Source of the DNA: Candidatus Peribacteria bacterium
GTDB lineage: Bacteria > Patescibacteriota > Gracilibacteria > Peribacterales > Peribacteraceae
Assembly (NCBI GenBank): GCA_023245765.1
Contig: JAHFJP010000006.1
Span: 1-44,424 of the forward strand
Reading direction: 5' to 3'
DNA length: 44,424 bases
A program made the translations under genes and the position numbers. This document shows, piece by piece, positions 1 to 44,424 of the stretch. The notes beneath the pieces were generated by a model. It made no database searches and was not told where the DNA came from. It was given only the letters and a program-made list of their open reading frames with translations. Numbering within the stretch: position 1 is the stretch's first letter; every line of letters starts with the position of its first letter.

Positions 1-16
1 CGCACCCCATCTTTTT

Positions 17-1399
17 ATGTCTCCGCGCACCGCTGTAAAAGCCAAAACGAACTCCGTCATGGACGCTCTCCTCAAGGATGCCCCGATGCCACTCAGGGTC
101 AAACCCGGCGAGTTGATCGAGGGCAATGTCGTCTATCGCGGGAAGAACAAATTGCTCATCGATATCGGCGGCATGGCCACGGGCATCGTCTCGGGCCGTG
201 AGCTCCGCGATTCGTTCAACACGTTCCGTGAGCTCAAGGTCGGCGATCCAGTGGCGGCGCTGGTGCTGGAGGAAGAGAACGACGAAGGCATGATCGTGCT
301 GAGCTTGCGCATGGCGAGTCAGCAGAAGGCGTGGGACCGGTTCCACCGCATGGTGGAGGCCGATACGACGATGGAATTCGTTCCGCAGGAGGCCAATAAG
401 GGAGGATTGCTCGCAAACATCGACGGCATTCGCACCTTCCTCCCCGTGAGCCAGCTCGCGCCGGTCAATTACCCGCGCGTGAACAATGCCGACACGACGG
501 AGATCATCTCGCGTCTGCAGAAGTTCGTCGGTCACAAATTCACCGTAAAGATCATCACGATGGACGAGGAGGCCGGCAAAATCGTCGTCAGTGAGCGTGA
601 GGCGCTCTCGGAGCAGCGGGCAAAATCACTCGAGCACCTCAAGATCGGTGATGTCAAAGAGGGACTGGTGAGCGGTCTGGTGAAGTTCGGGCTCTTCGTC
701 GCCTTCGACGGGCTCGAGGGTCTGGTGCACATTTCCGAAATCGCGTGGGGACACGTCAAGAACCCCTCCGAATTCGCGCAGATCGGCGACCGCGTGACAG
801 TCAAAGTGATTGGCGTGGACGGCGAAAAGCTCAGTCTCTCCATCAAGCAGCTGACGAAAGATCCGTGGGAGGAGATTGCCGAACGCTACCCCGTCGGCAA
901 GCGCGTGACGGGCACGGTCGTCCGTTTTGCCGACTACGGCGCGTTCCTGAAGCTCGAGAAGGACATCAATGGTCTCGTCCATCTGAGCGAGCTCGCACAC
1001 CACAAGGTCACCGACCCCGCCGAAGTCCTGACCATCGGCCAGAAGATCGATGCACAGGTGATCAACATCGACGTCGACGAACGCCGCATCGGTCTCTCCG
1101 TCAAAGCTCTCAAGCCCATTGATAAGGAAACGATGGAGCGGATCAAACGCGAACGCGAAGAGGAGGAGGCCAAAGCGAAGATGAAGCCGACTGAAACAGA
1201 CGGTAACGCGGGTTTGCAACCCGCGCACGCCGCCGAAGGCGGCGCCGAAAAGGATGCACCCGCCTCGGGCTTTGTAGCATCGAAAACCGGCAAGAAGTAC
1301 TACGCCGCCGACAGCGCAGCCGGGAAGAAGATCGCCGAGGAGAACCGCGTGACCTTCAAGACAGAGAAAGACGCGGAGGAAGCCGGATACAGCGCCTAA
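17..1399 (+). CDS. rpsA: 30S ribosomal protein S1-like, four S1 RNA-binding domains
   Basis: Repeated S1 motifs (GEIEGNVVYRGKNKLLIDIGG; VKEGLVSGLVKFGLFVAFDGLEGLVHISEI; GKRVTGTVVRFADYGAFLKLEKDINGLVHLSEL). Confidence 0.9.
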   Translation: MSPRTAVKAKTNSVMDALLKDAPMPLRVKPGELIEGNVVYRGKNKLLIDIGGMATGIVSGRELRDSFNTFRELKVGDPVAALVLEEENDEGMIVLSLRMASQQKAWDRFHRMVEADTTMEFVPQEANKGGLLANIDGIRTFLPVSQLAPVNYPRVNNADTTEIISRLQKFVGHKFTVKIITMDEEAGKIVVSEREALSEQRAKSLEHLKIGDVKEGLVSGLVKFGLFVAFDGLEGLVHISEIAWGHVKNPSEFAQIGDRVTVKVIGVDGEKLSLSIKQLTKDPWEEIAERYPVGKRVTGTVVRFADYGAFLKLEKDINGLVHLSELAHHKVTDPAEVLTIGQKIDAQVINIDVDERRIGLSVKALKPIDKETMERIKREREEEEAKAKMKPTETDGNAGLQPAHAAEGGAEKDAPASGFVASKTGKKYYAADSAAGKKIAEENRVTFKTEKDAEEAGYSA

Positions 1400-1493
1400 T
1401 TGACGAACGACGGAAAAAATGAAAAAGTATACGAGTGCAGCCCTGCTGCATTCGTGTACATCCGCTGTTCCTTTCTTTGTTTGGAGGATTCTC

Positions 1494-1853
1494 ATGGCCA
1501 AGCAACGTCGTTTCGAGATCAGGAAAGAGGGCGAGATCGCCATCTGTACCCTGATCGATCGCAAGATCCTGGATGAGCAGAACATCCAGGCAATCGGCGA
1601 TGACCTCTGGAAACTTGTGGACGAGGAAGGCTGCACGCAAATCGTGGTCGACTTCCAAAGGGTGGAATACTATTCATCCGCAACGAGCGGGAAATTCATC
1701 ACCCTGAACAAGAAGGTCGCTGCGAAGAACGGCAAGCTCGTCCTATGCAGTGTCAACGAAGACATCTTCGAAGTCTTCGAGATTCAGCGGCTGGACAGGC
1801 TCTTCACCTTCTGCAAAGACGAGGCTGATGCCCTGAAGAAATTCCAAGAATAG
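1494..1853 (+). CDS. STAS-domain protein (anti-sigma factor antagonist-like)
   Basis: ORF 1419..1853 trimmed to ATG 1494 preceded by GGAGG; 'IVVDFQRVEYYSSATSGKFITLNKKVAAKNGKLVLCSVNEDIFEVFEIQRLDRLF' is STAS-like. Confidence 0.8.
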   Translation: MAKQRRFEIRKEGEIAICTLIDRKILDEQNIQAIGDDLWKLVDEEGCTQIVVDFQRVEYYSSATSGKFITLNKKVAAKNGKLVLCSVNEDIFEVFEIQRLDRLFTFCKDEADALKKFQE

Positions 1854-1911
1854 CCAAGGATGGCGATGTACTAAATCAACAGCTCTCTCGTATGCGTATG
1901 AGAGAGCTGTT

Positions 1912-2238
1912 TTAGGAATCCAGTGCTGCATCACTCAAAAAATGCAAATGCAAATACGGCACCAGCGTGTACTTCCCCACGTGGAACATCAGCTTGTAGT
2001 CGGCAATCCCCTTTTCCTTTCCAAACGCCCTCGCTTTTTTGATGAGCAGCCCAGGCAAATCCTCCGTCTCGGGCGTCAGATGCGCGAGTGATTGCACGAA
2101 ACGCTTTGGGATGAAGAGCAGATGCAGCGGCGCCTGCGGATGAATGTCTTTGATCACGAGTACGTCGTCGTCTTCGTAGAGGATCGTGGATGGTAGTTCG
2201 CGATCGAGTATTTTGTGGAAAATGGTTCGCTCTTCCAT
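1912..2238 (-). CDS. HIT-family protein
   Basis: MEERTIFHKILDRELPSTILYEDDDVLVIKDIHPQAPLHLLFIPKRF...VPYLHLHFLSD; HIT fold motif with first triad His replaced by Tyr. Confidence 0.85.
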   Translation of the reverse strand: MEERTIFHKILDRELPSTILYEDDDVLVIKDIHPQAPLHLLFIPKRFVQSLAHLTPETEDLPGLLIKKARAFGKEKGIADYKLMFHVGKYTLVPYLHLHFLSDAALDS

Positions 2239-2252
2239 GGATCGATGGTAGG

Positions 2253-2324
2253 TAAACGATGAAAACGATGCAAACAACGTAAACGACGATCCTCGTTTTC
2301 TTCGATTCCTTCGATTGCCTCGTT
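2253..2324. repeat. Array of eight 9-nt units, first four oriented xAAACGAyG, last four complementary-like (TCGTT/TTCGAT)
   Basis: taaacgatg aaaacgatg caaacaacg taaacgacg | atcctcgtt ttcttcgat tccttcgat tgcctcgtt, all in one 9-nt phase. Confidence 0.7.
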
Positions 2325-2372
2325 TGCCTTCTAATTGACTTTTACGCCAAAAAACGCGACAATATAAGGAGT

Positions 2373-2879
2373 ATGGCCAATTCCCTCTCCTCTTCGGCGG
2401 ACAAGAAAATGGGCTCTTTGACGTCGGTCGAGACCAGTCGCCTGATTGTGCGACAGCCGGGGAAGCTGCAGGAACTGACCAACCTCCTCGAGACGTTCGA
2501 GAACTTCAGTGCACGCGTCAGTGAACGCAGCGGCGAGGATCGCTCGGGCGATCTGGGCGGCGCGGGTGCGGCTGCGACGGGCGGTGCGCAGGGCACGCAG
2601 GGAACGACGACGCGCGATCTTGCATTGAAGAATATTCCCGCAGCGGAGGTCATGAAGGGAAGATTGACGCAGCACATTCGTCAGGAAACGCGAAAGCTCG
2701 AGCGCCTCGCGGCGAAAGTCGCGCGTTCCTCGGATCCCGGAGCGGCCCACAAACTCAACGAGCTCTACGCCAAAATCCGGCGCCTGAATTCCCTCGTCTA
2801 CGATATCCTTGAAGCATCGCTCGAAGTGCTGAAGAGATTCTTCGTTCGGGTCTTCATAGACAATCAGCCCATACTGTAA
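2373..2879 (+). CDS. Hypothetical protein
   Basis: 168-aa ORF, GGAG upstream of ATG, low-complexity Gly/Ala/Thr linker between helical segments. Confidence 0.65.
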   Translation: MANSLSSSADKKMGSLTSVETSRLIVRQPGKLQELTNLLETFENFSARVSERSGEDRSGDLGGAGAAATGGAQGTQGTTTRDLALKNIPAAEVMKGRLTQHIRQETRKLERLAAKVARSSDPGAAHKLNELYAKIRRLNSLVYDILEASLEVLKRFFVRVFIDNQPIL

Positions 2880-2880
2880 T

Positions 2881-2906
2881 TGTCACCCTGAGCGTAGCGA
2901 AGGGTT
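2881..2906. repeat. Short dispersed palindromic repeat (ACCCTGAGCGTAGCGAAGGGT type)
   Basis: tgtcACCCTgagcgtagcgaAGGGT; same core as 42021..42041 and 42067..42087. Confidence 0.7.
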
Positions 2907-3210
2907 ATCGGGGCGACCGTACCTGCACATTCTCGACCTGAATGGCGATCCGGTTGATGAAGTCACCGAGAATCGGAACCCATTCGACACGGTGCAGCGT
3001 CCAGACAATGACGGGGATGAGAACGGCGAACGCGGTGATGGCTCCGAGACCGTACACGATGCCACGGATGTAGCTCATGAACAGATGTTTCCCGGGATGG
3101 ATGACGTACTCAAACTGCCTTGGCAAACGATTGACCGTCCGTTCCAGGCTGCGCAGCGCCTGGGTTAACTCACTGCCCTTTGCCGGCAATGAGGAACGCG
3201 GGGTGCGCAT
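2905..3210 (-). CDS. Hypothetical membrane protein
   Basis: MRTPRSSLPAKGSELTQALRSLERTVNRLPRQFEYVIHPGKHLFMSYIRGIVYGLGAITAFAVLIPVIVWTLHRVEW; predicted TM helix; start trimmed. Confidence 0.6.
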   Translation of the reverse strand: MRTPRSSLPAKGSELTQALRSLERTVNRLPRQFEYVIHPGKHLFMSYIRGIVYGLGAITAFAVLIPVIVWTLHRVEWVPILGDFINRIAIQVENVQVRSPR

Positions 3211-3220
3211 GAACAGATGA

Positions 3221-3511
3221 TCAGACCGACTCGATATCGAACGGCTTTCCGCTCTTGGTTTTCTTCTTTTTGGAATGATGCTGAATGTGGTCGACCACCC
3301 AGGTAAGCGCTTCGTCAATAATAGAGAGAGGCTTGAGAATCATCGTCTCCACCTGCGCAGTTGTTTCTTCAAGGCGTCGCGTGATCTTGCGCAGGTCCGT
3401 GACGATGAAGAGTAAATGATAGAGCACCACAATAATCATCACGGCAACGAGCGCATACAGGACTGAGAGCAGCCCCTGCATCGTGACGGTGACGTCGGAA
3501 AACTGGAACAT
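3221..3511 (-). CDS. Hypothetical single-TM protein
   Basis: LLSVLYALVAVMIIVVLYHLLFI TM helix followed by Lys-rich tail; abuts previous gene. Confidence 0.6.
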   Translation of the reverse strand: MFQFSDVTVTMQGLLSVLYALVAVMIIVVLYHLLFIVTDLRKITRRLEETTAQVETMILKPLSIIDEALTWVVDHIQHHSKKKKTKSGKPFDIESV

Positions 3512-3562
3512 TGGTTGGCTTTGAGCCTACGGCATGGGAAGATCAGGCGCAATTCTCCTCCA

Positions 3563-3844
3563 ATGCGTTCCATGGTGCAGTACATCTGGCGGCTCCCGAG
3601 CAATTTCCTCGTCGTGCTGATCGATCTGTATCAGGCGACGCTCTCGCCCGATCATGGTCCTCTGAAGGTTCTGTATCCCTATGGATTCTGCAGGCATGAG
3701 CCGACCTGTTCAATGTATGCGAAGGAAGTCCTGCGCGAGCAGGGCACTTTCGTGGGGACTCTGCTGACACTATGCCGCCTCGCCCGATGCAATCCCTGGA
3801 CTCCGATACATGAGTCCAAATGGCAGAGATGTTCAAAGATCTAA
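3563..3844 (+). CDS. yidD: Membrane protein insertion efficiency factor YidD-like
   Basis: LIDLYQATLSPDHGP...GFCRHEPTCSMYAKEVLREQGTFVGTLLTLCRLARCNPWTP matches the YidD pattern; start could be 3515. Confidence 0.8.
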   Translation: MRSMVQYIWRLPSNFLVVLIDLYQATLSPDHGPLKVLYPYGFCRHEPTCSMYAKEVLREQGTFVGTLLTLCRLARCNPWTPIHESKWQRCSKI

Positions 3845-3906
3845 GGCCTTCTCACCGACACCGGATTTCAGTATCCTGTCCGGGCGTTCATTTTGAAGAA
3901 CCTCAA

Positions 3907-3981
3907 GCGGGTGTCGTATAATGGTTATTACCCCAGGTTTCCAACCTGGTGACGACGGTTCGATTCCGTTCACCCGCTCCA
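3907..3981 (+). tRNA. tRNA-Gly, anticodon TCC, CCA encoded
   Basis: gcgggtg...cacccgc acceptor pairing; ccagg-tttccaa-cctgg anticodon arm; ggttcgattcc T arm; tCCA end. Confidence 0.9.
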
Positions 3982-4009
3982 TTGACAAAAATTTATTACA
4001 TGAAATAAT
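3982..4009 (+). promoter_or_regulatory. Sigma70-like promoter directly after tRNA CCA, predicting a leaderless transcript of 4016
   Basis: TTGACA (3982-3987), AATAAT (4004-4009), ATG at 4016. Confidence 0.6.
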
Positions 4010-4015
4010 ACAATT

Positions 4016-4468
4016 ATGAGTATATCCGTCCTTACCAGAACTATTGAAGACCTGGTACGCCTTGATTCAGCTCCTTGCGGATTTTGCCATCATGGAACGA
4101 CGGGCTGTGATGATACTGTGAGAAGTGTAAGAGCGGGCTGTGCTCATCCCGAACCCGGCAAACATGTCATCGAAGTTGCCATTGCAAACCTCCAGCAGAT
4201 CGGAGTAGTGACTGAGGCGCAGGCAAAAGAATTCAGAGGACGTTTCAACAGTTCGCAGGGAGATCTGATTGTATTAGATTTTAGACATGCCATTGGAGTG
4301 AGTTTGAATACTGTGACAAGAGGAAGAGATTCTTCAGCGATGATGAATCCCATTCCACAGCAAACAGGAATTATTCGTGGCCGATTGGGCATCGTTTCTG
4401 ATCTATTGGATATTGCTGAGGATGCTCTGGGCAAACTTGAAACTGCTAACATGGACACGCACTCCTAG
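4016..4468 (+). CDS. Hypothetical protein
   Basis: 150-aa ORF in AT-rich segment, N-terminal CGFCHHGTTGC motif; no recognised family. Confidence 0.6.
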   Translation: MSISVLTRTIEDLVRLDSAPCGFCHHGTTGCDDTVRSVRAGCAHPEPGKHVIEVAIANLQQIGVVTEAQAKEFRGRFNSSQGDLIVLDFRHAIGVSLNTVTRGRDSSAMMNPIPQQTGIIRGRLGIVSDLLDIAEDALGKLETANMDTHS

Positions 4469-4495
4469 TCGGACATATAAGAGTTGTAATAACAT

Positions 4496-4512
4496 CCAGT
4501 AACCCGCTCCAT
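4496..4512 (+). repeat. Direct repeat resembling tRNA-Gly 3' end (ccagtaACCCGCTCCAT)
   Basis: ACCCGCTCCAT identical to 3972..3982 of the tRNA end; related copy at 5720..5736. Confidence 0.6.
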
Positions 4513-4590
4513 CTACATCTCATTCCATTTGGCGATTTGGAATATTTTGCAATATGACGGTGAACGGAAATGCAACTATACTCGTTTCCT

Positions 4591-5661
4591 ATGGATAGAC
4601 GCGTATTTGTTTTTGCTGCACTTCTTGTATTTTCGGCCTGTGCGAAGCAACCACCGAAAAGCGAAGACATACTTTCAACGGGCTCTGGTCACAAATTTAC
4701 ACTTCGCTTTGCGGATGTCGTTACAGGTCCCATCAGCATCAAGGCAGACTTTCCCAATCCAAATCCAGATTATGCCTATACGAATGACGGTCCGACAGCA
4801 TGGCCTTGCGATACAATTGCTTTCAATCCCGGCAAAAGCCCGACGAGTCTTCCCAATACGAATGGTGGACCGCAGATTGCAGTCACATCGGAAGATCCAA
4901 TACAACTGAGTGGTGGATACGTCCTTCATCCATACAAACTATCCTGTAATTCGTATGTGTTGGAAGTAACGAACAATGAAAAACGCCATGCACTGTATAC
5001 AGGCGTACATCAATGGAGGGTTTCTGGAGACGGAACCTCCCTAGCATTGGAAGGTATTACACAAAAAGACGGAATTTGGAGAAATGAGCTTCGACTGATC
5101 AACATCGCCTCGAAGACGTTCAGGAACATTCCAATCGTTCCCTGCTCAAGTATGTTTGCCTATGACCCATGGTCGGGAAATCGTTTCGTCACCTACGGCA
5201 GTTCGGTAGATTTCAATACAGAGATTTGCACATGGGATTCTCAGGGAAAAAATCTCGCTCACATCACCGTCTCACAGGAGAAAACTCTGTGGCCTCCGAT
5301 GATTGCAGCTGTGGATATCAAAAAAATCGGTTACATCAATGACAGCAGCGATATATTCTATGTTGTTTTGCCACGACGTTATATTGCGGGATATGAAACT
5401 GCGAATCCTGACGCTGATCCAGGCAAGAACGCCGTGACCATTATCAATACACGAAGGCCAACGCAAAAAGTTGTCGGCTACTTTAATGCGATAACTCCAC
5501 AGAAACATGCTCTAGATTTTCAGTTCGATTTTTCTTCATTTACGTTTGAAAAACCAATTGTTCGCTATCGTCTGGCGGAATTCATGCTGATGGACAACGG
5601 CCAAGAGGGATTTGCGCAAGATTCCTGGTCGGACTGGAAGGAAATCAGCGTCTGGGAGTAA
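4591..5661 (+). CDS. Putative lipoprotein of unknown function
   Basis: MDRRVFVFAALLVFSACAKQPP lipobox; beta-rich body; TATACT 8 nt upstream of ATG 4591. Confidence 0.7.
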   Translation: MDRRVFVFAALLVFSACAKQPPKSEDILSTGSGHKFTLRFADVVTGPISIKADFPNPNPDYAYTNDGPTAWPCDTIAFNPGKSPTSLPNTNGGPQIAVTSEDPIQLSGGYVLHPYKLSCNSYVLEVTNNEKRHALYTGVHQWRVSGDGTSLALEGITQKDGIWRNELRLINIASKTFRNIPIVPCSSMFAYDPWSGNRFVTYGSSVDFNTEICTWDSQGKNLAHITVSQEKTLWPPMIAAVDIKKIGYINDSSDIFYVVLPRRYIAGYETANPDADPGKNAVTIINTRRPTQKVVGYFNAITPQKHALDFQFDFSSFTFEKPIVRYRLAEFMLMDNGQEGFAQDSWSDWKEISVWE

Positions 5662-5719
5662 AAGTTCTGCCTTCACGGATACAAACTCCTGGCCGGATTC
5701 ATCACGGCTGTACGAACAG

Positions 5720-5736
5720 CCAGCAACCCGCCCCAC
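5720..5736 (+). repeat. Second tRNA-3'-end-like direct repeat (ccagcaACCCGCcCCAc)
   Basis: Matches 4496..4512 at 14 of 17 positions by eye. Confidence 0.5.
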
Positions 5737-5818
5737 TACCAGAATTGCTATAGCGTTCAGAAGGGAGCACTACCAAAAATGCTAGAGCGTTTTGCGATTG
5801 CGAGTCGATTGACTGAAT

Positions 5819-5849
5819 TTGACATAATAACATTATTATAGTATATAAT
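5819..5849 (+). promoter_or_regulatory. Sigma70-like promoter for the ATP-grasp gene
   Basis: TTGACA (5819-5824), TATATA/TATAAT (5842-5849), ATG at 5858. Confidence 0.65.
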
Positions 5850-5857
5850 CAGTATAT

Positions 5858-7219
5858 ATGAGAGCGAACGAACTGTTCGTCATCGGCATCGGAAAGGACC
5901 CAACGCACATCGATGCATGTACCAGAACGTACAAAAAACCCGATGCGCTCTTTACGGTCAACAGCACCAACTACGTCGATCCCGAGACCAGGGATACGGC
6001 CTTTGGAGAATTTCTCACGCCACCCGAAAGCATGCCCTTGTCCGAACCGATTCTGCACAGCATCCTTGCGGTCGACAATTATCTTCCACCGGAGTTTCTG
6101 CATCCGGATGTTCCTCGGGAAACGCTCTTGCGAAGCATCGGGAATTTTCGGCGCGCATTTCTCGATTGCGTTGCGAGTGCAGGCAGAAAGAAAGTGGTTA
6201 TGAATACGTATTTCAATTCACCATTCGTGGAGAATTTTAGAAAGCAGGGCTACATCGTCACCGGACCGAACGAGAAGATCGTTGAACAATTCTCCAGTAA
6301 AACCATGGCATACCGACTTGCCCAAAGCCTGGGTATTCCCGTACCGGAAGGGAATGTGGTGGACTCTCTGGACTCCGTTGCGACGCTCTTTAAAGAACTG
6401 GTACAAAAATACGGATCTGCATTCGTATCCTCGGACAAAGGAAGCGGCGGGAAAAATTCTCTGCGGATCAGCAATGTCGAACAATTGCGCGCGTTCAATG
6501 AGCACCCACCGTTTCTCGTCACGGGATGGATGGAGAAACTTGCCTCGCCCAATTCGCTCGTTCTCATCGGGAATGACCAGGTCCTATATGTCGGTCTCAC
6601 CGATCAAATCATCAAAAAGGACGTCCTGTACTACGGCAACTCCTATCCATCGAAACTGGCACCAGACCAGCAGCAAAGAATAGAGACGTTCTCCCTGATG
6701 CTTGGGCGCGCGATGCAAAAGAGAGGGTACAGGGGCTTCGCCGGCTTCGACTGGATCGCGACCGCTGAGGGGGCAGAATATTTTTCGGAGATAAATCCGC
6801 GAAAAAACAGATCGTCGTCCATGCTCATCAGTTATCTGGACACCCACCGAGATCCAGGGACACCGAGCCTGACGGAACTGGAGATGCTGACCACTCTCGG
6901 AGAAGAGTGGAATACTCTCCCCGAATCGTCGCCCCCAAATCTGCATTGGGCCATGCAGCTCTACAAAACACACGGGAAAGCCGTCGTGAAGAACACGATC
7001 CGACCACAATTCGATGATCGAAGTATTTTTCAAGGAGCAGGAAATGACGACCGCGTGAGCATTCTGAACTTTCCCCGGGCAGGGACGACGCTCAGCCAAT
7101 TTCCTCAAATGCACGATCTTGCCAGAATAATCGCCGTCGGAAGGAGCGGCGATGCTGTCTCACAGTTGATCGCCACTGCCCGGGCCACAATTCGCGACTC
7201 GTATCAAAAGAAATCCTGA
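5858..7219 (+). CDS. ATP-grasp domain protein (carboxylate-amine/peptide ligase-like)
   Basis: SSKTMAYRLAQSLGIPVPEGNVV...FVSSDKGSGGKNSLRI...GFAGFDWIATAEGAEYFSEINPRKNRSS typical ATP-grasp motifs. Confidence 0.8.
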   Translation: MRANELFVIGIGKDPTHIDACTRTYKKPDALFTVNSTNYVDPETRDTAFGEFLTPPESMPLSEPILHSILAVDNYLPPEFLHPDVPRETLLRSIGNFRRAFLDCVASAGRKKVVMNTYFNSPFVENFRKQGYIVTGPNEKIVEQFSSKTMAYRLAQSLGIPVPEGNVVDSLDSVATLFKELVQKYGSAFVSSDKGSGGKNSLRISNVEQLRAFNEHPPFLVTGWMEKLASPNSLVLIGNDQVLYVGLTDQIIKKDVLYYGNSYPSKLAPDQQQRIETFSLMLGRAMQKRGYRGFAGFDWIATAEGAEYFSEINPRKNRSSSMLISYLDTHRDPGTPSLTELEMLTTLGEEWNTLPESSPPNLHWAMQLYKTHGKAVVKNTIRPQFDDRSIFQGAGNDDRVSILNFPRAGTTLSQFPQMHDLARIIAVGRSGDAVSQLIATARATIRDSYQKKS

Positions 7220-7333
7220 ACTTCGCGTGAAATGACAATGACAGTTCGTCAGGGTACAAGGCAGAAAAATGGCAATAAGGGCGACTTGTGGACCCGCCAG
7301 AGTGAGGCGCATACTCTGGCTACAGTGCGTCTC

Positions 7334-8335
7334 ATGCGCAAATTTCCGTCGGCGCGAGTATTTCTGAGCCACGTGTTGGCATTCTCGTTCGGGGCTCTGA
7401 TATTGCTCGGACTACTGAACGTCAATGCATGGAACACCACATGCTCTCGTGACTTCGATCTCCTCAATCCCGAGTTACAATGTGATAAGGGGTTCAAGGA
7501 GGGGGTGTGGGACTACGAGCCGCTACGCGATGCGCTCACAGCAAAGAAACTTGCATACAAGGCCGCGGGAACCGTATCGCATCTTTCCATCTATTTCCGC
7601 GATCTGAATAACGGGCCCCGGTTCGGCATCGGAGAGTATGACAAATTCCATCCAGCCAGTCTGCGGAAGCTCCCCGTGTTGATTGCCTATCTCCACATGG
7701 CCGACCTCAACCCCGCAATTCTCGATCAGACGACATCCTTTTCTGAAGCACTCAAAACCAGTCCGAATATTGAAGAATCGGAGCAGACGATCAAGCCCAA
7801 TACCCCCTACACCGTTCGTGAATTACTGACGAAAATGATCGTCTATTCCGATAATTCCTCCTTCACGCTGCTCGTCAACGAACTGAACACCTCTCCGCCG
7901 GTTCTTCCCTACTCTACGTTCCGCGATCTCGACATTCTGCGCATGATGCTCGATCCCAACGGGGATTATGTTTCCATTCAAAACTACGCCAATCTCTTTC
8001 CCGTCCTGTACAACACGGGATATTTATCCAAAGAAATGTCGCAATATGCCCTCGAACTTCTGTCGCAGGTTACATACAAAGAAGGCCTTGTTGCTGGAGT
8101 ACCGCCGGATACCCGCGTCGCCCACAAATTCGGCCAACGGTACGTCGGCAAAGAAACCGAACTGCACGATTGCGGCATTGTGTACCACCCCGAAGCAGCA
8201 TACGTGCTCTGCGTCATGACCAGCGGCAGGAATTTTGACCGGCAGAAGTCCGTGATCGCCGATGTTTCCCGAACCGTGTATGACGCCGTTACGTCGGTGT
8301 CAAAGGACGAACTTGATCGTCCGACATCACTGTAA
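7334..8335 (+). CDS. Serine hydrolase, class A beta-lactamase-like/penicillin-binding fold, N-terminal TM anchor
   Basis: SLRK (SxxK), YSDNSS (SDN), HKFGQR (KTG-like); N-terminal hydrophobic segment. Confidence 0.75.
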   Translation: MRKFPSARVFLSHVLAFSFGALILLGLLNVNAWNTTCSRDFDLLNPELQCDKGFKEGVWDYEPLRDALTAKKLAYKAAGTVSHLSIYFRDLNNGPRFGIGEYDKFHPASLRKLPVLIAYLHMADLNPAILDQTTSFSEALKTSPNIEESEQTIKPNTPYTVRELLTKMIVYSDNSSFTLLVNELNTSPPVLPYSTFRDLDILRMMLDPNGDYVSIQNYANLFPVLYNTGYLSKEMSQYALELLSQVTYKEGLVAGVPPDTRVAHKFGQRYVGKETELHDCGIVYHPEAAYVLCVMTSGRNFDRQKSVIADVSRTVYDAVTSVSKDELDRPTSL

Positions 8336-8344
8336 ACCCTCGTA

Positions 8345-9796
8345 TTATAACGCACCCAAGTCGAGTTCTTGGTTCATCTCGATCCGTTCAACGAATTCAT
8401 GGTCGTGACTGACGAGGATGATTCCCCCTTCGTAGCGATTGAGCGCGTCGGCGATGACGGGTAAGTGACGGAAGTTGATGTGGTTGGTCGGTTCATCGAG
8501 GATGAGCAGTGTCGGTTTCTGGAGAGTGAAGCGGGCAAAACAGAGCAGGCCTTTCAGTCCTTCGGAGAGCGATCCCGCCTTTGCCTGCAATTTGTCTCCA
8601 GGAAGAAGAAAGCGCGCGGCTGTGGCGTACACCTGTTGTTTATTCGGCATCTCCATTTCCTGTTCCAGAATTTCATAGACGGTTTTCTCCATGGGAAGTC
8701 CGGAGAAGTCCTGGCGGTAGTAACCGACTTTGACGCCGTCGGCGATCACGGCACCCTTCTCCGCGCCGTTCGCCATTGCTTCGAGCAATGAACTCTTGCC
8801 GATGCCGTTTGGGCCGGTGATCAGAAGACGATGTCGGTTATGCACGGTGATTTCCACTTTCTTCTTCACCGGCTTGTGGTTCTTCATCACCGTGACGGAG
8901 CGAATCTGGACGAGGGGCTTTTTGAACGGTTCGGAATCGATGGTGAACGCGGCGAGAGTTTTATCATCGCGGCGGACCTCGACCTTGTTTTCCTCGGCTT
9001 CTTCGACTGCATCGCGCATTTTGCTCGCAAGCTTTCGCATTTTTCCGCCCTTGTGGGAGAAGAAGTTGATCTTCTCCTTCTGGCTCTGGATATCTTTTTC
9101 CATCCGGACGTTCTGGCGCTGCTCCCGTTCGATCTGCGCTTCGATTTGCTCGACGACATCGAAGTAGTCGCCGACATACTGCGTCACCTGGTGCGTGAAC
9201 GTGTCGAGATGAAGCACTCCGTGGGTAAAACTGTTGAGGAAGGCCGCATCGTGGGAGATCACAATGCAGGTTTTTTCGTACAGAACGAGGAAACCGGTGA
9301 GGTGCTCAATACCTTCGCGGTCAAGGTTGTTGGTCGGCTCATCAAGCAACAGAATGTCGGGCTCCTGGATGAGCGCAAATGCAAGGAGCAACCGGGCCTT
9401 TTGACCGCCAGAGAACGCGGAGAGTTTTTTCTCCAGCGGAGCGACGAGATGCACGACGTCGAGAACCCGGGTGATATGCCGCTCGATGTCATACTTCTTT
9501 TCGGGAAAGGCTCCTTCGAAGAATTCACGAACGGTTTTCTTGAGGTCTTCATGCGGGATGACCTGCTTGGCAATACCGATGGTCGATCCCCGTTTGATAT
9601 GAATTTCACCCTCCTGCGGTTTGAGCGCGCCGGTGATCAGCTTGAAGATGGTGCTCTTGCCGGCCCCGTTCTGACCCATAATCGTGAGCTTGGCATTCTC
9701 GCGCACCGAAAAATTGGCGCCGGCAAGCACGGGCTTATGGTGATCGTAGTGAAAATGGAGGTCCTGAAACCGCAGGAGGACATCGCCGTGATCCAT
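8345..9796 (-). CDS. ABC-F family ATP-binding protein (two ATPase domains)
   Basis: GQNGAGKST, LSGGQKARLLLAFALIQEPDILLLDEPTNNLD, GPNGIGKSSLL, ILDEPTNHIN; no TM. Confidence 0.9.
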   Translation of the reverse strand: MDHGDVLLRFQDLHFHYDHHKPVLAGANFSVRENAKLTIMGQNGAGKSTIFKLITGALKPQEGEIHIKRGSTIGIAKQVIPHEDLKKTVREFFEGAFPEKKYDIERHITRVLDVVHLVAPLEKKLSAFSGGQKARLLLAFALIQEPDILLLDEPTNNLDREGIEHLTGFLVLYEKTCIVISHDAAFLNSFTHGVLHLDTFTHQVTQYVGDYFDVVEQIEAQIEREQRQNVRMEKDIQSQKEKINFFSHKGGKMRKLASKMRDAVEEAEENKVEVRRDDKTLAAFTIDSEPFKKPLVQIRSVTVMKNHKPVKKKVEITVHNRHRLLITGPNGIGKSSLLEAMANGAEKGAVIADGVKVGYYRQDFSGLPMEKTVYEILEQEMEMPNKQQVYATAARFLLPGDKLQAKAGSLSEGLKGLLCFARFTLQKPTLLILDEPTNHINFRHLPVIADALNRYEGGIILVSHDHEFVERIEMNQELDLGAL

Positions 9797-9813
9797 AGAA
9801 AAAGAGATGTAGT

Positions 9814-9830
9814 GCAGGCCTTCGGCCTGC
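9814..9830. repeat. Palindromic element GCAGGCC-TTC-GGCCTGC
   Basis: Perfect 7-bp arms; same family as copies in proA, mvk and the trpS-rluA spacer. Confidence 0.7.
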
Positions 9831-9903
9831 GTGGCGCGGCAGTATAGCGCGAAAAAGGGCCATGACGAACGTGTATTCGCCATGACCCTCTGATGGAATC
9901 CGA

Positions 9904-10158
9904 TTACGCGGCGGCGCTGTCCTCCATCGGCATGTCGGCGGGAGCTGCCGTTGCAGCTGCGCCTTCAGCGAGGACGACGTTTGCGGCCTTCGGGCCCTTC
10001 TCGCCTTTTTCGATATCGAATTGCACGGTCTGACCGACCTGCAGGTTCTCGTACTGTCCGTTGCATGCGCTGTGGTGAAAGAACACATCAGCGGAGCCCT
10101 GGACGGAGATAAAACCGAAGCCCTTGTCGGTCTTCGTCTTGATAATTCCTGTCGTCAT
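9904..10158 (-). CDS. Cold shock protein (CspA family)
   Basis: [32 protein letters not shown]. Confidence 0.92.
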
Positions 10159-10307
10159 GGAATAAATGAGAAAAAAGTAGAGTGTCTGTGAAGACAAGGG
10201 AGCGTACCCCTCATCTGCAGGGATAGCCACCCATTTTTCGGCTTTTCTCAGCGAAATTTCGCCTCTTTCACCTAGGAGAAACGGGCGGAAGAGAGTACGG
10301 TCAACGA

Positions 10308-10550
10308 GTGAAAAAACATGAACTCTGCCCAGTGAAAGGGTGCGGCAAGCCCACTAATGGCAAACCGTACTGCCCAAAGCATGTAACGCCTGGTCAGCGC
10401 AGGAAATTATCGAGTGATCTCGCACTGCTCATCCGCTCACACTGCTGCGACGCGCGCTGCGTGAGCGGGCAAGAACACGACATCGGCGAGCAGTACTGCA
10501 CCAAATGCAAGCAGCCGTGCGTCTGGAAGACGGGGGTCGCTGCAGCGTGA
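10308..10550 (+). CDS. Small cysteine-rich zinc-binding-like protein
   Basis: GTG start; CPVKGC...YCPKH...CCDARC...YCTKCKQPC. Confidence 0.55.
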
Positions 10551-10602
10551 ATGACGCAATGACATCTCGTGAAATAGGCCTTTTTGCCGTATTCTTTGAC
10601 CA

Positions 10603-11703
10603 ATGACCCCCCTCTACCGCCGTATCGTCGTGAAAGTCGGCACCAACGTGCTGACGACCGCTGATGGACTGCTGAATGATGACGTGATGGCATCGCTCAT
10701 CGGCCAGATCGCGGATTTGAAGGAGAGCAGTGTCGAAGTGATTCTGGTCTCATCCGGCGCGGTCTCTGCCGGTCGTGGCATACTCAAAACTTCGAAGCTG
10801 AGCTTGCCCCGAGCGAGCGAAGCGAGTCGAGGGGTTGCGTCACGACAAGTCCTTGCAGCTGTGGGCCAAGTGGAATTGATGCATCGATACAGCAGACTAT
10901 TGAAAAAACATGACGTCACCTGCGCTCAGGTCCTCGCGACCAAGGAGGACTTCCGCGACCGGCAGCACTACCTGAACATGCGCGACTGCTTCACGGCGCT
11001 CCTGCAGGAGAAGATTGTGCCGGTGGTGAATGAAAATGACGTTGTATCGGTCAGCGAACTGATGTTCACCGATAATGACGAACTCGCGGCGCTGATCGCC
11101 TCGATGGTCAACGCTGACGCGCTGATCCTGCTGACGAGCGTCGACGGGATTCAGATCACGAACCCAGACGGTACCAGCGCGGTTCTTCGAACCGCAAATA
11201 AAGAAAGCGATTGGAAAGATCACCTCCGCGCCGAAAAATCTTCCTTCGGCCGCGGCGGCATGCAGACCAAGTGCCGTAACGCCCAGCGTCTCGCAACGCT
11301 CGGTGTAACAACGCATATCGCAAAAGGAACAACGCCGGGCATCCTCGGAACGATCTTCGCTGGCAAGGCCGTCGGGACGGTTTTCCCCGCACGCAAAGCA
11401 AAATCGAGCGTCAAGCGCTGGGTGGCGGAGAGCGAGGGCGCGGAGAAAGGCGTCATCATCGTGAACCAATGCGCGCGGGAGATCCTGAGCGCGACCGACA
11501 AAGCCGTCAGTCTCCTGCCGGTCGGGATCGTCGGGATCGAAGGGGAATTCACCAAAGGAGACGTGGTTCGCATTCGTGATGACACGGGAAAAGACATCGG
11601 CCTCGGAATCGCGCAGTACGCTGCAGGCACCGCGCGCGACGCAATGGGGAAGAAAGGGCAGAAAGCCCTTGTACACTACGACTACCTCTACCTGTTCCCA
11701 TGA
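10603..11703 (+). CDS. proB: Glutamate 5-kinase (with C-terminal PUA domain)
   Basis: VVKVGTNVLTTADG, ILVSSGAVSAGR, VPVVNENDVVSV, GRGGMQTKC motifs. Confidence 0.92.
   Translation: MTPLYRRIVVKVGTNVLTTADGLLNDDVMASLIGQIADLKESSVEVILVSSGAVSAGRGILKTSKLSLPRASEASRGVASRQVLAAVGQVELMHRYSRLLKKHDVTCAQVLATKEDFRDRQHYLNMRDCFTALLQEKIVPVVNENDVVSVSELMFTDNDELAALIASMVNADALILLTSVDGIQITNPDGTSAVLRTANKESDWKDHLRAEKSSFGRGGMQTKCRNAQRLATLGVTTHIAKGTTPGILGTIFAGKAVGTVFPARKAKSSVKRWVAESEGAEKGVIIVNQCAREILSATDKAVSLLPVGIVGIEGEFTKGDVVRIRDDTGKDIGLGIAQYAAGTARDAMGKKGQKALVHYDYLYLFP
10807..10834. repeat. Palindromic repeat inserted in-frame in proB (CCCCGAGCGAGCGAAGCGAGTCGAGGGG)
   Basis: Encodes 'PRASEASRG', an unexpected segment of proB; same GAGCGAAGCGA core as intergenic repeats. 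Confidence 0.7.
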
Positions 11704-12488
11704 AGGAAACCATTGCCATCATCGGCGCGGGCAACATGGGCACCGCATTCTACAAAGGAGTGCGTGAGCACCTGAACCGCGTGCGGATCAATCTCTGCGA
11801 CAAAAATATGGAGAAGCTGACCGCACTGGATGCTGAGCACATCTATACCGACCCCGCCAAAGCCGTCGCCGAAGCGAGCGTCGTGCTGCTCGCGGTCAAA
11901 CCCCAGTCAGCCCAGGCTCTGCTCGCGCCCCTCTCTCCCGCTCTCAAGCACCATCTGATCATCTCGATCATGGCAGGCATCAGCATCACTACACTCGAAC
12001 AGTGGACGGGGGCAACAGCTGTGGTCCGGGCAATGCCGAATCTCCCCGCGCAGGTGGCACGCGGTCTTACCGGATGGACAGCGTCCGCGGGAACCGATGA
12101 CAAGGAGCGCGCGTTCGTGAAAGAACTCTTTCTATCCGTGGGACAGGAGATCGAACTGGAAAACGAATCGATGCTGGATTCACTGACGCCGCTCTCAGGC
12201 TCCGGACCCGCATATTTCTTTTTGCTCGCTGAACTGATCGCCGCAAAAGCGATCAAAGAAGGATTCACGGAGAAGCAGGCGAATCTCATCGCACGCGAGA
12301 CGCTCATCGGCAGCGCGCTGCTGCTGGACGAAGACCCCCGCGGCGTTCGCGACATGCGCATCGCCGTGACGTCCAAAGCGGGTGTCACGGAAGCTGCTCT
12401 GCGTTCATTGAATGACGCAAAGTTTGAGAATATCTTCGCCGAAGCCATCGACCGCGCCATCGCCCGTTCCCGCGAGCTCAACGCATGA
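11700..12488 (+). CDS. proC: Pyrroline-5-carboxylate reductase
   Basis: [49 protein letters not shown]; overlaps proB by 4 nt. Confidence 0.93.
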
Positions 12489-13741
12489 ATGCGATCACCT
12501 CCGCACTGGCAAAGACAAAACGCGCCAGTGCAGGTCTTCGACCTGCGGGCTTGCCGGAAGAGAAGCGCATTGCCGTTCTGAAAGATCTCGCAGCCGAGAT
12601 TATCAGGAGTGAGAAGAAAATTCTCGCCGCGAATGCGAAGGATCTGAAAAGAATGAACGAATCTGATCCGCGCTTTGACCGTCTCGCGTTGAGTCCCGCA
12701 CGTCTCAAAGGCATTTCTGATGATCTACGCGCTGTCGCATCACTCCCCTCTCCCCTGGGAAAAATTCTGGAGAAACGAACGCGTCCGAACGGTCTGCAGT
12801 TGACGAAGCTGACCGTGCCGCTCGGCGTCATCGGCATCATCTACGAGGCGAGACCCAATGTGACCGTCGACGTCTTCTCGCTTTGCTTCAAAGCAGGGAA
12901 CGCCTGCGTGCTCAAGGGTGGAACGGACGCAAGCGACAGCAATGCCGCACTCGTCGCCATCATTCAGTCCGTGCTGAAGAAGCATCACGTTGATCCGAAT
13001 GTGATCCTCCTCTTGCCTTCAAACCGCATAGCCGTCGCGGCCATGATGACCGCGCATGGGCTGATCGACGTCCTGATCCCCCGCGGGAGTCAGGCATTGA
13101 TCGAATTTGTCCGCAAGACCGCAAAGATTCCGGTCATCGAAACCGGTGCCGGCATCGTTCACACTTATGTGGATGCGAGTGCGGATGTGAAGAAGGCTGC
13201 GGACATTATCTTCAACGCCAAGACCCGTCGTCCGAGCGTCTGTAACGCGCTCGATACACTGCTCATTCATCAATCACACCTGAAGAACCTGCCGGCGCTC
13301 ACAGCTCCCCTCATCAGGAAACGCGTGTCGATCTTCGCCGATCCCCCGGCGCTGAAAGCTCTCAAGGGACGATATCCCGCGACACTTCTGAAGAAAGCGC
13401 AGCCGAAGCACTTCGGCACCGAATTCCTCTCGCTGAAGATGTCGATCAAGACCGTGAAGAATCTTGATGATGCTCTGGCACACATTGACCGCCATGGCTC
13501 GGCGCATAGCGAAGCAATCATCGCGGAGAACAAGAAGATCATCGATCGTTTTTTGAACGAAGTCGACGCCGCCGCGGTCTTCGCCAATGCCTCTACCGCA
13601 TTCAGTGATGGCGGCGAATTCGGCATGGGCAGCGAGATCGGCATCAGCACGCAAAAGCTCCACGCGCGGGGTCCCATGGGGTTGCATGAGCTCACGTCCT
13701 ACAAATGGATCGTCCGCGGGAAGGGGCAGGTGCGGATTTAA
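12485..13741 (+). CDS. proA: Glutamate-5-semialdehyde dehydrogenase
   Basis: [48 protein letters not shown]; overlaps proC by 4 nt. Confidence 0.93.
12530..12546. repeat. Palindromic element in-frame in proA (GCAGGTC-TTC-GACCTGC)
   Basis: Encodes SAGLRPAG near the proA N-terminus. Confidence 0.75.
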
Positions 13742-13824
13742 TTTGCCAGATCACCACGTTATAGGTCTAGAATACAAGCGATCTCCCCAGGGCTTCGTCG
13801 GTGCCCTGATCTTCCGCGAATTCT

Positions 13825-15180
13825 ATGCAGCTGTCGGTTCTCCTCGAGCATGTCGACGCTCTCCTCGGCCAGAAAGACGATGTACGGCTCAAGAGCCTGC
13901 TCCTCAGCCGCACAGCACAGGAACTGGCACACGTCATCGACGGACTTGAGCACGGCAAACGCAAGACCTTCGCCACATTGCCTCCCGAACTCCAGGCCGA
14001 TGTCGTTCTGCAGATGAATACGGAGAGCCGACAGTACATTCTCCCCAAGCTCTCTGATCACGCGCTGGCGCGCTTTTTGCATTTTATGGAGGAAGACAAT
14101 GCCGCGGACACGCTCCAGGTGCTGCCGGAGGAACGCCGGCCGGGAGTTCTGCAGAACATAAAACCGGAGAAGCGGGTGAAGATCGAAAAGCTGCTGCTGT
14201 TCCATCCCGAAACCGCAGGCGGCATCATGGATCTGAACTTCATCGTTGCGGAACCCGAAACGCCCGTCGCGGCGGTGATCACGATCGTCAAGGACCACGC
14301 ACGGGAACACAAGCAGGTTCCAGTCGTTATCGTCCATGGACAGAAGGGCGCCGGGTGGGTCCCCGCGCGCGCGCTGATCTCGGCGGCGCCGGGCATCACC
14401 ATCGGCGATCTCATTCGTCCGATGCAGGCGGTGAACCACACCGCCGACCGGGAGAAGGTCCTCGCGCTGATGGGCAAGGAGAACGCCGACGTCGTGCGGG
14501 TGACCGACGAGCATCACAAAACGCTCGGCGTCATCCACCTGCATGATCTGCTGCGTGTTGCGCAGGCCGAAGCGAGTGAAGACGTCTACCGCATGGGTGC
14601 CGTCGGACTGATTGACGCCAGTTACCTCGAAAGCAGCTTCGCGACAATCTGGCGCAAGCGCGTCGGCTGGCTCTCGGTGCTCTTTGTCGCGGAACTGTTC
14701 ACCTTTACCGCCTTGTCGCGGTTTGAGTCCTCCATCGCCGCAGTCACCGCGCTCGCGCTCTTCGTCCCCCTCTGTATTTCCACCGGTGGCAACAGCGGCT
14801 CGCAGGCGGCGACGCTCGTCACGCGCGCGATGGCCCTCGGACACATCACCACACGCGACTGGTGGAGAGTCCTGCGACGCGAACTGATGATGGGCGTCGC
14901 GCTCGGAATCGCTTTGGGCGCCGTGGCATTCGCGCGCGCGTCCTTTACGCCACAGCATGTGCTCGGAGGCATCGACCGCTGGGTGATGGGATTGGTCATC
15001 GGCATCTCGGTGGCAATAATCTGCCTCTGGGGAACGCTCGTCGGTTCGATGCTGCCAATCTTCTTCCGGAAGATGGGCTTCGATCCTGCATACGCATCGA
15101 GCCCGTTCGTCGCCACATTCGTGGACGTCACCGGCATCGTGATCTACTTCTCGATCGCCAACGCCTTCATCCTGGGCTGA
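13825..15180 (+). CDS. mgtE: Magnesium transporter MgtE-like
   Basis: MgtE N domain, CBS region, TM domain with PLCISTGGNSGSQAATLVTRAMALG. Confidence 0.9.
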   Translation: MQLSVLLEHVDALLGQKDDVRLKSLLLSRTAQELAHVIDGLEHGKRKTFATLPPELQADVVLQMNTESRQYILPKLSDHALARFLHFMEEDNAADTLQVLPEERRPGVLQNIKPEKRVKIEKLLLFHPETAGGIMDLNFIVAEPETPVAAVITIVKDHAREHKQVPVVIVHGQKGAGWVPARALISAAPGITIGDLIRPMQAVNHTADREKVLALMGKENADVVRVTDEHHKTLGVIHLHDLLRVAQAEASEDVYRMGAVGLIDASYLESSFATIWRKRVGWLSVLFVAELFTFTALSRFESSIAAVTALALFVPLCISTGGNSGSQAATLVTRAMALGHITTRDWWRVLRRELMMGVALGIALGAVAFARASFTPQHVLGGIDRWVMGLVIGISVAIICLWGTLVGSMLPIFFRKMGFDPAYASSPFVATFVDVTGIVIYFSIANAFILG

Positions 15181-15181
15181 C

Positions 15182-15688
15182 ATGCGCTGTATTGCCGTCG
15201 TCGGCATGAACGGGGCAGGCAAGACGACCTTCGGCAAGCGGTTGGCAGGCAAACTCGGCATGAAGCGCTTCGATACCGATCGCGCATTTGAGGAGAAGCA
15301 CGGCGATCATCATCAGTTTATCGGGAAGCACGGATGGGACCGATACAGATCCGAAGAGGAACGGATTGTTCTCGATGCATTGATGCCAGGGTTCGTCGTC
15401 ATTCTGAGTGGAGGGGCGATCGAATCCTCTGCTGTCCGCAGCGCCCTCAAAGAACATGCAATCGTCATCTGGCTCCAGGCGGGGTCCAAGCGCATCCACA
15501 AGCATCTCCAGCGCGCGAAAGTCGCCCGACCGGAATTCGCGGCCGGACTCCACCGCGGAAAAGTCGATGAATTAACGGAGGCCCGCAATCCTCATTACGA
15601 AGACGTCGCCGATATCGCGGTTGCGCCCTCCGTTCCCTTTAGCGGTCAGATTCCGTTCGCACTCAAAGAATTGGAGAAATTGGGGTAG
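15182..15688 (+). CDS. Shikimate kinase-like P-loop kinase
   Basis: VVGMNGAGKTTFGKRLAGKLGMKRFDTDRAFE...ILSGGAI. Confidence 0.75.
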   Translation: MRCIAVVGMNGAGKTTFGKRLAGKLGMKRFDTDRAFEEKHGDHHQFIGKHGWDRYRSEEERIVLDALMPGFVVILSGGAIESSAVRSALKEHAIVIWLQAGSKRIHKHLQRAKVARPEFAAGLHRGKVDELTEARNPHYEDVADIAVAPSVPFSGQIPFALKELEKLG

Positions 15689-15699
15689 ACTGTCCGTCC

Positions 15700-16206
15700 A
15701 TGCAGAATCTGATCCTCGTCGATACTGATAATCGCAAGCTTGGTGTGATGCCTCGGCAGGAAGCTCATGCATCTCCGGGAACGCTCCACCGCGCATTCTC
15801 GATCTACATTTTCCGCAAGAACGGCACGGAACTTCTCATTCAAAAGCGAAGCGGTAAGAAGCTCTTTGCCGGGCTGTGGGCCAACAGCTGCTGCAGCCAT
15901 CCACGTGAAGGCGAAGAGATCACAGACGTGGCTCCACGGCGACTGCAGGAAGAACTCGGCTTCACTTGTGCGCTGACTCCTGTCGGCGAATTCGTCTATC
16001 AGGCGGAGGATCCTGATGGAAAAGGCGCCGAGCATGAACATGTGACGGTGTTCCGGGGCGATGTGAAAGACGATGTGACGGTAAAGGCGAATCCTGATGA
16101 AGTTGCGGAGTGGAAGTGGATCCCCGTGAAGGACCTTCGTGACGATATGAAGAATCATCCGGATAATTACGCTCCCTGGTTCCACATCGGAATACAGAAA
16201 ACGTAA
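15700..16206 (+). CDS. idi: Isopentenyl-diphosphate delta-isomerase type I (Nudix)
   Basis: LHRAFSIYIFRKNGTELLIQKRSGKKLFAGLWANSCCSHPREGE...RRLQEELGF. Confidence 0.9.
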   Translation: MQNLILVDTDNRKLGVMPRQEAHASPGTLHRAFSIYIFRKNGTELLIQKRSGKKLFAGLWANSCCSHPREGEEITDVAPRRLQEELGFTCALTPVGEFVYQAEDPDGKGAEHEHVTVFRGDVKDDVTVKANPDEVAEWKWIPVKDLRDDMKNHPDNYAPWFHIGIQKT

Positions 16207-16245
16207 TTTTTCACTTTTCACTTTTCATTTTTCACTTTCGCTCCG

Positions 16246-16926
16246 ATGCCTTCAAACTCTCCTATCCACCTCGCGATCATCCCCGACGGCAATCGCCGCT
16301 GGGCAAAAAAGCGCATGCTCCAGCCGTGGAAAGGCCACGAGACGGCGATTGAAAACTTCCGAGGAATCACCGAGTGGTGCAGGAACGATCCGCGCGTGAG
16401 CATCCTCACCGTCTGGTGCTTCTCGACGGAGAACTGGAAGCGCGACCCGCAGGAGATCGACATGCTGATGAAGATCTATGAGGAGTATTTGGGGAAAGAG
16501 CGGAAGGGATTCATCGAAAAGAAGACACGCTTTCTGCATTCGGGACGTCTCGACCGCATTCCCCCGTCCCTCGCAGCGCTGATCAAGGAAGTGGAGGACG
16601 AAACGAAAGACCAGACGGAGTTCACCCTCAACCTCGCGGTCGATTACGGAGGAAAAGATGAACTCCTCCGCGCGATGAAGAAGATCGAAGATCCTCAGAC
16701 TCTGACGGAGGACTCCTTCCGCACACTGCTCGATCATCCGGATCTACCTGATCTTGATCTGATTATCCGCACATCGGGGGAGCAGCGGACGAGCAACTTC
16801 TTTCTGTGGGAGAGCACGTACGCGGAGTGGGTATTCTTGGACAAACTGTTCCCGGATCTGACGGCGGAAGATGTTAAAAAAGCAGTTACGGATTTCGGCA
16901 ATAGAACACGGCGATTCGGAGGGTGA
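16246..16926 (+). CDS. uppS: Isoprenyl (undecaprenyl) diphosphate synthase
   Basis: HLAIIPDGNRRWAKKR, FSTENWKR, DLIIRTSGEQRTSNFFLWESTYAEWVF. Confidence 0.93.
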   Translation: MPSNSPIHLAIIPDGNRRWAKKRMLQPWKGHETAIENFRGITEWCRNDPRVSILTVWCFSTENWKRDPQEIDMLMKIYEEYLGKERKGFIEKKTRFLHSGRLDRIPPSLAALIKEVEDETKDQTEFTLNLAVDYGGKDELLRAMKKIEDPQTLTEDSFRTLLDHPDLPDLDLIIRTSGEQRTSNFFLWESTYAEWVFLDKLFPDLTAEDVKKAVTDFGNRTRRFGG

Positions 16927-16928
16927 AA

Positions 16929-17327
16929 TCACTTGTCATCCTCATCATCTTCAAATCGATGACCGACCGGGAAAAGACGATAGACGCCGTCTTTTGCCAT
17001 CTTCACTTCATGATGTACGACTTCTCCAATAATGAGAGGTTGCGGTTTCAGGGTTTTCAAAAACCCTACGACGCACTGGTGAAGTGCCTCTGATACTTCA
17101 TTCAGATCAGGTTGCGCTGAAAATCTCAGAGCCTTCACCATATCCAGCAATCGGCCGATATCATCGGCATCGAAAGAAAGATTGTGATCATTGATGGCAC
17201 CCTGGATGAAACCAAAAACCGTACTGGCAAAATCGACGTCCCCGAAAAGGGCGAAAGGGGGTTCGTCGCGTAAATGATCATGCAACTGGTCTTGTACACT
17301 ATCCAATCGATCTATTGTTTTTCCCAT
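16929..17327 (-). CDS. Hypothetical protein
   Basis: MGKTIDRLDSVQDQLHDHLRDEPPFALFGDVDFAS...; start trimmed. Confidence 0.55.
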   Translation of the reverse strand: MGKTIDRLDSVQDQLHDHLRDEPPFALFGDVDFASTVFGFIQGAINDHNLSFDADDIGRLLDMVKALRFSAQPDLNEVSEALHQCVVGFLKTLKPQPLIIGEVVHHEVKMAKDGVYRLFPVGHRFEDDEDDK

Positions 17328-17365
17328 AGGAGAGGGATTCTCCGTCGAGGGGTAGAATCGTGTCA

Positions 17366-18175
17366 ATGCCAAAGAAGAACTCCTCCTTCGCCCCCGGCAA
17401 GATGATCCTCTCCGGCGAGTACGCCGTCGTCTTCGGATACCCCGGCATCGCGGTTCCAACGCATGCGGGAGTGGAGGTGACGCTGGAGGAAACGGGAGTC
17501 TCGCCGATGGAGATTGTTCTTGAAGGATTGTTTGAGGGCAAAGCGTACCCGCGAAAAATCGTCGACCTCTGCATCCGAACCAGCGCGGGTCTTCGACCCG
17601 CGGAAAGAGGAATTTCCACCGGAACGCTGAGGATCAACAACCAGATTCCCGTCGGACGCGGGATGGGTTCATCGACCGCGCTGACGATCGCGATTTGCCG
17701 CGTGCTGCTGGGAGCAGAGAACAAAACGCAGGCAATACTCGTCGAAGACCTGATCAATCCGGGCAATAGTGGACTGGATTTTTCGGTCATCTGGGCCAAT
17801 CGTCCCGTGAAATTCAAAAAAGGATTGTCGCCCGAGCCGCTGCATCTGGATCTCACATTTCTGAAGAACGCCAAGCTGATCGATACCGGCAAACCCGGCG
17901 AGACGACTGCGGAGCTCGTCGCATGGATGCGCGAACGGGAGAAGGAGGTGAAGGCACATCTGGACATGATCGGACACTGCACTGAGCGATTGCTCGCCGG
18001 TGAAGACCCGATGACCGTCATCCGCGATCATCACCGGGCACAGATTGCCCTCGGTGTCGTTCCGCAGGCCGTTCAGGAGTTGATAGCGAATATCGAAAAA
18101 TCCGGCGGCGCGGCGAAAGTGCTCGGAGCGGGAGCACGAACAGGAGGGGGTGGGATGATTCTCGTTTTTCAGTAA
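17366..18175 (+). CDS. GHMP kinase, probably mevalonate kinase
   Basis: FAPGKMILSGEYAVVFGYPGIAVPT; PVGRGMGSSTALTIA; GAAKVLGAGARTGGGGMILV; TAGAAT 7 nt upstream of ATG. Confidence 0.8.
   Translation: MPKKNSSFAPGKMILSGEYAVVFGYPGIAVPTHAGVEVTLEETGVSPMEIVLEGLFEGKAYPRKIVDLCIRTSAGLRPAERGISTGTLRINNQIPVGRGMGSSTALTIAICRVLLGAENKTQAILVEDLINPGNSGLDFSVIWANRPVKFKKGLSPEPLHLDLTFLKNAKLIDTGKPGETTAELVAWMREREKEVKAHLDMIGHCTERLLAGEDPMTVIRDHHRAQIALGVVPQAVQELIANIEKSGGAAKVLGAGARTGGGGMILVFQ
17584..17602. repeat. Palindromic element in-frame in the GHMP kinase (CGCGGGTC-TTC-GACCCGCG)
   Basis: Encodes SAGLRPAE. Confidence 0.75.
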
Positions 18176-18324
18176 ACAAAACAGTAAACACAAACATGGG
18201 TGGCCCGCGCGCCACGGGGGGTGAAGGGGATCCTGAAGAAACGCGGAAGAGTGCGATGCTCTTCAACCGAGCAACAGATTGGTTTCGCGCTGCGGCGCGA
18301 GTTGGCGCGCGCCGCCTTTCTTTT

Positions 18325-18360
18325 TGGCCATTTTCTTTGGCGGGACAAAGAAAATGGCCA
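18325..18360. repeat. Hairpin repeat TGGCCATTTTCTTTG-GCGGGA-CAAAGAAAATGGCCA
   Basis: 15-bp perfect inverted repeat; related element with 16-bp arms at 28411..28448. Confidence 0.85.
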
Positions 18361-18390
18361 TCGAACAGTTCTCCGCTAAAATCGCTGTCC

Positions 18391-19392
18391 ATGGCCACTG
18401 CACGATCCACCCCCAACATCGCCTTCATCAAATACTGGGGCAATCGCAACAACGACCTCCGCCTCCCCGCAGCGGATTCTCTTTCAATGACACTCGATAC
18501 GCCTTCCGTTGAGATCACTGTTGATCACGCAGATACGCTCTCCGTGCAATCGTTCCAGGCAAACGGCTCGGAAAAAGTGCTACAGGAGAAAGATATTGCA
18601 CGGTTCCAGAACCATCTGGATCTGACGAAGGAATACTTCCACCAGATCGGCCTCGCATCGGTAATCTCCTCGTCCACGTCGATCATCCTCCGTTCGCACA
18701 TCCCCTCCTCCATCGGCCTCGCATCATCGGCAGCCGTATTCTCGTGTCTCGCGAGAGCCTACGCAGGATTGATCAAAGACAAAACGAACCTGGATGACGA
18801 ACAGGTCAGCATCATCGCACGCCTGGGATCCGGATCCGCCGCTCGCAGCATCTACGGAGGGTACGAGGCGCTCATAGCCGGTGAGGGCGATGTGATTGAT
18901 TCCTCCTACGGCATGCAGGTCGCCAACGAGAAGCACTGGCTCCTGCACGACATCATCATCGTCCCGACGCAGGAGGAGAAAAAAGTCGGCTCAACCGAAG
19001 GCCATGCGCTCGCATGGACGAGTCCGTACTACCGCAAGCGCCTGGACCAGATGCCGCGACGGCAGAAAGAATGCTGGGATGCGATCATGACGAAAGATTT
19101 TGAGAAGTTGCAGCGCGTGGTGGAAGAAGACTGTTGGGACATGCACAACGTGATGCAGACGAGCATTCCCCCACTCCAGTATCTGAATGATGAGACGTAC
19201 CGGATCACGGATGCGATTGAAGAACTGCGGGAATCCGAAAATATCCCTGTGCTCTACACGATGGACGCCGGCCCGACAGTGCACCTCTTCTGTCCGGATG
19301 ACGCTCGGGAGAAAGTTCTCGCATTCGCCAACGCGCAGAAGGGCTGCAGGATATTCGAAACAAAGGTGGGACGAGGGGCGGTGTTGCTCTAA
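18391..19392 (+). CDS. mvaD: Diphosphomevalonate decarboxylase family protein
   Basis: TPNIAFIKYWGNRNNDLRLPAADSLSMTLD; SSIGLASSAAVFSCLA; RLGSGSAARSIYGGYEALIAG; TMDAGPTVHLF. Confidence 0.88.
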   Translation: MATARSTPNIAFIKYWGNRNNDLRLPAADSLSMTLDTPSVEITVDHADTLSVQSFQANGSEKVLQEKDIARFQNHLDLTKEYFHQIGLASVISSSTSIILRSHIPSSIGLASSAAVFSCLARAYAGLIKDKTNLDDEQVSIIARLGSGSAARSIYGGYEALIAGEGDVIDSSYGMQVANEKHWLLHDIIIVPTQEEKKVGSTEGHALAWTSPYYRKRLDQMPRRQKECWDAIMTKDFEKLQRVVEEDCWDMHNVMQTSIPPLQYLNDETYRITDAIEELRESENIPVLYTMDAGPTVHLFCPDDAREKVLAFANAQKGCRIFETKVGRGAVLL

Positions 19393-19403
19393 ACTGATCA
19401 CTC

Positions 19404-20561
19404 ATGGATCTGCGAACGGGCATCACCGGGAAAACAGGCGACTCGCGCTGCAATGAGCGCCGTTCGCGCATCGAGAAAGAGCTCGGCGCCGATCTTTCGG
19501 CACTCAAACCGTCAGCTGGTTCCATCGGCTCAGCAGATGAGAAGAACTGTGAGCAGATGCTCGGTCATGTTCCCCTCCCCGTTGGCTATGCCGGACCGTT
19601 GAGCGTGACATTCAGTTCCGGAGAGAAGAAAGATCTTCATTTGCCACTGGCAACGACCGAAGGAGCGCTTGTTGCGAGTGTGAACAGAGGCTGTAAGGCA
19701 CTGAGTGCATCCGGCGGCGTGAAGACGACGTCGATCCATCACGGAATCAGTCGATCCATTGCATTCCGGGGACGCGGACGCAAAGAAATTGGACAGTCCG
19801 CGAGTAAGTGGATGCCAATTGCTCAAGCAACCAGCGGACATCTGAAAGTGTTGAAGTATGACCTGGATGAAGCAGATGATTTCGTGTTCCTGACGCTCTT
19901 CTGCGACACGGACGAAGCGATGGGGATGAATATGGTTACGATTGCCGCGCAGGCCGTCGGCGAGTGGATCGAAAAGAATATCGACGGACTGGAATTCATC
20001 ACAGTCGCAGGGAATGTGGATTCCGATAAGAAAGCCAGCGCACGTGTTCACACGCACGGCCGCGGGTATGAAGTCACTGCAGAAGCAATCCTCACCGATG
20101 ATGTCATCCGTGATGTACTGAAGAGCACGCCCGAAGCATTACTCGCAGTCGCAGATGCAAAATTGAAACACGGATCGAAGATTGCCGGCACGATTGGATC
20201 AAACCTCCACGCCGCAAACATCATCGCGGCGCTTTATCTCGCGACGGGACAGGATGCGGCGCATGTCGTGGAGGGGTCGCTGACGGATACGTCTGTTAAA
20301 GCTGCCAGTGGCGGGTTGAAGATCTCCGTACGATGTCCGGCGATCCTCGTCGGCCTCCGCGGCGGCGGCACAACACTCCCCGCACAGTCACAATGTCTGG
20401 AAATGCTCATGAAACCGAAGACGTCGCTCCATCCAAAGGCGCAGCTCGCGGAGAGCATCGGTGCTGCGGTCCTTGCCGGCGAGATTTCGCTTCTTGCCGC
20501 CCAGGCGACTCATTCTCTGGCTTCTGCCCATGGAAAACTGGGGAGATTGCAAAAAAACTAA
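19404..20561 (+). CDS. Hydroxymethylglutaryl-CoA reductase
   Basis: CEQMLGHVPLPVGYAGPL; MGMNMVTIAAQAV; GTIGSNLHAANIIAALYLATGQDAAHVVEGS. Confidence 0.92.
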   Translation: MDLRTGITGKTGDSRCNERRSRIEKELGADLSALKPSAGSIGSADEKNCEQMLGHVPLPVGYAGPLSVTFSSGEKKDLHLPLATTEGALVASVNRGCKALSASGGVKTTSIHHGISRSIAFRGRGRKEIGQSASKWMPIAQATSGHLKVLKYDLDEADDFVFLTLFCDTDEAMGMNMVTIAAQAVGEWIEKNIDGLEFITVAGNVDSDKKASARVHTHGRGYEVTAEAILTDDVIRDVLKSTPEALLAVADAKLKHGSKIAGTIGSNLHAANIIAALYLATGQDAAHVVEGSLTDTSVKAASGGLKISVRCPAILVGLRGGGTTLPAQSQCLEMLMKPKTSLHPKAQLAESIGAAVLAGEISLLAAQATHSLASAHGKLGRLQKN

Positions 20562-20582
20562 AAAGTGATATAAATTCAATAA

Positions 20583-21566
20583 ATGGATAAGGCTTCATAC
20601 GTGCAATTCTTAGGCAATCAGCATTTTTCTCCCGAGCATGCGGAGTACTTATACGACGATATGCTCGATCGAGTGGATGGCCTGCACGGCAATGTCATCG
20701 CCGACTATCCGGTGTACGACGATATCCGGCGCAGGCACGTCTGTGCCGCCATCCGCAATACTCTCAGGAACCAATCGGAAGTACTGCGTTCTGCTCCGGA
20801 GGCAATGATGCACCTGCCGCTCTGGAAAAAACACTGCAGCACACGCCTCGCAAGACACTTCGTAAAAAGCATCATCGAGATCGGACAGAACCACAACGAT
20901 TTTTCCCGGTTGGAAATGACTCAACTCTGCGCAGGGTACGTCGGCAACATCAGTGAGCTCGGTGGAAGGGATTTGCAACAGAGTGCCACCGCTCTCCTCA
21001 AGAATTATCGCACGGCAATGCAGTACATCCTCGCGTACCACGATATCGATTCTCTGCCGGCATGGGCCCGCAACACAGTGCAGAAACCTCAGGAAACAGT
21101 CGAAAGCGACCGGATCGCTCCAAGTCGCTGGAGCGGCAAGCTCAGTTCCAAAACATGCGAGAGCGCGGGGCGCCGTTGGGAATACATGTTCACGCAGGAC
21201 AGCAGACATGAAGGCGAGTGCATTCTCCTTTCGCTGCCCGAACATCCCGACGTCCCGGTGGCGGCGCTGAAATTGTACAAAGAGAACAGCGTCCTGGCGC
21301 TCGAGACCGTTCGTTCACCGAGTACCGGCTTCTATCCGCTCGTGGAAGGAGGACTGTACGGACTCGACGTCACCTCCGTCGATGATGTCCTGTCTCCCCA
21401 GGACCGAGTGATGAAATTTCCCGTCGCCGTCATGAATTCTCTGCGATTTTCCCCCCAGCGCATGCTCGGTGAGCACCCGCGGTGGGAGAGGACGATAGAC
21501 ATGCAGATGATTAAAACAATCGCCCGACAAAAGGCGAGTGAGTTCATGAAACTCCTGAAACCATAG
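20583..21566 (+). CDS. Hypothetical protein within the mevalonate cluster
   Basis: 327-aa ORF with TATAAA 8 nt upstream; no recognised domain. Confidence 0.65.
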   Translation: MDKASYVQFLGNQHFSPEHAEYLYDDMLDRVDGLHGNVIADYPVYDDIRRRHVCAAIRNTLRNQSEVLRSAPEAMMHLPLWKKHCSTRLARHFVKSIIEIGQNHNDFSRLEMTQLCAGYVGNISELGGRDLQQSATALLKNYRTAMQYILAYHDIDSLPAWARNTVQKPQETVESDRIAPSRWSGKLSSKTCESAGRRWEYMFTQDSRHEGECILLSLPEHPDVPVAALKLYKENSVLALETVRSPSTGFYPLVEGGLYGLDVTSVDDVLSPQDRVMKFPVAVMNSLRFSPQRMLGEHPRWERTIDMQMIKTIARQKASEFMKLLKP

Positions 21567-21661
21567 TTACTCTTTCGTGAACAGAAATCGTAAAATATTC
21601 CATGAACTAAAACTCGATTTTGTGAAGGAAAGGGGCTGTTTCTTCTGCTAAACTCCCCCGG

Positions 21662-22687
21662 ATGCAAAAATCAGCAATCATCGGTTTCGGGCGTTATCTG
21701 CCAAAATTCCGCGTCAAAACCGCCTCTATAGCGCAGCACTGGGGGCAGGATCCCAAGGGCATCGTGAGCGGCCTCGGAATTAGCCAAAAGACCGTCCCGG
21801 GACGCGAAGAGGACAGCTACACGATGGCCTTTGAGGCTGCCCGTCAGGCGATGGATGTCGCAGAAATTCAATCGTCGGAGATCAGTGCGATCTTCGTCGG
21901 CAGCGAGAGCCATCCATACGCCGTGAAGCCGACCAGTTCGATGCTCGCGTCGAGTTTGGACCTCCATCCGTTCTGCCACTGCGCCGATCTGGAATTCGCC
22001 TGCAAGGCGGGCACAGCGGGGATGCAGATTGTGGATAGCTTCGTGCGGTCGGGACAGGTGAGTTACGGCATGGCGATCGGCACTGATGCCGCACAGGGCA
22101 AGCCCGGCGACGCGCTCGAGTACACGGCGGCGGCAGGAGCGGCGGCAGTGATCATAGGATCGGAGAAAACGCCTAAGGCGCTCTGCCGGATCGATCACAC
22201 GCTCTCCTTTACGACGGATACTCCGGACTTCTGGCGCCCGACGGGAGAAAAATACCCCCACCATGCGGGACGGTTCACGGGTGAGCCCGCGTACTTCCGG
22301 CATATGAAGGAAGCGACGCAGGGCATTCTCGCGATTGCGAAGCTAAAGCCTGCGGAGATCGACCACATTGTGTTCCATATGCCCAACGCGAAGTTCCCAA
22401 AAACGATCGCGAAGAAACTCGGCTTCACCGAAGACCAATTGGCGCTCGGCTTCATCGTCAAAGACATCGGGAACACCTACGCCGCGTGCTCTCCGCTCGG
22501 ACTCACCTACGTTCTGGAGAAAGCGAAGAAGAACGAGACGATCCTTCTTGTTTCCTATGGATCGGGATCGGGTTCCGATGCATTTTTGATGACGATGCTG
22601 CGCGATGGGGTTGAACTCTCTCGTGATGATCGGCAAACAGAGTATCTTTCTTACGACCAATACTTGGAACACTCCCACGCGCTCTGA
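21662..22687 (+). CDS. Hydroxymethylglutaryl-CoA synthase (archaeal-type-like)
   Basis: IIGFGRYLPKFRVKTASIA; EFACKAGTAGMQIVDSFVRSG; HHAGRFTGEPAYFRHM; HIVFHMPNAKFPKTIAKKLGF. Confidence 0.88.
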   Translation: MQKSAIIGFGRYLPKFRVKTASIAQHWGQDPKGIVSGLGISQKTVPGREEDSYTMAFEAARQAMDVAEIQSSEISAIFVGSESHPYAVKPTSSMLASSLDLHPFCHCADLEFACKAGTAGMQIVDSFVRSGQVSYGMAIGTDAAQGKPGDALEYTAAAGAAAVIIGSEKTPKALCRIDHTLSFTTDTPDFWRPTGEKYPHHAGRFTGEPAYFRHMKEATQGILAIAKLKPAEIDHIVFHMPNAKFPKTIAKKLGFTEDQLALGFIVKDIGNTYAACSPLGLTYVLEKAKKNETILLVSYGSGSGSDAFLMTMLRDGVELSRDDRQTEYLSYDQYLEHSHAL

Positions 22688-22726
22688 CTCGACCATTTTT
22701 CACTTTTCATTTTTCACTCGCCGTTC

Positions 22727-23860
22727 ATGATCTCCAACATCCACCTCATCGGCGCAGGACAAACGAGATTTGGAGAGCTCTGGGACAAGAGTATCCGCGA
22801 TCTGATGGAAGAAGCGACGGACGCCGCGATCGCAAATTCCCCCTGCACCGCGCTCGATATCGATCTGATCGTCGTCAGCAACATGCTGGCCGAAGTAACC
22901 AACGGTCAGGCGCATCTGAGCGCGATTGCCTCCAGCCTGCTCCCCCACCACCCCCCCGCGATCCGCGTTGAATCCGCCTGCGGGTCAGGGGCGTTCGCTC
23001 TCCACACCGCGATGGCAATGCTGGAGAGCGGCCGGGCGCGCAATGTTCTCGTGATCGGCGTGGAGAAAATGACTGACGTCTCCATGGAAACGGTGGCATC
23101 TGCGTTGATGGGCGCGGCAGATAGCGAGCAGGAGCGGCCCGCGGGCCTGACCTTTCCTGGCATTTTCGGTCTGATCGCCCAGCGCTACATGCACGATTTT
23201 GGTCTCAGTAGAGAGGATTTAAGTCTCGTAAGCGCAGTGCACCACCGCAACGCCTGTGCAAACCCTTTTGCGCAATTCCGGTCCGAGATCACGCCCGACG
23301 CTGTGAGTTCGAGTGCGGCGGTCGCAGATCCCCTGCGGCTTCTCGACTGCTCCCCGATCAGTGACGGTGCGGCGGCCTGCATTCTCTCAACCGAACACGT
23401 GAACGGCGTCAGAGTTGCCGCCTCACAGATCGCAAGCGATAGCCTGAGCATCATTCACCGCCCGGTGATCACTTCCTTTTCTGCAACCAAAGACGCCGCG
23501 GAGCGCGCACTGACGGAAGCGGGAATCAAACTGAAGGAGATCGACGTTCTCGAGACGCACGACTGCTTCTCCATTGCGGCACTGATCAACCTAGAGGATT
23601 TGGGATTTTGCGATCCCGGTCAGGGCATCAACATCTACAAGGATATTTTCGCTCGTAGGGGCGATTCGGGAATCGCCCTTGGGGTAAATCTGAGCGGCGG
23701 CCTCAAAGGCTGCGGCCATCCCGTCGCTGCCACCGGCATCAAACAGGTCATCGACGTCGCCAAGCAGCTACAGAAAACCGGACGACGATACGGTCTCGCC
23801 CACAACTTCGGCGGCGCTGCCGCCACCTGCGGCGTTCATATCCTCGAAAATGTTTCATAA
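22727..23860 (+). CDS. Thiolase family protein (acetyl-CoA acetyltransferase)
   Basis: AIRVESACGSGAFALHTAMAML; VLETHDCFSIAALINLEDLG; GVNLSGGLKGCGHPVAATGIKQ. Confidence 0.9.
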   Translation: MISNIHLIGAGQTRFGELWDKSIRDLMEEATDAAIANSPCTALDIDLIVVSNMLAEVTNGQAHLSAIASSLLPHHPPAIRVESACGSGAFALHTAMAMLESGRARNVLVIGVEKMTDVSMETVASALMGAADSEQERPAGLTFPGIFGLIAQRYMHDFGLSREDLSLVSAVHHRNACANPFAQFRSEITPDAVSSSAAVADPLRLLDCSPISDGAAACILSTEHVNGVRVAASQIASDSLSIIHRPVITSFSATKDAAERALTEAGIKLKEIDVLETHDCFSIAALINLEDLGFCDPGQGINIYKDIFARRGDSGIALGVNLSGGLKGCGHPVAATGIKQVIDVAKQLQKTGRRYGLAHNFGGAAATCGVHILENVS

Positions 23861-23861
23861 C

Positions 23862-23905
23862 TGTCATCCCGAGTAGCTCGCCGGCAGGCGAGCGTACGAG
23901 GGACC
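23862..23905. repeat. Dispersed repeat with GCTCGCC-GGCA-GGCGAGC hairpin
   Basis: ctgtcatcccgagtaGCTCGCCggcaGGCGAGCgtacgaggg. Confidence 0.6.
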
Positions 23906-23914
23906 CCCCTCTCC

Positions 23915-24844
23915 GTGTCCACCCCCCCCATCCTCCACCGCGCCCAGGCCGGCAACCGCAGAAAACTGCAGGATGGTGTCGTGCTCTCGTGGACAACCAT
24001 GTCCCACCCCCTCGCGGGTTTCGGCAACCGACCGCGGACGGTCGGGCTGATCGCGCTGGATGACGGGTCGCGCGCGCTGGGCCAGCTGCTCGGGACTCCG
24101 ACGATCGGACAACGCGTGCGTCCGCGGATGGTCCTGAGCTCGGTGAATGAGAACGGACTGCGCGCCTACGACATTGCCTATGAAGTGGTTATCCCCGTCC
24201 CGGTGAATGTAGGGGCGTTGCATGCAACGCCCTTTCCCGGTTACATCCTCGCGCTCACCGGACCCTCGGGCGTGGGGAAGACGACCGTGAGCCGCATGCT
24301 CATCAGCATGTTCTCGGCAAACGTGGAGAGCGTCCCGATTTTGACCACGCGCGAGCGCAAGATTGGTGACGACGGCGAATATCGGTACGTCAGTAAAGAA
24401 AAATTCAATGAGTACGTGAAGAACGGCGACATGGTGTCGTTCGTCCATCTCCCCTCCTCCACGGAGGAGCGGTGGTACGGGTACAAGCAGAGCGACCTCG
24501 AGAAAATCTGGAAGAAGGGCAAGCTTCCCGTGGTGATCACCGAGATGCATCTGCTCCGGGGACTCGTGGAGCATTATGGTCGCAGATCCCTCCTGAGCTT
24601 CGGATTGCTCCCGCCGGGCAAGAGCAAGCGCGCGATGCTCAGCGCACTGCTTCATCGTTTGAGGGAGCGCGGACGCGATGCCGAAGAACATCTCAAGGAT
24701 CGCCTCAAGAATGCGACGGACGATCTCGCCTTCTTCCGCGAACGCGCCGATCTCTTCGACAGAATCCTCGTCAACGACGACCTCCAGGCGGTCGTGGAGG
24801 TGGTGCGGGAGACCATTCCATCGCTACGGGAAGCCAAAAATTGA
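23915..24844 (+). CDS. Fusion protein: DUF35-like OB-fold domain + guanylate kinase-like domain
   Basis: GTG start; N-part GVVLSWTTMSHPLAGFGNRPRTVGLIALDDGSRALGQLLG...LRAYDIAYEV (DUF35 OB-like); C-part ILALTGPSGVGKTTVSRML...ILTTRERKIGDDGEYRYVSKEKF...LLPPGKSKRAMLSALLHRLRERG (GMK-like). Confidence 0.75.
   Translation: MSTPPILHRAQAGNRRKLQDGVVLSWTTMSHPLAGFGNRPRTVGLIALDDGSRALGQLLGTPTIGQRVRPRMVLSSVNENGLRAYDIAYEVVIPVPVNVGALHATPFPGYILALTGPSGVGKTTVSRMLISMFSANVESVPILTTRERKIGDDGEYRYVSKEKFNEYVKNGDMVSFVHLPSSTEERWYGYKQSDLEKIWKKGKLPVVITEMHLLRGLVEHYGRRSLLSFGLLPPGKSKRAMLSALLHRLRERGRDAEEHLKDRLKNATDDLAFFRERADLFDRILVNDDLQAVVEVVRETIPSLREAKN
24213..24232. repeat. Perfect 20-bp palindrome GGGCGTTGCATGCAACGCCC at the fusion junction, in-frame
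   Basis: Encodes VGALHATPF between the OB-like and GMK-like domains. Confidence 0.85.
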
Positions 24845-25200
24845 AGACGGTGACGGAGATTCTTGTCGGAACGTCACTCCATGATACCGTCGCGGCATGT
24901 CCGACCATGGCATTCAACGGCGCACAGAATTCCGACACGACGATGTGGCGGATCATGAGGACCTGAGAATTAGTCTGGATGAGCCAGATTATTCCTTCGA
25001 CGTTCGGAATCACCCCCTCATACCCATTGTCAATGTTCCACTCGTCCCCATAGTCAATGCTATCCGAAAAGTGTGCATTGTGTCCGCCGCGATATTCGCC
25101 TTCGGTGCAGGCGCGGAAGCTGCGGGCATGATCGACGAACCGGGAAAAGTCCGCGAGCACCGTCTGGATGGGGTGGTCGTGCTCGACCGGAAGGAATGAT

Positions 25201-26841
25201 TCACCTTCCCGGGCACTTCCCGTCCAGTGCTTCGCGCAGTGTCCCCGTGCCGAGAGCATCGAATTTCGCGGAGAATTCCTGCGCGAGTGCTTTCGCGCGC
25301 TCGTCGTAGAGCAGCGGGTCGGTCCACGTGCTCCGCGGATCGAGGAGCATCGGCGGAACGCCGGGACATTCGCGCGGAACGAGCAGGTGGAAGAGCGGAT
25401 CCTCGCGGTACGGAACGTCTTTGAGCTGCCCCCAGAGCGCAGCATCGGCCAGGCGTCGTGTGACGTTGATGTCCATACGTTTGCCAACGCCATACGGACC
25501 CCCGGTCCATCCCGTGTTCAGCAGATAGACGTCCGGATGATGCGTACAGAGCATCTGCTGGAAGAGTGTCAGGTAATCCTGCGACTTCCGCGGCATGAAT
25601 GCGCCGCCGAAGAACCGCGAGAAGGTCGACTGCGGAGCGGTCACACCGGCCTCGGTACCGGCGAGTTTGCTGGTGTACCCCATTAGGAACCACAGCATTG
25701 CCTGTTGGGCAGGGAGCTTGGCAATCGGCGGAAGCACACCGTTGGCATCCGCCGTCAGAAAGATAATGGTGGAGGGATGCTTCCCCCGTGCGTCATCTTT
25801 GATCGATTGCAACCGGGTAAGGGTGTACGCCGCGCGGGAATTCTCGGTGATGCGGCAATCGTCGACATCGACCGACCCGTCGGGGGTAACCGTCGCGTTT
25901 TCGATAATCGGTGGTTGCTCATTCTCTGTGACGTTCGCGAAGACCGCGCCGTACATTTCGCGCTCCTTGACCGGCGAAAGATGCAGAAGCTTTGCATAGC
26001 AACCATACTCGAGGTTCGCGATGCCAGAGTCCGACCACAGATGCTCGTCGTCGCCGATCATCGTGAGTCCCGGACCGGTCGAGAGCGTCGTTTTGCCAGT
26101 GCCCGAGAGCCCCAGGAACAGATGCGTATCTCCGCGCCAGTCCTCGACTGCCGAGGCATGCAGTGGAAGGACCCCGAGCGGCGGCAGCAGATGATTCATC
26201 GTGGTGAAGAGCATCTTCTTCACGGCACCCAAATACTTTGTTCCGATAATGACGCCGGCCCGGCGCTCAAAATCCATGACAATGACGTGATCGACCGTTT
26301 TCCCATTCACTGTCCGCAGCACACCGCTGTACTTGGCCGTGTTGACGCGGTCAAAAGGCAACACGAGCAGCGTGAACCCCTGATCGGTAAAGAGACTTTT
26401 GCCGATGTTGTCCGCAACAGGCCGGAACATCGTGCAGGTGAAGAGCGAAGTGAGAGCGGAATCGGTAATGGTCCGGACAGGCAGACTGTAGCGCCCCTCT
26501 GCACCGACGGTTCTGTCGGTGATGTACAACCGATCCTTTGTGGAAAGCATCTGTAGAGCATCCTGGAAGAATGCATCGAACATCTCGGGACTGATGGGAT
26601 GATTGTTCGGCTGCGACCAGTCGACGCTGTCATCGGCATCGTGTCGCACCGTGTAGGTATCGAGCGGAATGCGCCCCGTCTCGTGCGGCGCCCCCCACGT
26701 GGCGAGTGCGCCGTTCTTGGTCACGATCGCTTCGCGGAACTTGACCGCATCGGCGGCAAGCAGTCGTCGCGGCGGATTGTGTCGGGCCGACGGCGTGCGC
26801 AAACGCAGACTCTTTTCGAGGAGGAGGGCGAGGGGGCTCAT
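25201..26841 (-). CDS. pckA: Phosphoenolpyruvate carboxykinase (ATP)
   Basis: LFLGLSGTGKTTLSTGPGLTMIGDDEHLWSDSGIANLEYGCYAK; TSKLAGTE; GWTGGPYGVGKRMDI. Confidence 0.93.
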   Translation of the reverse strand: MSPLALLLEKSLRLRTPSARHNPPRRLLAADAVKFREAIVTKNGALATWGAPHETGRIPLDTYTVRHDADDSVDWSQPNNHPISPEMFDAFFQDALQMLSTKDRLYITDRTVGAEGRYSLPVRTITDSALTSLFTCTMFRPVADNIGKSLFTDQGFTLLVLPFDRVNTAKYSGVLRTVNGKTVDHVIVMDFERRAGVIIGTKYLGAVKKMLFTTMNHLLPPLGVLPLHASAVEDWRGDTHLFLGLSGTGKTTLSTGPGLTMIGDDEHLWSDSGIANLEYGCYAKLLHLSPVKEREMYGAVFANVTENEQPPIIENATVTPDGSVDVDDCRITENSRAAYTLTRLQSIKDDARGKHPSTIIFLTADANGVLPPIAKLPAQQAMLWFLMGYTSKLAGTEAGVTAPQSTFSRFFGGAFMPRKSQDYLTLFQQMLCTHHPDVYLLNTGWTGGPYGVGKRMDINVTRRLADAALWGQLKDVPYREDPLFHLLVPRECPGVPPMLLDPRSTWTDPLLYDERAKALAQEFSAKFDALGTGTLREALDGKCPGR

Positions 26842-26957
26842 GAGCGGTAGTCTAGGAAGACTGCCGAGGCACTGCCCGCCGGTGGGCATGCGAACTCCCT
26901 CAATGACGAAACAAGCAGCTATGGGAGCGATTATCCAGGGTGTGAACGAAAGTCAGG

Positions 26958-26963
26958 TATACT
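26958..26963 (+). promoter_or_regulatory. Candidate -10 element (TATACT) 8 nt before ATG 26972
   Basis: ggTATACTcacgaccgATG; one of many TAnnnT-N6-8-ATG cases in this window. Confidence 0.5.
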
Positions 26964-26971
26964 CACGACCG

Positions 26972-27808
26972 ATGACACGATGCCGACGTTTCTCTGCGGT
27001 TCTTGCGCTGACGATGCTTCTGATGCCTCTCGCAGCCTTTGCTCAGCAATTCACTTCCAGTTCGTCATCCGAATCCACATTCGTCACCCAGGATCGGGAA
27101 TTTCGTCTGCGTGGATTTGCGGAGAGTTTGGAGAAGGCAGCGGTGATCGATGCGCAATTCCGTTCGCAGCGGGCAGAGTATTACAGCGTGCGCACACAAA
27201 AGCGCCGCGACTGCCGGGCCGATATCCGCGCCGCAAACAAAACGACGCTCCTCCCCGTTCTCGTCCAGTGTGAACGGACGGAGCTCAACGATTTCCGGGA
27301 ATTTCTCGCTCAGCAGAGAGTGCAACTGGAGGCAACAGCGGGCATCGTTCCCTTTGTCCGCGCAGATGCTCTGCGGCGGCTGGATGCGCTCAGCGACGCC
27401 ATGAAAACGATCATCTTCGCGATCGACAGCGGCGTCTATGGCTCCAAGGAGGAACTGCTCGAAGGAAAAATCAATCTCTACGCCAAGTATGAATTCCCTT
27501 TCTGGGATGCCTGGATGAGTGTCAGGGTTGACCGGACGCTCACGTGGATCGCACACGTCATCGCAAAGATCGATGTACTGCGCCAGCAGGAATCTGCAAA
27601 GGGCCTCGACCGCGCGGCACTGCGCGACGCGCGTGCATGTCTCGTGTCTGAAGAGGAATCTCTGCATCGCCTGACGAGCCCGGGACAAGCCAAAGACCGC
27701 AGTGAGAAGATCGGCCCCATCCTCATGGCGGTGCAAGACTGCGTGCACAAGATTCAGAAAATTCCGAGAGCGTTGACGGAGTCTGGTACTCTCCTTCCAT
27801 CACCATGA
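26972..27808 (+). CDS. Secreted hypothetical protein
   Basis: Signal peptide MTRCRRFSAVLALTMLLMPLAAFAQQ; helical body. Confidence 0.7.
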   Translation: MTRCRRFSAVLALTMLLMPLAAFAQQFTSSSSSESTFVTQDREFRLRGFAESLEKAAVIDAQFRSQRAEYYSVRTQKRRDCRADIRAANKTTLLPVLVQCERTELNDFREFLAQQRVQLEATAGIVPFVRADALRRLDALSDAMKTIIFAIDSGVYGSKEELLEGKINLYAKYEFPFWDAWMSVRVDRTLTWIAHVIAKIDVLRQQESAKGLDRAALRDARACLVSEEESLHRLTSPGQAKDRSEKIGPILMAVQDCVHKIQKIPRALTESGTLLPSP

Positions 27809-28323
27809 CTGCATCTGTACGCATTGAACATACTCGCAACCGCCACTCTCGCGCAGTGCTGCAACAAGACACCATCGTGATCCGCCTGGCGAGGAATTTG
27901 AGCTATCCCGAAGAGCGGCGACATATTGAGAGTCTCGTTCGCCGCATGGTGACGATGCTGAAAAAGGACCGTTCACGCAGAACAGTTGACCCTTTTTTCC
28001 CGCTATTTGATGGTCAAGCACAAGAAATCGAAAGACTCGTGCATCACATCAATGCGCGAACGTTGAACGTGCCAATCGGGCACATTCGCCTCAAACCGAT
28101 GAAGACCCAGTGGGGCAGCTGTTCCTCCCGCGGCCACATCACCCTTAATACGGCGCTTTTGAAGGTACCGCACCACCTCCTCGAATACGTCATCATCCAC
28201 GAGCTCGCGCACAGACTCGTCAAAAATCACTCGAAGAGATTCTGGGACCTCGTCGAAAGCGTATGTCCCGGAGCAAGAGAGGCTCGAAAGGAGTTGAGGG
28301 ACTACAGAATCGCCCGATCATAA
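27805..28323 (+). CDS. YgjP/DUF45-like zinc metallopeptidase
   Basis: TQWGSCSSRGHITLNTALLKVPHHLLEYVIIHELAHRLVKNHSKRFW; overlaps previous ORF by 4 nt. Confidence 0.88.
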   Translation: MTASVRIEHTRNRHSRAVLQQDTIVIRLARNLSYPEERRHIESLVRRMVTMLKKDRSRRTVDPFFPLFDGQAQEIERLVHHINARTLNVPIGHIRLKPMKTQWGSCSSRGHITLNTALLKVPHHLLEYVIIHELAHRLVKNHSKRFWDLVESVCPGAREARKELRDYRIARS

Positions 28324-28410
28324 CAACATACAAAACATTGGGGGTGCGCGAGCAGGGGGGTGAGGGGGCGAGCGGAGCGGGAAGTTGCGAGCGCCGTCCT
28401 TTCTTTTTTT

Positions 28411-28448
28411 GGCCATTTTTTCTTTGGACGAGCAAAGAAAAAATGGCC
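28411..28448. repeat. Hairpin repeat GGCCATTTTTTCTTTG-GACGAG-CAAAGAAAAAATGGCC
   Basis: 16-bp perfect inverted repeat related to 18325..18360. Confidence 0.85.
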
Positions 28449-28466
28449 TTCCGCGCCGCAGCGCTC

Positions 28467-29048
28467 TCAGCTCTTCCAGATCGGAACTTCAGCCTTCTTC
28501 AGCAGCTCTCCCAAAAGATAGACAGGCAATCCCACCACCCCCGACCAATCCCCTTCAATTTTTTCAATCATCAGCTGCCCGGGCCCATCGATCTGGAATC
28601 CCCCCGAACGGTCTTCCCACAGCCGCGTCGAAATCCACCACTCTTCTTCCTGTTGTGAGAGCTTCTTGAACATGACGGACGACGTAGAGATGCCGCTACA
28701 TTCTTCTCCTGCAGCATTGATGACCGTGACGGCGGAGTGCACCAGTGATGTTCTGCCAGACTGAGAGCTGAGCATGCGCAGTGCATCCTCCTCATCGCGG
28801 GGTTTCTCCAATAACTGTCCGTCTGGAGCAACGACGAGAGTGTCGCAGCCGATGATCACACATCCCGGATGACGGGACGCCACATCCCGGGCTTTGAGCG
28901 CCGAAAGGAGTTCGGACCGACGCGCCGGATCACGCTCACCGCAATCCGACTCATCAACCCTACTCGGCATGACATCAAAATTGACGCCGAGACCGGCAAG
29001 CAGCGTCTTTCGTTGTGGGCTCGCCGAAGCAAGAATGATGCGACTCAT
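28467..29048 (-). CDS. maf: Maf-like nucleotide pyrophosphatase
   Basis: IILASASPQRKTLLAGLG; GCDTLVV; GGFQIDGPGQLMIEKIEGDWSGVVGLPVYLL. Confidence 0.9.
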   Translation of the reverse strand: MSRIILASASPQRKTLLAGLGVNFDVMPSRVDESDCGERDPARRSELLSALKARDVASRHPGCVIIGCDTLVVAPDGQLLEKPRDEEDALRMLSSQSGRTSLVHSAVTVINAAGEECSGISTSSVMFKKLSQQEEEWWISTRLWEDRSGGFQIDGPGQLMIEKIEGDWSGVVGLPVYLLGELLKKAEVPIWKS

Positions 29049-29071
29049 ACACTGATCATACATGCGAATTC

Positions 29072-29094
29072 CCCCTCCCCCGTAGGGGGAGGGG
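29072..29094. repeat. Hairpin CCCCTCCCCC-GTA-GGGGGAGGGG upstream of maf
   Basis: Perfect 10-bp arms; read as 'CPSPYGGGG' in the artificially extended ORF. Confidence 0.75.
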
Positions 29095-29144
29095 CAGGGG
29101 TGGGGGGATGTGAGGATGAAGGATGTAACCTCCCGCACGCGCAT

Positions 29145-29843
29145 TTACTTTGATGTCGCACTCCCTCTCAGCTGCCTCCGTGTCGCCGCCCGACTCGATA
29201 CCGAGTTGTAGTCGTAGCCTTTGACCGTCAGCGGGATACTGATCTTGCTACTCATCATTCCCCCGTTATTGAGGAAAGCCCGACCGGTCGTCCGGCCGTA
29301 GATGAGATCCGTCTGGAGTCCGGTCGTGCGCTTGACCTCTTTGTCTTTGATGAACGACTGGCAGAGCGTCATGTAGCCGGCGGAAAATCCCTTGTACTGC
29401 CAACACACGCCTGTCTTCTCGGACCGGAGCAGGGCCGCACGCTCCTGCTGACTGAGCGCATCGATCGGTGACACGTCCTTTTCCGGCGGAACGTAATCTT
29501 TGGTGGAGAGCGGCTCAGTCACGAGGGGTTCACCGCGGACTTTCCCCGTCCCGGGATTATTCAGGTAGAGGTCAATCGTCGCACGGTCATTGATGTCCGG
29601 CTTGATGAGCCCCGTCTGTCCTTCCTGCAGGTAGATATTGTAGATATCAATGGCTCTGCCGTAATCCACGCGATCCTTCGTCGTGTACGCCGCATGGAGT
29701 GTCGTCTGTACGCCGTCGGGTCCGATGAGCGTATCGCCGAGTGCAAGTCCGTTGAGGGACTGGGCCGCAACGAACGGGAGCGTCGTACCCATCACGAATG
29801 TGGCGATGAACAGAGCAACGGAACGGGTGGAGGTGGTCTTCAT
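29145..29843 (-). CDS. Secreted hypothetical protein
   Basis: Signal peptide MKTTSTRSVALFIATFVMGTTLPFVAAQS; upstream TATAAT. Confidence 0.65.
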   Translation of the reverse strand: MKTTSTRSVALFIATFVMGTTLPFVAAQSLNGLALGDTLIGPDGVQTTLHAAYTTKDRVDYGRAIDIYNIYLQEGQTGLIKPDINDRATIDLYLNNPGTGKVRGEPLVTEPLSTKDYVPPEKDVSPIDALSQQERAALLRSEKTGVCWQYKGFSAGYMTLCQSFIKDKEVKRTTGLQTDLIYGRTTGRAFLNNGGMMSSKISIPLTVKGYDYNSVSSRAATRRQLRGSATSK

Positions 29844-29889
29844 AAGAGAGGGTGTGAATGTTCGGTACTATTATACTATAATTTGATAA

Positions 29890-30849
29890 TTATCGCAATC
29901 CCGTCACCAGCCGCACTTTCTCCATGGTTTTCGCTGCCACCAGACTAGCCTTTTTGCCGCCGTTGACCATCGTTTTCTCGACAAAATTTATATTCTTCTC
30001 AAAGTCCATGCGGCGCTTTCGCATCGGAGCGAAGTAGTTCATAAATGCCTCCAGCAGCCGTTTCTTGGCTTCGCCGTAGGGCATCCCTTTCTTGTACTCC
30101 GCAGCGAGGGCTTTGCGCTCCGCATCGTTCAAAAACAGTTTGTGAATCTGATAGATCACACACGTCTCTGGATCCTTGGGATCGTTCATACCTTTGGAAT
30201 CGGTCACGATGCCCATAATGGCCTTCTTGATAACGGCGTCCGGCGCAAAAAGTGGGATGGTGTTGCCGTAGCTCTTGCTCATCTTCTGCCCATCAATGCC
30301 CGGCACGACCGCGACGTCGTCCTGAATCTTGGCCGCCGGGACAACGAATGTTTCGCCAAAGGTATTGTTGAATTTGATGGCGATGTCCCGTGCCATTTCC
30401 AGATGCTGCTTCTGGTCTTTGCCAACGGGAACGGTATCAGCCTGGTACAGCAGAATGTCGGCCGTCTGAAGTACGGGATACGCGAAGAGTCCCACAGATG
30501 CGGCAATCCCCTTCTCCACCTTCTCCTTATAGGAGACCGCGCGCTCCAGAAGACCCATCGGCGAGACCGTCGAGAGAATCCACATCAATTCGGAATGTTC
30601 GGGAACATAGGATTGGAAGAAGAGCGTGCCCTTCTCGGTATCAAAACCGCACGCAAGGAGATCGAGTGAGACCTGCTGACGGTTCTCCCGGAGTTCGTCG
30701 GGATTTTGGACGGTTGTGAGAGCGTGCAGGTCAGCAATCATGAGCGTCACGTCCGCCGTCGCCTGAAAATCGACATTCGGTTTGATGTACCCGAAATAGT
30801 TTCCGAGATGCGGGAGGCCGGAGGGCTGGATTCCAGAGAGGATTCGCAT
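29890..30849 (-). CDS. trpS: Tryptophanyl-tRNA synthetase
   Basis: SGIQPSGLPHLGNYFG; VPVGKDQKQHLEMARDIA; GQKMSKSYGNTI. Confidence 0.94.
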   Translation of the reverse strand: MRILSGIQPSGLPHLGNYFGYIKPNVDFQATADVTLMIADLHALTTVQNPDELRENRQQVSLDLLACGFDTEKGTLFFQSYVPEHSELMWILSTVSPMGLLERAVSYKEKVEKGIAASVGLFAYPVLQTADILLYQADTVPVGKDQKQHLEMARDIAIKFNNTFGETFVVPAAKIQDDVAVVPGIDGQKMSKSYGNTIPLFAPDAVIKKAIMGIVTDSKGMNDPKDPETCVIYQIHKLFLNDAERKALAAEYKKGMPYGEAKKRLLEAFMNYFAPMRKRRMDFEKNINFVEKTMVNGGKKASLVAAKTMEKVRLVTGLR

Positions 30850-30861
30850 GCCTGAACAATA

Positions 30862-30908
30862 GCGCAGGTCTACGACCTGCGCACGCCCAGCGCGGGTCTT
30901 CGACCCGC
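30862..30908. repeat. Two adjacent palindromic elements (GCGCAGGTC-TAC-GACCTGCGC and GCGGGTC-TTC-GACCCGC)
   Basis: Perfect 9-bp and 7-bp arms between trpS and the rluA-like gene. Confidence 0.8.
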
Positions 30909-30920
30909 AGGAGAGTGCAC

Positions 30921-31574
30921 CTATCCCAATTTCTTTAAAACCTCCTCAAATGGCCTCGGCATCGGAGCCTCTATCGTGACCTCCTTGCCCGTCACCGGAT
31001 GCGGAAAGGAGACTTTCCATGCATGGAGGAAAAATCGTCTGTACCCCGTCTGCCGGCAGAATGTCCTGTTGAACTTTTCGTTACCGTACACATCGTCCAT
31101 CACGAGCGGATACTTGATCAGCGAAAAGTGGCGGCGGATCTGGTGCTGGCGGCCGGTCTCGATCTCCACTTCCATGTCGCTGGCATTCGCGAAGCGCCGG
31201 AGGACTTTGTAGCGGGTTGTTGCGGGAATGTTTCCTTCGCTCTTGTTGCGCGCAGGCAGCGGAATCTTGATCTCCCCATGATCCCGGTCCATTCTCCCGG
31301 CGATGAGTGTCCGGTAGGTCTTCTTCCAGCCCTTGAATTTGGATGCGAGAGCATCCGCGAGCACCTTTTTATTCCGTGCGAAGAGGACGATTCCCGACGT
31401 CTCGAAGTCGAGGCGGTTCAGCGGATGAATTCCGGGATATTCCTTCTTGAGGAAATCGTAGAGCGGCAGCTTCTGCACCTTGCCCGATCCTTTTACTACC
31501 AATTCACCACTGAGCTTATTGACGGCCAGAATAGCGTCGTCACTGTACAGGATACGATCACGGGAGATGGGCAT
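30921..31574 (-). CDS. RluA-family pseudouridine synthase
   Basis: ILAVNKLSGELVVKGSG; HPLNRLDFETSGIVLFARN; IETGRQHQIRRHFSLIKYPLVMDDVYG. Confidence 0.88.
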   Translation of the reverse strand: MPISRDRILYSDDAILAVNKLSGELVVKGSGKVQKLPLYDFLKKEYPGIHPLNRLDFETSGIVLFARNKKVLADALASKFKGWKKTYRTLIAGRMDRDHGEIKIPLPARNKSEGNIPATTRYKVLRRFANASDMEVEIETGRQHQIRRHFSLIKYPLVMDDVYGNEKFNRTFCRQTGYRRFFLHAWKVSFPHPVTGKEVTIEAPMPRPFEEVLKKLG

Positions 31575-31677
31575 GCCCGCAGAGTATCGTCGGATTTTCG
31601 GCCTGGGTAAAGCTCGACAGAATGAAGGCAGCGCGAATATTTGCGTTTGGAGAGCATTTTCTGGCATACCTCTGTAC

Positions 31678-32205
31678 ATGTCATTGCACGAATCAGGATA
31701 CACAGGAATGAATCCCATTCCGTTGCCGGATATGCGCGACGTTCAGACGGCATTTTCCAATAAACGATCTTTGCCACGCCCGCAGAGAGACAGGGCTCCT
31801 GAGTGGAAAATTGAACGGGATGAATACCACAGGATAATGATCAATTGCGGGAGGGTTCTGGGTCGATGCGATTCCATCCAGGCATTCGTTGAGCAGGGAC
31901 CGGGTGTTTTACGAAAAATATTTACGAATGTCGTCAGACTTTCCGAGAGCGCATGTGAGAGCATCATCGATCAAATAAATACCATTCGTCAAAAGACAAT
32001 GACAGTGTTGCAGGATCTGCATTGGCATCTCGTACAGAGAACCGATGGAAAGGCCATCCTCGATCAGTTTCATTCACGGATTCTCCGCATCGATTATGAA
32101 ATCGACAGAATCGGAACTGGCAACAGCCTGCCCTGTTCTGTCAGTTTGGCCGCCAATCAGCCGAACATACATAATAACGTTCTTTTCTACCTGGGTGCTG
32201 CCTGA
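31678..32205 (+). CDS. Hypothetical protein
   Basis: ORF trimmed to MSLHESGYTGMNPIPL; no recognised family. Confidence 0.5.
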   Translation: MSLHESGYTGMNPIPLPDMRDVQTAFSNKRSLPRPQRDRAPEWKIERDEYHRIMINCGRVLGRCDSIQAFVEQGPGVLRKIFTNVVRLSESACESIIDQINTIRQKTMTVLQDLHWHLVQRTDGKAILDQFHSRILRIDYEIDRIGTGNSLPCSVSLAANQPNIHNNVLFYLGAA

Positions 32206-32206
32206 A

Positions 32207-32950
32207 TCACGCGGGGAGATGCCGCCAGAGTTCCTCGAACATCGTCTGATGCGTTGATGCGAGCGTTTTGCCGAAGATCTCGATCGCGGCCACTTGGTTC
32301 TCTCCGTACGTGACCATGCAGATACGATCCTTACAGATGATGCAGTCGGAAAGAAACGTTGCGCCCTTGGAGAGCAGTTTGATCTTGTGTCGTTCGGAGT
32401 GGAATTTTTTCTGGTACTGCCGGGCTTCGGGACTATCGACGACGACCTCCCGCGCGCGGCCGCCGCTCTCGCGCAGAATGGCGGGAATCGTGTTGAGTGA
32501 CGCATCGACGACCGTGCCGAAGACCGCGGGATTGAAGAACGTGCAGAATTCCTTCTCCTGTGATAGGGATTCGTAAATTTTCATGACGGCGTCCTTCCCT
32601 TCGGAAAACTTCACCTTCGGTGTGACACTGAGCGTGTTCTCGAGGGATTCCAGCGCGGGCAGTTGTTCTTCAAGGAGTGCAAGAGTGTGCTGGAGATTGC
32701 GCTCTTCGGCCTTGAGCACCGTTGCGATGTCGCGAACCGGAATGCACTTTACGTATTTGACTCCCGCACGCTCAAATTCCTCGATGAGGCGACGCTCACG
32801 GAGCTTCTCGAGCACGAAGTACATCGACGAGCGCGGGATGCCGGCATGCTTGGCGATCACGCTGACGGGCTGCCCCCCGAGCGAGAGTAATTTGAGGAAG
32901 ACATCTGCTTCCTTTTTCGTGAGACCGAGTTTCGAAAACAGGGTATTCAT
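32207..32950 (-). CDS. TrmB-like transcriptional regulator 1
   Basis: N-terminal wHTH LGLTKKEADVFLKLLSLGGQPVSVIAKHAGIPRSSMYFVLEKLRERRLIEEF; C-terminal sensor-like domain; divergent from ABC operon. Confidence 0.82.
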   Translation of the reverse strand: MNTLFSKLGLTKKEADVFLKLLSLGGQPVSVIAKHAGIPRSSMYFVLEKLRERRLIEEFERAGVKYVKCIPVRDIATVLKAEERNLQHTLALLEEQLPALESLENTLSVTPKVKFSEGKDAVMKIYESLSQEKEFCTFFNPAVFGTVVDASLNTIPAILRESGGRAREVVVDSPEARQYQKKFHSERHKIKLLSKGATFLSDCIICKDRICMVTYGENQVAAIEIFGKTLASTHQTMFEELWRHLPA

Positions 32951-33090
32951 AGATGTTGTCGGAAATTATCGACATGTAAATATTATCGCAATGTAGACAT
33001 TCGAACAAGTATTTTTACTTATTCATTTTACATTGTTGACCAAATAGGACATACACGCGAGTATACGGCTTCCGTTTCCCCTTTTCTCAC

Positions 33091-34101
33091 ATGAATACCC
33101 TCAGCAGATTCGCCGCGATTGTCCTCATTATTCCGGTCGTCGGTCTGACACTTGCCGGATGCAGCAAGAAACTCACCGGTGACGTTACTACGGGTGCGAA
33201 GTTGTCCTTCAAGATCAATGTCGATACGTGGCTCGGCTACGCGCCGCTCTACCTCGCCAAGGAAAAAGGATTCTTCGGAAATGCGGACGTCTCGATCGAT
33301 GTGAGTCCCGACGTCGCCGTGCGCAAGACCGGCATCAAGAGCGGCAATTTCCAGGCCATCGCCGAGACGGTGGACATGCTGGTCCTCGACCGGGACGAAG
33401 GCGTCCCGACGGTTGCCGTCAGCGGCATGGACTTCAGTAACGGCGCGGACGGCATCGTCGCGGTCGATGCGGTGAAGACGCTCCAGGATCTGAAGGGGAA
33501 GACCGTCCTCGTACAGAAGAACTACGCAAGTGAAGCGCTGCTCAACTATCTGCTCGAGAAAAACGGCATCGCGTTCGCGGACGTGCACACAGTGGATACC
33601 GAGGCCGGGGCCGCGGGAGCGGCATTCGTCGCGGGCAAGACCGACGTCGCCGTGACGTTCGAACCGTGGCTGTCCAAAGCGAAGGATCGCGGCAACGGTC
33701 ATATTCTGATCAGCAGCAAAGATGCTCCCGGCGTCATCGTCGACATCCTCTCGATTCAGAAAGATTACCTCACGGCGCATCCTGAAGTTGTCCGTGATGT
33801 CGTCAACGGATGGTTCAAAGCGGTCGAGTACTGGAGGGCACACACGGAGGAGTCGAACGCGATCATGGCGAAATATTACTCGGATACCCCCGCAGAGTTC
33901 GCCGATCAGATCTCTGGAATCAAGTGGCCGACATATGAGGAAAATGTGAGCTACTTCACGAAGGGATCGACGCCGAGTATCTACGATACGGCGAACACCT
34001 TCGTGGAAATCTACAAGAAAACCGGCCAGACCCAGAACGACTTTGATCTGGATCCCGCCATCGACGGATCGATTCTCCAGAGCCTGCATGCGTCGAAGTA
34101 A
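33091..34101 (+). CDS. ABC transporter substrate-binding lipoprotein, NitT/TauT (SsuA/NMT1-like) family
   Basis: Lipobox TLAGC; WLGYAPLYLAKEKGFF; LKGKTVLVQKNYASEALLNYLLEKNGI; AVTFEPWLSKA. Confidence 0.87.
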   Translation: MNTLSRFAAIVLIIPVVGLTLAGCSKKLTGDVTTGAKLSFKINVDTWLGYAPLYLAKEKGFFGNADVSIDVSPDVAVRKTGIKSGNFQAIAETVDMLVLDRDEGVPTVAVSGMDFSNGADGIVAVDAVKTLQDLKGKTVLVQKNYASEALLNYLLEKNGIAFADVHTVDTEAGAAGAAFVAGKTDVAVTFEPWLSKAKDRGNGHILISSKDAPGVIVDILSIQKDYLTAHPEVVRDVVNGWFKAVEYWRAHTEESNAIMAKYYSDTPAEFADQISGIKWPTYEENVSYFTKGSTPSIYDTANTFVEIYKKTGQTQNDFDLDPAIDGSILQSLHASK

Positions 34102-34864
34102 GTGGGCCTCCGTCGGCCTCGGCTCGCTGTCGTTCGCGGTTATCTTCGTGATCTGGAGCGCAGTGACGTACACGCGATTCGTCAGCGACGTCTTCCTGCC
34201 GACACCGAGTGAACTTGTTCACGGAGCAGTCATGCTCTTCGTGCAGCGGGGCTTCCTCTGGGACATCGGCATCAGCGCGCTGCGCATCATCATCGGATTT
34301 GTGATTGCCGTCATGCTCGCGATCCCGATCGGCATCGCATTGGGATTGAGCCGCCGGGCGAGCCAATTGCTCGAACCCGTCGTCGACTTTATCCGCTACA
34401 TTCCGAATCCCGCGCTCATTCCCCTCTTCATCCTCTGGTTTGGGGTCGGCGAGACCGAGAAGATCATCGTGATTTCCCAGACCGTGTTCTTTCAGCTCGT
34501 GCTGATGGTGGCCAACTCCGTGTCGTTCACGCCCAAGGAGATTATCGAATCGGCACAGACGCTCGGCGCGACGCGCTGGCACATCATCACGCGCGTGATT
34601 TTCCCCTACATCAAGCCACGAATCTACGATGACCTGCGCATCTCCATCGGCTGGGCATGGACGGCGCTGATGGCTGCGGAAATCGTCGGTGCCAGCTCCG
34701 GCATCGGCTTGATCATCGTCGAAGCGCAACGATTGCTCCGCACGCCGAACGTGGTCGCCGGCATTCTGACCATCGGCATTCTGGGACTCATCACCGACAT
34801 CACGATGAAGTTGCTCTACCCCGTCTTCTTCCCCTGGGCTCCCAAGCTCGAGCACCATGCTTGA
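34088..34864 (+). CDS. ABC transporter permease, NitT/TauT (SsuC/TauC-like)
   Basis: FLPTPSELVHGA; LRIIIGFVIAVMLAIPIGIALGLS; FIRYIPNPALIPLFILWFGVGETEKIIVI. Confidence 0.88.
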   Translation: MRRSKWASVGLGSLSFAVIFVIWSAVTYTRFVSDVFLPTPSELVHGAVMLFVQRGFLWDIGISALRIIIGFVIAVMLAIPIGIALGLSRRASQLLEPVVDFIRYIPNPALIPLFILWFGVGETEKIIVISQTVFFQLVLMVANSVSFTPKEIIESAQTLGATRWHIITRVIFPYIKPRIYDDLRISIGWAWTALMAAEIVGASSGIGLIIVEAQRLLRTPNVVAGILTIGILGLITDITMKLLYPVFFPWAPKLEHHA

Positions 34865-35600
34865 ACTCATCCATGTCAGTAAGAGCTTCCGGTCGGCGGA
34901 CGGCGCTGTCGTTCCGGCTGTCGATGATATCTCGATGACGATCAGCGAAAAGGAATTCGTCTCGATCGTCGGTCCGTCCGGCTGCGGCAAGACCACGCTC
35001 CTCAGGATGATCGCGGGGCTCGAGACCTCCGCGGGATCGCACATTGTCTTCAACGGCCATCCCGTCCACGGCCCCGACCGCGAGCGCGGCATGGTCTTCC
35101 AGAACTTCGCGCTCTTCCCGTGGATGACGGTGGAGGAGAATATCGGCAGTGGCCTGCGCTTCGCTGGCAAATCCGATGCGGAGACGCAGGACATCGTTTC
35201 ACGCTACCTGAAGCTGACCGGTTTGGAGAAGTTCGCGACGGCGTACCCGATGACACTCTCCGGCGGCATGAAGCAACGCGTCGCAATCGCCCGAACGCTG
35301 GCCAGCGACCCACAGATCATCCTGATGGATGAGCCCTTCGGCGCACTCGATACGCAAACGCGGTCGCAGATGCAGGAATTTCTCGCGGACCTCTGGGTCA
35401 AAGACAGCAAGACCGTCATCTTCGTCACGCACGACATCGAAGAAGCGATCTTCCTCTCCGATCGTGTGTTTTTGATGTCTCCGAGGCCGGGACAGATCAA
35501 ACAGGAATTCAAGATCCCTTTCGGACCCGGCCGAAACCATGAACTGAAGTTCTCGGATGAGTTCTTCGCACTCAAGAAGGAGATCATGCGGATGATGTGA
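34857..35600 (+). CDS. ABC transporter ATP-binding protein, NitT/TauT (SsuB/TauB-like)
   Basis: GPSGCGKTTLLRMIAGLE; FQNFALFPWMTVEENI; LSGGMKQRVAIARTLASDPQIILMDEPFGALD. Confidence 0.93.
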   Translation: MLELIHVSKSFRSADGAVVPAVDDISMTISEKEFVSIVGPSGCGKTTLLRMIAGLETSAGSHIVFNGHPVHGPDRERGMVFQNFALFPWMTVEENIGSGLRFAGKSDAETQDIVSRYLKLTGLEKFATAYPMTLSGGMKQRVAIARTLASDPQIILMDEPFGALDTQTRSQMQEFLADLWVKDSKTVIFVTHDIEEAIFLSDRVFLMSPRPGQIKQEFKIPFGPGRNHELKFSDEFFALKKEIMRMM

Positions 35601-35620
35601 ACCATGCTAGACTTCATCTG

Positions 35621-37294
35621 ATGCAATCCACCTGCCCCCACTGCTCCGGCACATTCACGATCGAGCATGCCGATCTCGATTTTATCGAAAGGATCTCGCC
35701 GGTCATCGCGGGAAAAAAGCACCTGATTCCCCCTCCGACCTTCTGCCCAACGTGCCGACGGCAGCGGCGCTTTACGCACCGCAATGAGAAGCGGCTCTAC
35801 CAGCGGACGTGCGCCAAGACCGGCAAGCCGATCATCTCGATCTATTCGCCGGACAAGAACCTCGTCGTCTTCGACAAGACGGAATGGTGGGGCGACGGAT
35901 GGGACGCGAAGGCGCACGCAAAGGACATCGACTTCTCGCGGCCGTTCTTCGAGCAACTGCGGGAATTGCAGACAGTCGTGCCGCGGATGGCGCTCCAGCA
36001 GGAGAATAACCAGAATAGCGACTACACCGGCAACACGTCGCACCTGAAGAACTGCTATCTGATCTTCTCTGCGGACTTCGACCAGGATTGCGCGTACGGC
36101 GTCTGGATCGAGCGCAGCAAAAACTGCTGCGACAACCTGATGATCGACGAATGCGAGCAGAGCTATGAATGTTTCTTCTCCAAAAAACTCTATCGTTGCC
36201 GCAACGCCCTGCACTGCTCCCAGTGCAGCGACAGTGCCTTTCTGTTCGACTGCCGCAACTGTCAGAGCTGCCTGATGTGCTGGGGACTCCGCAACAAGAA
36301 GCACTGCATCGCCAACGTCCAGTACACCAAAGAGGAGTATGAAAAGCGCCTGAAGGAATTCCCGCTGACGTCGCACAAGAATTACGAGGCGGCCAAGGAG
36401 CAGTTCGCCAAACTGTTCGCGAAGGCGCCGCGGCCGGCCATGCGCATCCAGGGCACCGTCATTGATTCAACAGGAGATCTTCTGAGTCAGTGCCAGAACT
36501 GTAAAGATTGCTACGAACTGACAGAGGGCAAAGACTGCCGGTACTGTGCAGGGGCCTTCAAGGTGGTTGACGCGGTGGATTGCAATTATTTCATGGGGGA
36601 ATTCGGGTACGAGAACTGCGAGTGCTTCCCCATGCCGCAGCACTCGGCCTTCAACATGAACTCCTACGGGGGATCGGATCTGTACTACTGCGACATGTGC
36701 ATGCTCAACTGCCGCGACTGCTTTGGCTGCGTTGGCCTCAAGCGCGGGCAGTACTGCATCTTGAACAAGCAGTATACGAAGAATGAATACGAAGCACTGC
36801 TCCCGCGATTGATCGATCACATGACGAAAACTGGTGAATGGGGCCAATACGTTCCGGCAGCGATGAGTCTCTACGCCTACAACGAATCTCAGGCGCAGGA
36901 GGAATTCCCGCTGACGAAGAAAGACGCTACCGTAAAGGGATGGTCCTGGTTGGACGAAGAGGAGAACAATAAATCCGCCGGACCGGCCGTCCCGATCCCC
37001 GATGATATCAGCGACATCGACGATACGATCTGTCAGCAGATTCTCCGGTGCGAAGTCACCGGCAAGGCATACAAGATCATCCCGCAGGAACTGACGTTCT
37101 ACAGAGATCTCGGCATCCCGATTCCCCGCCGCTGCTTTGATCAGCGGCACACCGATCGCATCACCCACCGCAATCCCCGCCAGCTCTGGACGAGAAAGTG
37201 CGGAAAGTGCTCGAAGGAGATTCAGTCGACATATGATCCAAAGAGGCCGGAAGTCGTTTTGTGTGAAGAGTGTTACTTGAAGATGGTTTACTAA
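35621..37294 (+). CDS. Cysteine-rich multi-zinc-ribbon protein, paralog 1
   Basis: About 39 Cys by hand count; CPHC...CPTC N-ribbon; CxxC repeats; KCGKCSKEIQSTYDPKRPEVVLCEECYLKMVY C-ribbon; ORF track start 35597 overlaps the ATPase stop. Confidence 0.8.
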   Translation: MQSTCPHCSGTFTIEHADLDFIERISPVIAGKKHLIPPPTFCPTCRRQRRFTHRNEKRLYQRTCAKTGKPIISIYSPDKNLVVFDKTEWWGDGWDAKAHAKDIDFSRPFFEQLRELQTVVPRMALQQENNQNSDYTGNTSHLKNCYLIFSADFDQDCAYGVWIERSKNCCDNLMIDECEQSYECFFSKKLYRCRNALHCSQCSDSAFLFDCRNCQSCLMCWGLRNKKHCIANVQYTKEEYEKRLKEFPLTSHKNYEAAKEQFAKLFAKAPRPAMRIQGTVIDSTGDLLSQCQNCKDCYELTEGKDCRYCAGAFKVVDAVDCNYFMGEFGYENCECFPMPQHSAFNMNSYGGSDLYYCDMCMLNCRDCFGCVGLKRGQYCILNKQYTKNEYEALLPRLIDHMTKTGEWGQYVPAAMSLYAYNESQAQEEFPLTKKDATVKGWSWLDEEENNKSAGPAVPIPDDISDIDDTICQQILRCEVTGKAYKIIPQELTFYRDLGIPIPRRCFDQRHTDRITHRNPRQLWTRKCGKCSKEIQSTYDPKRPEVVLCEECYLKMVY

Positions 37295-37300
37295 CGCCTC

Positions 37301-39001
37301 ATGAAAACGATCTGCGCAAATCTCTGGTGCAAAGCGGCATTCGAGGTCAGTGAGGATGATCTTGCTTTCTACGACAGGATTTCACCGGTGATCGCGGGGA
37401 AGAAACACGCAATACCGCCCCCGTTGATCTGTGCGGACTGTCGCCAGCAACGCCGTCTTGCGTTCCGCAACGAACGCCATCTATACAAGCAAACGTGCAA
37501 TTTGTGCAAAAGCTCCATCATCTCCATCTACTCTTCCGACAAAGGGTACACAGTGTACTGCCCGCGCTGTTGGTGGAGTGATGCATGGGACGCACTCTCG
37601 TACGGCCGGCCTTTCGATTTTCAGCGACCGTTTTTTCCGCAATTTCAGGAATTGTTCCGTGTCGTTCCCAAGATGGCGGTGCTGACAATCGGACTGAACA
37701 TGAACAGCGACTACGTTCACGACGTCTACATGTCCAAAAACTGCTATCTCCTCTTCGACGGCGAACAGTGCCAGGACAGTTACTACGGCGAAGTCTTCGC
37801 CCGCATCCGCAATTGCTGCGACTTCTTCTACCTCAAGGATTCCGAGCTCTGCTACGACTGCGTTCACTGCCTCCACGGCTACAGCCTCGTGGGCTGTCGT
37901 TTCTGCAGCAACTGTTCGGAATCTTTCTTTCTCCTCGATTGCCGGGGTTGCCGGCATTGCATTGGTTGCGTCAATCTCGTGGAGAAGGAGTATCACATCT
38001 TCAATAAGCCACACACGAAAGAGGAGTATGAACGTTTTCTCTCATCGAGCGGAGTGCATACATGGACCGGGTACAAAAGCCTCCAGGAGCAAGCGTCAAA
38101 ATTTTCCCTGCTTCATCCCCGGCGCGCAGTCCGTGGAACGATGAATGAACATGTGCGGGGTGATAATCTTTCCAACTGCAAGGATGTCTTCGACTGCTTT
38201 GACTGCGATGATATGCGCGATTGCCGCCACTGCACCAATTGTCCGATGGGCGCGACAGATTGCTTTGACCTCGATGCGTGGGGTGACCGCCTGAATACCG
38301 CCTATGATTGTGCATACGCGGGAGCGGATTCTCGCGGGCTTGCCGGTTGCTGGTACGTCGGCAACTCTGCAAGCGATATTCTCCATTCCGCATACTGCCT
38401 CCAAGGAGGTGCGAACATGCTCGGCTGCGTGGGTATGCGGAAGAAAGAATTCTGCATATTGAATACGCAATACAGCAAAGAAGAATACGAAACACTGGCT
38501 CTTCGTATCGTTGAGCATATGAAGAAGACTGCAGAATGGTGCCAGTTCTTCCCCACAAATCTCTCGGCATTTGCGTATAACGAAACAGTGGCGCAACAGT
38601 ATTATCCAGTCACCGAAAAACAGGCATTGGAGCGCGGCTGGCGGTGGAAGCACGACATTGATGAAACCCCGAAAGCGGGAAAGGTGATCCCCGCAGCGAA
38701 ACTGCCGGATTCCATCGACGATATTCCGGACGACATTCTGAATTGGGCGATTACCTGTGAAAAAACAGGCAAGCCTTTCCGCATCATCAAACAAGAACTG
38801 GATTTCTATAAACAACTGCATCTCCCGGTCCCCCGATTGCATCAGGATGAACGACATCACCAGCGCATTACCTGGCGCAATCCCCGCAAGCTCTGGAATC
38901 GAAGATGCATGAAGTGCAGTAAAGGGATGCAGACGAGCTACGCCCCCGATCGTCCGGAGAAGATCTACTGCGAGGATTGCTACCTCAAAGAAGTGTATTA
39001 G
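37301..39001 (+). CDS. Cysteine-rich multi-zinc-ribbon protein, paralog 2
   Basis: Same layout as 35621; 6-nt gap; intact second CNLC...CPRC knuckle. Confidence 0.82.
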   Translation: MKTICANLWCKAAFEVSEDDLAFYDRISPVIAGKKHAIPPPLICADCRQQRRLAFRNERHLYKQTCNLCKSSIISIYSSDKGYTVYCPRCWWSDAWDALSYGRPFDFQRPFFPQFQELFRVVPKMAVLTIGLNMNSDYVHDVYMSKNCYLLFDGEQCQDSYYGEVFARIRNCCDFFYLKDSELCYDCVHCLHGYSLVGCRFCSNCSESFFLLDCRGCRHCIGCVNLVEKEYHIFNKPHTKEEYERFLSSSGVHTWTGYKSLQEQASKFSLLHPRRAVRGTMNEHVRGDNLSNCKDVFDCFDCDDMRDCRHCTNCPMGATDCFDLDAWGDRLNTAYDCAYAGADSRGLAGCWYVGNSASDILHSAYCLQGGANMLGCVGMRKKEFCILNTQYSKEEYETLALRIVEHMKKTAEWCQFFPTNLSAFAYNETVAQQYYPVTEKQALERGWRWKHDIDETPKAGKVIPAAKLPDSIDDIPDDILNWAITCEKTGKPFRIIKQELDFYKQLHLPVPRLHQDERHHQRITWRNPRKLWNRRCMKCSKGMQTSYAPDRPEKIYCEDCYLKEVY

Positions 39002-39019
39002 TTCCTGTACGAGGAACCC

Positions 39020-39787
39020 CTACTCCCCCATCTTTCCCGCAAGATCGAACAAGAAGTGGAAGATTTGACTCAACTCCGCCTGCGTCATCTTCAATCCAAT
39101 TTGTGTTCCTTTGTAGCAAGCGAGGTAGACCGTATGACCGATCAGAAAGATATTCGTGGACCCATGCGTGACCAGTGATGATGAAGCGGAGATGTCTTTT
39201 CCGGAAAGCTTGCGTAGGCGCTCGGGAACAAGACCGCCGGTGACTTCGAATAGTTCAACGCTGACTTTCTGTTCGCGAAGATCCGTGAAGAAACCATCGA
39301 CGATCCTCTGCATCGCCGCATCGCTGAGCCATTCTTCAAACGTATTGGAACTGAGGAGTCGCACTTGGCGGACGTTCTCCTGCTTCACTGTATGGAGCAT
39401 GTCGCGGAAGAGAGCTTTGATTCCGGCGGTTCCTTCAAAGATCTGAAGTCGCGGGACGGCATCTTCGCTCCCGCGGAGTGAGCGCAGGGCATTGGCAATG
39501 ATCGGGAAGCGCTTTTGCAGATCAGAATAACTCTGGACGTGTTCTCCGACGTACGATTCCAGCGCTTCGAAGCTCTCGATGCCGAAACACTGGATGCCGT
39601 TGCGAGAATAGACTTTCACAAGCCCCTTCTCCGCAAGCTTCTTGAGGTGCTTGTACGCCGTCACGCGGTCGAGGTTGGACCGCCGCGCGATCACGGACGC
39701 CGGTTGGACTCCGATTTCCGCCAGAACCATGTAGAGCGCTGTCTCTTTGTCGTTAAAGCCGAGGGTGGAGAGGTACTCTTTGAGCAT
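39020..39787 (-). CDS. TrmB-like transcriptional regulator 2
   Basis: LSTLGFNDKETALYMVLAEIGVQPASVIARRSNLDRVTAYKHLKKLAEKGLVKVY; divergent from paralog 3. Confidence 0.82.
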   Translation of the reverse strand: MLKEYLSTLGFNDKETALYMVLAEIGVQPASVIARRSNLDRVTAYKHLKKLAEKGLVKVYSRNGIQCFGIESFEALESYVGEHVQSYSDLQKRFPIIANALRSLRGSEDAVPRLQIFEGTAGIKALFRDMLHTVKQENVRQVRLLSSNTFEEWLSDAAMQRIVDGFFTDLREQKVSVELFEVTGGLVPERLRKLSGKDISASSSLVTHGSTNIFLIGHTVYLACYKGTQIGLKMTQAELSQIFHFLFDLAGKMGE

Positions 39788-39798
39788 CGGAATCCTGT

Positions 39799-39816
39799 TG
39801 TTCTTAAAGAAGAACA
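39799..39816. promoter_or_regulatory. Candidate operator palindrome TGTTCTT-AAAG-AAGAACA in divergent spacer
   Basis: Perfect 7-bp arms between TrmB-like 2 and Cys-rich paralog 3. Confidence 0.5.
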
Positions 39817-39883
39817 GTAGCTGAGTGTAGCACAACAGAATATGCTTTGCAGGCTATTTGTAGCCATTATTTCTGTTCAATTG

Positions 39884-41560
39884 ATGGAACGAAAATGCGC
39901 CAATTGCGGCAATGCCTTCCTCATCCACCAGGATGAGCAGGAATTCGTGAAGCGCATGGTCTTCGCCTTTGGCAAGAAGACCATCACTCCCCCGCTCCCC
40001 GTGCAGTGTCCAGACTGCCGACTGAAGAACCGGACGGTCTACCGCAACGAGCAGTACCTCTACAAAGTCCGCTCGGCATTTAGCGGCAAAGATATCGTCT
40101 CGATCATGAATGAAAAACCGCTCTGGGGTGAACCGTATGTGATCTACGATCAGAATGAATGGCGCAGTGATGCCTTCGATCCGCTGATCTACGGCCGGGA
40201 CTTCGATTTCAAGAAACCATTCTTCGAGCAGTTTGCGCAATTGCAGAAGGATGTACCGCGCATGGCGCTCATCACGCTTGCGAATGAAAACTCGGGCTTC
40301 TCCACGGGCACCGCATACTGCAAGAACTGCTATCTGATCAATTCGTCGGAGAACTGCGAGGATTGCTACTACGGCAAGCTCCTACAGAAGTGCAGCGACT
40401 CAATCGATTGCAGCTATCTCTACAATTCGCAGCTCTGCTACGAGTGCTTCTCGGTCTATGACTCCTACAACTGCCAGTGGCTCGCGTTCAGTACCAACTG
40501 CCGCGACTGCTACTTCTCCAGCAACCTGAGCGGCTGCAGCAACTGCTGCCTCTGCACAAACCTGAACCACAAGGAATATCACTTCATGAATAAGCCACTG
40601 GGCAAAGATGAATACGAGAAGCGCCTCTCCGAATTCCGCGGTTCCTTCGAGCGGATCGGGAAGATGAAAGAACTACGGAAGAAGATGATGCATTCGATGG
40701 TCCACAAGTACTCCAATATCGTAAACTGTCAGGACTGCACCGGAGACTACATTGAAAATTCCAAGAGCTGCAAAGACTGCTACGACGTCAACGAGAGCCA
40801 GGACTGCCGCTACGTGACGGTCGGCGTGAACGTAAAGGACATCTACGACTGCTCCAACATGTATCTGAAGCCGGAGCTCTGCTACATGACGCTCGGAACG
40901 ATCGAAGTGCACACGGTCGCCTTCTGCTTGTTCGTCTTCCACTCGCAGCGTCTCCTGTACTGCGACCACTGCTTCAACTGCTCAGATTGTTTCGCGTGTA
41001 ACGGACTGACGCGCAAGAAGTTCTGCATCTTCAACAAGCAGTACACGAAAGAACAGTACGAAGAACTGGTGCCGAAGATCATCGCGCAGATGGAGAAGAA
41101 CGGCGAATGGGGTCAGTACCTTCCGGCCAAGTACTCCCCCTTCGGCTACAACGAATCCCTCGCATCCGAGTACTTCCCGTTATCCGAAGCAGAAGCTAAA
41201 AAGCAGGGTTTCCACTGGCGCGATAAAGATGCACGGGATTACAAGCCGCAGACCTACACACTCCCCGATCGTATCGATCAGGTCCCCGATTCTGTGACGC
41301 AAGAAATCCTGGCCTGTGCCACATGCACCAAGAACTACCGTGTCATCCCGCAGGAACTCAGCTACTACCGCAAACACATTCTCCCCGTCCCGCATCACTG
41401 CCCCGATTGTCGACATGCGGAGCGGATGAAGTTGAGGAATCCGCGGAAGCTCTGGAAGCGCGAGTGTGCGAAGTGCAAAAGAGAACTGCAGTCGACATAC
41501 GCTCCAGACCGACCGGAAGTGATTGCATGTGAGGAGTGTTATCTTAAAGAAGTCTACTAA
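39884..41560 (+). CDS. Cysteine-rich multi-zinc-ribbon protein, paralog 3
   Basis: MERKCANCGNAF...CPDCRLKNRTVYRNEQYLYK; CxxC repeats; KCKRELQSTYAPDRPEVIACEECYLKEVY; start may be 39842. Confidence 0.82.
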   Translation: MERKCANCGNAFLIHQDEQEFVKRMVFAFGKKTITPPLPVQCPDCRLKNRTVYRNEQYLYKVRSAFSGKDIVSIMNEKPLWGEPYVIYDQNEWRSDAFDPLIYGRDFDFKKPFFEQFAQLQKDVPRMALITLANENSGFSTGTAYCKNCYLINSSENCEDCYYGKLLQKCSDSIDCSYLYNSQLCYECFSVYDSYNCQWLAFSTNCRDCYFSSNLSGCSNCCLCTNLNHKEYHFMNKPLGKDEYEKRLSEFRGSFERIGKMKELRKKMMHSMVHKYSNIVNCQDCTGDYIENSKSCKDCYDVNESQDCRYVTVGVNVKDIYDCSNMYLKPELCYMTLGTIEVHTVAFCLFVFHSQRLLYCDHCFNCSDCFACNGLTRKKFCIFNKQYTKEQYEELVPKIIAQMEKNGEWGQYLPAKYSPFGYNESLASEYFPLSEAEAKKQGFHWRDKDARDYKPQTYTLPDRIDQVPDSVTQEILACATCTKNYRVIPQELSYYRKHILPVPHHCPDCRHAERMKLRNPRKLWKRECAKCKRELQSTYAPDRPEVIACEECYLKEVY

Positions 41561-42027
41561 TGAGTCTCGAAACTTCAGATTCAGGCTCGTCGATGACCCG
41601 AAGAACTGCCATCAGAACCGGTCTTGGTCTTGCAGGGCTTGCCTCTCTAAGCATGTGCATATGGAGTTGCGCAACCGACCCTGAAACGCCCGCAACCCGC
41701 GAAATGCGGAGGAGAGTGACTGAACACTATGATCGGACAACGAAAGGAGTGAATGACGTTGAAGTGAATTTTTTCATTGTTCCACGCAGGTTCCTCACTC
41801 CGGATTTTCGCGAAGTTGTTATCAAGAAAGCCGTAGAAGGCCTGGATAGACATTGCCGTGAAGGTTTTGAGCAATCGTTCGAACAGCGTGCGCGAAGAGT
41901 ATTGCTTGGAGAACCGGATAACATCGAAGACTACAAGCGTTTCGTCACTGAAAACTCAGTGAACACGGAAATTATTTTGGAATTGGAGCGGCGAGGAGTG
42001 AAAATTTTTGAATTGCAAAGACCCTGA
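41560..42027 (+). CDS. Small exported protein with twin-arginine-like/lipoprotein-like signal
   Basis: TRRTAIRTGLGLAGLASLSMCIWSC; TAATG overlap with paralog 3 stop. Confidence 0.65.
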   Translation: MSLETSDSGSSMTRRTAIRTGLGLAGLASLSMCIWSCATDPETPATREMRRRVTEHYDRTTKGVNDVEVNFFIVPRRFLTPDFREVVIKKAVEGLDRHCREGFEQSFEQRARRVLLGEPDNIEDYKRFVTENSVNTEIILELERRGVKIFELQRP

Positions 42028-42087
42028 GCGGAGCGAAGGGTCACTCATTAAAAAAAAGTCTCTGTCATGCTGAGCGAAGCGAAGCAT
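42021..42087. repeat. Two copies of the GAGCGnAGCGA palindromic repeat (ACCCT..AGGGT and ATGCT..AGCAT arms)
   Basis: accctgagcggagcgaagggt and atgctgagcgaagcgaagcat; covarying arms. Confidence 0.75.
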
Positions 42088-42122
42088 CACTTCACCACGA
42101 AGGCTGTCTGTCCGCTCGATGT

Positions 42123-42878
42123 TCACTTCTTTTCAGGATTCGGAAGCAGGTCCCACATCATCTTCCACCACGTGCGGTAACTCTCCGCGAGACGGGGGCT
42201 GACCATGACGAAGACCGTGAGATCGTCTTCGAGCTTGCCGAAGCCGAGACCGGTGAATGTGACCACGTGATCGCCGAAGACTTCGATAGCCGATTCGCTC
42301 GTGTACTTCTTCGGCGCGAACTTATAGGGCTTCCCTACCAGCTTCGGGACGTGCGGAACCTTGGTCTGCACTTCCCAGTCGAAGATATGATGGAATTTCA
42401 TTTTCTTCTTTTTCGCTTCGGCCAGAAACCACTGAATGAAGGTTTCAAGCCGCGGATCGAACCACCCGCCCTTCGCTCCGAATTCATACATGTCTTCGCC
42501 GACCTTCAGGGCTTCCCGGAGGAAGTTCTTCATCCCCTCCAATCCTTTGTAGATATAGGCGCGTTGCGGGGCTCGATGAGAACGGTAGGTAGAGAGTAAT
42601 TGCGGCATCGCGGACGTGAGCTTCAACTCCTTCTCTTTGACGAATTCCATCAGCTTTCCCGGAGCGACGGCCTCGTAGACAGTCTCACCCTGCTGAAAGA
42701 CTTCGTAGACCAATCCCTTCTCAATCAGACGATGCACCGCGTCGTATGTATTGCGCCGATGAATTTTTGCACGGAGGGAAATTGTCGAAACACCTGAGCC
42801 ACCGTACGTGATCAGAGCCTGATACACCCGCGCTTCGTTCACACTCAAGCCGAGATCCTGAAAGAGTTCGAGGGCCAT
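42123..42878 (-). CDS. TrmB-like transcriptional regulator 3
   Basis: FQDLGLSVNEARVYQALITYGGSGVSTISLRAKIHRRNTYDAVHRLIEKGLVYEV; TATACT 6 nt upstream of ATG. Confidence 0.82.
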   Translation of the reverse strand: MALELFQDLGLSVNEARVYQALITYGGSGVSTISLRAKIHRRNTYDAVHRLIEKGLVYEVFQQGETVYEAVAPGKLMEFVKEKELKLTSAMPQLLSTYRSHRAPQRAYIYKGLEGMKNFLREALKVGEDMYEFGAKGGWFDPRLETFIQWFLAEAKKKKMKFHHIFDWEVQTKVPHVPKLVGKPYKFAPKKYTSESAIEVFGDHVVTFTGLGFGKLEDDLTVFVMVSPRLAESYRTWWKMMWDLLPNPEKK

Positions 42879-42897
42879 TGAAGCAGTATAGCACGCA

Positions 42898-42917
42898 GTG
42901 GTGGCGACTGCCACCAC
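42898..42917. promoter_or_regulatory. Candidate operator palindrome GTGGTGGC-GACT-GCCACCAC in divergent spacer
   Basis: Perfect 8-bp arms between TrmB-like 3 and the symporter. Confidence 0.5.
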
Positions 42918-42982
42918 GAGTGCATCTTCCCAATTCTCGTAGAAAGTCTTAAAATTGACTTCTTCTTATTTTATTATATTAT

Positions 42983-44424
42983 ATGAATTCTCTCGTCACT
43001 CTCTCACCAGGCGCTACCTATCTCCTTCTCTTAGGTTTTGGCCTTGTGATGCTTGCAGCAACGTACCTCTTCGCGTGGTGGCAGAACAGAACGTCCGTTG
43101 AGAATTTCCTCATCGGCGAACGGAAAGTCGGTTGGTTCTTTGGAGGCTCTAGCATTGCTGCATCCTGGATCTGGGCGCCGGCCGTCTTCGTGTCGACACT
43201 GTTTGCCTACCAGCACGGACTTGCGGGACTTTTCTGGTTCACGGTGCCGAACATCGCCGCGCTGGCCATCTTCGCGATCCTCGCTCCCCGGATCCGGGAG
43301 AGGATGCCCTACGGATACACACTTCCCCAGTGGATCGGTTTCAAGTTGCAGAGCAAAAAGGTGCACACGCTGTATCTCTTCCCGTTCTTCTTCTACCAAT
43401 TGATGTCGATCACGGTACAGCTCTACGCGGGCGGCAACGTCCTGGCGCTTCTCCTCGGCATTCCTGTGTATCAAGCGACCGCGGTGGTGACCATCGCAAT
43501 TCTCGGTGCCATTCCGCTGATCTACACGCTCGTTTCCGGTTTCGAATCGTCCATCATCACGGACTTCCTGCAATTGGCGCTCATCATTATTGCGTTACTC
43601 ATCCTCATTCCCTGGGCTATCGCAACCGCCGGAATCGAGAGTGTTCACGCGGGGCTTGCAGGCATATCGGGCAGTACGAACGTGCTCGATCCGTCGATCG
43701 CTTTCTCCCTCGGCATCGTTACCTCCATCGGACTCATCGCGGGATCGGTCTCTGATCAGCAGTACTGGCAGCGTGGGTTCGCCATCAAGAAAGGTGACCT
43801 GCGCAAAGCGTTCATCTTCGGAGCCTTGGCATTCGGTCTCGTGCCGATTCTCCTCGGGATTCTCGGTTTCATCGGAGCTGACCCAAAGATTGCCGCTGCC
43901 GTTCCTCCCGGCGTCGATGCTTCTCTGATTGGCGTCGTTGTCGTGAGTCGGTTGCTGCCACTCTGGACCGTATTCTTCTTCGTGATCATGCTCCTCTGCG
44001 CTTTGAGCTCGACACTGGATTCGGGCATGAATGCAGCGGCGAGTCTGTACGCCACGGATGTCATGAAATACACCGAGAAAGAACATGATTTGATGCTGAG
44101 ATATGAGAAAGGTGAACCGCTCTCGGATGCGGAGAAATTGGCCAAGTATCACCTGGATATGCGGCGTCTGAGGGGATCACGCGCAACAATGATCTGGCTC
44201 ACGATCGCAGGATTCCTTGTAGCGCTTGCAGTCATCTACATTCCCCACTTCGGTCTGCAGCAGCTCTGGTGGGTCTTTAACACTGTCGCCGCGTGCGTGA
44301 TGGTTCCGACCATCCTGAGTCTTTATTGGGAACGACTGAGCGCGGAGGGCGTTTTCTGGGGAGTGATCATCGCCTTCTTCGTTGGCCTGCCGATGTTCAT
44401 CTATAGCAATATCGTCGATAAGCC
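42983..44424 (+). CDS. Sodium:solute symporter family protein (partial, runs off the window)
   Basis: My translation: MNSLVTLSPGATYLLLLGFGLVMLAATYLFAWWQNRTSVENFLIGERKVGWFFGGSSIAASWIWAPAVFVSTLFAYQHGLAGLFWFTVPN...; SSS-like TM pattern; absent from ORF track because no stop. Confidence 0.85.
   Translation, partial: MNSLVTLSPGATYLLLLGFGLVMLAATYLFAWWQNRTSVENFLIGERKVGWFFGGSSIAASWIWAPAVFVSTLFAYQHGLAGLFWFTVPNIAALAIFAILAPRIRERMPYGYTLPQWIGFKLQSKKVHTLYLFPFFFYQLMSITVQLYAGGNVLALLLGIPVYQATAVVTIAILGAIPLIYTLVSGFESSIITDFLQLALIIIALLILIPWAIATAGIESVHAGLAGISGSTNVLDPSIAFSLGIVTSIGLIAGSVSDQQYWQRGFAIKKGDLRKAFIFGALAFGLVPILLGILGFIGADPKIAAAVPPGVDASLIGVVVVSRLLPLWTVFFFVIMLLCALSSTLDSGMNAAASLYATDVMKYTEKEHDLMLRYEKGEPLSDAEKLAKYHLDMRRLRGSRATMIWLTIAGFLVALAVIYIPHFGLQQLWWVFNTVAACVMVPTILSLYWERLSAEGVFWGVIIAFFVGLPMFIYSNIVDK

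Follow-up and report, generated by a model that had tools for sequence, protein, structure and literature searches.

A finger-solenoid-solenoid-finger protein family of Peribacteria and its association with a putatively soluble VirD4/TraG-like ATPase

Introduction

VirD4-like ATPases are abundant in the Patescibacteria, where 5,713 such proteins have been recorded and only 148 of them are encoded near virB4; coupling genes lying far from the genes of the type IV secretion system (T4SS) channel are common, and the job of these ATPases is an acknowledged question, their function having been left open (PMC12102498). The epibiotic growth of Saccharimonadia requires Patescibacteria T4SS genes (PMC12102498, PMC12857230). 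Large cysteine-rich proteins have been described from Candidatus Peribacter riflensis, with a mean length of 1,655 aa, signal peptides in most and a predicted extracellular location (PMC4736985). A beta-helix of 12 residues per turn is represented by the antifreeze protein of Tenebrio molitor (1ezg), a secreted, disulfide-bonded ice binder with the repeat TCTxSxNCxxAx (PMC8038014). The treble-clef fingers zf_Tbcl (PF13451) and zf_Tbcl_2 (PF23477, equal to TIGR04272, CxxC-x17-CxxC) are uncharacterised.

The stretch of DNA analysed here, referred to as the window, comprises 44,424 nucleotides of a Candidatus Peribacteria contig and carries three members of a family of probably cytosolic solenoid and zinc-finger proteins that is undescribed. 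No description of the family was found in open-licence papers, and the name 'CaiB/BaiF family protein' for such proteins was dropped, as no paper was found for it.

Three paralogs and their regulators

The three genes, P1 to P3, lie on the forward strand with reading frames that are open, full length and intact. P1 (35621..37294), recognised as an open reading frame and by family search, starts at the ATG at 35621, giving 557 aa, or possibly at a GTG at 35597, and its product has 40 cysteines and no membrane segment. P2 (37301..39001; 566 aa; AlphaFold pLDDT 87, pTM 0.85) begins 6 bp past the P1 stop, and P1 and P2 are therefore probably co-transcribed. P3 (39884..41560) has a length of 558 aa when its start is put at the ATG at 39884, an ATG at 39842 being a possible alternative, and has orthologs in three other genomes by tree (G188, G252 and G121). 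A sequence-only reading of this DNA had proposed three cysteine-rich paralogs of about 560 aa, and the lengths agree, with 40-41 cysteines in each protein and 39 on average across the family. The cytoplasmic location that it thought plausible is likewise supported, since a scan of P1-P3 for hydrophobic segments found none with the strength expected of a signal peptide or a membrane helix.

Between P2 and P3, and divergent from the latter, is a TrmB-family regulator on the reverse strand (39020..39835; PF01978, E 2.3e-10) that likely regulates the array, such regulators adjoining family genes in relatives as well; a second, also on the reverse strand and 0.6 kb beyond P3 (42123..42917; PF01978, E 1.3e-14), is a possible further regulator. 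Among TrmB neighbours of the family, 30 of 36 directly adjoin a family gene, 20 of them head to head, and four of the 11 TrmB genes in the own genome are near family genes. Other neighbours that recur, at few loci, are an ABC exporter, an M23 peptidase and an ORF6N protein.

Module order and repeat homology

Each protein is built in the order A-B-B'-linker-A'. In P2, with all modules read on the forward strand, these are a treble-clef finger pair (A, residues 1-100, 37301..37600), delimited by column conservation; a solenoid with a cysteine core (B, residues 133-252, 37697..38056); a second solenoid with the same cap (B', residues 282-412, 38144..38536), placed by comparison with B and by the AlphaFold model; a conserved acidic linker (residues 413-478, 38537..38734; consensus TGEWGEFFP..SPF.YNET.AQEYFPLT) with a mean net charge of -7; and a basic finger conserved up to its final residue (A', residues 479-566, 38735..38998). 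The fingers carry charges of +3 (A) and +7 (A'), and the solenoids between them are acidic. The A-B-B'-A' architecture proposed from the letters alone was found again in P1-P3 and in nearly all relatives scanned. Profile comparison by hhalign over 206 homologs also confirmed the proposed homology of A with A' (E 5.6e-27) and of B with B' (E 1e-34), with no match between A and B. The description of the arrangement as mirror-like holds for the order of the modules and fails for their orientation, as the repeats point in the same direction.

Finger modules

The expectation of zinc-finger ends was met in an unequal way. Zinc site 1 of A (C5/C10/C44/C47 in P2 numbering) is conserved and site 2 is degenerate in most paralogs, with P2 retaining the cysteines of both; in A' site 1 is gone and site 2 (C536/C539/C557/C560) is present in 98-100% of homologs. 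Most homologs thus have site 1 only in A and site 2 only in A', and the modules are not equivalent as zinc units, each retaining a different one of two sites. Only about two conserved zinc sites are predicted per protein. Of 37 members, 25 have a match to PF23477 (best E 4.3e-8), and PF13451 is matched in relatives. P1-P3 themselves score 15.4-17.7 bits against zf_Tbcl and zf_Tbcl_2, under the cut-offs of 24-27, and stand-alone A proteins, some 100 aa long, from the same genomes match above cut-off, at 25.6-40.3 bits. Because these free proteins of the same system pass, the link between the window fingers and the Pfam families is one of descent, and A and A' derive from zf_Tbcl/zf_Tbcl_2.

Solenoids

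Cysteine pairs in B at lags of 3, 6, 9 and 12 are 2.6-4 times commoner than in shuffled sequences, and at every other lag they fall to about 0.1 times the shuffled frequency, so that the cysteines occupy one in three positions with a period of 12. In the P2 model the B strands (194-197, 206-209, 218-221, 230-233) are likewise spaced 12 residues apart. Across homologs the solenoid cysteines are exchanged independently for Ser, Val, Leu, Ile or Ala, with a maximum correlation of 0.33 between two cysteine columns. Phase, period and independent replacement together fit the packed core of a narrow beta-solenoid of 12 residues per turn with the cysteines facing inward, and not an array of metal sites. 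The metal-binding solenoid suggested earlier from CxxC spacing is thus upheld as a solenoid and not as a metal binder, and a metal-ladder solenoid was rejected because the core cysteines are lost independently. Both solenoids end in the cap motif N-x-x-(S/T)KEEYE, and near-invariant cysteines at the last rungs of each (C217, C220, C223; C376, C385) could form a further site.

It is here that storage of metal or thiols in the manner of a metallothionein has to be considered. Some 39 cysteines per protein, among them the last-rung cysteines, would serve such a function. Co-conserved sets of metal-ligand cysteines were not found throughout the solenoids, however, the cysteines all lie at one core phase, and a linked motor (below) would be left unexplained; of the alternatives to the reading preferred below, this is the least probable.

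Searches of Pfam, NCBIfam, PADLOC and the PDB returned no match to the solenoids, a domain absent from all libraries searched. A known, characterised enzyme family was accordingly rejected. A fold search with the whole P2 model found nothing at E <=0.001. Foldseek with the double solenoid found nothing at that level either, which is weak evidence, the query model being mediocre (pLDDT 74). The one PHROG match of P3, to phrog_15341, is weak (E 3e-6) and to a group of unknown function; phage records searched after it were negative.

Distribution and history

About 10 family loci are present in the own genome of 1.45 Mb and up to 31 matches in those of relatives, a large coding share of reduced genomes. 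The presence in related CPR genomes mentioned in the sequence-only reading was borne out by a family survey, which places the family in the class that holds Peribacteria, Peregrinibacteria and Gracilibacteria and in a few other lineages. Within a genome, identity between paralogs is mostly 40-50%, and the tree places their orthologs in other genera, on which account a recent expansion of the array by copying was rejected. An origin in mobile elements was also rejected, as plasmid records gave no match and viral records only one fragmentary contig.

A linked VirD4/TraG-like ATPase

Elsewhere in the own genome, on a contig other than that of the window, a gene for a VirD4/TraG-like ATPase (C53:3353-5593) begins 23 bp after a family gene. 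The clade to which it belongs is monophyletic (support 0.90) and was detected in 36 of 37 genomes of the class with a full-length family protein and in none of 33 without (Fisher p 3e-19, for genomes that are kin and with shared ancestry uncorrected); G303 has family genes and lacks the clade. A family gene lies within 1.5 kb of 33 of the 38 clade members, including those of two genomes with recoded TGA and of two from beyond the class. Most family genes, P1-P3 among them, do not adjoin an ATPase gene. No virB-type cluster was noted beside the loci inspected. For many accessory genes such joint travel can have other causes, and there is kinship among the genomes counted.

Walker A and Walker B motifs are intact in all 31 aligned ATPases of the clade, the domains matched are PF02534, PF10412, PF01935 and TraG-D_C (PF02534 and PF10412 above cut-off), and there is a weak PDB match to TrwB. 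Hydropathy of the N-terminus is low in nearly all members, as against 1.8-2.7 in most paralogous ATPases, and the clade ATPase is predicted to be soluble and cytosolic, generally without an N-terminal membrane anchor.

At compact loci the ATPase, double solenoid and finger are separate genes in three arrangements: ATPase-BB'-A (G121), ATPase-A-BB' (G290) and A-BB'-(one gene)-ATPase (G194). Neither the ATPase of G194, which has a hydrophobic N-terminus, nor that of G290 belongs to the clade. The minimal three-gene loci of G121 and G290 span about 1,150-1,200 codons, compact enough for expression and purification. In two other lineages a PF23477 finger is fused to the C-terminus of a VirD4-like ATPase (39.2 bits in G230 and 47 bits in G002; cut-off 27).

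Adaptors, cargo or something else

Because the family is found almost only where the ATPase clade is present, and the ATPase gene usually lies beside a family gene, the two probably act together, a partnership that is well supported by association. That the family works with this one soluble VirD4/TraG-like ATPase as adaptors or cargo has, on sequence evidence, about an even chance of being correct. The basic fingers A and A' would attach either to the ATPase or to the nucleic acid that it handles. The two solenoids would act as stiff arms for recognition or spacing, different from paralog to paralog, and a single motor could thereby serve many adaptors or cargoes, with TrmB-type regulators selecting the paralogs to be produced. 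Three separate genes, for motor, double solenoid and finger, probably made up the ancestral unit, which was later fused into the finger-solenoid-solenoid-finger protein and then multiplied.

In a rival reading the paralogs would be secreted effectors, recognised by the ATPase in the role of coupling protein and passed through the Patescibacteria T4SS to a host bacterium with A' as export signal. A dedicated coupling-protein-like ATPase, the large number of paralogs, a C-terminal module that stays conserved right to its end and the essential role of T4SS genes in Saccharimonadia epibiotic growth (PMC12102498, PMC12857230) could all be accommodated in this way. This is nevertheless unlikely, as all copies have the same modules and no variable toxin or enzyme domain, and the finger also occurs free or fused to ATPases, which would be odd for an export signal. 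Since the membrane anchor usual in coupling proteins is missing from the ATPase, we lean slightly toward adaptors of a motor that handles nucleic acid or nucleoprotein.

Defence systems include HerA-type motors, and one could imagine anti-phage or anti-plasmid defence with the VirD4/HerA-like motor as effector and the paralogs as sensors of different invaders. An accessory-like pattern of gain or absence within one family, the many copies and a weak similarity of the motor to PADLOC mad8 (E 1e-11) and HerA (E 3e-5) point that way, but no recurring nuclease, toxin or other defence domain was found beside the arrays, P1-P3 match no PADLOC model, the motor matches only as a generic ATPase, and the paralogs fall into old orthologous groups shared between genera, unlike copies of fast turnover, all of which makes such a role improbable. 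Less probable again are stand-alone nucleic-acid-binding regulators or scaffolds whose link to the ATPase is only historical: basic fingers around acidic solenoids, TrmB neighbours and the distance of most copies from an ATPase gene would suit them, and an almost complete co-occurrence with a single ATPase clade and a linkage formed anew several times, in three gene orders, would not. If the adaptor reading is taken to its full extent, the Patescibacteria might possess an undescribed motor system in which one soluble VirD4-like ATPase serves finger-solenoid-solenoid-finger proteins that are interchangeable, TrmB-switched and up to about 31 in number, every paralog steering it to a nucleic acid, nucleoprotein or partner cell of its own, although we put this forward only tentatively.

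Comparison with known systems

Set against the open-licence literature and the libraries searched, the solenoid/finger family is undescribed. The extracellular proteins of P. riflensis are also cysteine-rich and come from the same bacterial group, but identity with them was rejected, the present family being of about 560 aa and lacking a signal peptide. The Tenebrio antifreeze protein shares 12 residues per turn with cysteines inside the coil, and 1ezg appears in the Foldseek list of the double solenoid at E 3.8, for which homology is not claimed; unlike it, the family is probably cytosolic, with no signal peptide and no TCT repeat or Thr array. Relative to zf_Tbcl and zf_Tbcl_2, from whose two-finger unit A and A' descend, the window fingers fall below cut-off, have lost one zinc site per copy in most homologs, so that neither A nor A' there has both CxxC...CxxC and CxxC-x17-CxxC, and are fused to solenoids. 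With the T4SS coupling ATPases VirD4, TrwB and TraG the linked ATPase shares coupling-protein domains and intact Walker motifs; it differs from them as a distinct clade, generally without the N-terminal membrane segment and adjoining solenoid and finger genes. From the association, one clade of VirD4-like ATPases gains a specific and testable partner.

Modular cysteine-rich proteins with paired zinc fingers

The open reading frames of paralogs P1 (35621-37294), P2 (37301-39001) and P3 (39884-41560) lie on the plus strand, P1 and P2 only 6 bp apart, with a TrmB-type regulator gene on the minus strand between P2 and P3. Each protein carries 40-41 cysteines, and hydropathy finds no membrane segment and no signal peptide in any of the three, the latter as the sequence-only reading had it. 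That reading had also described three paralogs with terminal modules A and A' flanking related middle units B and B', and profile comparisons across 206 full-length homologs, which also supplied column conservation, confirm this arrangement: A is homologous to A' (E 5.6e-27) and B to B' (E 1e-34), with no relation detected between A and B.

Sequence evidence places A and A' by descent among the treble-clef fingers PF13451/PF23477: PF23477 is matched by 25 of 37 aligned family members at E values of 0.1 or below (best 4e-8), and free A proteins of the same genomes match PF13451/PF23477 above cut-off; P1-P3 themselves match these families below cut-off. The ancestral finger unit has two zinc sites, divided between the modules in the full-length homologs (n=206; residues in P2 numbering). 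Site 1 (C5, C10, C44, C47) is kept in A in 92-100% and site 2 (C536, C539, C557, C560) in A' in 98-100%, the remaining site being degenerate in each; P2 is an exception in that its A module retains the cysteines of both.

In B, nearly all cysteines fall at one phase modulo 3, and the strongest repeat is 12 residues. An AlphaFold2 model built from 37 sequences (mean pLDDT 87, pTM 0.85) places strands 12 residues apart, at 194, 206, 218 and 230, with less certainty at residues 131-190 (pLDDT 55-60). The earlier suggestion of a metal-binding solenoid is not supported, as the cysteine columns change nearly independently of one another (correlation at most 0.33) and phase 0 is only 45% Cys, with 15% Ser and 11% Leu. 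From the single phase, the 12-residue strands and this independent variation we conclude that cysteine would serve mainly as a small side chain packed inside a narrow, four-sided coil. Exceptions to its replaceability are the near-invariant last-rung cysteines (C217, C220, C223; C376, C385), and these could make up a site. At a threshold of E 0.001, a search of PDB and viral structures returned no match. The classic coil with 12-residue turns, the antifreeze protein of Tenebrio (PMC8038014), scored E 3.8 and offers a geometric comparison only. Residues 284-404 of P3, in the second solenoid (40694-41053), weakly match phrog_15341 (E 3e-6), a functionally uncharacterised family of phage proteins.

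Genomic setting and age of the family

An ABC importer operon (33091-35600; substrate-binding lipoprotein, permease and ATPase) ends 21 bp upstream of the P1 ATG, an arrangement in which one transcript may cover the operon, P1 and P2. The P3 stop codon is overlapped by a gene (41560-42027) whose 155-aa product has an N-terminus of Tat-like or lipoprotein-like type and no Pfam or NCBIfam match. Elsewhere in the window, inspected translations at 17360-23860 form a mevalonate-pathway run: two GHMP kinase/decarboxylase-type genes, HMG-CoA reductase, HMG-CoA synthase and thiolase. Mevalonate-pathway genes have been reported for Peribacteria.

The 1.45-Mb genome (71 contigs, the window coming from C67) holds about ten family loci. 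Named relatives are Candidatus Peribacteria, Peregrinibacteria, Abawacabacteria and Gracilibacteria; among relatives the number of matches reaches 31 (G291), with 22 in G327 and 20 each in G305 and G309, counts that include fragments. Array neighbours share a strand in all 87 pairs examined, often with gaps below 10 bp. Within a genome most paralogs share 40-50% identity, and they have orthologs in other genera, which points to an old repertoire rather than a recent burst. The best matches between this genome and five others (G188, G135, G252, G260, G234) are 29-65% identical, as against 61-69% for tryptophanyl-tRNA synthetase. Two TGA-recoded Gracilibacteria genomes (L205, L206) retain the family and, beside it, the linked VirD4-like ATPase when read in code 25. 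One family gene (L074) lies on a contig that bears the label Micrarchaeota archaeon UBA10214 but is probably bacterial and misbinned.

Association with a VirD4-like ATPase

Following the family beyond the window brought a candidate motor system to light. Neighbour clustering around 78 named family loci brought out two kinds of gene that recur beside the family: TrmB regulators at 28 loci and, at 13, a 750-aa ATPase with T4SS-DNA_transf, TrwB and HerA-type domains. Of 36 TrmB-type genes in family neighbourhoods, 30 adjoin a family gene and 20 stand head to head; 4 of the 11 in this genome lie near family genes, above chance (Poisson about 4e-4). On contig C53 of the same genome the ATPase gene starts 23 bp downstream of a family gene.

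Across the class, full-length family genes and the ATPase clade occur together in 36 genomes, the family alone in one and the ATPase alone in none; neither was found in 33, including six with a finger-type match only and two counted as finger-only, some family-less genomes being classed as ATPase-free on score alone. The co-occurrence (Fisher p 3e-19) is an association rather than a test on independent events, as the genomes share ancestry. The ATPase was called by bit-score separation in standard-code genomes (>=560 bits versus <= about 515) and by clade placement in TGA-recoded ones; in ten family-less genomes with doubtful scores, all candidates fetched lay outside the clade. The sole exception, G303, has two full-length-type family genes (L203, contig C6), and no member of the clade was found there.

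The clade is monophyletic (support 0.90), with Walker A and B in 31 of 31 aligned members, and 33 of 38 members have a family gene no more than 1.5 kb away, two of the five exceptions being at contig ends. Its N-terminus is generally non-hydrophobic, whereas paralogous VirD4-like ATPases of the same genomes mostly have a strong hydrophobic N-terminal segment.

In three genomes the modules are separate adjacent genes in differing order: ATPase, double solenoid, finger (G121); ATPase, finger, double solenoid (G290); and finger, double solenoid, one further gene, ATPase (G194). The ATPases of G290 and G194 fall outside the main clade. The product of the intervening G194 gene (L198, 7953-8993) is 347 aa long and, by eye, contains a sigma-region-4-like stretch. 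A separate pair of double solenoid and finger also occurs on contig C18 of the genome studied here. Two genomes from other lineages encode a VirD4-like ATPase with PF23477 fused onto its end (39.2 bits in G230, 47 bits in G002; cut-off 27), the strongest hint that finger and this class of motor belong together.

Interpretation and comparison with known systems

Given the observed architecture, homology, cysteine pattern and genomic association, the family proteins are probably partners of a cytosolic VirD4-type motor, whether as its adaptors or as its cargo. The fingers would dock, the solenoids would provide recognition, and one motor may serve many paralogs. The most serious rival, a set of exported effectors, shares the association with a VirD4-like ATPase, but this ATPase generally lacks a membrane anchor, the architecture is uniform across the family, and the finger is found fused to ATPases. 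Roles in defence, in metal storage or in stand-alone regulation, for all the cysteines and the TrmB neighbours, appear less likely.

In open-licence papers, no description was found of the family or of its pairing with the ATPase. The Cys-rich proteins of Peribacter are large and mostly exported (PMC4736985), unlike the present proteins, which show no signal peptide. A 2025 survey counted 5,713 VirD4-like proteins in 2,918 Patescibacteria genomes, 148 alone of them near virB4, and noted their possible exaptation (PMC12102498). Finger and ATPase fold are familiar parts, and the probable motor system to which they belong fits no known kind.
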